Below the pieces are notes generated by a model that saw only the letters and a list, made by a program, of their open reading frames with translations, did no database searches and was not told where the DNA came from. A stretch of 64,000 nucleotides of DNA, taken from Thermoplasmatota archaeon (GTDB lineage Archaea > Thermoplasmatota > Thermoplasmata > Thermoplasmatales > Thermoplasmataceae). The stretch covers positions 1 to 64,000 of the forward strand of contig JAMDCA010000020.1 in NCBI GenBank assembly GCA_023489435.1, read 5' to 3'. A program made the position numbers and the translations under genes. The first letter of the stretch is position 1, and every line of letters starts with the position of its first letter. Shown in pieces: positions 1 to 64,000 of this stretch.

Positions 1-1
1 A

Positions 2-85
2 GGAGGTAAAGAAAGGCTTATGGTTTATCCGATGCTCCTGTGGGCAATGGCGATTTCAGGACATCTGATGAACCAGAAGGACTGA
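2..85 (+). CDS. C-terminal end of a membrane protein (partial, 5' end outside the window); possibly DUF998-like
   Basis: Frame 2 is open from the window start: GGKERLMVYPMLLWAMAISGHLMNQKD*, a hydrophobic C-terminus. Confidence 0.35.
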   Translation, partial: GGKERLMVYPMLLWAMAISGHLMNQKD

Positions 86-540
86 GTTGATTAGGAAGAG
101 AGGGCCGGAAAATATTCCATTAAACCCCCCATATTTGCCAAGCATCATCCTGCAAATTCGGCGAATTTATTCTCCCAATGGCTTATTCTCATAATTTATT
201 TTTTCAATGCGATTATTTAGGTTGGCAAGACCACTGACGAAACGAAGCTGGGGGGCTTAAGATACTTGTTTCGGATCTCGTGATTTTGTCTATTGAAGTG
301 AAGAAAAATCAGCAAGGGTTCAGAATGCGCTGCCAAGGGAAGAGGCAGCAGAGCCTGATTTCAAAAATCATCTAATCCCACCCCTATTCGTTCCCTAATG
401 TTTCATCACTAAGTTCGTGCTCAAAAATAACATTGAGATAGTTATTAGAAATTTTGTTCTGATAGAAGCAACGCACATCGTTTCAACGTCAAGTGATTCC
501 ATTTAAAAGGTGCCGCCACATGAGATCTGTGGTTTTTGCA

Positions 541-625
541 TGCGAGGGATGGGATTCGAACCCACGAACTCCTACGAGACAGAATCTTAAGTCCTGCACA
601 GTTGGCCAGGCTTTGTTACCCTCGC
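541..625 (-). tRNA. tRNA-Leu (anticodon TAA)
   Basis: Minus strand reads GCGAGGGTAACAAAGCCTGGCCAACTGTGCAGGACTTAAGATTCTGTCTCGTAGGAGTTCGTGGGTTCGAATCCCATCCCTCGCA. Acceptor GCGAGGG/CCCTCGC pairs, long variable arm, GGTTCGAATCC T-arm, anticodon TAA. Confidence 0.93.
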
Positions 626-680
626 AATTAATCGGTTTATACTCCGGGAATATATTAAAAGTGCTGAAATTCGATGATTA
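600..680. repeat. Direct repeat copy R1: 5' half of tRNA-Leu plus its leader/promoter
   Basis: agttggccaggctttg... aatcggtttat... gaatatatt; same order of blocks as 2000-2040 and 2932-3010. Confidence 0.75.
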
Positions 681-979
681 ACAAGAAAGTATCCTGTCTT
701 GTGAAATGAATGTGGGAGAATACATGGTTAAATTAGCTTGAGTGATTTTCGATTAATAGTTTTAAATAATCGCAAATAACCTCTGGATACGAATTTGTAT
801 GGAAACTTCGCAATAGTCTGTCGAGCCTTATCAAATAAAAGGCTAAATTTCAGTTTGCAGTCATTACAAATATGTTAGATGGTCTCTGATAAGTGTGACA
901 TGACACCTCCCACATTGGCAAATGCTAGATGGGAGCCATACGCAAAAAGTAATTATGGCTCCAAATCTTCGATATTATT

Positions 980-1936
980 ATGACTTTGTATGGAGACATT
1001 GAGCCTTATGAAAGAGGAATGCTTGATGTTGGGGATGAAAACTCAATCTATTGGGAGGTTTCAGGCAATCCAAATGGTAAAGCTGCTTTAGTCTTGCACG
1101 GAGGTCCCGGATCAGGGTCGAGTCCCTGGTGGAGGAGGCTCTTTAATCCAACCAAGTACAAAATTATTCTATTCGATCAAAGGGGTTGTGGTAAAAGCAC
1201 ACCCAGTACTTCCAATCCAGGGTATGATTTCTCAAAAAACACTACGCATCATCTAATCAGTGATATTGAGGCCTTGCGTAAGCATCTGAATGTGGATAAA
1301 TGGTTAATACTCGGGGGCTCTTGGGGTTGCACTCTCGGCCTAGCATATTCGAAATCATATCCAGAAACAGTGACACAAATGATATTCTTTGGAGTAACAA
1401 CTGGCAGGCACTCTGAATTTGACTGGACATTTCGAGGTGGTAACAGGATATTTTTCCCAGAACAATGGGACCACTTGATGAAGGCCCTGCCTTCAGACAG
1501 GCCGGAAAGTGATATTCTCGATTTGCTTTATGAAGTATTGAATAAAGGAAATCCTTCGAACATCGCCTCCCTTGCGAGATCCCTGTGTCTATGGGAATCA
1601 ACAACGGCTGATTGGCCACCAGTTTACACCCTTCAGAAAAGGTTTGAGGATTCATCTTACGCGATTACATTTGCAAGGCTGGGAACACATTATGCAAAAC
1701 ACTACGGTTGGTTGAAAGATGGTGAACTCCTCAACGAAGGGGGATACTTGGATAATATTCAAGGCATATTGATAAACGGGAGATATGATTTCCAGGCACC
1801 ACTTGAAAATGCCTGGATACTTCACACAAAGTGGAGATGTAGTGAACTAATTGTGGTAGATGACTCAGGGCATTCTCCAAGTGCAACAATTGAAAATGAG
1901 ATAGTTAAGGCAACTGACAAATTTTCAACTTTATGA
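980..1936 (+). CDS. pip: Proline iminopeptidase (alpha/beta hydrolase)
   Basis: HGGPGSGSSPWWRRLFNP, FDQRGCGKSTP, GGSWGCTLGLAYSKSYP nucleophile elbow, SGHSPS C-terminal His. Confidence 0.9.
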   Translation: MTLYGDIEPYERGMLDVGDENSIYWEVSGNPNGKAALVLHGGPGSGSSPWWRRLFNPTKYKIILFDQRGCGKSTPSTSNPGYDFSKNTTHHLISDIEALRKHLNVDKWLILGGSWGCTLGLAYSKSYPETVTQMIFFGVTTGRHSEFDWTFRGGNRIFFPEQWDHLMKALPSDRPESDILDLLYEVLNKGNPSNIASLARSLCLWESTTADWPPVYTLQKRFEDSSYAITFARLGTHYAKHYGWLKDGELLNEGGYLDNIQGILINGRYDFQAPLENAWILHTKWRCSELIVVDDSGHSPSATIENEIVKATDKFSTL

Positions 1937-1999
1937 TCCAGCTCGCATCCTGAATTTGTTGCGCACCACAGTGAGGGCATTTTTCTCTCTAAGAGGAAA

Positions 2000-2040
2000 A
2001 GTTGGCCAGGCTTTGCTACAGTCACAATTAATCCGTTGAT
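2000..2040. repeat. Direct repeat copy R2: tRNA-Leu 5'-half fragment
   Basis: agttggccaggctttg (2000-2015) is identical to 600-615; similarity continues through acaattaatccgttgat. Confidence 0.75.
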
Positions 2041-2199
2041 ATATAAATAATGAATGATTATTCATAGCAAAAGAATATCACATTCTCTTATGGGCGAAAT
2101 GCGCATCAAATCGCTAGCAGAATACATTTAACGCCAATCCAAAGGGTTTAAAAGGGAAACAATTAATAGCTAACCTTGCTTGGCTAAGGGTGAACTAGT

Positions 2200-2460
2200 T
2201 TGACTTTGAAATTGAAAGTTGGAAAGAAGGGCTACATCATTCTTCCTAAAGCATTAAGAGAAGCCGTTGGAATCGAAGAGGGTGATGATCTCACAGTAAG
2301 CTTAAGTGATGCGATAATTCTTACACCCGCGAAGAAATTTGACAGAGCAGCATTTGAAAAGATGGCCAAACAACACAAGGAATCTATACTTTCAGTAAAG
2401 GGGGCTAAATATCCTGAACCGGGTGAAGCCAAGGAATACTCGTTGGAGGATGAGTTTTGA
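2200..2460 (+). CDS. AbrB/MazE-fold antitoxin (SpoVT/AbrB domain), TTG start
   Basis: LKVGKKGYIILPKALREAVGIEEGDDLTVSLSDAIILTP; overlaps downstream PIN gene by 4 nt. Confidence 0.85.
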   Translation: MTLKLKVGKKGYIILPKALREAVGIEEGDDLTVSLSDAIILTPAKKFDRAAFEKMAKQHKESILSVKGAKYPEPGEAKEYSLEDEF

Positions 2461-2855
2461 CCAGCGTATTCATAGACACAAATTTCTTTATTTATATGAA
2501 TACACCAGTCAAGAACCTTGACAGTTTTATTGATTACTATGAGAAGGAACTTTCCAACAACAGGACATTCACCAATCTGATAGTCCTGGATGAGCTTATT
2601 TACATATCCGGTAATAAATATTCTATCCCGACAGAGGTGACTCTAGAATTTATTGACTCCATGATACTCCCATTCACATCTATTCTTCCACTTGAAGAAG
2701 GCGACTATCTGATTATGAAGGACATCCTGAAGTATTGTCGTAAACCAAGCGATGCACTGATCGCTTCCTCCATGAAGCGTGCCTCCATCACAGAGCTTAT
2801 TAGTGAAGACAAAGACTTTGACAGAGTTCCTGGAATCAACAGGAAATGGTTGTAA
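2457..2855 (+). CDS. PIN-domain (VapC-like) toxin
   Basis: FIDTNFFIY N-terminal Asp, DELIYIS, KPSDALIASSMKR, ELISEDKDFDRV. Confidence 0.87.
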   Translation: MTSVFIDTNFFIYMNTPVKNLDSFIDYYEKELSNNRTFTNLIVLDELIYISGNKYSIPTEVTLEFIDSMILPFTSILPLEEGDYLIMKDILKYCRKPSDALIASSMKRASITELISEDKDFDRVPGINRKWL

Positions 2856-2931
2856 AACTGAGATATTTTTCCTGTTCCAACGTTTCTCAAACCATTGAAT
2901 AATGTTGGCGGGGCAGTCATTCATTAGTATT

Positions 2932-3010
2932 GCGCAGTTAGCCAGGATTTTGTCCCTGAAAATCAATCGGTTTATGCTTAGAGAATATATTCAAAGGGCT
3001 AAAATTTGAG
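2932..3010. repeat. Direct repeat copy R3: tRNA-Leu 5'-half fragment plus leader
   Basis: gcgcagttagccagg... aatcggtttat... gaatatattcaaagggctaaaatttga parallels 596-672 of R1. Confidence 0.72.
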
Positions 3011-3214
3011 TAAGGGGGGGAGTGTCCGTTTTTGAGGATCGAATGGATGCGAATATCGGAATGACGAAACATGAAAAATTTTCTTGTAATATGCTTATAT
3101 GCTATATTGCAAGTTAAGCAGAGAATTTTTAAGGAGATGTGTGAATAGTCAATCCCTCTGCTTTTCCAAATGATATGCCTTGCACTTTTGCCTGGAGGGC
3201 AAGAATTATAAAAT

Positions 3215-4024
3215 CTATGGGCTGAAACAGCACAAGGGGTTATCGAAGTACGCCTCTGACATCTGAATTAAAACACGATCCCTTGTAAGTATTGCGGACA
3301 TTCCATTGCTGGAATTCATACCAGAGACAGTCAAGAGTCGCCCATCAGCCAACAGCAACCATGTATCGCAACATTGGGGTGACAATACAGACAAGTTGAA
3401 ATTCCTGCTACTATCTTCGGTTAGTTTATCAAATCCATTTTGGGGCATTGCTATTTTTATTTTGGCTCCCCGCAGTTTTGCTTCAAGAAGTTGTTCACGG
3501 ATAGTGGTGAACTTGCTGAAATCTGGCAGGATAATCATTATTTCATGCTTTGCCGAAAGAAGCATTTCCTTCATTTTCGAGATTATGTTCTTTGTTCCTT
3601 TCACTACATACGCTATTTCGATTCCATTATCCTCCGTGTGGTTCCCATTCATTTTCGTCCACACTTCCTGAAGTTGAGCCTCAATATTTTCACCGATCTT
3701 GAGACCATTTTCATACCTGTTTCTCAAAACCGACTTCAGTTCTGCAATAAATGGTGCGGGGGCAGTAGCCCGGTAGGTTTTGGGCACACCATACTGCACC
3801 TCAATCATGTTCAATTTTAGTGCATTTTCTATTACACCGTAAACCTTCGAGTCCGGGATACCAGTGATTTCGCACAACCTCGATGCAGACACCCCCGGTT
3901 CCAAAAGCAAAGCAAGGTAGATTCTCCCCTCATTCAGGGGAATTTTTACTTCCAGCATCTGCGGAAGGATATTCTGAACCAGTTTACGGTAACTAATGAC
4001 CTCTAATTCATCCGTTTTTTTCAC
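3215..4024 (-). CDS. TrmB-family transcriptional regulator
   Basis: N-terminal wHTH (NEGRIYLALLLEPGVSASRLCEITGIPDSKVYGVIENALKLNMIEV) and TrmB-like C-terminal effector domain; divergent from the methyltransferase. Confidence 0.8.
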   Translation of the reverse strand: MKKTDELEVISYRKLVQNILPQMLEVKIPLNEGRIYLALLLEPGVSASRLCEITGIPDSKVYGVIENALKLNMIEVQYGVPKTYRATAPAPFIAELKSVLRNRYENGLKIGENIEAQLQEVWTKMNGNHTEDNGIEIAYVVKGTKNIISKMKEMLLSAKHEIMIILPDFSKFTTIREQLLEAKLRGAKIKIAMPQNGFDKLTEDSSRNFNLSVLSPQCCDTWLLLADGRLLTVSGMNSSNGMSAILTRDRVLIQMSEAYFDNPLCCFSP

Positions 4025-4102
4025 TTTAACTCATCTCTACTTATAGTATTAGTAAGAGAATCAATATATATATAATTACTACTACTTTGAGTAAGTGGTA
4101 CT

Positions 4103-4909
4103 ATGACAGAGAATCTAAAACAAGCCGTCATAAAAAGATATTCAGAAAGGATAAAGGCAAAATCAAGCTGTTGTGGCGAGTCAGCTGGCTGTTCTTCAGG
4201 ATCAGGTTCCCAAAAACAGGTGGAAGCATCTGAAAGCAGTTGCTGCGCGGGCTCCTCTTGCACGTCAGACGTGCAATATGGTGAGTTGAAAGACAAACTG
4301 GGGGATGTCAGCGGGCAGTCGTTTGGGTGTGGTAACCCTATAGGCCAATCCTCAGTTATGATTGGGGATACTGTAGTTGATTTGGGATCTGGTGCTGGAC
4401 TTGACTGTATAAGAGCGGTTTCCAGGGTTGGTGCTACTGGTAAGGTTGTGGGTGTAGACATGTCTGAAGAGATGATTGCCAAAGCTACTCAAAATGTAAG
4501 AAAAATGGGATTAGATGAACAGGTTTCTTTTGTTAAAGGAGATATTGAAGATATTCCCCTAACAGACAATTTTGCTACACTTGTAATCAGCAATTGCGTC
4601 CTTGCACTGGCGCCAAACAAGCAAAAAGTATTCAACGAGGTTTACAGGATTCTAAAACCGGGGGGTAGGTTCATAATCTCAGATGTAGTGAGTGCAGAAA
4701 ACATTCCACAAGAGATGAAGGATGATGTAGAATTGTTTTCAAACTGCATTTCAGGGGCGTCTCAGGTGGATGAATACTATAAGGCTATTCTGGCTGCAGG
4801 TTTTACCAATGTTGAAGAGCTGGAAAGACAAAACTACGGTTCTCTTGATGCCGGTGGAGTGGGCATAAGTTTGTTCAGCATAACCGTCATGGGGTACAAG
4901 TACACGTAG
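4103..4909 (+). CDS. arsM: Arsenite methyltransferase (ArsM-like SAM methyltransferase)
   Basis: VVDLGSGAGLDCIRA SAM motif, SFGCGNP, ISNCVLAL, Cys-rich N-terminus (SSCCGESAGC...SSCCAGSSC). Confidence 0.85.
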   Translation: MTENLKQAVIKRYSERIKAKSSCCGESAGCSSGSGSQKQVEASESSCCAGSSCTSDVQYGELKDKLGDVSGQSFGCGNPIGQSSVMIGDTVVDLGSGAGLDCIRAVSRVGATGKVVGVDMSEEMIAKATQNVRKMGLDEQVSFVKGDIEDIPLTDNFATLVISNCVLALAPNKQKVFNEVYRILKPGGRFIISDVVSAENIPQEMKDDVELFSNCISGASQVDEYYKAILAAGFTNVEELERQNYGSLDAGGVGISLFSITVMGYKYT

Positions 4910-4964
4910 TCTCAGCCTATTGTCGGAACGAGAAATGCAACAAAAATAAAGGTGTAAATAATGT

Positions 4965-5849
4965 TTATTTGTAAACTCCAACAGAGTGGCTCTCTGGCAG
5001 GAAAGTGTAAAGCTTTTGCATTTTTTCATCAAAGGTCAGGGTGTGGCTTCCATATTCTGTTCGAATTTCTTGTACCTTTTCAAGAGTTTTTCCGTTGAAA
5101 ACCTGCACTACACCAGGTTCACCAATGCTGCAATAAACAAGGTCTTGCTTCCTGTTATACCAGAGGACATCCGGAGCCCCTTCCAATTTAGCCTTTTGGC
5201 CAATTTTCATTTCCTTTAAATCGATGGTAACTAGAGTGGCGTCGTCACATGCAACAAAAGCGGTCTTGCCTTCAATAACAAGTCCATGGGGGCCCTTTTG
5301 ATCAACGTCGAAGAATCTGGTCTTTTTGAAGTCCTTCGCGGATATAAATTCCAGACCTGGAGGGTCCATTATGTTGACAATGTACTCGTCACTTTCTTTC
5401 CTGTAGGTGCTCCATCTTGGTCTTCCGCTGAGGTGAACAGAAGCAATTATTTCACCAGTTTTCTGGTTGTGAAATCTTGCCTGGTTGTCACCGACATCAG
5501 CAGTCATGAGAATCTCCCTTGCACCGTCAACTGCTAATCCATTGGGTTTCTTCCCGGTTTTAAATTTCCTGACTGCTTCCAGGGAAACAGGGTCTATAGC
5601 AAGAATGTGCCCTTCAGCTCTTGAGGCTGCAAAGATTTTTTTCGTAACCGGATCAAACACAACCCCGCTTCCGCCAGCACAGTCAGGTATGGTTTTTATC
5701 CACTTGTCTTCTTTGCCGTCAAGCACTTCAACAGTTCCGGAACTGGTATGTGCCACAAAGACTCTGCCGGACGTCTGATCAACATCGGCATGGTCGAACT
5801 CGCATTCATTCTCCTCTGGAAGTTCCTTTCTTATTTTAAAATTCAGCAA
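4965..5849 (-). CDS. YncE-like beta-propeller protein
   Basis: Repeated blade motifs such as GTVEVLDGKEDKWIKTIP, KIFAASRAEGHILAIDP, KPNGLAVDGAREILMTADVGDNQ. Confidence 0.7.
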   Translation of the reverse strand: MLNFKIRKELPEENECEFDHADVDQTSGRVFVAHTSSGTVEVLDGKEDKWIKTIPDCAGGSGVVFDPVTKKIFAASRAEGHILAIDPVSLEAVRKFKTGKKPNGLAVDGAREILMTADVGDNQARFHNQKTGEIIASVHLSGRPRWSTYRKESDEYIVNIMDPPGLEFISAKDFKKTRFFDVDQKGPHGLVIEGKTAFVACDDATLVTIDLKEMKIGQKAKLEGAPDVLWYNRKQDLVYCSIGEPGVVQVFNGKTLEKVQEIRTEYGSHTLTFDEKMQKLYTFLPESHSVGVYK

Positions 5850-5880
5850 CAGTATCTTTTCCCTTCAAGTTAACGAGATT

Positions 5881-6348
5881 TCACTTCTTGGTATGTTCGA
5901 GTTTTGCCTTTCCTTCCATTTTACCTTTGACATAAGCGTACATGGCATCGTAGAAAGGAAACTGTAATTTCATGTTCTCGTGGTCATCCTCTGCAATTTC
6001 TCTGAATCCAAGGGCTGCAGCTTCCAGTCCTGCTGACTCAGGAGGGGCATCTGGCATGTTTGCATCAGCTCCCCTTACAATCCTGGCAAATTCAAGAAGG
6101 GCTGCGTCTTTGAGGTTATATTTCTTTATGACGGCATCAAAGCTCACGTATTCTTTTCCATTTTCTTCATAATGGAACAATTCTGCCCCAGGTGTGTCAA
6201 ATGCAATGGCATTTTCTTTCTTAGCTGTTTCTAATACTTTTTCTTTCGGCACAAAAAGAAATACCGGATCTTTATCCACAAATCTTGAGATTACCCAAGG
6301 GCAAGCAATTCTGTCAACCTTGGCCTTTTCTCTAGTTACCCACTTCAT
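5881..6348 (-). CDS. ChrB-like (chromate resistance protein C-terminal domain)
   Basis: KWVTREKAKVDRIACPWVISRFVDKDPVFLFVP ... ARIVRGADANMPDAPPESAGLEAAALGF. Start moved to MKW; the ORF track begins at 6366. Confidence 0.8.
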   Translation of the reverse strand: MKWVTREKAKVDRIACPWVISRFVDKDPVFLFVPKEKVLETAKKENAIAFDTPGAELFHYEENGKEYVSFDAVIKKYNLKDAALLEFARIVRGADANMPDAPPESAGLEAAALGFREIAEDDHENMKLQFPFYDAMYAYVKGKMEGKAKLEHTKK

Positions 6349-6609
6349 CAGAATCACTGCCAACATTTTTCTTTTTAATAAAATACTTTGTGTATTCCGG
6401 AAACACTACAAAATTCTACAGGAAAAGTTAAGCATGAAAGCGGTTGCTCTGTGAATCTAATTTCAAAATCTGTGGCCCGGTGGAAAACTAAGCTATCGCG
6501 TACTTATAATTATGAGGTTTTCACTTATTTATCCATCAGATGGAGATTCGCAACTCCACAATGGGCACGTTTCACGGATAGGGTTGCACTCCCGGGGAGC
6601 ATTGATGCT

Positions 6610-7152
6610 ATGTCTGCAGAGCAGCAAGGGAGAAAGAGTGGGTTGCATAACGCTTTATTCTATGGGATATCGCTAATGCTCTCGCTCATAATCATCGTGG
6701 TTTCAACCGCAGTTTTCCTGGTATTTATATATCTGGAAGGCAGTGTGCCAGATAGTTTCTTCCTCCTCTATCTTGGGGTTTTGGCAACCAATCTGGCGGT
6801 CTCCGTGGTTTCCACCAGGCAGCTCATAGCGTTGATCCCGGCTCTATCTCTTCTGAATAAAACTTCTGAAGTCGAATATCCTCCCGGAAAGAAGAGTGGA
6901 ACCGCAATCTATAGCCCGGCCCCCATAGCTTACAATGATGAGAGATATTTCACAGAGGCTGAAATAGAAATCATAGAACTCCTCAGGAAAAACAATAACA
7001 GATTGCTGCAGAGCAGGCTAGTTTCATCTGTTGGAGCCTCCAAGGCGACCGTATCCAGAGTTATCTCTTCTCTGGAAAGCAAAGGGGTAATAGTAAAGCT
7101 GAGAAAGGGCGTAACCAACGAGATAATTCTTTCAGAAACCAATTTCAAATAG
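6610..7152 (+). CDS. Membrane-anchored winged-HTH transcriptional regulator
   Basis: Two TM segments (SLMLSLIIIVVSTAVFLVFIYL; FFLLYLGVLATNLAVSVV) then EIEIIELLRKNNNRLLQSRLVSSVGASKATVSRVISSLESKGVIVK. ORF track starts at 6388; ATG 6610 (MSAEQQ) preferred. Confidence 0.72.
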   Translation: MSAEQQGRKSGLHNALFYGISLMLSLIIIVVSTAVFLVFIYLEGSVPDSFFLLYLGVLATNLAVSVVSTRQLIALIPALSLLNKTSEVEYPPGKKSGTAIYSPAPIAYNDERYFTEAEIEIIELLRKNNNRLLQSRLVSSVGASKATVSRVISSLESKGVIVKLRKGVTNEIILSETNFK

Positions 7153-7156
7153 TTTC

Positions 7157-7172
7157 CTGAAACATGTTTCAG
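7157..7172. promoter_or_regulatory. Perfect 16-bp palindrome CTGAAACATGTTTCAG, candidate operator
   Basis: Palindrome between the wHTH stop (7152) and the SHOCT start (7210); further half-site TGTTTCAG at 7188-7195. Confidence 0.6.
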
Positions 7173-7209
7173 CCATTGGTTAAGAACTGTTTCAGCATTT
7201 ATTGGAAAC

Positions 7210-7569
7210 ATGGAGAAAAAAGCAGAGAATCTGGTCTGGGTTCTTGTAGGGCTTGTCGCCGTAATTGCAGCAGTTGCAATTATCACCTCTGTTTTGTTTG
7301 GTGGCAGATACACAAATGGAACATTCGGCCCATACGGAATGATGGGGGGATATTATGGCATGGGTTTGATAATGCCCATCATCGGGGTAATATCAGTTAT
7401 TTTTGTAATTGTATTTGTATTTTTCATACTGGATGCTCTCAGAGTGTCAGATCGGCATTTTGACAGTGCTTACAGCTTCAGGGCTGAGGAAATTGCCAGA
7501 GAGAGATTTGCAAAAGGGGAAATTTCAGAGCAGGAATACTATGCAATGTTGGAAAAGTTAAGGAAATAG
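7210..7569 (+). CDS. Membrane protein with C-terminal SHOCT domain
   Basis: Two TM segments then AEEIARERFAKGEISEQEYYAMLEKLRK (SHOCT signature). Confidence 0.78.
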   Translation: MEKKAENLVWVLVGLVAVIAAVAIITSVLFGGRYTNGTFGPYGMMGGYYGMGLIMPIIGVISVIFVIVFVFFILDALRVSDRHFDSAYSFRAEEIARERFAKGEISEQEYYAMLEKLRK

Positions 7570-7577
7570 GTGTTTAG

Positions 7578-8156
7578 ATGAACAAACACAGGTTGTTTGG
7601 GTTAATTTCCGTGGCTGGACTAGCACTGGTTGTAATAATTTCTGCATCATACATCTGGGAATTCTCAGGTTATGCCAACGCACAGAATACTGGATTCATG
7701 ACAGGTGCAGAACTGTCTTCTCTCAATGCAAGTCCACCCGGCATATACGTTTCGCATTCCAATTCAACAATTTACCTTAACAATTCGGTGGATCTGCCGG
7801 TAATGATGGGGCCAATGGATGCCCCGAGCATGTACAGTTTTGAAATCCTCGGGATGTTTAATCCCACTTTAACAGTAATGCAGGGAACCACCCTAGATTT
7901 CACCGTGATTAATGTGGATACAGACTCTTACCACAATTTTGTGATGAGCCACTCAGGGCCGCCCTACTACATGGGTAGCATGATGCAAAGTTCTGGCTTG
8001 ATGAATAACATGAATTTCCTGCCACCTGTACATTCAGGCAGTTATGCCTATTCCAACCTGAGTTATAGCTTCTCCACACCTGGAACCTACTGGTATCTTT
8101 GCACTTATCCGGGGCATGCAGCCGAGGGAATGTATGGAAAAATCGTTGTAGTTTGA
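7578..8156 (+). CDS. Secreted/membrane-anchored cupredoxin (sulfocyanin/rusticyanin-like blue copper protein)
   Basis: N-terminal TM; SYHNFVMS ... WYLCTYPGHAAEGMYGKIVVV gives the His...Cys-His-Met type 1 Cu ligand pattern. Confidence 0.82.
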   Translation: MNKHRLFGLISVAGLALVVIISASYIWEFSGYANAQNTGFMTGAELSSLNASPPGIYVSHSNSTIYLNNSVDLPVMMGPMDAPSMYSFEILGMFNPTLTVMQGTTLDFTVINVDTDSYHNFVMSHSGPPYYMGSMMQSSGLMNNMNFLPPVHSGSYAYSNLSYSFSTPGTYWYLCTYPGHAAEGMYGKIVVV

Positions 8157-8543
8157 ACCTCCAACCATATTTTTCTAAATATTATTTGTAAAAAAACACT
8201 AATTTGAGTCCAAACCCGGTCGCTTAAACGGGAAATTTCTCAACCATTTCTCGTGTCATAATCAATGAACGCATATAGCGGCCAACCTTACTTCATGCCA
8301 ACGCAGCCATTTAGACAGCATTATTTTGAAAAGATTCGAACTAAAACTTCCTCTCTTTTACTTCCTCCTAAAAAGCCAGTTTCCATATTATGGCTGTTCA
8401 GTTGACACCGCCAGCCCTGAAAGAAGGTGAGCTAAATCTTCGGATTCACCCCTCGAAATTTATGAGAAAATGCCTTTCGGGTCTCCAAAATCCTTATTTT
8501 TTTCTGCCAAATAATTTAAACCTTATTTGGACTATGTGGTTCA

Positions 8544-8819
8544 ATGATGCCGGGACAAATGCCTCCACAAGGGGACATTATAGGATTTGAAACTGAAGAG
8601 GAACCGAGATGGGTCACCGTGAAGCTGGAGGATGGATCGGTCATCCAGATAAAGATGGAAATAGTTGCAATTATGAAAGGCGGAAATGACCAGAACACTG
8701 GATTACCGATTTATATGGTCCAGGCAACTAATATCATAAGAATGGTCAAAGTTCCGAAGGAACTGATTAAAAAAGGATCTCCTCCAGATGATGGGAAAGG
8801 GGCTAACCTATACAGGTGA
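8544..8819 (+). CDS. Conserved hypothetical protein
   Basis: MMPGQMPPQGDIIGFETEEEPRWVTVKLEDGSVIQIKMEIVAIMKGGND; good coding character and small basic C-terminus. Confidence 0.65.
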   Translation: MMPGQMPPQGDIIGFETEEEPRWVTVKLEDGSVIQIKMEIVAIMKGGNDQNTGLPIYMVQATNIIRMVKVPKELIKKGSPPDDGKGANLYR

Positions 8820-8997
8820 TTTTCCCTTTAGGATCCGCGTTCAATTAACTTCTATAACCTACTGAGGTTGCCATAACCCTCATCAAAATACTGGCAGAAC
8901 CCGCATTTCAATTGCTCAGAAAATTATTCTTACAGTGGACAGCTGTCAGAACAGTCTAAAGAACAAGGCATTTTAACCAGCAAGTGATTTTGATACA

Positions 8998-9390
8998 GTG
9001 GATGAGAAAGACTGGGCCATAATTGACATTCTGAGGCGCAATGCCAGAACCTCTAATTCAGACATAGGCAGGGAGCTTAATGTCTCAGAAGGCACCGTAA
9101 GAAAGAGAATTCAGAAGCTTCTTGACGAAGGTGCCATTAAGAAATTCACAGTTGTCCTGAGAAATGAGGGCGTGGAAGGGATGGTCCTCATCCGAACCGA
9201 CCCCAAGAGGGCAAAGGAATTGCTTGATTTCATAACAGACCGGTTTGACGAAGTTTATGAGTTCTCTGGTAGGTTTGACCTTGCAATACGTGTAAATTGC
9301 AAATCCCTGGAAGAGCTCAACAAGATTGTTGACGGGCTCAGGGAAATGGATGGGATCCGAAACACTGATACTATAATACGCCTGCATTGA
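8998..9390 (+). CDS. Lrp/AsnC-family transcriptional regulator (GTG start)
   Basis: WAIIDILRRNARTSNSDIGRELNVSEGTVRKRIQKLLDEGAIKKFTV plus RAM-type domain. Confidence 0.9.
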   Translation: MDEKDWAIIDILRRNARTSNSDIGRELNVSEGTVRKRIQKLLDEGAIKKFTVVLRNEGVEGMVLIRTDPKRAKELLDFITDRFDEVYEFSGRFDLAIRVNCKSLEELNKIVDGLREMDGIRNTDTIIRLH

Positions 9391-9450
9391 TAATTCCATC
9401 ATTCGATATAATTAAATATCAACTTTTTATGGGAAAAAGGAGGGAACTAC

Positions 9451-9720
9451 ATGGCAGAGGAAAACGTCATTTTCGTCGGAAAAAAACCAACAATGAACTA
9501 CGTACTAGCTGTTGTAACCCAGTTCAACAACAATGTTGACAGGATTACTATAAAAGCCCGTGGCAAAGCAATAAGCAAAGCCGTCGACATAGCAGAGATA
9601 ACACGTCATAAGTTCATTCAAAACGCAAAATACGAGAACATTAAGGTAGAAACAGAAAAACTCCAGGGAGAAAGGGGAGAGTCGAACGTTTCTTCCATAG
9701 AAATAACCCTCATAAGATGA
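9451..9720 (+). CDS. albA: DNA/RNA-binding chromatin protein Alba
   Basis: VIFVGKKPTMNYVLAVVTQFN...ITIKARGKAISKAVDIAEITRHKF. Confidence 0.95.
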   Translation: MAEENVIFVGKKPTMNYVLAVVTQFNNNVDRITIKARGKAISKAVDIAEITRHKFIQNAKYENIKVETEKLQGERGESNVSSIEITLIR

Positions 9721-9849
9721 TGCGGTGTTTTACGCCAACTCACATAATTTTCCTTTTTCAATCCTCATTGGCCTATTGCGAAAATTAGGAAAAAATAATT
9801 GGCAATCATTAAATGACCCGGTTAAATTAAGGCATGGTACAGTGAGCAC

Positions 9850-10833
9850 ATGAGAGACTTCCTGGATTGGAGCATCAGTTTGCATGGGAAGGTGGACGAG
9901 GTCAATGAGAGATTGCTTCTCGCGATCCGCACCGACCAGGAAGAATTATACAGGATGTCAAAGTACACCATTGAGGCTGGAGGAAAGAGATTCAGGCCCC
10001 TTCTCACCATTCTTGCATATGAGATAAGCAGTGAAGGCCACTACTCCAATATACTAGACCTTGCAGCCGGGTACGAACTTATACACACTGCAAGCCTCAT
10101 TCACGATGATATTATAGACAATGCTGCAACCAGGAGAGGAAGACCGACTCTCAACAACGTGGATGGCGTTGCAAATGCAATTGTTGTGGGCGATTACCTG
10201 TTTGCAAAGGCATATGAACTGGGGTCCAGGTATGGCACAGTAGTGTCAAAAATTATGGCAGATGCATCAAGCAGGCTCGCTGAAGGCCAGACACTGGAGG
10301 CTTTCAGCCTGGGAAATCTCGATCTGAGCGAAGAGACTTACCTGGAAATAATCAGCAACAAAACGGCGAGATTCTTCGAGGCATGCGCAATGGGTGCTAC
10401 CGTTGCTGCTGGAGCTGGAACGGCAATTTCCAATGCTCTGAGCAATTTTGCCTACAACCTGGGGATGGCTTTTCAGGTAACTGATGACATCCTGGACATA
10501 GTTGGCGATTCAAGTAAACTCGGTAAGCCTACATTCACGGACATAAGGCACAGTGCAATCACCCTGCCCCTTATACACACCCTGCGGAAGACAGATGCAA
10601 ATGGCAGGGATGAGCTTAAAAGAAAACTTCTGGAAGGGGAAAGCGGAGAGGTTGACATGAACCTTAAAAACCTCATGGTCGAGACCGGAGCAATCGATTA
10701 TTCATTTTCAGTTGCGAAAAGGTATTCTCAGATTGCCCTGGAATCCCTCAAGGACACTGGTAAGTCACCGGACCTTAATCTTCTAATGGAACTTGCCATG
10801 ATTGTCATTGAAAGAATAGAGGAACTCAGCTAA
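9850..10833 (+). CDS. Polyprenyl (geranylgeranyl/farnesyl) diphosphate synthase
   Basis: GGKRFRP, SLIHDDIIDNAATRRGRPT (first Asp-rich motif), AFQVTDDILDIVGD (second). Confidence 0.93.
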   Translation: MRDFLDWSISLHGKVDEVNERLLLAIRTDQEELYRMSKYTIEAGGKRFRPLLTILAYEISSEGHYSNILDLAAGYELIHTASLIHDDIIDNAATRRGRPTLNNVDGVANAIVVGDYLFAKAYELGSRYGTVVSKIMADASSRLAEGQTLEAFSLGNLDLSEETYLEIISNKTARFFEACAMGATVAAGAGTAISNALSNFAYNLGMAFQVTDDILDIVGDSSKLGKPTFTDIRHSAITLPLIHTLRKTDANGRDELKRKLLEGESGEVDMNLKNLMVETGAIDYSFSVAKRYSQIALESLKDTGKSPDLNLLMELAMIVIERIEELS

Positions 10834-11018
10834 TCATTTTCCTGATTTTCTGCACCGCTGTTAATTTCCTTCCTAAACTTTTCAATGTCTTTGGGCTTTA
10901 CTTCAAGTACAAAAGTACCTTCGTATCCGCAATCATTGCAGCGGTAGATTGCTCCTATGAGCCCACCTGCGATCCAGTAAACATGGGTTGAGGCACATTT
11001 AGGGCAAATCTTGACCAT
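10830..11018 (-). CDS. Zinc-ribbon protein
   Basis: MVKICPKCASTHVYWIAGGLIGAIYRCNDCGYEGTFVLEV; CxxC...CxxC. Longer ORF to 11141 possible. Confidence 0.7.
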   Translation of the reverse strand: MVKICPKCASTHVYWIAGGLIGAIYRCNDCGYEGTFVLEVKPKDIEKFRKEINSGAENQEND

Positions 11019-11178
11019 TTCAGGTGTTTTCAAAAATTTACCTACAATACATGCCATGTGATGAAACCACATAACAGTTCTCAGCGGATTCATATGGTTA
11101 AATGTGGGCAAATCTAATTCAATTATCAACTGATATGCCATAAATAAAGCCGCTTATGAGAAAAACTATTGCTTATGC

Positions 11179-12747
11179 ATGCCTTTCAGTGTTATGAGCG
11201 GACAGAATTTTGACAGTTTCAGAGAGGGCACTCTTAATGCCTTGGGGTTGAAGGGACTGAATTCCGGAATATTTGACGGACAATGGAAGGATTTGAAGGG
11301 AAGGAATGTGTACAAATCTTCAAGTCCCGTAGATGGAAAACACATTGCTGACCTGACACTGGCAAACAGGGAAGATTTTGATTCAATAGTAAGGAACTCA
11401 CGTAAGATATTCGAGGAATGGAGAGAATATACGGCTCCGCGGAGAGGGGAGATAATACGATCCCTTGGCGACCTTCTCGTGAGGAAGAAAAAGGAACTTG
11501 GCGCCCTTGTTACTTTGGAAGTTGGAAAAACACCATCCGAAGGTGAAGGTGAAATACAGGAAATGATCGACGTTGCTTACTTCGCTTCCGGCCTCTCGAG
11601 GCAGCTTTATGGTCTGACCATGGGAAGTGAGAGGCCATTTCACAGGCTCTATGAGCAATGGGTACCTCTGGGTCCCGTAGGCATCATAAGTGCTTTCAAC
11701 TTCCCAGCCGCAGTGTGGTCATGGAATTCCATGATTGCGGCAGTGTGCGGAGACACTGCGATCTGGAAACCGTCAACAAAGGCTGCACTTGTAGCCACAG
11801 GCGTAATGCATGCGGTTTCAGAGGCACTCAGTGATCTTGGGGCACCGCAGATATTCAGCCTTATGGTCAGCAGGGGAAACGAAGGAGGAGAATGGATATC
11901 AAACGAACCTGGAATTCCACTGGTTTCATTCACCGGTTCCACAAATACGGGAAGAAACCTTTACCAGAAGGTCTCTTCCAGAATGGGGAGATCTATTCTG
12001 GAGCTGGGAGGGAACAATGCTGCCATCGTTACGGAGAAGAGTGACATGAATGTGGCACTGAAGGGTGTGGCTTTCGGAGCTTTGGCAACTGCCGGCCAGA
12101 GATGTACCAGCACCAGGCGGGTAATTATACAGGATTCCATCTACGAAGAGTTTGTTGGAAAACTGCAGAAGGTGTACTCCAACGTCAAGATAGGTAACCC
12201 CAACGACCCTGGAGTACTGGTAGGCCCGCTTATCGACGGAAAGGCAGTGAAAACATACCTGGATGCAATAGAAACTGCCAGAAAGCAGGGCGGAAAAGTC
12301 CTCCATCAGGGGAAATCTATGAAAATTCAGGGACTAGAGGAAGGCAATTATGTTTCACCGACAATAGTTGAAGCTAAGCAGGACATGCCAATAGTCAAGG
12401 TGGAGACTTTCGGGCCTCTCCTTTACGTTTTCAAATACCACTCCTTTGACGAAGCCCTGAAAATGCATAACGATGTTCCACAGGGCCTTTCCTCTGCTAT
12501 TTTTACAACCGATATTCGAGAAGAAGAGGAATTCCTTTCGGCCAGAGGCTCAGACTGCGGAATTGCAAACGTCAATACGAGCACAGCGGGAGCTGAAATA
12601 GGCGGTGCCTTTGGCGGAGAGAAGGAAACCGGCTATGGCAGGGAGAGTGGAACTGATTCCTGGAAAGCATACATGAGGCGCCAAACCGTTACAAAGAACT
12701 TCGGAAAGGACGTTCCACTATCTCAGGGTGTTAAGTTCGACGTATAA
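11179..12747 (+). CDS. Aldehyde dehydrogenase (ALDH7-like)
   Basis: PLGPVGIISAFNFPAAVWSWN, ILELGGNNAAIV, ATAGQRCTSTRR catalytic Cys, ESGTDSWKAYMRRQT C-terminus. Confidence 0.9.
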   Translation: MPFSVMSGQNFDSFREGTLNALGLKGLNSGIFDGQWKDLKGRNVYKSSSPVDGKHIADLTLANREDFDSIVRNSRKIFEEWREYTAPRRGEIIRSLGDLLVRKKKELGALVTLEVGKTPSEGEGEIQEMIDVAYFASGLSRQLYGLTMGSERPFHRLYEQWVPLGPVGIISAFNFPAAVWSWNSMIAAVCGDTAIWKPSTKAALVATGVMHAVSEALSDLGAPQIFSLMVSRGNEGGEWISNEPGIPLVSFTGSTNTGRNLYQKVSSRMGRSILELGGNNAAIVTEKSDMNVALKGVAFGALATAGQRCTSTRRVIIQDSIYEEFVGKLQKVYSNVKIGNPNDPGVLVGPLIDGKAVKTYLDAIETARKQGGKVLHQGKSMKIQGLEEGNYVSPTIVEAKQDMPIVKVETFGPLLYVFKYHSFDEALKMHNDVPQGLSSAIFTTDIREEEEFLSARGSDCGIANVNTSTAGAEIGGAFGGEKETGYGRESGTDSWKAYMRRQTVTKNFGKDVPLSQGVKFDV

Positions 12748-12818
12748 TTTCCCACATTTTTATTATTGGTAGTAATTTTTTTATCATTAATCATTTTGAA
12801 GTCGGTCATTATGAGCAA

Positions 12819-13643
12819 ATGCTGCAGATGGAAACTTCAAGCATTACTGAATTGAAATTTGTCAAGTCCGTAGAGGTTGTGCCCGCAAAGAACCTCGACA
12901 TTGAAGATTTCAGGCAGGCTGCTTCACTTTTATCGGATGTTGCGGATGTGGTCACAGCACCGGAAAATCCCATGGGAATGCCGGGAATCGATCCTATCAT
13001 TTCCACCTATCTCATCGCTAAGGAATACAACCTCATAGCAATGCCCCACCTTACTCCAAGAGACAAGAACCGGCTTTTTATCCATTCACAGGTAATCACT
13101 GCCCTGAAAATCGGCATCAGGAACTTCTTTGTCATTGGTGGCGATCCCATAAGCAAGAAGCTTGACTCTAAGGAAGTCAGGGAAATAGATGTACTGCAGA
13201 CAATCAACACAATAAGGCAGTCTGAAGTTTTCCTGAAGGAACCTTTTCCAAAGGTGGGAATCGGATCCGCGTTCAACCCCTACAGGGAAGTGGAGCAGGA
13301 GATTCTTGCAAAGAAGCTTGAAAACGGTTCAAATTTCTTCATAAGCCAGATCATCTTTGAGGCGGAACACCTGAAAAAGGACTGGATACGAAACAGATCC
13401 TTCAGGCTGTCTGCAGGCTTCATGCCCCTTACAAGGAAGAGCCAGATTGAAGGGATAAAGAAGATGGGGGTAAGATTTTCAGAGGAAACGCTCAAAAAAC
13501 TTGACCAGGCTGAAGACATTACAGCAACTTCCACAAGGTTGATCCTGGACGCATTCGATGAAGCCAGGGAATATGTTGACGGCATTCACGTAATGCCTTT
13601 GGGCAACAACAGGCTTGCAAAACAGATATTGGAGAGTATATAG
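12819..13643 (+). CDS. Methylenetetrahydrofolate reductase family protein
   Basis: VEVVPAKNLDIEDF, MPHLTPRDKNR, NFFVIGGDP, SQIIFEAEHL, AGFMPLTRK. Confidence 0.85.
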   Translation: MLQMETSSITELKFVKSVEVVPAKNLDIEDFRQAASLLSDVADVVTAPENPMGMPGIDPIISTYLIAKEYNLIAMPHLTPRDKNRLFIHSQVITALKIGIRNFFVIGGDPISKKLDSKEVREIDVLQTINTIRQSEVFLKEPFPKVGIGSAFNPYREVEQEILAKKLENGSNFFISQIIFEAEHLKKDWIRNRSFRLSAGFMPLTRKSQIEGIKKMGVRFSEETLKKLDQAEDITATSTRLILDAFDEAREYVDGIHVMPLGNNRLAKQILESI

Positions 13644-14564
13644 ATGGCAGAAATACTTAAACTGACATATGGAATATTTCCGAAAACAGAAAAGCTCAGA
13701 GTGAGGGTAGGCAGATGGGAGAGGAAAATCCTGCCGGCAAGGGAACTTGAAGATCTAATCAGGGAAGAAACTGAAGCATTCCAGAAACTTGCAAGGGAAA
13801 ACAGGATTTCCGCATTCACTGACCCACTGTTCAACTGGTATGATATTTTCAGGCCACTGTCGCTTCTGTCCGGAGGGATAGAGCTTGGGCCACTTACGAG
13901 ATATGGGGAAACCAACACGTTCTACAGGCTACCGGAGGTCAGAGGACCCCTTTCCCTGAACGGGACCCCTTGGGAATATAAGGAGCTCGGTGAGAATCCT
14001 CCCCTGCCACTTTACCACGTTGACCAGGGTGCAGACCAGCTGGCCTTTGTTCCAGGGCCTGTAACCTTCTTCCATTTCTGTGGGAATGTGGCTGCAGAAA
14101 GTTTTGGGAATTTCTCTGAACAGCTTGGGAGATTTTACAGCCAGGCTCTGGCCAAATTCAAGTTCAAAAAGTTCCTGGTTTTTGAGTCGGTTCCACTTGG
14201 GGATAAAGATCTCGGGCCATTTTACAAATCAGTGGACCCTGAAAAAACCATTCTGGTAACTACAGGAAAACTTGAAGGCAAGACACTTGCCTCGGCCGGC
14301 AAAAAATTCCATTCCGTTGTGACAGGGGATGAAAGTGGTAATATCAGAACTGCAGCCAAATATTCAGCCATTCCGGGCCTAGCTCTCATAGATGCCCACA
14401 ATACAAAGCTGGAAGACCCCAAGGCAATCACTAATAAGGCAAATGACCTTGGAAAGGAGCACGGCATAAACAGGCTCTATGTTACCCACTCTGATTATCT
14501 CGACTTCTTCCCGAGGGAGATCGCAGAGAAAAAGGTCCAGCTCATAGGGAAAATAGGTGAGTAA
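13644..14564 (+). CDS. MetE-like N-terminal-domain protein (split methionine synthase component)
   Basis: Starts right after MTHFR stop and overlaps the MetE catalytic gene; VPGPVTFFHFCGNV and RPLSLLSGGIELGPLTRYGETNTFYR resemble MetE-type barrels. Confidence 0.7.
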   Translation: MAEILKLTYGIFPKTEKLRVRVGRWERKILPARELEDLIREETEAFQKLARENRISAFTDPLFNWYDIFRPLSLLSGGIELGPLTRYGETNTFYRLPEVRGPLSLNGTPWEYKELGENPPLPLYHVDQGADQLAFVPGPVTFFHFCGNVAAESFGNFSEQLGRFYSQALAKFKFKKFLVFESVPLGDKDLGPFYKSVDPEKTILVTTGKLEGKTLASAGKKFHSVVTGDESGNIRTAAKYSAIPGLALIDAHNTKLEDPKAITNKANDLGKEHGINRLYVTHSDYLDFFPREIAEKKVQLIGKIGE

Positions 14565-15606
14565 AATGTCAGAAAATCTCTTTATAACCCAGGAAATAGG
14601 AAGCTTCAGAAAACCAGATTATCTAAGCAAGAAATTCCACACCATTGAGGGGCAGAAGGAATTCTTCGACCTTGCAAGGAAGGCAACAGTTGAGACCATT
14701 GACCTGTTCGAAAAGTCCGGGCTGGACAACCTTGGAGTAGGAGGGGAGATGTTCAGGTGGGAGATGTATGAGCATCTTGCTGCAAACGTTGGCGGCCTGG
14801 AATTCTACGGAATGGTAAGGTCTTTTGACAACAGATATTACAAGAAAGGGAGTGTTGTATCCAAAATTACAAGAAAGAACCCTTTTCATGTCGAAGAGCT
14901 TGAATATGTGCTTTCCCGGACAAAAGGGAAGCTAAAGGTACCAATTACCGGGCCATATACCATGATGGACTGGTCCTTCAATGAATATTATAAAGACAGG
15001 AGAGAGCTGGCAAACGCCTATGCAGACGTCATAAACCAGGAAATCAGGGCACTGAAAAAAGTATGGGAAAAGGCCAGAGGCAATGAGACACTGGAGATAC
15101 AGATCGACGAGCCAGCAGCCACTACCCATCCGGGAGAAATGGACATTGTTACTGAATCAGTCAACAGGTCATTCCAGGGGATAAGCGCCATAGAGCCGAC
15201 AATACATGTCTGTTACAGCGTGGATTACAGGTACCTTTACAACACTCTCCACGATCTGAAGGTTCAAGGCCTTAACCTTGAGTACGCAAACAGGGACAAA
15301 TACTCTGGAGGGACATCCATAGACCAGAGGCCAGGGTACGCTGATCTGAAGGCTTTCAACGAAGTAAACCAGACCCTTTCCGAGAAAAAATTCATCGGGC
15401 TTGGGGTTACTGACATACACGTGGACTTTGTTGAACCGGTTTCACTGATTAAGGACCGAATTGAGGCAGCAGTAAAACTTGTGGAGGATCCAAAGCTACT
15501 CAGGATTAACCCTGATTGCGGCCTCAGAACAAGGTCAAGGCAGATAGGATTCGACAAACTGAAAAATATGGTGGATGCAGTCAAGGATTTGAGAAAATCC
15601 TACTGA
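14557..15606 (+). CDS. Cobalamin-independent methionine synthase catalytic domain protein (archaeal MetE/core type)
   Basis: TQEIGSFRKPDYL, VPITGPYTMMDWSF, LEIQIDEPAATT, IHVCYS, LGVTDIHVD, LRINPDCGLRTR. Confidence 0.9.
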   Translation: MSKMSENLFITQEIGSFRKPDYLSKKFHTIEGQKEFFDLARKATVETIDLFEKSGLDNLGVGGEMFRWEMYEHLAANVGGLEFYGMVRSFDNRYYKKGSVVSKITRKNPFHVEELEYVLSRTKGKLKVPITGPYTMMDWSFNEYYKDRRELANAYADVINQEIRALKKVWEKARGNETLEIQIDEPAATTHPGEMDIVTESVNRSFQGISAIEPTIHVCYSVDYRYLYNTLHDLKVQGLNLEYANRDKYSGGTSIDQRPGYADLKAFNEVNQTLSEKKFIGLGVTDIHVDFVEPVSLIKDRIEAAVKLVEDPKLLRINPDCGLRTRSRQIGFDKLKNMVDAVKDLRKSY

Positions 15607-18600
15607 AATCCAATTTTGCTTTTCTTTTTCGCAAACACTCTGTACCCCATGTATATGTAAAACCCAATGGCTCCCAATAGAACAAGGTTGACGCCCAGGT
15701 AGACAGGGTTGGCATAAGTTATTTTCACAACCTGGCTCTGGTAAACCTGCGAATTGCTAAGCCGAACCACCACTGACACATAATGGGTGCTTCCGGGGGT
15801 CAATCCGTCCAGGAAGGCATAGCTGGTATTCTGGGAAGTGACTGTCGTAATGCCCGGGCTCAGGAAATTCTGGTTGTTGGACACATACACCTGGTAAATT
15901 GAGAAATTCTGGCCTTTATACGGTGTCCATGAAATATAGCCAAAATAGAAAAGCAGAGGGAAGTAATGTGTTATGGAGACAGATTCTCCCGGTGCGACAG
16001 ATATCTTTGACGGGCTCATCCTGATGTTCAGTACGGTCGAAGACGTGATGTTAAGCGGGGTGCTGAAGTTGTCGTACATTTGTGCCGAAGCGCTGACATT
16101 GTACTTTCCTGTTGTAGGGTAGAGGAAATAATATCCAGTGGAGTTTGTGTAAGATGCATCAGTGGAATTTAACCTCACTAATGCACTTTCTAATGGGAAG
16201 GTATAAATTGCATCCGTCACTGTTCCGGAAAGAATGCTGAAAGGCGCCTTGCTAGGCATAAGGTTGGCCTGAAGGCTCTGATTCTCACCAGGTTGTAGCA
16301 TCAACTTTTCACTCTGGTTGGAATATCCTGCTGCTGAAACGTTAACAGTAACACTCCTCCCGGGCGAAATGCTTCCCACATGGTAACCTCCAGCCTGTGG
16401 AACAGTTACGTTGTCAAAGGTTACTGAAGCATTGGCATTGAACACAAATATGGAAAGGCTGACATTCATGGGGTTAAGTGTTTGGCTGATATTGTGAGAC
16501 CCTGAAAATGTGGAGGCTGCTCCATAAAATCCCGGGGCCGATGCACTTACGGGTGTGCTCAAATTCAAAGCTGGAATCTGCATGCCTGGTCCGCTGTATG
16601 CATAATTGTAGAAATAAAGTGCTGTTATTTCAGTTCCCGGAAAATCTGTGCCATTGATGGTATAGTTCACTGAAACATTGGCCAGATGGATGTCGGGCAG
16701 GGTTATGTTCCTGGTGACAGCATGCAGGACCCCACTTGAGGTGTATGTTGCATTAACGGTGAAGGATCCGCCATTTCTGACATCAAAGACGTTTGAATTA
16801 TGAGATACATTGCCAAGTGCCCAGCTAACTGTCCCTGAAACCCCACTTAGAGTGAATGTAACCTGTGAGGGATAACCATAACTCTGCTGGTAGGTTATTT
16901 CAGGCACAGGTTGTTCTGTGCTTCCAAGTAAAGGATTTTCTGCCTTATCTGAAGTGTAAAACTGGATCTGGCCGCCACTGTAAGTGGCATCTATGGTTGA
17001 ATAGGTCCCAGAGCCGATATAATCATAATGCTCAAAATATGCATATCCCGGTGAAAAAGAAGAGCTTCCATTGCTAATGGAAATTGAGCTGAAAGTGCCT
17101 GGGCTCATCACTGTCAGGTTTGTCTGGGATTCGAACTGTGAGCTTCCAATCATGGGGGGCATTCCACCTGAGAAGTTGAGAAATGCCGGAACGCTTCTGG
17201 TGAACCCATCACTGGTTGTAACTGAAACCGCATACGGATCAATGGAAATTCCCACATTGAAAAGGTTGAGTTTTTCTGAGAGTCCAGGAGGCATTGAATA
17301 GGTCTTTGTATACTGCCTGCCTGATTGTGCCAGCACAAGCATCAGGCTTTCGCCGCTGGAATTGAGTGTTACTCCGAATCTCACAAAATTGCGTGAACTA
17401 TGGTAAAAACCCACATAGTAAAATGTAGTGCCATTGTTAGCCATACCTTCCTGATTCGGGGTAAGGTTTAGGCTAGCAGATATGCTGGTTGCATTGTATG
17501 AACTTGTTCCGTTGAACAGGGCAAACCCGCCATATCCGTCTAACAGATTCTTTGATGCATTAATGAGTGATGCAACCCTGGGTGTGCCAAGACCTGTAAC
17601 CGGGTTCCAGTTTGGACCGTTCAGGTAGTATCCGTTTGTGCCTGACACGATCTGAGTGAAAGAACTGTTGTAAAGTTGCGTCCTTGCAATCTGGTACAGC
17701 AGGGGATTTATGGATGGGAGATGAACGCCCGCATTCTGTTCAATAAGGGCAACTACATCGGCCCATATGGGGGTCGCAACGCTTGTTCCCCCCACAATGT
17801 ATTGTCCTCCGCTGGATATCACGTACACTCCAGTGTACTTGTTTGCATCCATTGCTACATCTGGTACTCCTCTCTTCGTTCCGTTATACCCTTTTGCTGA
17901 TTGCCAGTAGGGCGTATTGAAAACCGTGCTGTAACCTCCACCGCTGCCATATGACTGCCCATTGACTACTCCTCCCCAGCCTGACTGCTGGAACCTATTG
18001 TTTACTGCGTAAAGAGAGGTTCCGCCCACGCTGGTTACATTTGGATCAGACGCAGGAAAATCAACACTGAGCTTGGACCCAGAGTAGGCTCCAGTATCGC
18101 CAGAGGCTGCGAGAACAGATATTCCCTCTGAGGCAGCCTGCGAGTACACCTTTGAATATACTAGCTCAGAATTTGCGGACATTCCAGTTTCAGGAGAACC
18201 CCAGCTCAGGGAGAGGATGTTCGCAAGGTGGTTTGAGACTGCATAACTTACCGTGTTCTGCAATTCATTGGTATAGTCCGAAGTCGAAACCAGCAGGACA
18301 ATTCTGGCAGCGGGTGCAAGTGCATGTGCCCACTCCACATCAGTGGAAGTCTCCATTGCCCAGGTGGCGTTGTAAGAAGCCGGTACTCCATTGGGATATT
18401 TAATCGACAGGTTCAGAGGAGGCAGTCCGTTGACTGCATCAAAGGCCTTGAGGTCGTAGCGGATATTTGGATTACCGTAAGCGTCGACAATTCCAATGGT
18501 AATGCCAGAACCATTGATCCCATGGGCAATTGGCCAGGTAAAATTGTAAGCCCGGGAAAGTACACTTGGGGTAAATGCGAAGGGGATGTTGATATTCTGG

Positions 18601-19007
18601 CCAACATAGGAGTAGTTCAGGGAAGGATTGACAACCGTTTGGTTTTCGTTGTAAAAGAAGTCGATTCCTGAATTAAAGGTAAGGGAACGAAGTGTACGGT
18701 CAACCGAATGGGCCAGCGTGCCAGGAATTGAGAAAGTCCAAAGGAGGCCAAATTTATGGGGTGTTATTCCAATGTGGCTCATGGCATTATCTGCCACAGC
18801 AATGTCATATGGATTGGAAGGTACGTATACCGTAAAATTGGCTTGCTGGGAAAAACTGGATCCGGTTGAGGATGAAAGTGAAAGCTGCGATATTGAAATA
18901 ACACCATGAGCTCCGGAAGATGATGGCATTATGATCATGGAACCGGTCAGCATGATAAATGCGAAAGCAATGGCAGCAATAGTATACCTGAACATCTGCC
19001 GGCTCAA
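15600..19007 (-). CDS. Secreted, C-terminally TM-anchored S53 (sedolisin/kumamolisin) protease with Ig/PEGA/FN3-like repeats
   Basis: METSTDVEWAHALAPAARIVL (Glu/Asp catalytic motif), VLAASGDTGAY, GGTSVATPIWADVVALIEQ (catalytic Ser), signal peptide and C-terminal TM. Confidence 0.9.
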   Translation of the reverse strand: MSRQMFRYTIAAIAFAFIMLTGSMIIMPSSSGAHGVISISQLSLSSSTGSSFSQQANFTVYVPSNPYDIAVADNAMSHIGITPHKFGLLWTFSIPGTLAHSVDRTLRSLTFNSGIDFFYNENQTVVNPSLNYSYVGQNINIPFAFTPSVLSRAYNFTWPIAHGINGSGITIGIVDAYGNPNIRYDLKAFDAVNGLPPLNLSIKYPNGVPASYNATWAMETSTDVEWAHALAPAARIVLLVSTSDYTNELQNTVSYAVSNHLANILSLSWGSPETGMSANSELVYSKVYSQAASEGISVLAASGDTGAYSGSKLSVDFPASDPNVTSVGGTSLYAVNNRFQQSGWGGVVNGQSYGSGGGYSTVFNTPYWQSAKGYNGTKRGVPDVAMDANKYTGVYVISSGGQYIVGGTSVATPIWADVVALIEQNAGVHLPSINPLLYQIARTQLYNSSFTQIVSGTNGYYLNGPNWNPVTGLGTPRVASLINASKNLLDGYGGFALFNGTSSYNATSISASLNLTPNQEGMANNGTTFYYVGFYHSSRNFVRFGVTLNSSGESLMLVLAQSGRQYTKTYSMPPGLSEKLNLFNVGISIDPYAVSVTTSDGFTRSVPAFLNFSGGMPPMIGSSQFESQTNLTVMSPGTFSSISISNGSSSFSPGYAYFEHYDYIGSGTYSTIDATYSGGQIQFYTSDKAENPLLGSTEQPVPEITYQQSYGYPSQVTFTLSGVSGTVSWALGNVSHNSNVFDVRNGGSFTVNATYTSSGVLHAVTRNITLPDIHLANVSVNYTINGTDFPGTEITALYFYNYAYSGPGMQIPALNLSTPVSASAPGFYGAASTFSGSHNISQTLNPMNVSLSIFVFNANASVTFDNVTVPQAGGYHVGSISPGRSVTVNVSAAGYSNQSEKLMLQPGENQSLQANLMPSKAPFSILSGTVTDAIYTFPLESALVRLNSTDASYTNSTGYYFLYPTTGKYNVSASAQMYDNFSTPLNITSSTVLNIRMSPSKISVAPGESVSITHYFPLLFYFGYISWTPYKGQNFSIYQVYVSNNQNFLSPGITTVTSQNTSYAFLDGLTPGSTHYVSVVVRLSNSQVYQSQVVKITYANPVYLGVNLVLLGAIGFYIYMGYRVFAKKKSKIGFQ

Positions 19008-19046
19008 ATGGTAAACCCTATTAATATATTCTGTGATAGCTAGAAG

Positions 19047-20207
19047 TTGCTTCCAGTAGATGATTCTGACCTGAAACTAAAGTCGCTTTTCCAGGGCTAT
19101 TACAGAAACTGGACGGGTAGGGATGTCGATCTCATAGGGGAGAGGGAGTTAGGCTTCATACCCTTCTTTGGGACAATGATACGGCACAGGGCAGTACGGA
19201 ACCTTTCCGATCTTGGTTTCTTTGTAAGGAAGAATACACCAAGGCACATCTACTACTCGACCGCTTATTACAAGACTCCCGATGAGAAGGTGATGAAAGA
19301 GAAGGGATGGAAAGGGGCTGAACTTATCTTTGACCTGGACGCGGACCATCTTTCCGGGGCAGATAAGATGTCATACTCTGAAATTCTGTCGGAAGTTAAA
19401 AAACATACCCAGAGGCTTATTTTCAAATTCCTGATGGACGATCTTGGGTTTGAGGAAAAGGATCTTAAACTCTTCTTCTCAGGAGGAAGGGGTTATCACG
19501 TCCATGTGGTCGAAGACAGCGTTTACCAGATGACATCCGATTCAAGAAGGGAGATTGCCAACTACATCCGCGGCGAAGGCTTTACAACATTCGATGTGAG
19601 AAGATCAATGCAGGAAACCTCCCATAAACTCAGCGGCTGGAAGAAAACAATTGATGACAGCATATGCGGCTTCTACTCCGATCTCCTTGGCAACAGCGAA
19701 AAGCAGGAAATTCTTCATGGGCTGTTGGGAAACATCAGGACAATGCAGAACTATCTCACAGACCTGAACAGGTCAACTCAGGTAGGAGGGAACCTGAAAC
19801 GCATTGAAGTCCTGACAATGCCCGGATTCAGCAAATACCGAATCATGGACAAGAATGACGAAAAAGTCCTGAACTACATAGTGGTAAAGGTGAAGAATGA
19901 GGGACAGTGCGAGATAGATGAGCCGGTAACCACTGATATTCACAGGTTGATCAGGATGCCGCACAGCCTTCATGGGAAGACGGGATTGGCTGTTGTTCCA
20001 ATCAAGCTGGAAGAATTCCTGAATTTTGATCCACTGAAAGATGCCGTCGCAGAGGCATTCAGAAATAATGAGGTAAGGATAAACCTAATGAGGAACTACC
20101 AGATTGACTTTGACGGAGAATCCCACAATTTATTGGCCGGAGAGCAAAGCGTTCCAGGGCCGGTCGGTGTATTCCTCGCTGCCAGCAAATTAGCAAAACT
20201 GCTCTGA
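19047..20207 (+). CDS. priS: DNA primase small (catalytic) subunit, TTG start
   Basis: ELIFDLDADHLSG, LKLFFSGGRGYHVHV, IRMPHSLHGKTGL. Confidence 0.93.
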   Translation: MLPVDDSDLKLKSLFQGYYRNWTGRDVDLIGERELGFIPFFGTMIRHRAVRNLSDLGFFVRKNTPRHIYYSTAYYKTPDEKVMKEKGWKGAELIFDLDADHLSGADKMSYSEILSEVKKHTQRLIFKFLMDDLGFEEKDLKLFFSGGRGYHVHVVEDSVYQMTSDSRREIANYIRGEGFTTFDVRRSMQETSHKLSGWKKTIDDSICGFYSDLLGNSEKQEILHGLLGNIRTMQNYLTDLNRSTQVGGNLKRIEVLTMPGFSKYRIMDKNDEKVLNYIVVKVKNEGQCEIDEPVTTDIHRLIRMPHSLHGKTGLAVVPIKLEEFLNFDPLKDAVAEAFRNNEVRINLMRNYQIDFDGESHNLLAGEQSVPGPVGVFLAASKLAKLL

Positions 20208-20260
20208 TGATATGTATAATTATTATTAATTAGAAACTGTTATCATAACTTTCTTATAGC

Positions 20261-20707
20261 TTGTTACAATCTATTTCTGGTGATAATTTGGAACTAAAAA
20301 ACAGCAAAACTATTGAAAATCTAAAAGCTGGATTTGCAGGTGAATCACAGGCAAACCGGAGATACCTCTATTTCGCCCAGAAAGCAGACGAGGAGGGACT
20401 GCAGGAAGTAGCATCAATATTCAGGTCAACAGCTGACGGGGAAACTGCCCACGCATTTGGCCATCTCAAGTACCTTGCACAGGTTGGAGATCCAGTCACT
20501 GGTGAACCAATTGGCACCACAGAACTGAACCTCAAGTCAGCAATTGCAGGGGAAACATACGAATACACTCAAATGTATCCGGGATTTGCAAAGACTGCAA
20601 GGGAAGAAAGCTTTGAGGATATAGCTCACTGGTTCGAGATTCTTTCAAAAGCAGAAAAATCACACGCAAAGAAATACGAAGACACCTTGTCAAACATGAG
20701 CAAGTAA
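20261..20707 (+). CDS. Rubrerythrin
   Basis: LKAGFAGESQANRRYLYFAQKADEEGL, DGETAHAFGHLKYL, AGETYEYTQMYPGFAKTAREE, ILSKAEKSHAKKY. Confidence 0.9.
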   Translation: MLQSISGDNLELKNSKTIENLKAGFAGESQANRRYLYFAQKADEEGLQEVASIFRSTADGETAHAFGHLKYLAQVGDPVTGEPIGTTELNLKSAIAGETYEYTQMYPGFAKTAREESFEDIAHWFEILSKAEKSHAKKYEDTLSNMSK

Positions 20708-20717
20708 GCTGGTTCCA

Positions 20718-21290
20718 ATGGAGTCTATAAAACCGGTGGAGATCTTCTCCCCGGAAGTTTATAAATCTAAGCGGGATCAAATAACCCGCGAAATCGTTTC
20801 AGAGAAGAAAAAGAGAAGACTGGTAACCAAGACTTTCAGCTTTCTTTTCGAATCAAGAAACACAGTGATGAACCAGATCAATGAAATGGTATTCATCGAG
20901 AATGTCCACGACAGGGAAGAAGTTGACAGGCTTATTAGGGTCTACAGCGACCAGCTCCCTACAGATACCGAACTGAGCGTATCAATGTTCATCGAATTCG
21001 AGGATGAGGAGCAGATGACCAGGGAAATCCCGAAACTGGCAGGCATCGAGAACTCAGTGTTTCTGACATTCGATGGCCATGAAGTCAAGGGGACTCCTGA
21101 GGAAGGGAGATCAACCGAAGTTCTAGAATCAACACTTCAGTATTTGAAGTTCAAGTTCACTAAGGAAGATCATGAGAAATTCAGCAGTTCCAAGAACGTG
21201 TATATTGAAACAAGGAAAGAAGGCTACAATGAAGCAGCCAGGATACCCCCAGACCTTTTGGAAGACCTTAAGGGTGAACTGAGGTTCTAA
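20718..21290 (+). CDS. DUF3501-like protein
   Basis: KKRRLVTKTFSFLFESRNTVMNQINEMVFIENVHD ... QLPTDTELSVSMFIEFEDEEQMTREIPKLAGIENSVFLTFDG. Confidence 0.75.
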   Translation: MESIKPVEIFSPEVYKSKRDQITREIVSEKKKRRLVTKTFSFLFESRNTVMNQINEMVFIENVHDREEVDRLIRVYSDQLPTDTELSVSMFIEFEDEEQMTREIPKLAGIENSVFLTFDGHEVKGTPEEGRSTEVLESTLQYLKFKFTKEDHEKFSSSKNVYIETRKEGYNEAARIPPDLLEDLKGELRF

Positions 21291-21646
21291 TCCGGTTGCT
21301 CACTCATTTTTCAAGAGCGTGCATAAAGGTGCCCGGATCCTATTCTTCCAATGAGAAAATGAGTGGATATCCCGTGTCAGGCGGAATAATATCGCTTTCA
21401 TTCCTTTCCTTTCGAAGGGGATTTTCCGCTCAATTTTGTTAAAGGAGCTTGCAAAGGACTTGTTCTAAAACATTCCGCAGTTTCTGATTCAAGGGGGATC
21501 TCTTCATGAGTCTATCCGCGAAGACAGAATTTTTCATGGAAATTTTCCAGTCCCTGGGAAATGCCAATTATTCCTGCCCAATGCTAATTTGAATCAATAA
21601 AAGTGTACTATCGACAGTTTATTTATTTTGAGACAAATAATGTTTC

Positions 21647-22786
21647 ATGATTGAGGCTAATCTGACCCAGGATGAACTGGACATTCTACAATACGTGAAG
21701 GAATTTGCAGTAAAGGAGGTGAAACCTCTTGCCAGGGAGATAGACAGGAGCAAAGAGGTTCCGGAAAAGCTCATACAAAGAATGCGCGATCTTGGCCTGT
21801 TCCAGAGTTACATTCCGAAAGAATATGGCGGTGCAGGACTCAGCTTCAGTTTCTTGGTAAAGGTAATCGAGGAATTGTCAAAGGCGTGTCCGAGCACTGC
21901 ACTGGTTCTTGACGGTGCACTCACCCTTTTTGCTGACCCGCTGATAATGTTTGGCAGCGAGGATCTCAAGAAGCGTTACCTTAAGAGAACTGCCGAAGGA
22001 GAAATCGGCGGGCTTGCAATCACCGAAACAGGCGCAGGCAGCGATGCAGCGTCCATCAAAACAAGGGCAGAGAAAAAGGGTGACCACTATGTCCTCAATG
22101 GCAGCAAGATATTCATCTCAAATGGCAGGATTTCAAAGTTCTTCGTTGTTTCTGCTGTCACAGACCCATCAAAGGGTCACAGGGGCATCTCCACTTTTGT
22201 TGTTGACTCGGACGTACCTGGGTTCCGTATAAGCCGGGATATAGAAAAACTTGGGATCAGGGGAAGCAGCACGGTTGAACTTGAATTCAATGATGTAGAA
22301 GTACCACTGAACAACATCATAGGGGAGGAAAATTCCGGCTTTAAAGTAGTAATGGAAACTCTGGATTCCGGCAGAATAGCAATAGCAGCGCAGGCCCTTG
22401 GTATAGCCGAGGGTGCGCTGGAGGAAGCTGTAGATTATATAAAGCAGAGGAAACAATTTGGAACCAGCATATCCAGTTTTCAGGGGATACAGTTTATGCT
22501 GGCTGACATGGCAACCCAGATCGACGCTGCAAAACTCCTGACCTACAGGGCTGCTGAGGCATGGGACAAGCACGAGAATGCCATTAAAATTTCATCAGAA
22601 GCCAAGCTGTACGCATCAGATGCGGCCATGAGAATAACAACGGACTGCCTTCAGCTGTTCGGTGGGTATGGATACACAACAGAATTCGACGCAGAGAGGC
22701 ACATGAGGGATGCTAAGATCACACAGATTTATGAAGGCACCAATCAGATTCAGAGGATTATCATAGCGAAGGAGCTGCTACGGTAG
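21647..22786 (+). CDS. Acyl-CoA dehydrogenase
   Basis: GLAITETGAGSDAASIKTRAEK, RKQFGTSISSFQGIQFMLADM, LQLFGGYGYTTEFDAERHMRDAKITQIYEGTNQIQR. Confidence 0.95.
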   Translation: MIEANLTQDELDILQYVKEFAVKEVKPLAREIDRSKEVPEKLIQRMRDLGLFQSYIPKEYGGAGLSFSFLVKVIEELSKACPSTALVLDGALTLFADPLIMFGSEDLKKRYLKRTAEGEIGGLAITETGAGSDAASIKTRAEKKGDHYVLNGSKIFISNGRISKFFVVSAVTDPSKGHRGISTFVVDSDVPGFRISRDIEKLGIRGSSTVELEFNDVEVPLNNIIGEENSGFKVVMETLDSGRIAIAAQALGIAEGALEEAVDYIKQRKQFGTSISSFQGIQFMLADMATQIDAAKLLTYRAAEAWDKHENAIKISSEAKLYASDAAMRITTDCLQLFGGYGYTTEFDAERHMRDAKITQIYEGTNQIQRIIIAKELLR

Positions 22787-23607
22787 GCAAAATCAGAATA
22801 GGGTGTTCCGGTTGGATTTACCCTGACTGGAATTCTGCCTTTTACAAGAAGGGTGAGAAGGATCGCCTCGCATATTATTCCTCTATTTTTAATGCAGTGG
22901 AGGTGAATTCGACTTTCTATTCACCACTTCCAGGAACAACACTTGCAAAGTGGGCAAAAACCATGAAGGGGCGGGACTTTCTGTTCGCTGTAAAGATTCC
23001 AGGATCAATCACGCATGACAATCTGATTGAAAGGACAAATCAGGCTTGCAGTGAAATGCTGAAGTTCCAGGAGACCCACCTTGATTACCTGTCCGGTGAG
23101 GGCATACTTGGACCAATTTTATTCCAGTTGCCACCCTCCTTCCAGGCAAAGCATATGGACAAACTCATTCAGGTCATCTCATCCTTTGATCACGAAAAAT
23201 TCACCTGTTTCGTAGAACCAAGGCACCGTGAGCTTTATGAAAACAGAGAGTTCCAGGGGGAGCTTGAACGGATGGACGTTTATAAAGTCTCAGTGGACAG
23301 CCCGGCAATGGAACTCCAACATAATTTGCATACCAGTGCCAGAAAACAGTACATAAGGTTTCACGGGAGAAACAATGAACAATGGTTCAAAAAAGGAGCT
23401 GGAAAGCTGGAGAAGTATAATTATCTATATTCAAAGGAAGAGCTGGAATCGTTTATGCGCATTATCTCCCCTCTTGCTTCCAGGGGTGATGAAATCTTCA
23501 TTTTCTTCAACAACCACCCCTCAGGAAAGGCACCGGCAAATGCAATGCAGTTAATGGGGATGCTTGGTTCAAAGCCTCACGCAACAAACCAGAATACTCT
23601 TTTCTGA
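22783..23607 (+). CDS. DUF72 family protein (start codon unclear)
   Basis: Frame reads GKIRIGCSGWIYPDWNSAFYKKGEKDRLAYYSSIFNAVEVNSTFY upstream of the track's GTG at 22897; no ATG/GTG/TTG in frame before the conserved N-terminus. Confidence 0.8.
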   Translation, partial: VGKIRIGCSGWIYPDWNSAFYKKGEKDRLAYYSSIFNAVEVNSTFYSPLPGTTLAKWAKTMKGRDFLFAVKIPGSITHDNLIERTNQACSEMLKFQETHLDYLSGEGILGPILFQLPPSFQAKHMDKLIQVISSFDHEKFTCFVEPRHRELYENREFQGELERMDVYKVSVDSPAMELQHNLHTSARKQYIRFHGRNNEQWFKKGAGKLEKYNYLYSKEELESFMRIISPLASRGDEIFIFFNNHPSGKAPANAMQLMGMLGSKPHATNQNTLF

Positions 23608-23664
23608 CCCATTAACTCTTATAAGGTTACTTCCAATTACAAGGAGAAAGGAGAGCAGTTCCTC

Positions 23665-24906
23665 GTGAATAAAATAGAAAACGGAACCATGGTGGACTTC
23701 ACTTACAAGAACACCAAAATGAAAGGTGTTCTGGTAAGCAGCAGCGAGGGAAACCTGAATATCAAACTTATGAGTGGGTACAACCTGCTTGTCCCGGAGA
23801 ATTCAATTACTGACATAAAACCTTTGAAAACTATCGCTCAGACTGGGGGTTTTGAAGAAAAAGACCTGATTTTTGAGCACGGCCCGAAAAAGGTTGCATT
23901 CATTGGTACTGGAGGAACAATCGCAAGCAGGGTTGATTATATTACTGGGGCAGTTAAGCCCGTCCTCAACCCGGGATTTCTGAGGGAAAGCGTTGCAAAC
24001 CTTTCCAAGTTCACACTTGACATAAGCCTGCTGGAACCAGTCCTTAGTGAAAACATCACCCCAAACGACTGGATCCTTTTTGCGAAGACTGTTAAAGACA
24101 AATTATCAAAAAATCATGGGGCAGTGATTCTTCACGGCACCGATACCATGAGCTATACGGCTTCCGCCCTTTCCTTTATGTTCCAGAACCTGTCTGGCCC
24201 CGTTGTGATGATTGGTTCCCAAAGAAGCAGCGACCGGCCAAGCAGCGACGCATTTCTGAACCTTGAAGCAGGTCTGGAGTTTGCTGCCTCCAATTTTGGA
24301 GAGGTCGGTATAGCAATGCACCAGAACACTTCAGACAATGCAGTGGCCCTTCATAGGGGAGTGAGGGCAAGGAAAATGCATTCCTCAAGGAGAGATGCTT
24401 TCAGGTCAATCGGAGGCAATCCAATCGGAAAGTATGAAAACGGAAGTGTTACAATTTCCCATGAAGCACGAGCACTAAGTGATGAGACAGTGCTGTTGGA
24501 TAAACTTGAGACCTCTGTGGCACTGATATATTTTCACCCCGGCCTCACAGCCGAGGATTTAGCCGCAGTTACAGAAAAGAAAAGGGCAACAGTCATAATG
24601 GGCACCGGCCTTGGCCACACAGGAACCCGCCTTTATCCAGTTATCCGGGATATAGTGGGACGCGGCGACCATGTGCTTATGACAACGCAGTGCCTTTTTG
24701 GAAGTGTTAACATGAATGTTTACTCGACAGGGAGGGAGCTCCTTAAACTCGGAGTCATACCGCTTTCGAATATGCTTCCAGAGGTTGCGATGATAAAATC
24801 CATGCATGTTCTGGCCAATTATCCAGATGGCGAGTTCTCCAAGGTCATGCTTTCAAACCTGCGTGGGGAAACTGTTGACAGGGAATTTCTTGGGGAGGTT
24901 CCATAA
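23665..24906 (+). CDS. gatD: Glu-tRNA(Gln) amidotransferase subunit D
   Basis: KVAFIGTGGTIASRVDY, ILHGTDTMSYTASALSF, MGTGLGHTG; adjacent to gatE. Confidence 0.95.
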   Translation: MNKIENGTMVDFTYKNTKMKGVLVSSSEGNLNIKLMSGYNLLVPENSITDIKPLKTIAQTGGFEEKDLIFEHGPKKVAFIGTGGTIASRVDYITGAVKPVLNPGFLRESVANLSKFTLDISLLEPVLSENITPNDWILFAKTVKDKLSKNHGAVILHGTDTMSYTASALSFMFQNLSGPVVMIGSQRSSDRPSSDAFLNLEAGLEFAASNFGEVGIAMHQNTSDNAVALHRGVRARKMHSSRRDAFRSIGGNPIGKYENGSVTISHEARALSDETVLLDKLETSVALIYFHPGLTAEDLAAVTEKKRATVIMGTGLGHTGTRLYPVIRDIVGRGDHVLMTTQCLFGSVNMNVYSTGRELLKLGVIPLSNMLPEVAMIKSMHVLANYPDGEFSKVMLSNLRGETVDREFLGEVP

Positions 24907-26712
24907 ATGAGCTCCAGAGTAATGATTGGACTCGAGATCCATATTCAGCTTGCAGGAAAAAAGCTCTTTTGCGATTGTACCACAGAATCAGCAATTGAAA
25001 CTGTAAATGGAAAGGTCATTGAAAGGAGGCTTATTGCCACTACGGGTGAATCGGGTAAGTATGATCCAGCAGCCGTTTATGAGAAATCCAGATCAAGGAG
25101 TTTCAATTACTCCGTGACTGATAACAGCTGCCTTCTGGAAGCAGATGAAGAACCCCCGCACAGTGTAAATTCAGATGTACTGAAAAAAGCCATTTCAACT
25201 GCTCTATCCCTGAATTGCCAGGTTGTTGACAGGGTGGCATACATGAGAAAGATCGTGATCGATGGTTCAAACACATCTGGATTTCAGAGGACTGCAATAG
25301 TCGGCTTCAATGGATATGTGGAAACGTCAAGGGGGAAAGTGGGAATTTCATCTCTATGCCTGGAAGAGGATTCATGCAGGAAACTGGAAGAACATAACGG
25401 GATTGTATCTTATTCTCTGGACAGGCTGGGTGTGCCTCTGATGGAGATCGCAACTGATCCTGATATAGTCGACGAGGAACACGCCGTCGAGACCGCTGAA
25501 ATAATCGGAAAGAAACTGCTTCTTGCGGGTTGGGCAAGAAAGGCTCCAGACGCAATAAGGCAGGACGTCAACTTCTCAATGGGGCATGGAAGAGTTGAAA
25601 TCAAAGGAGTTCCAAAGCTTTCCACAATAAAAGCCGCCATTGCATACGAGAAGGAAAGGCAAACCTGGCTTGCAGAGCTTTCCCCTATACTTAAAGGCAC
25701 AAACTGGGGGCGATTAAAATTCCAGGATGTCTCACATTTGTTCAGGAACACAAAATCAAAAGTCATAGCAAGTAACCTCAAAGCTGGAATGAATGTTTAC
25801 GGAACTGTCCTTCCCGGACTTGCCGGTTACCTTAAGGGCGAAAAATACAGAATGGGAATAGAGCTTGCTGATGTTGCCAAGCTTTTCGGTTCAGGTGGCA
25901 TAATGCATTCAGATGAATTGCCTGGTTACGGTGTAGAGGATGAAATCAAAGGGTTGGTTGAACTATTAAAGCCTGGAAAAGGAGACGGTTTCACTATAAT
26001 TGTCAGCACCCATAAGGTCATCGGGCTCATCCAGGACGCGATGATAGCAAGGCTCAAGAAACTGGAGGAACTTGACCTGCCAGAAACCAGGGTAGTAACT
26101 GAGGAAGGAACCACACATTATCTGAGGCCACTCCCGGGAGGCGAGAGGATGTATCCCGAAACGGATGTGCCAAGCATAGCCGTGGAAGAGGCTTTGCTTG
26201 AAGCAGCGAGAAAAATTTCACCAAAATCTGAGGAAGAACTTTTGGCTCAGCTGGTTTCTGAATTTGGCATCTCAAAACAGGATGCGTCAGTTATTTTGTC
26301 AACCACTCAGTTGGAAACGTTCCAGAATTACAATTTGATACTTGGAGACAGCAAGCTTGCGACCAGGGTTATTCTTCAGGCCATTCCGGAAATGGAAAAT
26401 AAGACAGGCAGGCCCATTTCTATCCCTGATCTAATTCCGGTTCTTGAGGAAGCCGGCAGGAGAAAATGGGACAGGCAGATACTGGAAAGGGCAATGGATC
26501 TCTACTTTGTTGAGCATATGCCTCTTGGAGACCTCATAAGAAGCGATGAGATGAAACCCATTGGCGGCAATGAACTGAAGTCCATGATCATCCTGCTTCA
26601 CAATGAAGCGCCTGTGAATCCAAAGAATATCATACCTAGAATAAGATCAAGAACCAGTCGCCCATTCAGTCCTGCAGAGGCGTTGGCACTGGTCAAGGAA
26701 ATATTGGGGTAG
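24907..26712 (+). CDS. gatE: Glu-tRNA(Gln) amidotransferase subunit E
   Basis: GLEIHIQLAGKKLFCDC, DGSNTSGFQRTAIVG, PLMEIATDPDI, PGGERMYPETDVPSI. Confidence 0.96.
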   Translation: MSSRVMIGLEIHIQLAGKKLFCDCTTESAIETVNGKVIERRLIATTGESGKYDPAAVYEKSRSRSFNYSVTDNSCLLEADEEPPHSVNSDVLKKAISTALSLNCQVVDRVAYMRKIVIDGSNTSGFQRTAIVGFNGYVETSRGKVGISSLCLEEDSCRKLEEHNGIVSYSLDRLGVPLMEIATDPDIVDEEHAVETAEIIGKKLLLAGWARKAPDAIRQDVNFSMGHGRVEIKGVPKLSTIKAAIAYEKERQTWLAELSPILKGTNWGRLKFQDVSHLFRNTKSKVIASNLKAGMNVYGTVLPGLAGYLKGEKYRMGIELADVAKLFGSGGIMHSDELPGYGVEDEIKGLVELLKPGKGDGFTIIVSTHKVIGLIQDAMIARLKKLEELDLPETRVVTEEGTTHYLRPLPGGERMYPETDVPSIAVEEALLEAARKISPKSEEELLAQLVSEFGISKQDASVILSTTQLETFQNYNLILGDSKLATRVILQAIPEMENKTGRPISIPDLIPVLEEAGRRKWDRQILERAMDLYFVEHMPLGDLIRSDEMKPIGGNELKSMIILLHNEAPVNPKNIIPRIRSRTSRPFSPAEALALVKEILG

Positions 26713-26794
26713 GATTACTTATTTAAAAGATATCATTCAAAAATAGCGTAATTTATTGGGTTTGAAAATAATTCTAAATAATTCTTAAATATCG

Positions 26795-27250
26795 TTGAAA
26801 GATACTGATGGGATGTTAGACGGTTATATTCCGTTGCTAATCACCCTGGTGTTAATCGTCCTGGGCTTGATTGCGACTTTCTCCGTCCTGCCTTCTATTT
26901 CAGAAAACCGATTTAACAAAGACAAAAAAATAAGTCTGAAACCTGATGCAGTGATTGCGAACCTGGTCAAGGAAAGAAGCCCTCCAGTCAAGGATGGGGC
27001 ATATCTCCAGACGTATGAGTCGGGAGAGGTTTCCAGAGGAGACATCGGAAAGTTTGTAACAGTCCAGTATTATGTCATAATCCTTCTTTTCATTCTATTT
27101 GATGTGGATATGGTCCTGCTTTTCCCATGGGCACTGAATTTCTATTCTTTGGGTATCGTCCCGTTCATTGAGACACTTATCTTCCTTGCCATGCCCCTGT
27201 TTGTGGTTTACTACGCTTTCAAGGAAGGTTATATGAGGTGGCAGAAATGA
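26795..27250 (+). CDS. nuoA: NADH dehydrogenase-like complex subunit A
   Basis: [23 protein letters not shown]. Confidence 0.9.
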
Positions 27251-27711
27251 AGTCGGGAGACGGCGGAGTACTTACAACAACACTTGAAAAGGCTCTTGAA
27301 TGGGGAAGGAGCAACTCCCTCTGGCCACTTACCTTTGGACTCGCCTGCTGTGCTATAGAGATGATGGCAATACAGGCCGCGGATCTCGACATCTCAAGAT
27401 TCGGAAGTGAAATATTCAGGAATTCCCCCAGGCAGTCAGATTTGATGATAGTATCTGGCACAGTTACCAAGAAGATGGCACCCAGGCTTAGAAGGCTGTA
27501 CGATGAAATGCCCTACCCAAAATATGTGATTGCCATGGGCGTGTGTGTTATCCAGGGTGGCCCGTACAACCAGGGATATTCGGTTGTGATGGGGGTCGAC
27601 AAGGTAGTGCCGGTGGATGTTTACGTTCCGGGGTGCCCACCGACGCCAGAAGCTCTCACATATGGTATTATGCTGCTTCAGAAAAAGATAAGAAACGAGA
27701 CGGAGAGGTGA
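27238..27711 (+). CDS. nuoB: Complex I subunit B
   Basis: [69 protein letters not shown]. Confidence 0.97.
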
Positions 27712-27717
27712 TCATGC

Positions 27718-28176
27718 TTGGTTGAAATTCTTGAAGAGTCAACGGGAAAGGATGGAAGGAGAGTCCTTAAGGTAGCCAAGGAAAACCTCGTCCAGCTCAT
27801 GAAGGAGCTGAAAAGCCATGGGTTTGTCCACCTTTCGCTCATAACGGGCATAGACAGGAAGGACCGGCTGGAAGTGGTTTACCATCTTCAGAACCTTGAA
27901 AAAAATGAATACATCGCAGTCAAGACAGAGACCCTTGATGAAAGGGTTCCCAGTGTTACTTCTGTGTTCACAAGCGCCAACTGGGATGAGCGTGAACAGT
28001 ACGATTTAATGGGAATTGTATTTGAGGGGCATCCCAACCTGAAAAGGCTGTTCCTGCCGGAAAGCTGGGTTGGTCACCCACTGAGGAAGAACTATGACAT
28101 CTCCAAGGTCCAGTACATAAATATGGATGAAAACGGAGAGGATTATGCAACCTTTGATCCGGGAGATGGTTGGTAA
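27718..28176 (+). CDS. nuoC: Complex I subunit C
   Basis: SVFTSANWDEREQYDLMGIVFEGHPNLKRLFLPESWVGHPLRKNY. Confidence 0.95.
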   Translation: MVEILEESTGKDGRRVLKVAKENLVQLMKELKSHGFVHLSLITGIDRKDRLEVVYHLQNLEKNEYIAVKTETLDERVPSVTSVFTSANWDEREQYDLMGIVFEGHPNLKRLFLPESWVGHPLRKNYDISKVQYINMDENGEDYATFDPGDGW

Positions 28177-29309
28177 TGATGGGCCCCCGCATCTCAAATC
28201 CTGACGAGAATGGTTGGGTGGAATTGAACATGGGCCCGCAGCATCCGTCGACCCATGGCGTACTGAGGTTGAAGGTAAAGCTCGACGGTGAAATTGTAAG
28301 GGAAGTCGAGCCAGTTATTGGTTACCTCCACAGGAATGCAGAGAAGATCTGCGAACTGGACTATTATTGCGACTCAATGATCTATTTTGATAGAATGGAT
28401 TATGTTGGGGCAATGAACATGGAAGTTGGATATCTGGAGGCTGCAGAAAAGCTGCTTGGAATACCTCCACCCGAAAGAGTCCAATGGATAAGGGTCGTCA
28501 TGGCTGAACTGAGCAGGGTTGCATCACACCTCGTTTGGGCAGGAGCTTTTGGGCTTGATCTTGGAATGCTCACACCATTCTTCTACTGCTTCGTTGAAAG
28601 GGAGAAAATCCTACGCATCTTCGTTGAAGCCTGCGGATCAAGGCAGGAAACAAACTACATGAGCATTGGTGGAGTCTATCAGGACTTCAATGACAAACTT
28701 ATCCACGATATCCTGGAATTCACAGAGCAGTTTCCCAAGAAACTGGAAGATATCTTCAATGCCTATGTCAAGAACGACATTTTCATTTCAAGAACCAAAG
28801 GCATTGGCATCCTGGAGCCAGAAGTTGCACTGGATTACGGCGTAACCGGGCCAATGCTCCGAGCTTCAGGTGTTGATTATGATGTGAGGAAAGCTGAGCC
28901 CTATCTGGTCTATGACAAGATCAATTTCGACATACCCGTTTCACACAAGAAGGACAATCTGGCCAGATTCCTTGTCAGATTTGAGGAAATGAGGCAATCC
29001 ATCAAGATCATCAATCAGGCTGTAAAGAAGATTCCAGATGGGCCGTACTTCAACCCCAAGGCAAAAAAATCCCTGATGATCAGGCTCAGGGGAGAAGGCG
29101 AAGTGTACGCCAGAACCGAATCATCCAAGGGTGAATTCGGCGTCTACCTCGTCGGAGACGGCGGGGTGAAGCCATACAGGGTCCGTGTTAGAAGTCCATC
29201 GCTAAAGAACCTCAGTGTTCTGCCATACCTTGCAAAAGATCAGATGATTGCCGACATGGTTGCAATTTCAGGAACAACTGACCTGGTATTTGGAGAGGTG
29301 GACAGATGA
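28170..29309 (+). CDS. nuoD: Complex I subunit D
   Basis: NMGPQHPSTHGVLRLKVKLDGE, GYLHRNAEKICE, GVTGPMLRASGVDYDVRK. Confidence 0.97.
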   Translation: MVMMGPRISNPDENGWVELNMGPQHPSTHGVLRLKVKLDGEIVREVEPVIGYLHRNAEKICELDYYCDSMIYFDRMDYVGAMNMEVGYLEAAEKLLGIPPPERVQWIRVVMAELSRVASHLVWAGAFGLDLGMLTPFFYCFVEREKILRIFVEACGSRQETNYMSIGGVYQDFNDKLIHDILEFTEQFPKKLEDIFNAYVKNDIFISRTKGIGILEPEVALDYGVTGPMLRASGVDYDVRKAEPYLVYDKINFDIPVSHKKDNLARFLVRFEEMRQSIKIINQAVKKIPDGPYFNPKAKKSLMIRLRGEGEVYARTESSKGEFGVYLVGDGGVKPYRVRVRSPSLKNLSVLPYLAKDQMIADMVAISGTTDLVFGEVDR

Positions 29310-30346
29310 ACGTTCTTACAAGGCTGGCAGATTTTTTTGCTGCATTTGGGCACTATCCTGCTTACATACTTGCCTATCTCTTCGAAACCCTCTTCATGAT
29401 TGTATTTGTGATGGTCTCTCTCGTCGCAATGATATACATTTTCAGAAAGTACATGGCAAGGCTCCAGCTGAGGGTTGGACCAAACAGAGTGGGGAAATTT
29501 GGTACATTGCAGCTCATAGCAGATTCCCTGAAGCTTGCTGGCAAGGAGAGCATTCTCCCATCAGGAAGGGATGATCTTCCTTTCAGAATAGCCCCCATAA
29601 TCGTGTTCCTTGGACTGATCACAGGCTTTGCCCTGCTACCATACGGACAGTTCTACTTCATTGGCTCTCTCACGGTGACCCACTCAGACGTGAGCCTTCT
29701 TCTTCTCTTTGCGGCGCTTGCAATAATGCCCATAGGAGAAATTCTGGCAGGGATAAGTTCCAGGAATAAATATGCCGTAGTAGGTGCTCTTAGGGGGGTT
29801 GCCAAAGATGTTTCATTTGAAATTCCCATGATGATCTCTGTACTCGCGCTGGTAATGATGGCATCTGCAAAAACAGCTAATCCACTTAACCTGTCCAATC
29901 TGGTAGAAGTTCAGTTCATACCGTATGGCATTCCACAGATAATCGGGCTCGGAGTGTTCTTCATAGCAATGGTTGCCAGGGCTTCATTCTCACCCTTTGA
30001 CATGAGCGAGAGCGACAGCGAACTTGTCTCCGGGCATTCAACAGAGTACACAGGAATGAGATTTGGAATGTTCTATATGGGGCTTTTTGGGAGCATCTTC
30101 CTGAGTTCCCTGGTTGTTTCCCTCCTCTATCTTGGAGGTTACAATGGCCCATATTCAGGCTATGCAGGATTTGTTTTCCTACTCATCAAGGGCCTGATTC
30201 TTGTTCTAATATCATTTACAATCTGGCTTTCGGTCCCAAGGATCAGAATTGACAAGTTCGTCAACATGGGCTGGAAATACCTGCTGCCAGCTTCCATAAT
30301 CAACCTGATCATTGCAGGCGTACTTACTCTGGGGTTGGGCATATGA
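29306..30346 (+). CDS. nuoH: Complex I subunit H
   Basis: RLQLRVGPNRVGKFGTLQLIADSLKL, ARASFSPFDMSESDSELVSGHSTEYTGMRF. Confidence 0.96.
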   Translation: MNVLTRLADFFAAFGHYPAYILAYLFETLFMIVFVMVSLVAMIYIFRKYMARLQLRVGPNRVGKFGTLQLIADSLKLAGKESILPSGRDDLPFRIAPIIVFLGLITGFALLPYGQFYFIGSLTVTHSDVSLLLLFAALAIMPIGEILAGISSRNKYAVVGALRGVAKDVSFEIPMMISVLALVMMASAKTANPLNLSNLVEVQFIPYGIPQIIGLGVFFIAMVARASFSPFDMSESDSELVSGHSTEYTGMRFGMFYMGLFGSIFLSSLVVSLLYLGGYNGPYSGYAGFVFLLIKGLILVLISFTIWLSVPRIRIDKFVNMGWKYLLPASIINLIIAGVLTLGLGI

Positions 30347-30777
30347 TCGAAGTCAAGGAACCTAAAAAAGAACTCCCTCTAATCGGGACGATGAAAGCAA
30401 TGGCGGTAGTGGCCAAGCACCTTTTCCAGAAACCTGTTACAGTGCAATACCCAGAGCAGAAAAGGGAACTCCCCGACAGGTTCAGGTTCAGGATATTTCT
30501 CAGCCTGGATGACTGCGTTGGTTGCACGCTTTGCGAACAGGTATGCCCGAATATATCAATCCACATGCAGAAGGTGGACAGGGAAAATCCCAGGAACAAG
30601 AGGAAAATATACCCTGATGTAAATTTTGGGACCTGCACTGTTTGCAGAAATTGCGAAGAGATCTGCCCGACTGATGCCATATACCTTACTCATGTATTTG
30701 AAACAGCAAGAACCAGGAACAGTTTCACTTATTCCCCTGAAGAGCTTTCGCTCCCGGAGGACGAGGTGGTCAAATGA
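30343..30777 (+). CDS. nuoI: Complex I subunit I (2x[4Fe-4S])
   Basis: CVGCTLCEQVCP and CTVCRNCEEICP. Confidence 0.95.
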   Translation: MIEVKEPKKELPLIGTMKAMAVVAKHLFQKPVTVQYPEQKRELPDRFRFRIFLSLDDCVGCTLCEQVCPNISIHMQKVDRENPRNKRKIYPDVNFGTCTVCRNCEEICPTDAIYLTHVFETARTRNSFTYSPEELSLPEDEVVK

Positions 30778-31022
30778 TCTTCACCATTATTTTCCTAATT
30801 TTCGCAGTAATGCTGGTTCCATTGGCAATGAAATCAGTTACAGACAGGAACATAACCCATGCAGCGGTCTACCTGATGGCCTTTCTGTTTATCCTGTCAG
30901 CTTCCTTCATATTCCTTGGTGCATCAATCGTTGGTGCAGTGGAGTTGCTCGTTTTCATCGGTGCAGTTGTTACGCTTCTTGTTTTCACCATAATGCTTAC
31001 TGGAGGGAAAGAGTTTGAATAA
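30774..31022 (+). CDS. nuoJ: Complex I subunit J, N-terminal half
   Basis: GASIVGAVELLVFIGAVVTLLVFTIMLTGG. Confidence 0.85.
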   Translation: MIFTIIFLIFAVMLVPLAMKSVTDRNITHAAVYLMAFLFILSASFIFLGASIVGAVELLVFIGAVVTLLVFTIMLTGGKEFE

Positions 31023-31233
31023 AATGCTCGCAGCGGTTGCATCGGTGCTTTTCCTGGTGGTCTTCGGCATGGAAGCGGTCTCAATTCAGGGTTCATTCAC
31101 CCCGGTTACCCAGAACCTGACCAGCATCAGCGTGGTGCTTTTCAACACATATGTTGTTCCGTTTGAGCTTCTTTCCTTAATCCTGGTGGCCGGAATAATA
31201 GGGATGTTTTACATAGCAGGGAGGGAAGACTGA
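31015..31233 (+). CDS. nuoJ: Complex I subunit J, C-terminal half
   Basis: LFNTYVVPFELLSLILVAGIIGMFYIAGRED matches the C-terminal NuoJ helices; overlaps the preceding gene by 8 nt. Confidence 0.75.
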   Translation: MNKMLAAVASVLFLVVFGMEAVSIQGSFTPVTQNLTSISVVLFNTYVVPFELLSLILVAGIIGMFYIAGRED

Positions 31234-31532
31234 TGGAGATATTCCTAGTATCGGTTCTTTCGCTCATACTGTTCTCCATAGGACTCTACGGTGTAATGAC
31301 CTCAAACATTGGAATAAAAATGCTCATCTCCATTGAGATTCTCATCAATGCTGCAATTTTGAACCTTGTAATGGTCGCAATTGCCTATGGCAGCACAGAT
31401 CCAATTCTCATGGCACTGTTTGGCATTGCAATCGGTGCTGTTGAATCCGTGGTTGGCCTTAGCCTTCTGACAGCAACTTACAGGAAAGTCGGCAGAGTTG
31501 CAATCGCTCTGCTGAAGGAGATTAAATGGTAA
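31233..31532 (+). CDS. nuoK: Complex I subunit K
   Basis: LFSIGLYGVMTSNIGIKMLISIEILINAAILNLV ... AIGAVESVVGLSLL. Confidence 0.93.
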   Translation: MEIFLVSVLSLILFSIGLYGVMTSNIGIKMLISIEILINAAILNLVMVAIAYGSTDPILMALFGIAIGAVESVVGLSLLTATYRKVGRVAIALLKEIKW

Positions 31533-33430
31533 GCATGTACTGGCCAGGATGGTTCATATTCATAAGCCCGCTGCTGGGTTTCGCTTTCACTTATGTTGTG
31601 GGCAGGTACCACAGGAATCTTTCAGGTTTGATTGCGTCGCTTGCAGTCCTCGGCTCACTCATCGCCTCCCTTCTCGCATTCTTCTATGTGCAAAGCAATG
31701 GCACAGTTTACAACAGCTTTGTCTGGTTCTACAACATACACGCTGGCATCTACATTGACCATCTCACTCTTGTGATGGCCTTAATGGTCTCCTTCGTGTC
31801 ACTGATGATACATCTCTTTGCCATTTACTACATGAAAGAGGACCCGAACAAGCATGTTTACTTTGCAGAGACTTCTCTGTTCACTGCGGGAATGCTGGGG
31901 CTTGTTGTATCTTCAAACCTCGTCCTGTTCTTCCTGTTCTGGGAGCTTGTGGGGCTATGTTCCTACCTTCTCATCGGTTTCTGGTTTTTCAAGCCAAACG
32001 CGTCTGCTGCAGCCAAGAAAGCTTTCATTGTAACCAGGGTTGGGGACCTGCTGTTCCTCGTGGGAATGGCCATCCTTTACAGCAGCCTTCAGGGCTATAC
32101 GGGGCTTGGTTCAAACAGCCCTCTCAGCATACCGTTCCTGATACAGAATGCCCAGGCTATCGCATCATATGTGGGTCCCAGCGTACTTGGAACAGTTGCA
32201 GTGCTGTTTCTTGCAGGAGCTGCAGGAAAATCCTCGCAGTTCCCGCTTCATGTATGGATACCGGATGCAATGGAGGGGCCAACAACAGTATCAGCCCTTA
32301 TCCATGCTGCCACAATGGTCACTGCTGGTGTCTATCTGGTTGCAAGAGTGTTCAACATTTTCTATTATTCCGCACCATTTGCCTTGTACTCAGTAGTGAT
32401 ACTTGGCTCTTTTACAGCTCTATTCGCGGGCATAGTCGGACTATTCGTCAATGACATAAAGAGAATACTTGCCTATTCGACAATAAGCCAGATAGGATAT
32501 ATGCTGGCTGCAATTGGGCTGGGCGGAGTATTTGGTTACGGAGGCGTTTCATTTGGCATGTTCCATCTGGTATCCCACGCGGTGTTCAAGGCACTCCTGT
32601 TCATGTCAGCGGGGGCAATTCTCATTGCACTGATGGACCTGAGAGACACTAGATATATGGGCGGCCTCTGGAAAAGGATGCCTATGACAGTGACTCTGCT
32701 TTTCATCGGTTCGCTTGCTTTAATTGCATTCCCGGGAACATCAGGATATTTCTCCAAGGATACCATCATATCTGCTTCGTGGGTATACTATCAGCATTAT
32801 GGCACTGTCCAGAGCCTTTTCCCATGGTTGTTCCTCGCCACAGGCGCATTGCTGACTACACTGTATACTTTCAGGATGTTCTTCAGGACTGCACTGGGTA
32901 AACCAAGATCGCATCTTGCTGAGCATGCAAAAGATCCAAGCATACTGCCACTGATTCCGCTATTCATCCTTGCAATCGGCGCACTTGGGCTGGGTGTTCT
33001 CCAGGGTTCTTTCTATGGTTTCATTGATCCCTCGTACACAATGCCCTCTGTGCCATTGTACATAGATATTGTACCCATGGTTCTCATGGCCATCGGCCTT
33101 GTGATAACATTCGTACTCTACGGAACATCCATCTGGCAGAGGATGGACTTCTCCAAGAACTGGCTCTACAAGCTTGGAAAAAATAAATTCTACCTTGATT
33201 ACCTGTTCACCAACATAATCGCAGAGCGCGTTATTGTACCACTGTCTGCAAGCTTCACCCTGTTTGAGAATTCCTACAACAGGGCGGTTGACAATGTTGG
33301 CACTTCCACGCTGAAGCTTGGTGATTTCTTCAGGAGAATCCAGAACGGTGTTGTTGAAAATTACTTCATAGTGCTTATAATAGGTGTGTCCCTGATATTC
33401 ATAGCTGTAAAAATTCTGGGGTTGATGTAA
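31526..33430 (+). CDS. nuoL: Complex I subunit L
   Basis: FLFWELVGLCSYLLIGFWF, PLHVWIPDAMEGPTTVSALIHAATMVTAGVYLVAR, DIKRILAYSTISQIGYM. Confidence 0.97.
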   Translation: MVSMYWPGWFIFISPLLGFAFTYVVGRYHRNLSGLIASLAVLGSLIASLLAFFYVQSNGTVYNSFVWFYNIHAGIYIDHLTLVMALMVSFVSLMIHLFAIYYMKEDPNKHVYFAETSLFTAGMLGLVVSSNLVLFFLFWELVGLCSYLLIGFWFFKPNASAAAKKAFIVTRVGDLLFLVGMAILYSSLQGYTGLGSNSPLSIPFLIQNAQAIASYVGPSVLGTVAVLFLAGAAGKSSQFPLHVWIPDAMEGPTTVSALIHAATMVTAGVYLVARVFNIFYYSAPFALYSVVILGSFTALFAGIVGLFVNDIKRILAYSTISQIGYMLAAIGLGGVFGYGGVSFGMFHLVSHAVFKALLFMSAGAILIALMDLRDTRYMGGLWKRMPMTVTLLFIGSLALIAFPGTSGYFSKDTIISASWVYYQHYGTVQSLFPWLFLATGALLTTLYTFRMFFRTALGKPRSHLAEHAKDPSILPLIPLFILAIGALGLGVLQGSFYGFIDPSYTMPSVPLYIDIVPMVLMAIGLVITFVLYGTSIWQRMDFSKNWLYKLGKNKFYLDYLFTNIIAERVIVPLSASFTLFENSYNRAVDNVGTSTLKLGDFFRRIQNGVVENYFIVLIIGVSLIFIAVKILGLM

Positions 33431-33431
33431 A

Positions 33432-34907
33432 GTGTTTATGCTTATTATTTTCCTGCTGACAATCCTTGGCGCAGCCTTTTCATTCGCTGTTAAGGGCAGG
33501 CGCAGGGAATACGCCGTCTATGCATCCGGACTCTTTCTGGCTCTCACGCTGATTTACAGTTTGATAAGATTCCATTCAGGTTACACCGGCGGCATTATCT
33601 CTCAGGAGACTTTCAACCTGGCCTCTTCCATAGGCATAGTGTTTTCAACAGGTGTAAGCGGCTTCTCCGATACTCTGATCATACTGTCCGCAATAGTGAT
33701 TTTCCTTTCAGTTATCATAACTGAGAATGGGAAGTACGGCGAGTCCCTTTACAGTTATATACTCATTACTGAGGTTGGGCTATTCGGTGTTCTTCTCTCC
33801 AGGGATTTCCTCTTTTTCTATATTTTCTGGGAAGTAGTACTTATACCGGTGTATTTCATAGTTGCACAGTATGGCGGCAGGAACAAAGACAGTGTCTCGC
33901 TGAAATTCTTCGTTTATACCCACATTGGATCCGTATTCCTGCTGCTGGCCATCTTTACAGTGTACACTTTCCACTACGAGGCTACTGGCGTATTCACCTT
34001 TGAAATGAGCCAGCTCATGGTAAATACTTACATCTCAAAGATCCCTGCTTTCTGGATGTACTTTGCACTCTTCGGATTCCTCCTGGCATTTCTGGTTAAA
34101 ATGCCATCCTTCCCTGTGCACTCCTGGCTTCCAGATACCTATGATGCTGCACCTTATCCGGGCACAGTGATACTAGCAGGCGGGCTTTCCATAATGGGGG
34201 GATACGGGCTGTTCGGCATTCTCATGCCTATCTACCGGTCCATGGGCACAGGCATCATGGACCTGCTAATGGCATTGGGAATAATCAGCCTGATTTACTT
34301 CTCGCTTTCCGCAATGATGCAGCAGAGCCTCAAGAGAATGATGGCATTTGCCAGTGCTGCAGCTATGGGCTTTGTTACGCTTTCATTTGGCGCGGGGCTT
34401 GTGGAGTCGGGATACCAGGCTAGCCTGGAACTTGCAGGTGGCATGTTCCAGATAGTGGCCCATGGCCTCATAATGGCACTGATATTTTCCACTCTCTATT
34501 ACATACACAGGAGTACCGGGCACGATGCAACCCATTCTCTCGGCGGCATCTTCAGGGAGGCACCAATACTCAGTTCATTCCTGCTTGCCGGGCTGCTCGC
34601 CTCGCTTGGCCTTCCGGGGCTGGCAGGCTTCATTGGGGAGTTTTCCATAGTCGTGGGTGTTTTTGGAGCCATAGGCTGGTTCATCATGGCCGTCATATTT
34701 GCAATGATCATTACTGCTTCCTATCATATATGGGCTGCACAAAAGTCTCTATACGGGCCATATAATGAGAGGCTCGGGGCAATCAGGGACGCCGACGGGC
34801 CCACAACTGCAAAGCTGATGGGCATGCTTATTGTGATATTCGTTCTTGGAGTTGTCCCAAACCTGATTTACGGGCTCCTTTTAACTTATGCTGGAGGAAT
34901 AATATAA
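33432..34907 (+). CDS. nuoM: Complex I subunit M
   Basis: FFYIFWEVVLIPVYFIVAQYGG, VHSWLPDTYDAAPYPGTVILAG, GLPGLAGFIGEFSI. Confidence 0.96.
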   Translation: MFMLIIFLLTILGAAFSFAVKGRRREYAVYASGLFLALTLIYSLIRFHSGYTGGIISQETFNLASSIGIVFSTGVSGFSDTLIILSAIVIFLSVIITENGKYGESLYSYILITEVGLFGVLLSRDFLFFYIFWEVVLIPVYFIVAQYGGRNKDSVSLKFFVYTHIGSVFLLLAIFTVYTFHYEATGVFTFEMSQLMVNTYISKIPAFWMYFALFGFLLAFLVKMPSFPVHSWLPDTYDAAPYPGTVILAGGLSIMGGYGLFGILMPIYRSMGTGIMDLLMALGIISLIYFSLSAMMQQSLKRMMAFASAAAMGFVTLSFGAGLVESGYQASLELAGGMFQIVAHGLIMALIFSTLYYIHRSTGHDATHSLGGIFREAPILSSFLLAGLLASLGLPGLAGFIGEFSIVVGVFGAIGWFIMAVIFAMIITASYHIWAAQKSLYGPYNERLGAIRDADGPTTAKLMGMLIVIFVLGVVPNLIYGLLLTYAGGII

Positions 34908-36349
34908 TGACTGGAATTACAGCAGGCGGGCTGGCAATACTGGGTTACTTTGCCCCACTGGTCTTCCTTGGGATCGTTGGCTTCGCAATTCTGGGGCTAT
35001 CAATGCTCAAGACAAGCAAGAAAGCCCTGTCATGGATTACATTTGGTTCACTGGGAATATCGGGACTTATGCTCTATTTCCTCTTTCCGAACAATACTTC
35101 CATTTACGGCGGTACAATTGTATTCAACCAGTTCGGGCTCTATTTTGCCATAGTCATGATCATTTCTGCGATGTTCATCACTTACCCTTCAATGTACGGG
35201 CTCAAGGCAAAGAGTGAGATATTCTACGCTACACTCATATTTGTCACCATTGGAATGGTGGTGGCTGCATTATCGTATAACCTTATCACACTGTTCATTG
35301 CGTTTGAGTCTGTAAGCATTGGAACTTATATCATGGCAAGTTTCGGCAAGGAGCGGAGAAACCTGGAGGGAACTGTGAAGTACTTCTTCACTGGAACCAT
35401 TGCAACAGCCTTCATTCTATTCGGTGCTTCGTTCTTCTTCATGGACACCCACACATTCAACCTTTCAGTGCTTTCAGCTGCAGCTCCCACGCCAGAGCTC
35501 ACCATTTCACTGATATTCCTCATTGTGGGATTTGGCTTCAAGCTGGCAATTTTCCCAATGCACCAGTGGGCAATCGACACTTATGATGGGGCAGAAAACT
35601 CAGTCTCTGCATTCTTATCTGCGGGGAGCAAAGTTCTTGCCTTCGTAGTGGTGCTGAAAATGTTCCTGGTCGGCTTTTCTTCTGATTTCAGGGACGTCTA
35701 CTACCTGTTTGCAATATTGGCAATCCTAACCATGACATATGGAAATGTCTCGGCACTTTCCCAGAACAACCTCAAGAGGCTCCTTGCTTACTCTAGCGTT
35801 GCCCAGGCAGGATACCTTATACTTGTCCTCGCTGTGGTCGGTTCAGTTGGCAACGTGAATTCCAATGTCGTTGCCGTTGCATTGGCAGCAGGAATGTTCT
35901 ATGCCATAGCATATATCTTCATGAAAGGAGGGGCGTTCATCACCCTGAACACATTAAAGGGTGACAATCTGATGGTTTCTGACCTATCAGGGCTGGCAAA
36001 GAAGTCTCCCGGAGTTGCAGTCGGTTTCTCCATAATGCTGCTGGCCCTTGCAGGAATCCCCCTTACAGGAGGGTTCTTTGCAAAGTACCTGCTTTTCCTG
36101 TCCCTCATAGAAGGCGGGCTTTGGTGGCTGGCTGTAATCGCCATTCTAAACAGTGCCATTTCAGTGTTCTATTATTTCAGGGTCATACTGTACATGTTCG
36201 GAAAGGAACCACTGAAGGAAGATGCATTTAACCTCGACAACTCGTTCAAGATTCCCGTCTACGTGTCAGCTTTCCTCACAGTTGCCATCTCCGTACTCGT
36301 GATCTGGTTCCCCACTATGATAGGGCTTGCCCCGGGACTATTCAGGTGA
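34907..36349 (+). CDS. nuoN: Complex I subunit N
   Basis: FPMHQWAIDTYDGAENSVSAFLSAGSKVLAF, NLKRLLAYSSVAQAGYLIL, AGIPLTGGFFAKYLLF. Confidence 0.95.
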   Translation: MTGITAGGLAILGYFAPLVFLGIVGFAILGLSMLKTSKKALSWITFGSLGISGLMLYFLFPNNTSIYGGTIVFNQFGLYFAIVMIISAMFITYPSMYGLKAKSEIFYATLIFVTIGMVVAALSYNLITLFIAFESVSIGTYIMASFGKERRNLEGTVKYFFTGTIATAFILFGASFFFMDTHTFNLSVLSAAAPTPELTISLIFLIVGFGFKLAIFPMHQWAIDTYDGAENSVSAFLSAGSKVLAFVVVLKMFLVGFSSDFRDVYYLFAILAILTMTYGNVSALSQNNLKRLLAYSSVAQAGYLILVLAVVGSVGNVNSNVVAVALAAGMFYAIAYIFMKGGAFITLNTLKGDNLMVSDLSGLAKKSPGVAVGFSIMLLALAGIPLTGGFFAKYLLFLSLIEGGLWWLAVIAILNSAISVFYYFRVILYMFGKEPLKEDAFNLDNSFKIPVYVSAFLTVAISVLVIWFPTMIGLAPGLFR

Positions 36350-36355
36350 TAAAAG

Positions 36356-36721
36356 ATGCCGTTGATATCTGATTTGGAAATAATCAAGAGCGCCATAATA
36401 TACGGCGACCTAGACGATGCAATGTCTGTGATAAGGAAAAGGCAGGAATCCCTCTCCTATTACCTGAAGAGAAACCCAAAGGAAAAACAGGTCACGTACT
36501 CAAAATTCCTGAAATCTTTAGAATCCCTCCTTAAGGGGGAAATTAACCTGGATACCTTCAGAAATGAGGTAGGGGCGCTCGACAGCCTTCCGGAACTGCT
36601 GGACATGACAGGCGACACAGGCGAGATCCTTGAATCACTCTACTATCTGCTCGAATACTCACTTGACAGGTACGATGTCAGGTACCCGGCATATGACGGA
36701 AAGAGGTGTGATGACAAATGA
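36356..36721 (+). CDS. Conserved hypothetical protein at the end of the nuo operon
   Basis: Start 7 nt after nuoN stop, overlaps the next gene; alpha-helical acidic protein. Confidence 0.7.
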   Translation: MPLISDLEIIKSAIIYGDLDDAMSVIRKRQESLSYYLKRNPKEKQVTYSKFLKSLESLLKGEINLDTFRNEVGALDSLPELLDMTGDTGEILESLYYLLEYSLDRYDVRYPAYDGKRCDDK

Positions 36722-36972
36722 CCAGAGACTTTGACCACTGTTTTTCACATCTGGAAAGCACAGAGGAGTCCGCGGCCCACTGCATCCATTGCCTCAAGAA
36801 GAATGGCGAGCAGGTCCTGTACGATGACCATGAAAAGAGGCTGAAACTTGGCAGAGAAGTTTATGACAAGCATTATTCCGGCGAGATGAAGACCCTGACA
36901 GGACTGTTGGGGATCAACTCGCGGGAAACCTATGAAAATATGGATAAAAAATACAATCTTACCATGTACTGA
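36718..36972 (+). CDS. Conserved hypothetical protein with HCFSH/CIHC motifs
   Basis: MTRDFDHCFSHLESTEESAAHCIHCLKKNGEQVLYDDHEKRLKLGREVYDKHYSGEMK; 4-nt overlap with upstream gene. Confidence 0.68.
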   Translation: MTRDFDHCFSHLESTEESAAHCIHCLKKNGEQVLYDDHEKRLKLGREVYDKHYSGEMKTLTGLLGINSRETYENMDKKYNLTMY

Positions 36973-37023
36973 ACTCGTTCCGTACGTGAGTAAATTTTAA
37001 TTACCCCATTCATCACTGGAAGG

Positions 37024-37761
37024 TTGCCAATTACACGTACTCCAATAGTTTCTCTTGAAGAAGATGAGGGAGTCAGCAGGATAGTAATATCCAACGGGGT
37101 TAACAGTTGCCTCAATAACGACGGGCTCCGGGATCTCCTCATAGCACTTACCGAAGCCATATCTGCAGGGGATTCCCCGATTCTCCTGACATCTGACAGC
37201 AAGAGGGCATTTTGCATGGGTTACACGTCCGATTGCAGACGAATCAGTGACAAGATGCACCTGAGGGAGGCATATTCCCTCGGAACAACCATTGCCAGAA
37301 CCATGGCCACATCAAAACAGGCAATTATCAGCGCAATAGATGGTTATGCCCTGGGGCTGGGCCTGGAGATAGCTTTGTGTTCTGACCTGGTGATTGCATC
37401 AGAAAGGGCAAAATTCGGCATGCCTGAAGTCGCCTTTGGCATACCGTCGCTGACAGGCATAATCCCGGAAGTCCCTGAAATGTTTTCCGGAATGGCATAT
37501 TCACTTATCAAGAAGGGAAAGGTCTTTGGTGTACACGAAGCGAAGGAGGCTGGCATAGTGAAAGAAATTGTCAGCAGCGACAACTTCCAGAGGCATGCCC
37601 TGGGACACGCTAGAGATATAGAATCCAGGCTGTTTCGTATCATCAAGAACGGAAACCAGTCTTCACACAACAGATACATCCTCGATGACCTATTTTTCAA
37701 GATTTACGATCCAAGCTGCCTGACAATGATGCAGCTAGAACGTTTCAGAAACAGTATCTGA
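37024..37761 (+). CDS. Enoyl-CoA hydratase/isomerase family protein (TTG start)
   Basis: ISNGVNSCLNNDGLRDLLIALTEA, SAIDGYALGLGLEIALCSDLVIASERAKFGMPEVAFGI. Confidence 0.9.
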   Translation: MPITRTPIVSLEEDEGVSRIVISNGVNSCLNNDGLRDLLIALTEAISAGDSPILLTSDSKRAFCMGYTSDCRRISDKMHLREAYSLGTTIARTMATSKQAIISAIDGYALGLGLEIALCSDLVIASERAKFGMPEVAFGIPSLTGIIPEVPEMFSGMAYSLIKKGKVFGVHEAKEAGIVKEIVSSDNFQRHALGHARDIESRLFRIIKNGNQSSHNRYILDDLFFKIYDPSCLTMMQLERFRNSI

Positions 37762-38562
37762 ATCCTTTGCTCCTAATTTCCGTTCATATCTTCTGGTGAA
37801 GTATATTCCTGCGAAATATAGGGCAATCATGGGCATGGCCATCAGGACTTCCGTGAATCCTGTAACGCCTGGAGAGAAAATGAGCCCAAAAAAGAGTGAC
37901 CCAACTACTGCATATCTCCAGTTTTTTTCCCAGGTGTTGGCTGGCACCATCCCGGCACGTGTCAGTCCGTACATGAAAACTGGCACTTCAAAGGCAAAGC
38001 CGAATAATACAATGTAAATGATAAGAAAGGAAATGAAGCTCATCAGGCCCACAGTAGGCTGTGCACTCACTCCAATGTCAAAGCTGTTGAATATTCTGAA
38101 GAGAACAGGGGCAATCCACAGGAGCCCCATTAGTGAGCCTGCCAGAAAAAGGAGGCTTGACGGAACAAGAATAGTCCTTAGAAGCACTCTTTCACTCCTT
38201 TTAAGTGCCGGCCCCAGGAACATGCTTATTTCATAAACTATAACCGGCATTGAGAGAATAAGGGCAATAAACATTGCCACGTAGGCATCAGCGGTTACTC
38301 CGTCAGAGGGCTTGAGTATCAGAATTTTTGTATTTGCAGGAAGCACGTAATTCTCTATTAAGAGAAGAAGTTGGGCTGCAATGTTGTGATATATGTCAGG
38401 ATAAATGAATGGAAACGTGTAGCCAAAGAGTGTGAGGTCTCTAATGGTAAATAGCATTATGAAACCAAAGATTACGACGAAAACAGCCATAATCCTAACT
38501 ACTCTATGACGTAACTCATCTAGATTCCGGAAAATGATCGGAATAAAGCTATCATCATTCAT
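37735..38562 (-). CDS. tatC: Sec-independent protein translocase TatC
   Basis: NLDELRHRVVRI, FIALILSMPVIVYEISMFLGPALKRSER, LIIYIVLFGFAFEVPV. Confidence 0.92.
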   Translation of the reverse strand: MNDDSFIPIIFRNLDELRHRVVRIMAVFVVIFGFIMLFTIRDLTLFGYTFPFIYPDIYHNIAAQLLLLIENYVLPANTKILILKPSDGVTADAYVAMFIALILSMPVIVYEISMFLGPALKRSERVLLRTILVPSSLLFLAGSLMGLLWIAPVLFRIFNSFDIGVSAQPTVGLMSFISFLIIYIVLFGFAFEVPVFMYGLTRAGMVPANTWEKNWRYAVVGSLFFGLIFSPGVTGFTEVLMAMPMIALYFAGIYFTRRYERKLGAKDSDTVSETF

Positions 38563-38868
38563 TTAATGGTTTGTTTTGAGTCTTTCCGATATTTCCTGGC
38601 TAAGCTGATCATCTGTCTTGTTTGCGGGGTCAATTCCCAGATTCCTTGCAGCTTCAGCGTAATTTACCTCTGATTTTGCTTTTGGAGCTTCTGGCGTGGA
38701 ATACATGGCATTCTTTATCTCGTTCTCAAGTTCCACTTGCCCTCTCTTGAATTCCCCAGTGGCCCGTCCTAGGTTTCTTGCGAAATCCGGGATCTTTTTG
38801 GCGCCACCAAAAAGAATCAATGCGACAACAATTATGATGATCCAACCACCGACGTTGTCGAAGATCAT
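38563..38868 (-). CDS. tatA: Sec-independent protein translocase TatA/B
   Basis: GGWIIIIVVALILFGGAKKIPDFARNLGRATGEFKRG. Confidence 0.93.
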   Translation of the reverse strand: MIFDNVGGWIIIIVVALILFGGAKKIPDFARNLGRATGEFKRGQVELENEIKNAMYSTPEAPKAKSEVNYAEAARNLGIDPANKTDDQLSQEISERLKTNH

Positions 38869-38962
38869 GCTTTATGTATATTAGCCCGTTATTTAATCTT
38901 TTAGAGTGCATTAGCAGCACTGTTAAATGTGGATTCCGCAGACAAAAATAATATCTTAGGGT

Positions 38963-39427
38963 TCATTTGATCAATCCTCCGTGATAATTCATCTGGTAAA
39001 CCTCAACACCTTCTGAGAGAATGTACTCCTCTCCATGGAATCTTTCACCTGACCCATTGAAATGGTTCTCGTAGGTGAAAAGACTCTCCTTGAAGGCTTT
39101 CGGTCCCCTGACAGGAAATTCTGTGGAAACTTCTCTCAAGGCCTTCTTAAGGAATGCATATACTGCAGCAGAGTATGTTGGGGATAGCATGCCCCCACTG
39201 TAAACCATTGTCCAGATGGGCACTTTTCCTTCATATGCAACTTCAATGCCTGAAAACCGCTCTGAACCAAAATAAATGTCCCTGTATAGAAAATTCCCGC
39301 TGGAGTACTGCAGCTGCCTGGAAGATTCCAGAATTGGAACAGAGGCATTAATGGGAGACTCTGAAGCATAAGTGTTCCTTTTTGCTTCTACAAGAAAATT
39401 TGCGAATTGGGGTCCAACTGATGTCAC
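38963..39427 (-). CDS. DUF5680-like protein
   Basis: FLVEAKRNTYAS...RQLQYSSGNFLYRDIYFGSERFSGIEVAYEGKVPIWTMVYSGG. Confidence 0.65.
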   Translation of the reverse strand: MTSVGPQFANFLVEAKRNTYASESPINASVPILESSRQLQYSSGNFLYRDIYFGSERFSGIEVAYEGKVPIWTMVYSGGMLSPTYSAAVYAFLKKALREVSTEFPVRGPKAFKESLFTYENHFNGSGERFHGEEYILSEGVEVYQMNYHGGLIK

Positions 39428-39477
39428 ACTACAAAATCCTCAATGGATAATTTAACCTGTTGGATATGAAAAATAGA

Positions 39478-39816
39478 TCAGGGCAGGTCCAGGTCTACAC
39501 TGTAGCCTATCTGCCTGAATTTTTCTCCGGCGCTGATAAGCCCATTCTTAGTATGGGTTTCCACAGCGCTGAATGAAAATGAGACTATCTTCTTGTTGCT
39601 GTTGAGAACCACAAATCCAACAGTCTTGTCTGTTGGAAGGACTTCGTCAGTTCTTGAGAAATTTTCAATGAATTCCGGCAGCCCCTCTTCAATATATGCG
39701 GAGCCTAGAAGATCTACCAGAGAATCCAGCGATGGAATAAGATTGGGAAGTTCAACACAAATTACCGAGGGGTGTATGGACCCCAGGGATAAATTGTACA
39801 TTGCGCAGTTTGTCAA
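39478..39816 (-). CDS. Hypothetical protein
   Basis: Intact 112-aa ORF in a minus-strand gene run, no recognised family. Confidence 0.6.
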   Translation of the reverse strand: MTNCAMYNLSLGSIHPSVICVELPNLIPSLDSLVDLLGSAYIEEGLPEFIENFSRTDEVLPTDKTVGFVVLNSNKKIVSFSFSAVETHTKNGLISAGEKFRQIGYSVDLDLP

Positions 39817-39821
39817 GTTAA

Positions 39822-40436
39822 TCAGGCTTTGACTCTCTTAAGGTACCATCTCTCTGCCCCAGCTTCCTTCTCTCTTTCAAGTGCACCCTTGAAAGTGTTA
39901 GGCGCTGCTGCGATACCATCAGTTCCAGGTTCCCAGTTTGCAGGAGTTGCCAGTTTCTTGTCCCAGTTGAACTGGAAGGCCTTGATGACTCTGATAATCT
40001 CCCTCATGTTTCTTCCAACTTCGGCTGGATAGTAAACCATCCACCTAATGGTCTGGTTTGGGTCTATGAGGAATACGCCCCTTACGGTTGTGCCAACCTT
40101 TTCATCCATCAGGTTATACTCTCTTGCGACTTCCTTCTCAAGGTCCGCAAGCACAGGGAACGGAACTTCCACCCCGTACTTCTCCTTGATATCCTTGAGC
40201 CAGGCAATGTGGCTGTATATGCTGTCCACACTAAGTCCAATAAGCTCAACGCCCAGTTTCTTGAATTGGTCAAAACTCTCAGTAAATGCCATAAACTCTG
40301 TTGTGCACACTGGAGTAAAATCTGCAGGATGCGAAAAGAGGAGTACCCACTTTCCCTTGTAATCCGAAAATGTTATGGGGCCCTGCGTTGAGTTTATAGT
40401 AAAGTCTGGTGCTTTTTGTCCTAGATGTACTGGCAT
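39822..40436 (-). CDS. Peroxiredoxin (Prx6-like)
   Basis: HPADFTPVCTTEFMAF, IGLSVDSIYSHIAWL, GVFLIDPNQTIRWMVYYPAEVGRN. Confidence 0.95.
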   Translation of the reverse strand: MPVHLGQKAPDFTINSTQGPITFSDYKGKWVLLFSHPADFTPVCTTEFMAFTESFDQFKKLGVELIGLSVDSIYSHIAWLKDIKEKYGVEVPFPVLADLEKEVAREYNLMDEKVGTTVRGVFLIDPNQTIRWMVYYPAEVGRNMREIIRVIKAFQFNWDKKLATPANWEPGTDGIAAAPNTFKGALEREKEAGAERWYLKRVKA

Positions 40437-40504
40437 TATTTTTTCACCTTATACCTCGATCTGGAATTCCTATATTAACAGTGAAGATAGGTGCAAATTT
40501 AGCT

Positions 40505-41470
40505 TTATTTTCTAGATTTTTCACAAAGGTACTCTGCGAAATAAGTAATGACCATGTCTGCACCAGCCCTGAAAATTGAAGTAATGCTCTCTTCAATTGC
40601 AGATGGCGCAAGATAGCCATTATCGACGGCCATCTTCAACATGGTGTATTCGCCGCTCACACTGTATGCTGCGATTGGGGCGTCAAAAGATTCTCTCGCC
40701 TTGTTGATGATGTCAAGATATGGCAGGGCAGGCTTTACCATTATTATGTCTGCGCCCTCATTGAGGTCATGTGCAATTTCCAGCATGGCTTCCCTGGAAT
40801 TTCTAGGGTCCATCTGATAAGCCCTTCTGTCGCCAAAGGATGGTGTTGAATCTGCTGCGTTTCTGAATGGCCCGTACATTGCAGATGCATACTTTGCACT
40901 GTATGCCATAATGGGGACATTCTGGTATCCTGAACCATCAAGTGTTTCCCTGATGAAACCAACCTGGCCATCCATCATGCCACTGGGAGCAACCATGTGA
41001 ACACCTGCTTTTGCATATGAAAGGGCAATCTTTCCGTAGCTTTCCAATGTGGAATCATTGTCAACCTCCTCACCGTGGAGGACTCCGCAGTGCCCATGTG
41101 AGGTATATTCGCACATGCACAGGTCAGCTATCACGATCTGGCTGGTTTCCTTCCTTGCAATTCTGATAGATTCCTGGACAACACCATTTTCCTGGTGCGC
41201 TGAAGTTCCTTTATCATCCTTTCTTCCCGGAATCCCAAACAGCAGGATGCTGCTGACTCCAGCCTCATCCAGCTCTCCCAGATGCCCGGCTAAAGAATCC
41301 GGGGTTTGCCTGGCAATTCCAGGCATTGAGGGAATTGGAACCGGTTTCCTTGCAGTCTCGTCCACAAATACCGGCATTATGAGTTTCTTCGTATCAAGAG
41401 AGGTTTCGGAAACTAAGTCCCTTATTTTTTCTGAACTGCGCAAACGCCTCGGGCGCGAGACTGGAAACAT
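40505..41470 (-). CDS. hemB: Delta-aminolevulinic acid dehydratase (porphobilinogen synthase)
   Basis: MPVFVDE, SILLFGIP, DLCMCEYTSHGHCG, MAYSAKYASAMYGPFR, AYQMDPRN, IMVKPALPYLDI. Confidence 0.96.
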   Translation of the reverse strand: MFPVSRPRRLRSSEKIRDLVSETSLDTKKLIMPVFVDETARKPVPIPSMPGIARQTPDSLAGHLGELDEAGVSSILLFGIPGRKDDKGTSAHQENGVVQESIRIARKETSQIVIADLCMCEYTSHGHCGVLHGEEVDNDSTLESYGKIALSYAKAGVHMVAPSGMMDGQVGFIRETLDGSGYQNVPIMAYSAKYASAMYGPFRNAADSTPSFGDRRAYQMDPRNSREAMLEIAHDLNEGADIIMVKPALPYLDIINKARESFDAPIAAYSVSGEYTMLKMAVDNGYLAPSAIEESITSIFRAGADMVITYFAEYLCEKSRK

Positions 41471-41524
41471 AAAGCATAAATTACCTTCCGCAATTAAACT
41501 TATTGAGCTTAAGGTTTTGATAGC

Positions 41525-41893
41525 ATGGTTAAGATAACATCCCAGGGGACAATGGTGCTCCCCTTTCAGAGGATTCAGGAATTATTGAAAACGGTCGATA
41601 CGGGCAGCAATAAGTTCCACACTGCCAGAAACATCGTAACAGACAATATGGCCAACAAGAACCAGGAGATTGCCATTGGTTCCATTGATTTTGAGGTTTC
41701 GGGGAACAGGGTCACTGTTACTTGCGACACAACCGGAAAGAGTGTTAAGGAAGCTTTCAAACGCTCATTTGACGTGGTTTACGAAGTTATGTCAGAACTA
41801 CTTGAGCTCACATTGAGGGAAAAGGACATTGAAAACGAGGACACTCTGATGGCAATAAGGGACATAACTATTGTAAGTGTATCAGAGGAATAA
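41525..41893 (+). CDS. Hypothetical protein
   Basis: Intact 122-aa ORF divergent from hemB and convergent with the ATPase gene; no family recognised. Confidence 0.65.
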   Translation: MVKITSQGTMVLPFQRIQELLKTVDTGSNKFHTARNIVTDNMANKNQEIAIGSIDFEVSGNRVTVTCDTTGKSVKEAFKRSFDVVYEVMSELLELTLREKDIENEDTLMAIRDITIVSVSEE

Positions 41894-41896
41894 TCA

Positions 41897-43339
41897 TTAC
41901 ACTATTTCGTGCATGACAAGTGATGGCCAGCCGTCATTGTTGAATTCAGGCATTGCGACATAGAAGACTTTCGGTGCAGAATTGACTACCGCATAACCGC
42001 TGACTTCCTTGAAATGCATTGTGAAGTTGGAATAATGGCTGATCTTCTCGTAGTACTCATCATCAGTGATTATGACAATTGCACCGGTTGGCCTGATGCT
42101 GTTGATGAGATTCACAAGATCTCCAAAGAAATCCCGTCCGTAAGTGAACATCAGGAAATCCGTGGAGAAGAAGTACAGATCCGGCCTTGATGAGGCTGAC
42201 ATAAAGAAGTCAATTACATCATTTGGAAAGTCTTCAACAATACCTTTTCCTTCAAGGTTAATAACAAATGAGTTTGCCCTCTTTGACTTCTCAGCAGTAA
42301 TGTAATGCTTCATGGTCTCAGAATCCATGGAGTTGACCAGGATTCTTGAGGTTTCATAACTGCTGGAAGTTGCGTCTATGACTCCTCTCCCGTCCAGGAT
42401 TGCATCCTTTATGAGATTATTTTTCACGAGGTTGACAAAATCATTCACAACGGTTGAGTTCCCTTTTCTGTGCAGCATGATTACGGAACCAAGAGGAACA
42501 GTATCAGATCCGGTCTTGGTCAGTTTCTGCAGGTCGTCAGAATCGAGAGGGACTTCAAACTGTTCGTGCTTGCCCTTCTTGTCTACCTTTACCTTCTTTT
42601 CTGGATAGATAATCTGCCGCTGGTCAAGCGAAAAGAACCTGCCGCCCTTAAGCGTGTATAAGTATACTGGCGTTGAGCCGAGAGAGACACCCCTAAGCTT
42701 CTCAACGATGGTTCTCCGGACAAGGAAGTCCTCCTCAATACTATAATCCATAGAAATGACTCCGTCAGAGAAGTATTCCAGTTTCTGGTTCTCCTTTGCT
42801 TCCAGGATGCAAACAAGCCTGGCACCGGATTTCTCAACCAGATCCGCATGGATCATTGAAAACAGGAGCAGGTAATTAATGTCATATTTTTCAGAAAGGG
42901 CTTCTATGGAATCGATGACAATGAGCGGGGCACTTCCATAATTGGAATCCACGAATTCGTAAAGTGCCCTCACCTCAGGCAGAAGGTCTGTGATATTAAG
43001 TATCAGGCCGTTGTCTATGCCACTGGACACTTTTCCCTCTTCAATCATGTGCTCCAGCTTCTGCAGAGACTCGGTGCTGGCGTTGACAATTTCCCCTTTC
43101 AGTGAAGTGGAAAGATTCCTGATGGAAACATCTTTCAGCCAGGGATATGTGAGCTGAAGGGATTCGTCAGAGAAACGGGCTGAGAGGTAGCAGACTGGAA
43201 CTTTGTCCATTACAGATTCCATGTATTCAAGTGCAAAAGTAGTTTTTCCGGCACCAGGCTTACCTTTGATAATAAGGGACCGCCCATACTTCTGATCAAA
43301 AAATTGATCAAGGAGACCTACTAATCCCTCTCTATTCAT
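41897..43339 (-). CDS. RecA/KaiC-superfamily ATPase (GvpD-like architecture)
   Basis: Walker A GKPGAGKTTFALEY; Walker B PLIVIDSIEAL; ~480 aa with long C-terminal domain. Confidence 0.75.
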   Translation of the reverse strand: MNREGLVGLLDQFFDQKYGRSLIIKGKPGAGKTTFALEYMESVMDKVPVCYLSARFSDESLQLTYPWLKDVSIRNLSTSLKGEIVNASTESLQKLEHMIEEGKVSSGIDNGLILNITDLLPEVRALYEFVDSNYGSAPLIVIDSIEALSEKYDINYLLLFSMIHADLVEKSGARLVCILEAKENQKLEYFSDGVISMDYSIEEDFLVRRTIVEKLRGVSLGSTPVYLYTLKGGRFFSLDQRQIIYPEKKVKVDKKGKHEQFEVPLDSDDLQKLTKTGSDTVPLGSVIMLHRKGNSTVVNDFVNLVKNNLIKDAILDGRGVIDATSSSYETSRILVNSMDSETMKHYITAEKSKRANSFVINLEGKGIVEDFPNDVIDFFMSASSRPDLYFFSTDFLMFTYGRDFFGDLVNLINSIRPTGAIVIITDDEYYEKISHYSNFTMHFKEVSGYAVVNSAPKVFYVAMPEFNNDGWPSLVMHEIV

Positions 43340-43343
43340 TTTT

Positions 43344-44231
43344 TCAAGCCTCTAAGTCTGTCACCGCATCTCTGTTCCAGTCCAGACAGTACCTTGTAAT
43401 CTGCCCGAACTGAATATGGTCCATAGAACCTTCGCCAAACACTAGCACCAGATAAGCATTCCTTTCCAGGGCTATGCTCTTTATCTGTTCGAAAGCTCTC
43501 GCCACGTCATAGAATGAGTGATATACAATCAGCAGATCGAATACATCTATAAATATAATGTGTGCTTTGTTTTCGCTTATCCTTTTAATGATGGAGTCAA
43601 CAATGAATGTAAGGTTCACGGGCCTGTTTCTCTGCGCACCCATAGAATCCGTGACCCAGATGAAATTTTCGTCATTGAGGATTTCAGGCATTTCCAGTTT
43701 AAGGTTGAAACGTGAAACAACAAGGATTGAATCCTTGCTTATTCTGTTGGAAATGAGCATTGACATAAAAACGGGAGTTGATTCTGGCATGGTAAAATAG
43801 GTGTTTCCGGGATAAAGGCCATTTTTGGCAAGGTAAATTGTGGTGTTATTTATTGTTTTAAGCTTGCTAATAATATGACCGGAGAGAGCCTGCCTCAAGC
43901 GCTTGCGGATCTCTTCAATATTCTTTGGGTCAATAATAACAGTCTCGGAAGTATACCGGATCTTCTCATCCATCACCGGTTCCTTCTGAGACATAATTAT
44001 GAGCAGGTAACCCCTGTGTTCCTCGAGAAACAGTTCCGCATCCTCTTTCTTCATGGAACCGTCTGTGTAATAGATAAGAGAACTGGGTTTTGTCTTCTCA
44101 ATAAGATCCCTGGTAACCTTATTCATGATTTTATATTCAATACCTGTGGGAGCCATGATATCCTTGAACAGCTTTTCTTGTTTTCCGCTCCCATCGTAAA
44201 CTAATATCATGCCTCTTAAACTAAAGTTCAT
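43344..44231 (-). CDS. DUF835-like domain protein with N-terminal receiver-like domain
   Basis: NTYFTMPESTPVFMSMLISNRISKDSILVVSRFNLKLEMPEILNDENFIWVTDS ... IIFIDVFDLLIVYHSFYDVARAFEQIKSIALERNAYLVLVF; 4-nt spacing to the ATPase gene. Confidence 0.6.
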   Translation of the reverse strand: MNFSLRGMILVYDGSGKQEKLFKDIMAPTGIEYKIMNKVTRDLIEKTKPSSLIYYTDGSMKKEDAELFLEEHRGYLLIIMSQKEPVMDEKIRYTSETVIIDPKNIEEIRKRLRQALSGHIISKLKTINNTTIYLAKNGLYPGNTYFTMPESTPVFMSMLISNRISKDSILVVSRFNLKLEMPEILNDENFIWVTDSMGAQRNRPVNLTFIVDSIIKRISENKAHIIFIDVFDLLIVYHSFYDVARAFEQIKSIALERNAYLVLVFGEGSMDHIQFGQITRYCLDWNRDAVTDLEA

Positions 44232-44459
44232 GTTTATTTAATTTTTACTATTGTGGGCGAGGGTAAGTTCGTTTAAAAATTAGCCAGAATGTCGATTTTC
44301 AGTCAATTTTTGAATTGGTTCAAAGAATTTGGTCAGGGATGGTACACCATTTACCACATAACCATGCATTTTTACACTTTAGACATGTGAAATACCAAAT
44401 AAAAAGGAATATATGCTGCATTCTATATTATAAACAGATCTGCAGGGAGGACAAACTAA

Positions 44460-45053
44460 ATGGACTGGGATATAGCATATGAAAACGGAGACTACAGAAA
44501 ACACTGGAATTCTTCACATCCTTCACCAGAACTGGTCTGTCATATTTCTTCTATGCAAAGCCCTTAGACCAAGGAATTTCTGGACATTGGCTGTGGAACT
44601 CGAGAAGATACTATTTTTGTATCTAATTTTTTCATGCATTCTGTGGGAATCGACATCAGCTTGAAGGCTTTAGCACATGCAGCCGCAAAAACCGGCTCTA
44701 CGGGATCAAAGGCAAAATTCATTCAAGGGGACATAGGGGCCCTTCCTTTTGAGAGTTCAAGATTCAGCATGGTTTCGGATAGGTGATGCATGCATAATCT
44801 TTCCTTTGAGATGTGGGCATCATGTGAAAAAGAAGTTTACAGGGTGCTGAAACTCGGTGGCGTTTTCTTCTTGAGGGGTGCAAGAAAAATTCCATCCTAT
44901 GTTACGAATTTAACTTTCATTGAGCAGGAGAATGTTGAAAAATATTTCACCTCAAATCGCTGGAAAATCGCCGGGCCATTTAACTTCACAATGTTCTCTG
45001 ATGCAGAGGATGGTTTCCCTCTTTCCAATCTATTCGTTTTGAATAAATTGTAA
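44460..45053 (+). pseudogene. SAM-dependent methyltransferase reading frame interrupted by in-frame TAG (44565-44567) and TGA (44784-44786)
   Basis: Single frame MDWDIAYENGDYRKHWNSSHPSPELVCHISSMQSP*TKEFLDIGCGTREDT...FSMVSDR*CMHNLSFEMW...NKL*, no frameshift; GGGAGG upstream of ATG. Confidence 0.78.
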
Positions 45054-45116
45054 TTGTTATCAGCTTGCCCAAATATCGCCCAACAAATTTAAGATTGTTT
45101 CAACAATCCTTGATTC

Positions 45117-46091
45117 ATGGTACGAAAGAAGATTTCACTTATAGGCGCAGGAAACGTAGGCGCTTCCCTTGCCCAGTTTCTTGCACTGAAGGAACTTGGT
45201 GACGTATATTTATTCGATGTTGTGGACGGAGTGCCTGAAGGAAAGGCATTGGACATTCTCGAAGGAAACCCGCACTGGGGTGCCGATGTCAAAGTCAAAG
45301 GCTTCACTACCGCAGATCCATCAGCTTACAAGAACCTTGAAAATTCAGATGTCATTGTTATCACTGCCGGGCTTGCCAGAAAGCCTGGAATGTCCAGAGA
45401 TGATCTCCTGAACAAGAATGTTGAAATCATGGCTTCCATCGCCAAAAATGTAAAAAAATACTCTCCCGGTTCTAGGGTTGTAATAGTATCAAACCCTGCT
45501 GATGTAATGGCATACGCTTTCCACAAAGCGTCTGGGATTAAGGCAGAAAACATAATGGGGCTTGGAGGTTCACTGGACAGTGCAAGGTTCAGAGCATTCC
45601 TTGCTGAGGAACTTTCAGTGTCAGTGGAGGACGTGAACGCATTTGTCATTGGAGGACACGGCGACGACATGGTTCCCTTCATCAGGTATTCCAATGTCGC
45701 GGGAATCCCAATTACATCTCTCCTCTCAAAAGAAAAGATTGAAGAGATTGTAAAAAGGACCAGGTTTGGTGGCGGAGAAATCGTCAATTACCTCAAAACC
45801 GGTAGTGCATATTATGCACCTGGTGTCTCCATCACAGCAATGGTTGAATCCATCATAAAAGACAAAAAGAGAGTTATTCCTTGTGCAGCCTATCTTTCTG
45901 GAAGCCATGCAAAGCACTATGGTGCTGAGGGCATATTTATAGGCCTTCCCATTAAGATTGGGGAAAGTGGTGTAGAGCAGATTTATGACATGGACTTCAA
46001 CCCTGATGAGAAAGCACTTTGGGTAAAAACTGTTGAATCGGTCAAATCCAGCTGCCAGAAAGTTGATGATTTCCTGAAAACATCAAACTAA
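45117..46091 (+). CDS. mdh: Malate dehydrogenase (LDH/MDH family)
   Basis: ISLIGAGNVGASLAQFLALKELGDVYLFDVVDG, ITAGLARKPGMSRDDLL, VSNPADVMAY, IGGHGDDMVP. Confidence 0.93.
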   Translation: MVRKKISLIGAGNVGASLAQFLALKELGDVYLFDVVDGVPEGKALDILEGNPHWGADVKVKGFTTADPSAYKNLENSDVIVITAGLARKPGMSRDDLLNKNVEIMASIAKNVKKYSPGSRVVIVSNPADVMAYAFHKASGIKAENIMGLGGSLDSARFRAFLAEELSVSVEDVNAFVIGGHGDDMVPFIRYSNVAGIPITSLLSKEKIEEIVKRTRFGGGEIVNYLKTGSAYYAPGVSITAMVESIIKDKKRVIPCAAYLSGSHAKHYGAEGIFIGLPIKIGESGVEQIYDMDFNPDEKALWVKTVESVKSSCQKVDDFLKTSN

Positions 46092-46801
46092 TCTCTTTTT
46101 TTCAGGTAATCCTGGTAAAAGCCAGGATATTTTTTATATTTAACAGGGTCTTTCAGACCCGCTTCCTTGAAACCCTGCAACCTCAGTATGCAAGAATCAC
46201 ACTGGCCGCATGCTTCTTCACCCCCTTCATAGCAGGAAGTGGTGAATTCGTACGGCACACCAAGATCTGTTCCAAGTTTGATTATTTCTGACTTTTTCAG
46301 GAATTGAAGGGGGACATGTATCCTGAACCCTTCTTCCAGGCCTGATTTTGTTCCAAGATTTAGGGCACGTTCAAAGGCGTTATAAAAGCCCGGCCTGCAA
46401 TCTGGATATCCGGAATAGTCAATTGCATTGGCACCGATAAAAACATGCCTTGCTCCAATGCTCTCTGCATAAGAGGCAGCAATAGAAAGGAAGATTATAT
46501 TCCTGGAAGGAACGTATGTATTTGGAATTTCATTGCTGATTTCATTCAGTTCTCTTCTCTGTACCTCCCCATGACCCGTAAGTGCGCTCTTCGCAATATG
46601 TCTGAGGTCTATTTCGGAAATTACCCTTTCCACGCCAAAGTGTTCAGCTATCTTTCTCGATGAATCAAGTTCCCTCTCGTGCCTCTGTCCATAACTGAAA
46701 CTGATTGCATGGCATTCAAAGCCCTTTGATAGGGCAATTGCAAGCACAGTTGCAGAATCAAGGCCACCGGAAAGCAGGCAGACAGCTCTTTCATTCTGCA
46801 T
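46088..46801 (-). CDS. queC: 7-cyano-7-deazaguanine synthase
   Basis: AVCLLSGGLDSATVLAIA, SFSYGQRHERE, CYEGGEEACGQCDSCILR. Start placed at MQNERAV; ORF track begins at 46849. Confidence 0.93.
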   Translation of the reverse strand: MQNERAVCLLSGGLDSATVLAIALSKGFECHAISFSYGQRHERELDSSRKIAEHFGVERVISEIDLRHIAKSALTGHGEVQRRELNEISNEIPNTYVPSRNIIFLSIAASYAESIGARHVFIGANAIDYSGYPDCRPGFYNAFERALNLGTKSGLEEGFRIHVPLQFLKKSEIIKLGTDLGVPYEFTTSCYEGGEEACGQCDSCILRLQGFKEAGLKDPVKYKKYPGFYQDYLKKRD

Positions 46802-47270
46802 TGAATGGCAGCTCCTGGCAGGTACATTGTCCAGGGCCCTCATAAACACAAATATTGATTCTTTTAAGATTCTTGTACTGCTTGAGTTTGGTTCTCATCT
46901 GCTCTGCAATGTAATCTGCAATCATCTCGCTTGAAGTGATTTTCCTTTCCAGCATGTACACGTCGCTGATTGGAAACCTGAACTGCTTGTCACCATATGT
47001 TACAAAGCATTCCTTGGTGTTGCACGTTATCATTGACATGCTTGAGCTTTCGGGAAGAAGTACTTTGTGATCAAAGGTGTCAACTAATCTTCTGAGGGCA
47101 CTTTTCACTATGCCATAGTCTATTAGAATGCCATCTCTTGGTTCGCCTTCGAGTTCCAGATCCACGGTATAGTCATGTCCGTGAAGCCTGGAGCATTTTT
47201 CTATGGAGGGAATGAAATGAGCTGCGGAAAAATTAATTCTGTTGTGTGCACCTTCAACCCTTAGTATCAT
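46791..47270 (-). CDS. queD: 6-carboxy-tetrahydropterin synthase / PTPS family
   Basis: FSAAHFIPSIEKCSRLHGHDYTVDLELEG, DTFDHKVLLP, VYEGPGQCTCQ. Confidence 0.92.
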   Translation of the reverse strand: MILRVEGAHNRINFSAAHFIPSIEKCSRLHGHDYTVDLELEGEPRDGILIDYGIVKSALRRLVDTFDHKVLLPESSSMSMITCNTKECFVTYGDKQFRFPISDVYMLERKITSSEMIADYIAEQMRTKLKQYKNLKRINICVYEGPGQCTCQELPFNAE

Positions 47271-47423
47271 GGTACTCTTGAATTGATTCGAATATTAAAT
47301 ATCTTCATAGACTGACTCGAATAAAATGGATGATATCGTATTTAGCAAAGAAAAGAATTAGGTTGTGGAAATGCTGAAAATGACTCAAAATAAATACTAC
47401 CTAAGAATTATGGACTAACATCT

Positions 47424-47498
47424 GGGCGGGTGGCCTAGTCAGGATATGGCAGCAGCCTCCTAAGCTGCAGGTCGGGGGTCCGAATCCCTCCCCGCCCG
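47424..47498 (+). tRNA. tRNA-Arg (anticodon CCT)
   Basis: GGGCGGGTGGCCTAGTCAGGATATGGCAGCAGCCTCCTAAGCTGCAGGTCGGGGGTCCGAATCCCTCCCCGCCCG; cloverleaf pairs, T-run follows. Confidence 0.94.
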
Positions 47499-47530
47499 TT
47501 TTTTCTGCATGAAATTTTGGAATTCTATTA

Positions 47531-48080
47531 TTGCTGCTTATATGTGCAATCAGTGTTGTGGGTCCAAAGAAATACCGCCGAAAGGATTTTGTCATCAGGC
47601 TATCCGAAGCAGGTGACTTTAAGGAATCTAGCGAAACCTTTGCCGAAGTGGCAAGGGAGAAATTTATCTTAACGCTGAGGAACCGTCGCCAGACATACTG
47701 GAAGTCTGGAACGAACGCTGGAAAAAATGGCGCAAACACGATGTTTTGCGTTGCCCAATGCGAGAGCAGGTTTGCAGGTAGCTTTCATACCGATATCATA
47801 TTCCAGATCGCCAAAAACAGCGCATATCATTAATCTGGGAATGTGGCTGGTCAAGGATCGTGGGGGACAGGGAATGAATAGTGCACTGATTGATTATGCA
47901 ATAGGATGAGTCAGGCAGGTCCCCGAAATCAGGGAAATCATCCTAGGGGTATTGAATGTCACTCCAAGGGTGATTGCTCTTTCCAGAAGGTTCGGTTTTC
48001 ATATAGAAGGCTGCTACAGGAATATCGTAATGGTTCAGAAAAAACCTGTCGATGAGGTGCTTATGGCCTGTGATTTATAA
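47531..48080 (+). pseudogene. Degraded GNAT acetyltransferase gene
   Basis: Coding blocks in three frames: RKDFVIRLSEAGDFKESSETFAEVARE / EIYLNAEEPSPDILEVWNERWKKW / INLGMWLVKDRGGQGMNSALIDYAIG*VRQVPEIREIILGVLNVTPRVIALSRRFGFHIEGCYRN. Confidence 0.7.
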
Positions 48081-48099
48081 ATAAATATTTTAAAATGGT

Positions 48100-48846
48100 T
48101 TACTGTTCCATTCTGGGTGCCAGAAGGAATGAACCTTTTATTGCATTGGGTGCAGCCTTGCCCTGTCCGAAATTGAACTCAATGGTCAGGGGATAATCGT
48201 CCTTGAAGCTCAACTTAAGTTCCTCGGTTGAAGCAAGAGACTTCACAAGCTTAAGCAGATACTCAAGGGGATATGAACTCTTGATGGGGGTCGAGCACTG
48301 GATTTCCTTAATCATGTCCTTTGTGAGAACCATTTCTGATTCTTCAGAATCGGATGAGGATCTCGCCCTGAAATCCTCAGATGTGAGGCTGAACTTGATT
48401 GAGTCTGAAACATCCTCAGCAGCCTTCAACCCCCTCTCAAGCTCTGTCTTGCCCAGGACAACAAAGAACTCCGAGTTTATCTGCGGTATTCTTGGAGTTG
48501 TGACTGTGCTGTTGTCCAGCAGTGAAATGCTCTTCACAATGTTGTTGATTTCAAATTTTAGCTTTTCCTTCTCCTTTGCGAGGGAAACCATATCATTGCT
48601 GTTCGCAAGTCTGATCACGGATTTTAGCCGTTCCACATCAAGTGCAATTTCTTCTTCCCCTTCCGTTTGAAATTCTGAAAATACATCCTTGGGCACATTG
48701 ATGCTAATCATTGCAACGTGTGCCGGGTCCACTGCAATAACTGATATTCCGCCGGCATCAATCTTGAATTTAGCTTCTGTAACAACAGTGTTCAGAAGAT
48801 CTGCAATTTCTTTGAGATTTTTAACTGATATTGTAAGTCGCAGCAT
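48100..48846 (-). CDS. pcn: DNA polymerase sliding clamp PCNA
   Basis: FKIDAGGISVIAVDPAHVAMISINVP, LDVERLKSVIRLANSNDMVSL, C-terminal LAPRMEQ. Confidence 0.93.
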   Translation of the reverse strand: MLRLTISVKNLKEIADLLNTVVTEAKFKIDAGGISVIAVDPAHVAMISINVPKDVFSEFQTEGEEEIALDVERLKSVIRLANSNDMVSLAKEKEKLKFEINNIVKSISLLDNSTVTTPRIPQINSEFFVVLGKTELERGLKAAEDVSDSIKFSLTSEDFRARSSSDSEESEMVLTKDMIKEIQCSTPIKSSYPLEYLLKLVKSLASTEELKLSFKDDYPLTIEFNFGQGKAAPNAIKGSFLLAPRMEQ

Positions 48847-48929
48847 AATTTACACCAATAGATTCAACTAAGCCAGAGATAATTAAATGGAACATAATTA
48901 AGGCTTTTCCTCTCTCCATTTGTAGGCAC

Positions 48930-49523
48930 CTACTTTCTCAGGAACACGAACCCGGTGTAAACAGGCCAGATGCCGAGCATAACTGCCTCAACAAATTCAT
49001 AGAAGCCCAAACCAAGATAAGTACTGATAACGCCGAAATCCTCCAATATTCCGGCGATGATGAAAATCAGCCCTATAATGGAGGTTATAATCCCCAATGT
49101 CCTCTTATAGCTGTTTTCAAGTGTTCCCCTGGTTGTACAGAACAAAATTATCCCAATTGGGAAAAGAATGAAATATACAAGTGCAAAAATCAGGTGGAAT
49201 GGTTCATGATGTTCGGTGAATATCCCAACTAGACCAAGGGATAATCCCGATATTATCAGCATTGCAGAAACAGGAATACTGGCCAGTTTCATTTTACGAA
49301 GACCAATGATGAAGATGAGGTTGGCCAGGGCCTCAAAAACTAAGCCCCCATTGAACAGGTATGAATAATTGTTAACACCCAAATCGCTTAGAGCGCTGGT
49401 TCTCCAGTTAAACCATGGTGACAGAAGAATGTCAACCACAACAAGTCCAATTGCAATTACTGGTCCAATAATACCAAAGAACATGAACCATCGGTAAGAG
49501 GAATGCACTCCCGTCTCATCCAT
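48930..49523 (-). CDS. DUF998 family membrane protein
   Basis: Multi-TM; SPWFNWRTSALSDLGVNNYSYLFNGGLVFEALANLIFIIGL. Confidence 0.82.
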   Translation of the reverse strand: MDETGVHSSYRWFMFFGIIGPVIAIGLVVVDILLSPWFNWRTSALSDLGVNNYSYLFNGGLVFEALANLIFIIGLRKMKLASIPVSAMLIISGLSLGLVGIFTEHHEPFHLIFALVYFILFPIGIILFCTTRGTLENSYKRTLGIITSIIGLIFIIAGILEDFGVISTYLGLGFYEFVEAVMLGIWPVYTGFVFLRK

Positions 49524-49666
49524 ATGAGTGTACCTTGAGTCTCGCTATAAATCTTTCATTGAAATGTGACCCGTGATATAGGGAAACACGCGAAATATTC
49601 ACGTGAAAGATTCAATTACTCCACGGACATCTCCAACGGTCTTAATTGAAGACATAAGGTGACAAA

Positions 49667-50917
49667 ATGCCGGAAAATTTGGATCCATTCGAAATAGCAT
49701 TGGAACAGCTTAACAAGGCTGCCAAAGTTATGAAATTGGACAAGCAAGCTCTCTCCTTATTGAGCTCTCCCAAGGCAATCCTTGAGGTTAGCATACCTAT
49801 AAGGATGGACGACGGAGAAACAAAGGTATTCAAAGGATTCAGAGTAAGGTATAATAATGCCCGTGGGCCAGCCAAGGGAGGAATCAGATTCCACCCAGCT
49901 GAAACGCTTTCAACCGTGAAGGCACTTTCTGCTTGGATGACCTGGAAGACCGCTATAACAAACCTTCCACTCGGTGGAGGAAAAGGCGGCATTATTTGCG
50001 ATCCAAAATCAATGAGTGAAGGCGAATTGGAGAGACTCAGCAGAGGATACATCAGGGCTGTTGCAGATTTCATTGGCCCAGAGATAGATGTCCCCGCTCC
50101 GGATGTTTACACAACACCACAGATTATGGCCTGGATGATGGATGAATACGAAACCATAGTCAGGAGAGCTGCACCAGGTGTCATAACCGGAAAACCAATT
50201 GAAAACTGGGGTTCACTTGGAAGAGGAGACGCCACAGCTAGAGGTGGAATGTTTGTACTCAGGGAAGCAGCCAAAACACTGAATATGGACCTTGGAAAAG
50301 CCAAAGCAGCTATACAGGGATTTGGAAATGCAGGCCAGTTTGCACTTAAACTCATAACCGAAATGTACAAGACAAAGGTCGTTGCAGTTTCTGACACAAA
50401 GGGTGGAATATATCTAGAATCCGGAATAGATTACAATAAGCTACTTGAGCACAAGAAGAAAACTGGCACGGTCCAGAATTTTCCGGGTGCAAAAAACATT
50501 ACCAATGAGGATCTTCTTGAACTGGGAGTGGATATTCTCATACCTGCTGCTATCGAGAACCAGCTCAGGGCGGACAATGCAGGCAAGATTAAGGCAAAAG
50601 TCATAATGGAGCTGGCAAATGGCCCCACAACCCCTGATGCTGATGAGATCTTCCACAAGAACAATGTCCTGGTTCTACCAGACTTCCTCTCCAATGCAGG
50701 AGGAGTTACCGTATCTTACTTCGAGTGGGTGCAGAACCAGGAAGGTTACTACTGGACAGAGGAAGAGGTTCACCAGAAACTTGACCAGAAAATGACAGAA
50801 GCCACTCACGCGGTACTGGCGGCCTCAAAGGCATACAATGTAGACCCCAGGACAGCAGCCTACACGGTTTCTGTAAAGAGAGTGGCCGACGCGATGAAGT
50901 ACAGAGGATGGTATTGA
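49667..50917 (+). CDS. gdhA: Glu/Leu/Phe/Val dehydrogenase (glutamate dehydrogenase)
   Basis: [69 protein letters not shown]. Confidence 0.96.
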
Positions 50918-50974
50918 CCATCTCCAAATTTTTTTATTGACATAACTGCTACAGGTTGGCAGACAGACAGTTGA

Positions 50975-51046
50975 GCGGGCGTAGTGTAGAGGTTATCACA
51001 GGAGCTTCCCAAGCTCTTGACCCGGGTTCAAATCCCGGCGCCCGCA
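50975..51046 (+). tRNA. tRNA-Gly (anticodon CCC)
   Basis: GCGGGCGTAGTGTAGAGGTTATCACAGGAGCTTCCCAAGCTCTTGACCCGGGTTCAAATCCCGGCGCCCGCA; all arms pair. Confidence 0.94.
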
Positions 51047-51149
51047 TCCTTTAAAATGCAAATTCCTATATTTTAAATCAGAAGTTAAGGAAAGTTGTTT
51101 ATCATATTCTTCCAAAATGCAGTCAGAAATCTGCAATGAATTATATTTT

Positions 51150-51420
51150 AACATCGTGAGCGGGAAATCCCACATCCTTCAGGGGTGGGATGGGAGCGAA
51201 CCAAAATTTATTAGGCGATTGCAGATAATCTGCTGTTCGCTGGCAGACATAAGTGAAAGTGGTCGGATCGCATATTGCTCCATGCGTGCCTGCATCCGTA
51301 AAGTCAGATGGCTGAGCATGGAGAACACAGTACCTTCGGGCCGAGGGGAATTCAAGCCTGTGGAGACTCCGCCAGCAGCCGTAGAAGCAGGAAGCCCATG
51401 GATTTATTCGTGGGAGGAGG
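51150..51420 (+). mobile_element. Remnant/non-autonomous derivative of an IS200/IS605-family (TnpB) element
   Basis: Hairpin ATCCCAC...GTGGGAT (51167-51191); TnpB-like C-terminal tail SMENTVPSGRGEFKPVETPPAAVEAGSP followed by hairpin CCCATG-gatttatt-CGTGGG (51395-51414) and aggaggtcac. Confidence 0.55.
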
Positions 51421-51599
51421 TCACAAGGCTCTGTGTATCAGGTTTATTTCTTCGTATGCAGTTGGCCCTTATCCGCAATTGCCACAAGGGCACACTTCAA
51501 TTTATTAACTCTACTGATGAATTATAAGAAATTCTATGGCTTCTGGTTCTTCGACATCACGGGTATGGCGAAACATATTCATCATAAGTTGGATATTGA

Positions 51600-52409
51600 A
51601 TGCACATGGATAGATTGAAAGTCTGCATGTCCGGGGTTTCAGGGTGGGCAGGAAGGGCATTGGTTCCAGCTATCATAGAATCAGACGATATGGAACTGGT
51701 GGGGGCCGTCTCTAGAAAATACGCAGAAAAGCCCCTCTCGGATGTAACTGGGAACTTGACCCATAAACTTACAATCTCAGGATCAGTCGAGCAAGCCCTG
51801 AAAGTGAAAACAGACGTGTTGATCGACTATACTTCTCCAGAGGCTGTGAAAGACAACATTTTGGCTGCGGTAAAAAAAGGCGTTCATTGCGTTGTAGGGA
51901 GTTCCGGCCTTACAGATGGCGATTATCGGGAAATAGATGAAGCTAGCAAGATCAGCAAAGTTGGGGTGGTAGCAGCGGGAAATTTTGCCATTTCAGCAGC
52001 ACTTCTTCTCCGTTTTGCCACGATGGCCGCCAGGTACATGCCAAGCTGGGAAATTTTGGATTACGCATCTGACGGAAAACCTGATGCACCCAGTGGTACG
52101 GCAAGGGAACTGGCATACAGGCTTTCCAAAGCAGGAAATCCTAAGTTTGAAGTCCCACCGGAAAAGATAATCGGGCCAAAAGAGAGCAGAGGCTTGACTC
52201 TCAACGGCAACCAGATTCACTCGATAAGGCTGCCCGGGCATGTAATTGGGGCCGAGGTAATATACGGGAAACCCGACGAAAGGCTGATATTGAAGTATGA
52301 CGGTGGAAGCGGGGCTGCCCCTTACATAGAGGGCACGTTTCTTGCAGTTAGGAAAGTAAATGGGATGGTTGGCCTGACAAGGGGCCTTGACAACCTGCTT
52401 GATCTGTAA
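51600..52409 (+). CDS. DapB-like 4-hydroxy-tetrahydrodipicolinate reductase family protein
   Basis: VCMSGVSGWAGRALVPAI Rossmann motif, IDYTSPEAVKDN, VVGSSGLT, GKPDAPSGTA. Confidence 0.82.
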   Translation: MHMDRLKVCMSGVSGWAGRALVPAIIESDDMELVGAVSRKYAEKPLSDVTGNLTHKLTISGSVEQALKVKTDVLIDYTSPEAVKDNILAAVKKGVHCVVGSSGLTDGDYREIDEASKISKVGVVAAGNFAISAALLLRFATMAARYMPSWEILDYASDGKPDAPSGTARELAYRLSKAGNPKFEVPPEKIIGPKESRGLTLNGNQIHSIRLPGHVIGAEVIYGKPDERLILKYDGGSGAAPYIEGTFLAVRKVNGMVGLTRGLDNLLDL

Positions 52410-52753
52410 ACGAGCTAGAAGTTATTGAAAATTAGAAAAATAAAATTTAGAACTTGAGGTGCTCCCCGTTGGTCTCTGCCGATAGAAAGGCTGCCCGCAA
52501 TCAGGAGGAATACAGTGCTCCAGTTCCCAAGGAAAAAGCTTCCGTTGAAGCCTGGCCCAAACCAGCCCCTTCTTTTCCTTGTTTGGGAATTTCCTCCTAA
52601 ATTTTTTGTTAAAAGTATAGTACCGAGTTCCTTTGAATCGTTGGTGCGAACCGATATTTTCAGCTTTGAATCTACTTTAAGGCTGTAAGCTAAACTGAAT
52701 AAATTCATTTTTCACATGGGCAATTTTTTATTGTTTGATTAATTTATATTAAA

Positions 52754-54112
52754 GTGAAAAGAAGAGCCGGGATCGCATTTCTTCTTGCTGCAATCGTTTT
52801 TTCTTCATCGCTCCTCCTGGCGGAGACTTACCTTTACACTCCGCTTCAGAACAGATGGACAGGTGGTGTTTCCGGGAATGTTCTTTCATCGCAAATTGCC
52901 AATGGCTCTTTATATGTGCTCACTGCCCACACTAATTTTACCGCTAATTCATACTATTACAGTGTTTACAGGTTCAATCTGACAACCGGCGCACGGGAGT
53001 GGTCAAGCAGCACACAGAATATTACCGGTTCTCCAGAGACACTGATGGAGCCTTCTCATTACGGCCCCCTGCTGCATTATTATAACAATACTGTGTACCT
53101 CATGGCATTTAACGGCAGTACCTTTGAAACGTTCAACAACGCCTTCAACAGTTTTGAACTTATAGAGATGAATGCTACAACAGGCAATATTCTGAACTCT
53201 TATGAATTGGCGCCCTTTCAGCAGGGAACATACTCAACCATAGGCTTCACTATGAACATGATTGGCAAAACTCTTTACCTTGGGTTTTTGAACAATACAT
53301 TTTCCACACCGCAAGGGCACAACAATTCTCTTGAAGTCTATGAGTATGTAATAGGCAATAATGGCCCGGCACTCCTGAACTATAACTCTACCATAATTCC
53401 ACAGGTCAATGGATGGGGAACGACAGCGGAAAGTGTCTACGTTTCAGGGCAAAAAATCGCATATTGCATAAATACACTTGGAATTGCGTTGGTATACGGC
53501 TCGGATGGTATGGTCAGGTTGAATATGCCTGGAGAGGCAATGGATTTCAATGGGCAGGAACTGTATTATTTCAATTCAAGTTCCAGTTACTTAAATGTGA
53601 GTGAAGTTTCGGTAAACGGTGGTTCCAGTGCAAATCTCTTCAATATCACGCAGTCGCCCTACAACAATGTCAGTTACCGGTATTTTGCTGAAACAAATGG
53701 TGCGGGGATATTCTACGTCATAACAAATGCCTATCCATATGGGGTTTTCATTGGCGGAAGCACACCTGCAAGCCTATCCTTTCAACGAATTCAGGCAGTC
53801 AGTTCCAATGGCACTGTTTTATGGAGCCACTCCCTTCCCACCGGTTCATATGCATCGGTCCTGAAGCATACAGATTCCAGCAATGGAAACATTATTGTTA
53901 CTGCTTTGGGCCAATCAAGTTCAGAGATACTTCTAATCAATAATATAACCGGGAAAGTGCAGCTGAAAGTGAATTATCATATTCTTCTTAATGCCCAGAC
54001 AGGCACATCATACCCACTGACTCCGCCTCAATTCAAGGGCGCCCTGATTTACTCGGGGGCATATCTAGTTTATGTACTGGGGAACAGAATCGCCCTGGCT
54101 GAAATAAATTAA
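52754..54112 (+). CDS. Secreted beta-propeller-like (PQQ-type) surface protein
   Basis: GTG start, N-terminal signal/TM (GIAFLLAAIVFSSSLLLAETYLY), repeated xLxxINATTG / LTTGAREWSS and N-glycosylation sequons. Confidence 0.6.
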   Translation: MKRRAGIAFLLAAIVFSSSLLLAETYLYTPLQNRWTGGVSGNVLSSQIANGSLYVLTAHTNFTANSYYYSVYRFNLTTGAREWSSSTQNITGSPETLMEPSHYGPLLHYYNNTVYLMAFNGSTFETFNNAFNSFELIEMNATTGNILNSYELAPFQQGTYSTIGFTMNMIGKTLYLGFLNNTFSTPQGHNNSLEVYEYVIGNNGPALLNYNSTIIPQVNGWGTTAESVYVSGQKIAYCINTLGIALVYGSDGMVRLNMPGEAMDFNGQELYYFNSSSSYLNVSEVSVNGGSSANLFNITQSPYNNVSYRYFAETNGAGIFYVITNAYPYGVFIGGSTPASLSFQRIQAVSSNGTVLWSHSLPTGSYASVLKHTDSSNGNIIVTALGQSSSEILLINNITGKVQLKVNYHILLNAQTGTSYPLTPPQFKGALIYSGAYLVYVLGNRIALAEIN

Positions 54113-54152
54113 TTGAAATAATGGGATGGGCCGGGAAGGGGAGGATAACAAT

Positions 54153-55460
54153 TCAGTCCTGGATGATATCCTTTGCTCCTGCTTTGGCTCTTGACCATGT
54201 TTCCGCGGAGAGCGCTAAGCCAGCGACCAACAGAACATTGGCAACAGCAAGGTTCACAAACCATCCATTGAGAAGTCCCAGCGAACTTCTGCTCAAAAGA
54301 ATGAATGTTGGTGCAAACCCACCTATTATAGCACCTGCGTTGTATGTGAATCCCACACTCGTTGATCTGTAACGCTTGCTGAATTTCTCAGCAAGGAAGG
54401 ATGGGAGTGTAGAGAATATCATCGCTTCCAGGAAAGCCTGCACACTGAACACCACATAGAGAATACTTGCATTGGTCGAGACGCCGTAGTAAGTCAGCGG
54501 ATATAGTGAAACTATGAATAAGACGGAAAAAGTCATCATTGCCATCCTTCTTCCCGGGATCTTTGTGGAAAAAATCCCTCCAAGCCACACTCCCAGCAGA
54601 GAAACAAGATTAGCCACCACAAGTATGAGTCCACTATCCTTCAGGGGGATGTTGTTAATCCCTGGCCCCATGAGTATGGGGTAAAAGCTGAAGGTTCCAG
54701 AATTGATGTAGAGCAAGCCTGTTGTGATAAATATGGCGAATATGACAGGAAGGGGTTCTTCCCTTATCATCCTGAAAATTGGAGTTCTTTCCACTTCTTT
54801 TTTCTCCAGCATTTCCCTGAATACGGGTGTTTCTTGAGCTCCAAGCCTTGAAACCAGGGCAATTACACCGGGAATCAGAGTAGTGTAAAACATGATCCTC
54901 CACGCAAAATTTATGATCTGAGAGGTGGAATAATAACTTCCTATTATTGCTGCAACTCCCGCAGCTATGAAGAATCCCGTGCCGAATCCACTTTGAACAA
55001 ATGCTCCTATGACCCCCCTCTTTTCAGCCGGTACAGTTTCCGAATAGAGGGCAGTTCCTCCCCCATATTCAGCACCGGCAAAAAGGCCGATTATGAAGAG
55101 AAGAACATACAGGATGGCTAGTGCCACATATCCCGCAGTCACGTATGTTGGTAGAAATCCAATGGCAAAGCTGAATACTGAGAAGCCCACCACAGTAACC
55201 ATGAGCATATTCCTGCGGCCTATTTTGTCGCCGAGGAAGTTGCCGAACACCAGGGACCCGATTGATCTGGCGATTGAACCTACAGCAAGACCAAGAACGA
55301 TTGCCAGCAGAGAACCTGTAAATGACGAGGGGAAAAAGACACTCGCCATATAACTGGCCATCAGGAGGTATGCTATTGTAACATACCCGTCCATCAACCA
55401 TCCAGACCAAGCAGCTATAACATTTGTCCATTGCTGGCCATCGAGGCCATAAAACTTCAT
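54153..55460 (-). CDS. MFS transporter (metabolite:H+ symporter type)
   Basis: 12-TM pattern, GNFLGDKIGRRNMLMVTV, RMVPAEKRG-like ETVPAEKRGVIGAFVQSGFGTGFF. Confidence 0.9.
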   Translation of the reverse strand: MKFYGLDGQQWTNVIAAWSGWLMDGYVTIAYLLMASYMASVFFPSSFTGSLLAIVLGLAVGSIARSIGSLVFGNFLGDKIGRRNMLMVTVVGFSVFSFAIGFLPTYVTAGYVALAILYVLLFIIGLFAGAEYGGGTALYSETVPAEKRGVIGAFVQSGFGTGFFIAAGVAAIIGSYYSTSQIINFAWRIMFYTTLIPGVIALVSRLGAQETPVFREMLEKKEVERTPIFRMIREEPLPVIFAIFITTGLLYINSGTFSFYPILMGPGINNIPLKDSGLILVVANLVSLLGVWLGGIFSTKIPGRRMAMMTFSVLFIVSLYPLTYYGVSTNASILYVVFSVQAFLEAMIFSTLPSFLAEKFSKRYRSTSVGFTYNAGAIIGGFAPTFILLSRSSLGLLNGWFVNLAVANVLLVAGLALSAETWSRAKAGAKDIIQD

Positions 55461-55577
55461 CGCCCTTATATACTCACTATCTTAAAATTTTTTCATCAAA
55501 TGGTTCAGGTAAAATTATTACTTAGTGTCCCTCTAATATCATTTTGAAAAAAGGATGGAAACGAAAGAAACAGAAAT

Positions 55578-56735
55578 TCAGGATACCATTTTCTTCAAAT
55601 CGTTAATCAAATCTTCAGGGTCTTCAAGGCCAACAGAGAGCCTGAACGTCTCATGGCTTATCCCCAGAGATTTCTTTTCCTCTGCGGACAGGGAACGGTG
55701 AGACATTGTGGAGGGGTGTGAAATGGTGGAATTCACCCCTCCAAGGGTATTTGCCGGAGTTATGATGCTCATTCTCTTCATAGCCTCAAGCGGGTCTCCC
55801 TGGATCTTTATGTCAAAAGTTACAACACCCCCGAAACCCTTGAGGTTTCTCAATGCAATCTCTCTGTCTGGATGATTCACTAAGCCAGGGTACCGGACGC
55901 TGGAAAAACCATTGATCTTCCCAATAGTCTCTGCTATTTCCAGAGCTGTGCGGTTGATCTGAATAATTCTGGTTTTAAGAGTCTTAATACCTCTCAAAGT
56001 GAGGAAAGCTGTATTTGGGTCCATGGTCGTGCCAAGGGTTCGCCTGAAATTGTCTATCTTTTCAACAAGAATCTTTTTTCCTGCAGCAGACCCGCCAATT
56101 ACATCATTATGGCCAGAAATGAATTTTGAAAGGCTCTGGACAACAACATCTGCCCCAAGGTCGCTTGCACACTGGTTTATTGGAGTCGCGAAGGTTTCAT
56201 CAACCACAAGGAGGCCGTTGTTGGAGTGGACCGCCTTTGAAATAGCCTGTACATCATATACCCTTAAAATGGGGTTTGTCAGGCTCTCCAGGAAAACAAT
56301 GTCAGCATTCTCTGCTTCCCTGACAAATGCCTCATTCCCAAGCTCAGGAACAATGGCTTTTACGCCCCATTTCACCAGGAACTCTGTTATAAACCTGTAC
56401 GTCCTTGCAAAAGTATCCTTGTGAACAAGAACTTTTGAGCCCGGTCTGCACAGTGCAAGCATAGTAGTGGATATTGCACCCATTCCCGATGCGAAGCATG
56501 TGGCAGCTTCTGTATTCTCAAGGATGGCAATAATCCTGGCAAGTTCCTCCACCGTGGGATTTGATTCTCTAGAATACCTGAACTTTTCACCCTCCGGCAT
56601 CAGGAAAGCGCTGGTCTGGTGAATGGGAAAACTGAGGCTTCCTGTATTTGGATCGACCGATTCCTTTATCGGAAATTCAATTTTCCGTGATATAAGCACC
56701 ACCTGCCAGGTTTGAATTAAGAACGGAGTAACCAA
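55578..56735 (-). CDS. Cys/Met metabolism PLP-dependent enzyme (cystathionine gamma-synthase/lyase type)
   Basis: YSRESNPTVEELARIIAILENTEAATCFASGMGAIS, VVQSLSKFISGHNDVIGG (PLP Lys), RLSVGLEDPEDLINDL. True start probably a GTG near 56704. Confidence 0.93.
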   Translation of the reverse strand: MVTPFLIQTWQVVLISRKIEFPIKESVDPNTGSLSFPIHQTSAFLMPEGEKFRYSRESNPTVEELARIIAILENTEAATCFASGMGAISTTMLALCRPGSKVLVHKDTFARTYRFITEFLVKWGVKAIVPELGNEAFVREAENADIVFLESLTNPILRVYDVQAISKAVHSNNGLLVVDETFATPINQCASDLGADVVVQSLSKFISGHNDVIGGSAAGKKILVEKIDNFRRTLGTTMDPNTAFLTLRGIKTLKTRIIQINRTALEIAETIGKINGFSSVRYPGLVNHPDREIALRNLKGFGGVVTFDIKIQGDPLEAMKRMSIITPANTLGGVNSTISHPSTMSHRSLSAEEKKSLGISHETFRLSVGLEDPEDLINDLKKMVS

Positions 56736-57606
56736 TGCCTGATGATTTCAGCACATCACCTGTTCCACTTAGAATTGAATCCAAATCAGTTTTCCTGTCA
56801 ACCACAACAAGGATGCTTGGCCCAGCGCCGCTTATGCATACTCCTGCTGCTTCGTTCTCCAGGGCAACCTTCTTAACCGCAGGGTAAAAAGGAAACATCT
56901 GCATACGGGAAGCTTCAACGATATGGTCATTCATTCCTGCCCTGAGGGCGTCCCTGTCGCCATTTATGAAACCTGAAACCATGAGGCTTGTATGCCTTAT
57001 TCCCCAGATATGCTGGGACATTGTAATTTCACTTGGAACCAGGGTTCTCGAGATCCTGGTTTTACCAGGTATGTTCATATTCGGAAGTATGGTGAGAAAA
57101 GAAAATTTCCTGTTGATTTTGAGAGGGCGTATTTTCATGGGATTTGTTGACTCAACCATCACCAACCCACCATAAACAGCTGCAGCAACATTATCAGCAT
57201 GTGGGGTGCCTGAAGAAGCTGTTTCGCCAAGCATGGCAAAGTTTACCTTCTCATCCATTGAGAGGCCAATATCCATCAGTGAATCAATCGCGACTACCGC
57301 AGCTGCAGCTGAGGCACCGCTGCTGCCAAGCCCAAGGCCAAGAGGTATGTCACTGGAAATGCAGATTCTGAACTTTCCGTTTATACCCCGGGTTTCCAGT
57401 ACATTCTTTACTGCAAGAGAGGCAGTGTTTTCAAGCGGATTGGAGGGAAGGTCGCCACTGTTCAATTCCAGTTCAACTTTGGGTGAATGTTCCACGAGTT
57501 CCACTGATATCTTTGTCGACCCTGCATCATGAGCGAGGCCCATTGTATCAAAACCGGGGCCAAGATTGGCAGAACTTGAGTAGGCCCTGGCAGTGGCAAT
57601 TCTCAT
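56677..57606 (-). CDS. thrB: Homoserine kinase (GHMP family)
   Basis: ARAYSSSANLGPGFDTMGLA, DIPLGLGLGSSGASAAAAVVA, AGVCISGAGPSILVV. Confidence 0.93.
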   Translation of the reverse strand: MRIATARAYSSSANLGPGFDTMGLAHDAGSTKISVELVEHSPKVELELNSGDLPSNPLENTASLAVKNVLETRGINGKFRICISSDIPLGLGLGSSGASAAAAVVAIDSLMDIGLSMDEKVNFAMLGETASSGTPHADNVAAAVYGGLVMVESTNPMKIRPLKINRKFSFLTILPNMNIPGKTRISRTLVPSEITMSQHIWGIRHTSLMVSGFINGDRDALRAGMNDHIVEASRMQMFPFYPAVKKVALENEAAGVCISGAGPSILVVVDRKTDLDSILSGTGDVLKSSGIGYSVLNSNLAGGAYITEN

Positions 57607-57730
57607 TTTGTGCCCAAGATTATGGACTGATAAGAATATTTTTTAATATGGGATTACCACCAGGAATATTCTTAATAATAAATGGCGAAGCAAGAGATCA
57701 GGTTTAAGTTAATGGTTCATATTTTTGCCT

Positions 57731-58075
57731 ATGATTATAGGTATTCCAGTCACTGGCAATATGCCATCAGGACCGGGTGAAGCTCAGGAAGTTGTACTGT
57801 TTGACACTTCAACCGGCCTTGAAATTGACAGATATGAAAATCCAGCGCTTACGGCAACTTCAGGCAGAGGCATTGCCATGATCAGGTCACTCCTGGAAAG
57901 AAGAGTGGAGGCAATGGTTGTTTCTGGCATTGGCCAGCATGCATTCGAAGTTGCGAGAAGGACTCTTAAAGTTCTCAACGGGGAAGGCCTTACGCTGGAG
58001 CAGATAGTCCAGGAAGCTAGAAAGGGTGCCCTCCACGAAATCACTGAGCCAAACCACGGAATGCACTCTCACTGA
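57731..58075 (+). CDS. Dinitrogenase iron-molybdenum cofactor (NifX/NifB-C-like) domain protein
   Basis: VEAMVVSGIGQHAFEVARRTLKVLNGEGLTLEQIVQEARKGAL; His-containing tail HGMHSH. Confidence 0.75.
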   Translation: MIIGIPVTGNMPSGPGEAQEVVLFDTSTGLEIDRYENPALTATSGRGIAMIRSLLERRVEAMVVSGIGQHAFEVARRTLKVLNGEGLTLEQIVQEARKGALHEITEPNHGMHSH

Positions 58076-58097
58076 ACGAGGCAGACATAGCATAGAG

Positions 58098-58634
58098 TTA
58101 CAAAATTCTGCCAAGGCAGAACATTGAATGGAACCCATCTTCAAGTTTGTAAGAATCCCGTTCGAATCCCTCTATCATGAAGCCATTTTTCATCAACACG
58201 CGCAGTGATGGCAAATTGAAGTCGAGAACCTTGGTGTATAACCTTCTCAGTCCAAGCTCACCCTTTGCATAGTCCACGACCAGGGAAAGAGCCTCGGACG
58301 CGTATCCTTTGTTCCAGTATTCCCTGCCAATCCAATAGCCCACGTGGGCTTTGAAATCTGTATAGTCAATATCCTTAAGTCCTATTATCCCAACTAGCAA
58401 ATTTTCACTGAAAATAAGGAAATCCATAGCAAAATGGGTCTTCCCGTATTTCCTGTTCATGTCGAGAAAAATCCTTCCGTCTTCCTCTGTATATGGAAAT
58501 GGAAAACCGTGTCCGCCTATGCGCCTTGCTATTTCTGGGTCGTTGGCTATTCTGGATATCTGCACCGCATATTTCCCTTTGAGGTCATTTGAGAGGTGCA
58601 ACCGGGGGCTGACCAGATCTACTTTGTCTTCCAC
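58098..58634 (-). CDS. GNAT acetyltransferase (RimJ/RimL type)
   Basis: VGYWIGREYWNKGYASEALSLVVDYAKGELGLRRLYTKVLDFNLPSLRVLMKNGFMIEG. Confidence 0.88.
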   Translation of the reverse strand: MEDKVDLVSPRLHLSNDLKGKYAVQISRIANDPEIARRIGGHGFPFPYTEEDGRIFLDMNRKYGKTHFAMDFLIFSENLLVGIIGLKDIDYTDFKAHVGYWIGREYWNKGYASEALSLVVDYAKGELGLRRLYTKVLDFNLPSLRVLMKNGFMIEGFERDSYKLEDGFHSMFCLGRIL

Positions 58635-58760
58635 ACCAGTAATAAGCTAAAGGTCATAAGAAACCTTATGATTTATAGAAATTGCAGTTATCCATCTCAT
58701 CCATTTCAAAGGTGCCTAAGTTTTTATTGTCATTTAAAAAATATTTTCAATGGGAATGGT

Positions 58761-59732
58761 TCAGTTGCCCCAATTTTTTAAAATTGAAACAAGGTCAGTA
58801 AGGGCAGACTGGGCAGTTTCGATCCTGCCTGCACCAGGGCCCATGCTGTATATTTTTCCCAGAGTGTCTGTTTCGAATTCAACTGCGTTCATCACGCCGT
58901 TGACTTCCCTGAGTATATCGCCTCGAGGGAGCTCAACAGGCTTTACAAAGGCATGGTTCCTGTCAGCGTAGGCTACAAGTTTTGTTCCATTGGCTGCCTG
59001 TTCCCTGGTTACCTTCCTGATTCCCTCGATATTCATTTTGTTGAAATCGTGGTTCCATCCAAGGATGTTAGAAATTATCACGATTTTCGCACCAGTGTCA
59101 AAGCCGTCAACATCGTTGGTCGGGTCAGCTTCTGCATATCCAAGAGACTGTGCTTCCCTTAAGGATTCATTGAAATCCTTTCCGCCAACCATCCTTTCAA
59201 GTATGTAGTTCGTTGTGCCATTCATGATTCCCCTTACGCTCTTTACCTCAATTCCGGGCAACAGTTCCAGCAAGTTGAATGATGGTGTGCCCGCCATTAC
59301 TGTGCCTTTCATCTTGAACTGAATGTTGTTCTTTTTGGCCAGTTCATTCAGTTCCCTGAACTTGAGGGCAGATGGGCCCTTGTTTGTCGTTATGACATGT
59401 TTTCCATGTCCAAGTGCAGTCTTTATATGCGAATATGCCGGTTCTCCGGTCTTCAGGTTAAGCCATGTGAATTCGCATACAATGTCAGAGTCTGATTCAC
59501 TGATAGCCTTGACGGGATCTATTTTTGGAAATGTTTTTCCACCCTTTACCTCTGAAATAATGTTCTCGCAAGGTTCAATGATATGGCCGAATTTTGCGTC
59601 AACTATTTCGCTGATGGAAACATTGCCCAGCCCAAGTGAATGCCTCTTTTGATTGAAAAGTTCATAAAATCCCTGCCCAACCATTCCAAAACCAAGTATC
59701 ATAATTCTGGGTTTTGCCATAGTCATAGGCAA
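58761..59732 (-). CDS. hom: Homoserine dehydrogenase
   Basis: IMILGFGMVGQGFYELF, VVITTNKGPSALKF-like HVITTNKGP, GIMNGTTNYIL, AQSLGYAEADPTNDVDGFDTGAKIVI. Confidence 0.94.
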   Translation of the reverse strand: MPMTMAKPRIMILGFGMVGQGFYELFNQKRHSLGLGNVSISEIVDAKFGHIIEPCENIISEVKGGKTFPKIDPVKAISESDSDIVCEFTWLNLKTGEPAYSHIKTALGHGKHVITTNKGPSALKFRELNELAKKNNIQFKMKGTVMAGTPSFNLLELLPGIEVKSVRGIMNGTTNYILERMVGGKDFNESLREAQSLGYAEADPTNDVDGFDTGAKIVIISNILGWNHDFNKMNIEGIRKVTREQAANGTKLVAYADRNHAFVKPVELPRGDILREVNGVMNAVEFETDTLGKIYSMGPGAGRIETAQSALTDLVSILKNWGN

Positions 59733-59828
59733 TAGATCGAAGGGATTTAGTTAAATATAATGATTAAGCGGATAAATCAACGTAATACGGGAAATGCGTC
59801 ATTTAAACGATAGTTTTAATGGTTTGTT

Positions 59829-60497
59829 TTGCATATTTTTAACATGGAGGTAAAAGGATTCTACGATTTGAGCGTGCCTCTGAAAAACTACATGCCATTA
59901 TGGCCTACTAACCCGCTACTCAATATAATTCCCGTTGGCATTACAGCACGCGATGGATACAGCGTGGAAACATATTTCTCATCAACACATTCGGGCACTC
60001 ACATAGATGCGCCATACCACATGCTCGAGGATGGAGCAACTGTGGACAACCTGCCTCTTTCACAGCTCATTGGAGAAGGATATGTTCTGAAGCCTGAACT
60101 TAAGGGGAAGGAAATCACACTTGACATGGTCAAGAAAAAATGGAAGAAAGAGTATGATGGCAAAATTATTCTAATCCACACAGGATGGGACAGGAAGAGA
60201 GGTTTTACAAGAGAATTCCAGTTCGATTTTCCCGGCCTAGCCATGGATACAGTAGATTTCCTTATCGAACACCACCCGCAGGTAATAGGCATCGACTCCC
60301 TGGGCATTGAACCATACGGGCATTCCGACTTTGAGGTGCACAGGGCCCTGCTTTCCCATGGAATGGCTTTCATCGAGGACCTTGCGGGGCTTGATCAGCT
60401 TACAGAGGGTAAGAAGTATCTGGTTGCAGCCCTCCCGATCAAGATTTCTGGAGCTAGCGGAGCCATGGCAAGAGTCGTTGCCATGGACGTTTACTGA
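59829..60497 (+). CDS. Cyclase family protein (kynurenine formamidase-like)
   Basis: STHSGTHIDAPYHMLEDGATVDNLPL, ILIHTGWD, GIDSLGIEP. Confidence 0.88.
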   Translation: MHIFNMEVKGFYDLSVPLKNYMPLWPTNPLLNIIPVGITARDGYSVETYFSSTHSGTHIDAPYHMLEDGATVDNLPLSQLIGEGYVLKPELKGKEITLDMVKKKWKKEYDGKIILIHTGWDRKRGFTREFQFDFPGLAMDTVDFLIEHHPQVIGIDSLGIEPYGHSDFEVHRALLSHGMAFIEDLAGLDQLTEGKKYLVAALPIKISGASGAMARVVAMDVY

Positions 60498-60527
60498 AGT
60501 CAAAAATCCGTGGAAGTGCAGAAAAAA

Positions 60528-61301
60528 TCAGGAAATAGCCTTAAGCTTTTCCCTGATAAACTGCAGTGATTCCAGGTACTTGAGCTGGATTGCTTCCCTG
60601 TCCGCTCCAAGCATCAGATAATTGAACCCTCTCGCAAGGATTGGTTCAGGAGTGCGGTTAGTCAGTGGAGTATATATTCCCGTAATCAGATTCCTCTTTT
60701 TAGCGGCTGAAACTATCCTGTCTATTATCCCCACAAATGTGCTGTTATCCCATGAAAATTCAATCTGGAGCGCGGTAGAGAGGTCCACCGGGCCAATGAA
60801 ACACCCATCGATACCGGGAACATCAAGAATCTCTTCAAGTGATTCATAGGCTTTTTTGGTTTCTATCTGTATCATGACTGCAGAATTTCCAGATTCTCTT
60901 ACATATTCCCTGAAGCCGTACCCGTACTTCGATGCCCTTCCAGGGCCAACCCCTCTTATTCCCGAAGGTGGAATCCTTGAATATGACACTGCATCCCTTG
61001 CATCCTGAGGAGTTTCAATCCCCGGAACAATTATGCCAGACACTCCAGTATCAAGAACCTTTTTCACCTCATTCTTTTCAAGCCCTCTGATCCTTGCCAC
61101 AACGTGCATTGGCTTTGCCGCCATAAGAATATTCTGGAGTTCTGGGACATCAATTAAAGAGTGTTCCATGTCCACAATCAGGAAATCAGGCGACAGAAAA
61201 CTCAACATTTCTGACACAGACGAATCGCTGATGCTTACGAGCGGGGCAAGGAGACATGTGGATTTTCTGAGTATTGCTGAAAAAGTTTCATTTACCGGCA
61301 T
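60528..61301 (-). CDS. HpcH/HpaI aldolase family protein
   Basis: DFLIVDMEHSLID, SGIIVPGIETPQDARDAVSYSRIPPSGIRGVGPGRASKYG, MIQIETKKAYESLEEIL, CFIGPVDLS. Confidence 0.93.
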   Translation of the reverse strand: MPVNETFSAILRKSTCLLAPLVSISDSSVSEMLSFLSPDFLIVDMEHSLIDVPELQNILMAAKPMHVVARIRGLEKNEVKKVLDTGVSGIIVPGIETPQDARDAVSYSRIPPSGIRGVGPGRASKYGYGFREYVRESGNSAVMIQIETKKAYESLEEILDVPGIDGCFIGPVDLSTALQIEFSWDNSTFVGIIDRIVSAAKKRNLITGIYTPLTNRTPEPILARGFNYLMLGADREAIQLKYLESLQFIREKLKAIS

Positions 61302-61973
61302 GATAAACCATACGCTCCTTAAGTGAAAAATTCTTGTTTCTGCTTAATGTGGTGAACAACGAATCACCGTCTGAATAAGACAGGCTTGGTTTTCATCACC
61401 TCTCTACTGAATACCTCATCAGTTCTCTTCCAGACAACTTTTTCATTCCACCAAAGGGCAGGCGTACACTCCTAAATCTGATGCGTCCTTAACAGGTAGA
61501 GTCATAAAATCAAGTTCATTAATTTCCCTCAATACGAGATCAAGATTGAATGTATATTGCCAACCTGTGGGGCCCTCTTCCTTTGATGAGAATATCTTCC
61601 ACATTCTTGATGCCTGTGTCTTCGAGTTCCACGAACTTCTCCCCCATTGAATTTATCCCTCACAATCATGTGACAAGGTGGGGATATTGGGAATATATGC
61701 CTTATTTCAGATTTTTTGATAGTTTGGCGTGGTGTGTTTCGCAGGTACAGCACCGGTCTTTCCTTTGTTTCAAGGCAATCACTCAAACAGTCCTACTTCA
61801 CGGCCTTGATAATGTGTCCTGTTAAGAGCACAGTTGAAATTTTGGTTTTGCAGCCAGTTGCTCTTCTTTGTTTTGGGAGAATTGCAGTGAAAAGTTCCAA
61901 AATATTTTCCTGTTTTGGCGTTCCACCAGTCATAAAATGCAAAGTTTATCATAATTCCTAGAGGTACACATCC

Positions 61974-62123
61974 ATGGGACTTAGCAAGAGGGATCTCACC
62001 CGGAAGAAGAACAGTCTCGAGGAAAAACTGAAGGAACTAGAGGAAAAAGCTAGAAAAAACCCGTTAAACAAACCGCTTCAGGAAGAAGTTAAGGAATTAA
62101 AAAAGAAGATTGAGAAACTCTAA
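61974..62123 (+). CDS. Small coiled-coil protein (49 aa, below ORF-track cutoff)
   Basis: MGLSKRDLTRKKNSLEEKLKELEEKARKNPLNKPLQEEVKELKKKIEKL*; strongly heptad-patterned, isolated in an intergenic gap. Confidence 0.6.
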   Translation: MGLSKRDLTRKKNSLEEKLKELEEKARKNPLNKPLQEEVKELKKKIEKL

Positions 62124-62160
62124 AATCTTATTTCCAGTTTTTCCAACGCTTTTTGGTAAA

Positions 62161-63093
62161 TCAGTCAACAACATTTTCTAGCAGTTCCAGGTAGGTATCT
62201 TCGGTGGAAAGCCTGATTTTGGCATTGAGCGGAATGAGCATCTGGTCATCCCCATGGCCAAAGGGGAGTCCATAAAGGGAGGGGACCTTCAACTGATTCA
62301 GATACAGCTGAACGACGTCTTCAATGAAAGGCATGGGCTCCTCCGCTTCTGTTATGGCACGAAAATCACCAAAAACAAATCCAACATATTTGTCAAGAAG
62401 CCCTGCAAGTTTCATTGTGAATAAATATCTGTCAATATCACCACTTGTTACGCCTGTGTCTTCCATGAAGAGAATTTTCCCATCTGCTGAGGGCATGTAC
62501 TCAGTGCCAACCAAAGAGGCCGCAACAGATATATTGGTTCCCTGGGAAACACCTTCCACCTTGCCGGAAATAATGTACTTGATCACTTTGTCAAGGTATC
62601 CGCTTAAGTCAGTGGACTGGCCTGAAAGAATATCGGCAAAATTCCTGAAGGATGGTTTTCTGATTTCATCAGGATCAGATCCGGGCATGGGCCCGTGGAA
62701 AGTTATAAGGTTAGAAAATTTGCTCAGTGCAAGGTGAAGGGCAGTAATATCGCTGTATCCTACGAAGATTTTCGGGTGATCCCTTATGACATCATAATCA
62801 AGCAGGGGAAGGGTATGGATCGATCCATAGCCTCCTCTGGCACAGAATATGGCTTTAACAGAATCATCAGTAAAGGCATTCATTAATTCCTCTGCCCTGT
62901 CAATATCCGGAGCAGCAAGGGAATTTCTCTGAACAAGTTTCCTGATGTTCCTCCCAAGAGATATTTTGTAACCCCAGTTACGCAGTTTAGAAATGCCCTT
63001 TGACAGGTTGTTCATATCAGGCGCGCTGGCAGGCGCAATAATCCTGACGGTGTCTCCTGGCCTTAATGCAGGTGCTTTTACCGTTGTAGACAT
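62161..63093 (-). CDS. S66-family peptidase (LD-carboxypeptidase/MccF-like)
   Basis: FCARGGYGSIHTLPLLDYDVIRDHPKIFVGYSDITALHLAL, LITFHGPMPGS, FMEDTG, FGHGDDQMLIPLNA. Confidence 0.92.
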   Translation of the reverse strand: MSTTVKAPALRPGDTVRIIAPASAPDMNNLSKGISKLRNWGYKISLGRNIRKLVQRNSLAAPDIDRAEELMNAFTDDSVKAIFCARGGYGSIHTLPLLDYDVIRDHPKIFVGYSDITALHLALSKFSNLITFHGPMPGSDPDEIRKPSFRNFADILSGQSTDLSGYLDKVIKYIISGKVEGVSQGTNISVAASLVGTEYMPSADGKILFMEDTGVTSGDIDRYLFTMKLAGLLDKYVGFVFGDFRAITEAEEPMPFIEDVVQLYLNQLKVPSLYGLPFGHGDDQMLIPLNAKIRLSTEDTYLELLENVVD

Positions 63094-63177
63094 GGAATCA
63101 CTAATTTGAGCATACCGCCGTGGACTAATTAAATGTGGTATATATGAAAAATATTTTAAATATAAATTTGGACTCTG

Positions 63178-64000
63178 TCAAGATCCCGTTGATGGGATAT
63201 GACTTCCCGCCATCTGCTCCCCATCTTTGAACTGGTTCACAGCTTCAACTGGCGGGCCTTTTTCCATCAGGAAGGATCGCACAAGCCTTGTACGGCCCCG
63301 TTTTGCCTGAGATATGCATGCATTGATGTCCCTGTTGATCCATATATCACAGGATTCACAGTGTAACATGTGTCCGCTCTTTCGGGTATATGACCCACAT
63401 TCCGAGCACCTGCTGCTTGTACCGTATGTTTCCTGGCGTGTCAACTGGATCACGGGAAGGCCTTCCCATTCGGCCTTGTATTTGATCATGGATGCCAGCC
63501 TTCCGTAAGGGAATGAACTGTGCATGAGATGCCTGTGATTGGCACCTGTTCTGTCTCCCCTGTATGTCATCCTGTTTATGTGTCTAATGTCTTCAAGCAC
63601 AGGCGCTTCCCTGTCTGAGATGCATGCATTCACGATCTCCTTCGATTTCTCATGGAGGATGGCATTGGTCCTGTTCCTCTCCCTCCTTCCGTATTTCTCC
63701 CTGATCTTTTGCTGGATCCTGCGGTCATTTCTCATTGGATGTGAAGCCCTGTTGCGGTATCTTCTCTTGATCTTGACAATTTCCGAGAGATCATAGGATT
63801 CCTGGTGGAGTTCGTTTCCTACCGTGACGTTGCGGAGGTTGCGGTCGATGCCGGCGGTCGAGTCACACTCAATCGTCTCAGGTACCCTCTCAATGGATAT
63901 TGAAAGCACATCAGGGGTGAGAGTGAAGGACCTGGCATGGACTCCATTCCTGTTGATCAATGAGGAAACATGGCGGTTAAGCCCTATGGTTTCATGTTCC
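63178..64000 (-). mobile_element. tnpB: IS200/IS605-family TnpB (OrfB) gene, 5' end outside the window
   Basis: AGIDRNLRNVTVGN, VLEDIRHIN, CSECGSYTRKSGHMLHCESCDIWINRDINACISQ; frame open to base 64000. Confidence 0.9.
63183..63198 (-). repeat. Short hairpin at the tnpB 3' end (candidate right-end/omegaRNA structure)
   Basis: ATCCC-GTTGAT-GGGAT, directly preceding/overlapping the tnpB stop codon. Confidence 0.45.

Follow-up and report, generated by a model that had tools for sequence, protein, structure and literature searches.

What carries a piece of a tRNA gene, together with its leader, to the far end of a neighbouring gene module, and why should that piece be the 5' half? The question is raised by the window, by which we mean the whole 64,000-nucleotide stretch analysed here (contig JAMDCA010000020.1 of a Thermoplasmatota archaeon, from a draft assembly of 52 contigs that is 82% complete). 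An intact tRNA-Leu(UAA) gene, the integration target, lies on the reverse strand at 540-626 (ARAGORN). Its 5' part and leader constitute the reference copy R1 (596-675), which includes a TATA-like box, AATATATTA, at 649-657, about 27 bp upstream of tRNA nucleotide 1. Two displaced copies follow. R2 (2000-2041) carries the tRNA 5' part to nucleotide 27 with a short leader and forms the right end of a first cassette, and R3 (2931-3010) reaches about nucleotide 31, with a leader of about 50 bp, and forms the right end of a second. Both are oriented as direct repeats of R1, and fainter homology extends past R3 up to about position 3112.

R1 and R2 share 86% identity (600-641 aligned with 2000-2041; local score 54, maximum among 2000 shuffles 27), and R1 and R3 share about 78% (596-675 aligned with 2932-3010; score 69, null maximum 29 among 2000 shuffles). 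The corresponding BLAST E-values are 1.9e-7 for R2 and 1.1e-10 for R3. Aligned directly with one another, R2 and R3 are not significantly similar (score 20); each matches R1 instead. Scanning the window in tiles on both strands revealed no further copies above background, and in the whole assembly there are no leader-bearing copies other than R2 and R3, the remaining matches being limited to the tRNA part or short and weak.

The cargo of the first cassette is a prolyl aminopeptidase gene (980-1936, forward strand; TIGR01249, E = 7.5e-86). The second carries an AbrB/MazE-type antitoxin (2200-2460, forward; PF04014, E = 7.9e-12) and a PIN-domain toxin (2457-2855, forward; PF01850, E = 8.8e-15). 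An earlier note on this DNA, made from the sequence alone, had described R2 and R3 as diverged direct copies of the tRNA-Leu 5' part plus leader and had named the enclosed genes as a proline iminopeptidase and an AbrB/PIN pair. Its gene calls agree with the domain matches, and its reading of the repeats holds, since the pairwise scores far exceed those of shuffled sequence (none of 2000 shuffles reached either) and the genome-wide search that it proposed for tRNA-Leu 5'-half fragments left R2 and R3 as the sole leader-bearing copies.

The inserted DNA extends well beyond these two cassettes. The first conserved neighbour of the tRNA gene is an LSm protein gene (8544-8819, forward; tblastn), 7918 bp away, followed by genes for Lrp (8998-9387), Alba (9451-9717) and GGPPS (9850-10827; all by tblastn). 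Among 77 genomes of this family of acid-loving archaea, the distance from tRNA-Leu(UAA) to this LSm-Lrp-Alba-GGPPS block is only 63-386 bp in 33 loci, which thus represent empty sites, and 0.8-10.3 kb in 13 loci, namely the window and 12 others. One genus has sites of both kinds: that of G084 is empty (114 bp), those of G016 and G087 are filled. About 100 bp separate LSm from the outermost fragment of G003, a distance like that of an empty site. Together, the spacing in relatives and the outer fragment of G003 identify the entire stretch 627-8543 as inserted DNA, which goes beyond the earlier note, and mark the outer fragment as the old end of the tRNA gene. As in tRNA-associated elements generally, an intact tRNA stands at one end and a displaced direct fragment of the same tRNA at the other.

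Beyond R3, Pfam searches of the island identified genes for a TrmB-type regulator, a methyltransferase, a beta-propeller protein, ChrB-C, HTH and cupredoxin-like proteins. These outer genes occupy 3215-8153, and beta-propeller and ChrB-like genes adjoin the site in G001 too. The methyltransferase is cysteine-rich and could have arsenite as a substrate.

Cassette content and order vary among relatives. Homologues of the PIN toxin or of the AbrB-PIN pair (71-80% identity) are found beside tRNA-Leu(UAA) in six further genomes, and the aminopeptidase is found among the 77 genomes only in the window and in G002, where a broken copy occupies the same place. Across genomes the cargo at the site includes an MBL-like gene, a methyltransferase, a glyoxalase, a RelE/ParE-type toxin, Fic and MazEF, some of these names having been read from sequence without a Pfam search. 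In G002 the MBL-like gene is closer to the tRNA and a PIN remnant adjoins LSm; G001 and G013 have the reverse order, with AbrB-PIN closer to the tRNA. The same arrangement is present at tRNA-Leu(UAG), where four upstream fragments in G004 separate VapBC, MazEF with a methyltransferase, AbrB-PIN and a 7-kb cargo, and where G006, G013, G043, G003, G047 and G016 have one fragment each. No integrase was recognised in the window island, which therefore lacks the on-board tyrosine integrase of tRNA-targeting elements, nor in the relatives' cassettes when these were searched with phmmer using only the three PF00589 enzymes of the window's own genome (G000) as queries.

The comparison of this locus across relatives, which the earlier note had called for, thus yielded both empty sites (33 loci) and other cassettes with the same boundary, and the relatives' cassette genes accompany fragments rather than occurring without them. 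With cassette order variable and up to four fragments stacked at a site, the suggestion that small modules were captured serially at the 5' side of a tRNA gene is supported. The remark that no integrase is visible stands for the window, but related elements with the same attachment arm do carry integrases, of the PF16795 family, as described below.

The leaders carry a further signal. The window leader is related to the leaders of other occupied loci. Because the core promoter, to about -37, is alike in many genomes, scoring was restricted to the region beyond -38, where the leader exceeds the null in 6 of 13 filled loci versus 1 of 33 empty ones (Fisher p = 0.001); a rank test on the same scores gave a p of only 0.05. 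That the leader merely tracks phylogeny was rejected in part, on the evidence of G016, which has 89% of its first 75 leader bases in common with another genus and little in common with the empty G084 of its own genus. One empty tRNA-Leu(UAA) site (L125, in G067:C159) has a leader of the type otherwise typical of occupied sites, possibly the scar of an insertion followed by excision.

In a scan of the fetched loci, all 16 fragments of tRNA-Leu(UAA) and tRNA-Leu(UAG) are 5'-type and upstream, and no downstream fragments of these tRNAs were found. Most of them stop in the anticodon arm, twelve of the 16 at tRNA nucleotides 36-49. The Leu(UAG) edges fall at nucleotides 42-45 in seven of nine cases, thus including the anticodon loop, and the Leu(UAA) edges range from 27 to 49. 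Fragments of tRNA-Lys(CUU) and tRNA-Met in the same scan are 3'-type and downstream. In the fetched stretches of the complete genome G013, tRNA-Leu(CAG) is the only other tRNA with a copy, which is 3'-type.

The junctions themselves are informative. A MazEF unit and about 218 bp beyond MazE are homologous in G004, G013 and G043, at tRNA-Leu(UAG), and in G021, at tRNA-Leu(UAA). The homology extends as far as the anticodon arm, where it gives way to the 5' half of whichever tRNA is present. Since one cassette end thus meets two tRNAs at the same structural point, the aligned MazEF junctions indicate site-specific recombination.

A candidate for the responsible enzyme is found in relatives. Contig G084:C5 encodes an intact 324-aa integrase whose N-terminus is RHH-like and which belongs to the SSV-type family PF16795 (E = 4.7e-42); a Leu(UAG) 5' half lies about 200 bp away. 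This half comprises nucleotides 1-45, is identical to a relative's gene and adjoins the conserved flank of that tRNA. The G084 element and the MazEF cassette match in their end sequences (score 56, against a null maximum of 21-27). The same arm of about 48 bp abuts the 3' half of tRNA-Lys(CUU) in G005, G068 and G004 and inside the G013 island, and it is present at UAA fragments of G003 and G021 as well (0 of 1000 shuffles). In G068 an element with a broken PF16795 integrase is bounded by an intact tRNA-Lys. A type IIG restriction-methylation gene of the G084 element has a counterpart (84%) on contig G067:C34, whose tRNA is Leu(UAA). The linkage of a PF16795 integrase to the same arm and 5' half is therefore a feature of relatives (G084:C5) and not of the window, where R2 shows no sign of the arm (p = 0.75) and R3 only a marginal one (p = 0.064); a search of the window assembly, which is 82% complete, revealed no PF16795 integrase. 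The PF00589 integrases of the window's own genome (XerA, one in tRNA-Glu and one of 464 aa near tRNA-Met) were considered as the enzyme and rejected, no link to the arm being found.

Several related observations were made alongside. The 464-aa PF00589 integrase lies on the window's contig outside the window (G000:C30, about 91.9-99.6 kb) near tRNA-Met(CAU), whose 3' end recurs 7.7 kb downstream, so that this stretch is a probable integrated element. Elsewhere in the same genome (L186:9358-10482) the reading frame of a 374-aa PF00589 integrase passes through tRNA-Glu(UUC). PF16795 integrases overlap or adjoin tRNA-Ala(UGC) 3' halves (nucleotides 28-72) in G004, G005 and G084 (L298-L301), and G005 has a separate RHH fragment that ends in att-derived residues, the pattern expected of a suicidal integrase. 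In G013 (L051:10468-10515 and following) the island at tRNA-Leu(UAA) contains the arm joined to a tRNA-Lys(CUU) 3' half, perhaps an unused attP; tRNA-Lys itself is absent from the vicinity. A 67-aa protein with no Pfam match (L188:1501-1701 in G013; L189, L191, L192, L200 and others) is encoded behind tRNA-Leu leaders and in elements at tRNA-Lys(CUU), at tRNA-Leu(UAG) and in the vicinity of tRNA-Val(GAC), and may serve the element family as an accessory or directionality factor. The tRNA 5' half, the leader and the 67-aa protein had no matches in viral contigs, plasmids or phages.

The fragments, the empty sites, the junctions and arm held in common and the integrase linkage in relatives are all established by sequence comparison. 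We consider it likely that small integrated elements stand in tandem at the 5' side of tRNA-Leu(UAA) in the window, joined by a tyrosine recombinase whose gene is elsewhere. A circular cassette would consist of cargo and a promoter-bearing copy of the tRNA 5' half, and the recombinase would join it to the chromosome within the anticodon arm. The 3' half of the resident tRNA would then be completed and driven by the 5' half and promoter of the cassette, and the old 5' half and promoter would be pushed outward, past the cargo. Repeated rounds would generate the order tRNA-cargo-fragment-cargo-fragment, represented in the window by the tRNA, the aminopeptidase, R2, AbrB-PIN and R3. As the cassettes have no integrase, the enzyme must act in trans, and its best candidate would be the PF16795 integrase of the related elements that share the cassette end. 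This element family also uses tRNA-Lys(CUU), in the usual 3' direction, and integration at Leu(UAG) would be flipped. We infer trans catalysis, circular intermediates and the same route for R2 and R3; because the arm has decayed in the window, it is homology that supports the mechanism there.

Ordinary homologous recombination between leader copies might instead circularise and re-insert the cassettes, with no dedicated integrase for the small units. R2, R3 and similar UAA fragments (those of G002, G004 and G005 and G013f1) stop at nucleotides 27-33, outside the anticodon loop and without the arm, which counts against the integrase mechanism and is as recombination between leaders would have it, as is the lack of a recognised integrase in any cassette. 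Leader copies in G013 are 94-98% identical over about 90-130 bp, which could reflect homologous recombination or gene conversion and suggests that homologous exchange acts on these repeats as well. However, the MazEF end and the 48-bp arm meet three different tRNAs at the anticodon arm with no leader in common, homologous recombination would not place one cassette end on both Lys 3' and Leu 5' halves, and detectable events in Thermococcus are cited as taking about 500 bp of identity (PMC5495485). It is therefore unlikely that homologous recombination is the principal route.

We regard as quite improbable a single ancient, large, integrase-bearing element at tRNA-Leu of which the present state would be the deleted and rearranged remains. 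In seven genomes AbrB-PIN is close to tRNA-Leu(UAA), perhaps through vertical inheritance, and the G084 element is indeed large and has its restriction-methylation gene in common with the tRNA-Leu(UAA) contig of G067. On the other hand, there are up to four fragments per site, cargo varies by genome, the order of AbrB-PIN and the MBL-like gene in G002 is the reverse of that in G001 and G013, and related MazEF units are found at two different tRNAs. A target duplication of the casposon type was discounted, the copies being 40-190 bp long. Finally, R2 is just 42 bp long and the likeness of R2 to R3 is not significant by itself, but the shuffles and the recurrence of the same structure at two tRNAs in several genera make it scarcely credible that R2 and R3 are chance or decayed tRNA-promoter duplications with no part in gene gain, and this reading was rejected.

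If site-specific integration by an enzyme acting in trans is the preferred reading, why is the 5' half duplicated? The anticodon arm of tRNA-Lys(CUU), ATGGACTCTTAATCCAT, and the opposite strand of that of tRNA-Leu(UAG), ATGGACCCTAAATCCAT, are identical at 15 of 17 positions. Among 87 other arms of G013 (44 tRNAs, both strands) the Leu(UAG) antisense arm tied for best match with that of Leu(CAG). Because of this resemblance, an enzyme that uses the Lys arm in the ordinary orientation would meet tRNA-Leu(UAG) back to front and duplicate its 5' half and promoter; the arm alignments suggest such an opposite-strand reading. The Leu(UAA) antisense arm matches the Lys arm poorly, with only TCTTAA in common, and Leu(UAA) may be a secondary target. 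In G013 (L370), a 3'-type copy of tRNA-Leu(CAG), identical over 52 bp, lies 2.3 kb downstream of the gene, although the antisense arm of this tRNA resembles Lys(CUU) too. We see about even chances for a wider reading, in which a single archaeal integrase family acts on a common pool of cassettes, largely toxin-antitoxin and with no integrase of their own, and moves them between tRNA genes of different amino acids, the switch from Lys 3' to Leu 5' halves stems from likeness to the antisense arm, and essential tRNA-Leu genes have come to depend on promoters of mobile DNA. If true, this would explain simply why, with some tRNA-integrating elements, the 5' half is duplicated and the tRNA promoter replaced, a rare orientation that PMC5495485, PMC8371274 and PMC6563490 leave unexplained.

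The earlier note had raised the possibility of an undescribed tRNA-targeting mechanism. This is too strong, as 5'-half integration with a replaced promoter is known (PMC8371274, PMC5495485): pTN3-like integrases target tRNA-Leu and integrate at the 5' half, with a minimal att of nucleotides 2-44, cutting the tRNA off from its promoter. The present site resembles these elements of Thermococcales in the tRNA-Leu target, in the att within a duplicated 5' half and in the separation of the original promoter, which is replaced. However, pTN3 is a full plasmid whose suicidal integrase, containing attP within its gene, is interrupted on integration, whereas here stacked cassettes of 1-3 kb have no integrase and the candidate G084 integrase is intact beside att. 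CalSub-E1, for which integration in the 5' region of a tRNA gene is reported (PMC6563490), is likewise similar in recombining with that region, but it is a single large element with no stacked cassettes, and PMC6563490 offers no opposite-strand explanation. An element cited there (Zhao and Williams 2002) is said, in that citation, to reverse the usual target orientation.

With SSV-type elements the site shares the PF16795 integrase family and a crossover near the anticodon loop. In those elements the usual copy is the 3' half, as at tRNA-Ala(UGC) and tRNA-Lys(CUU) in this archaeal family, whereas the tRNA-Leu cassettes have the 5' half. Three things are new: the stacks of mostly toxin-antitoxin cassettes, devoid of an integrase, at two tRNA-Leu genes; the use of a single arm with Lys 3' as well as Leu 5' halves; and the explanation by the opposite strand. 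Integrons capture small genes serially at one site, with a recombination site beside each gene end. The cassettes described here are integron-like in their working only and do not belong to the integrons, for they have neither attC nor IntI and their site is half of a tRNA gene. Islander (PMC4383910) takes an intact tRNA and a displaced fragment as the ends of an island and allows upstream 5' fragments, but it demands an on-board integrase and would filter these cassettes out. For want of such an integrase, standard island finders miss what appears to be an integron-like stock of small toxin-antitoxin cassettes.
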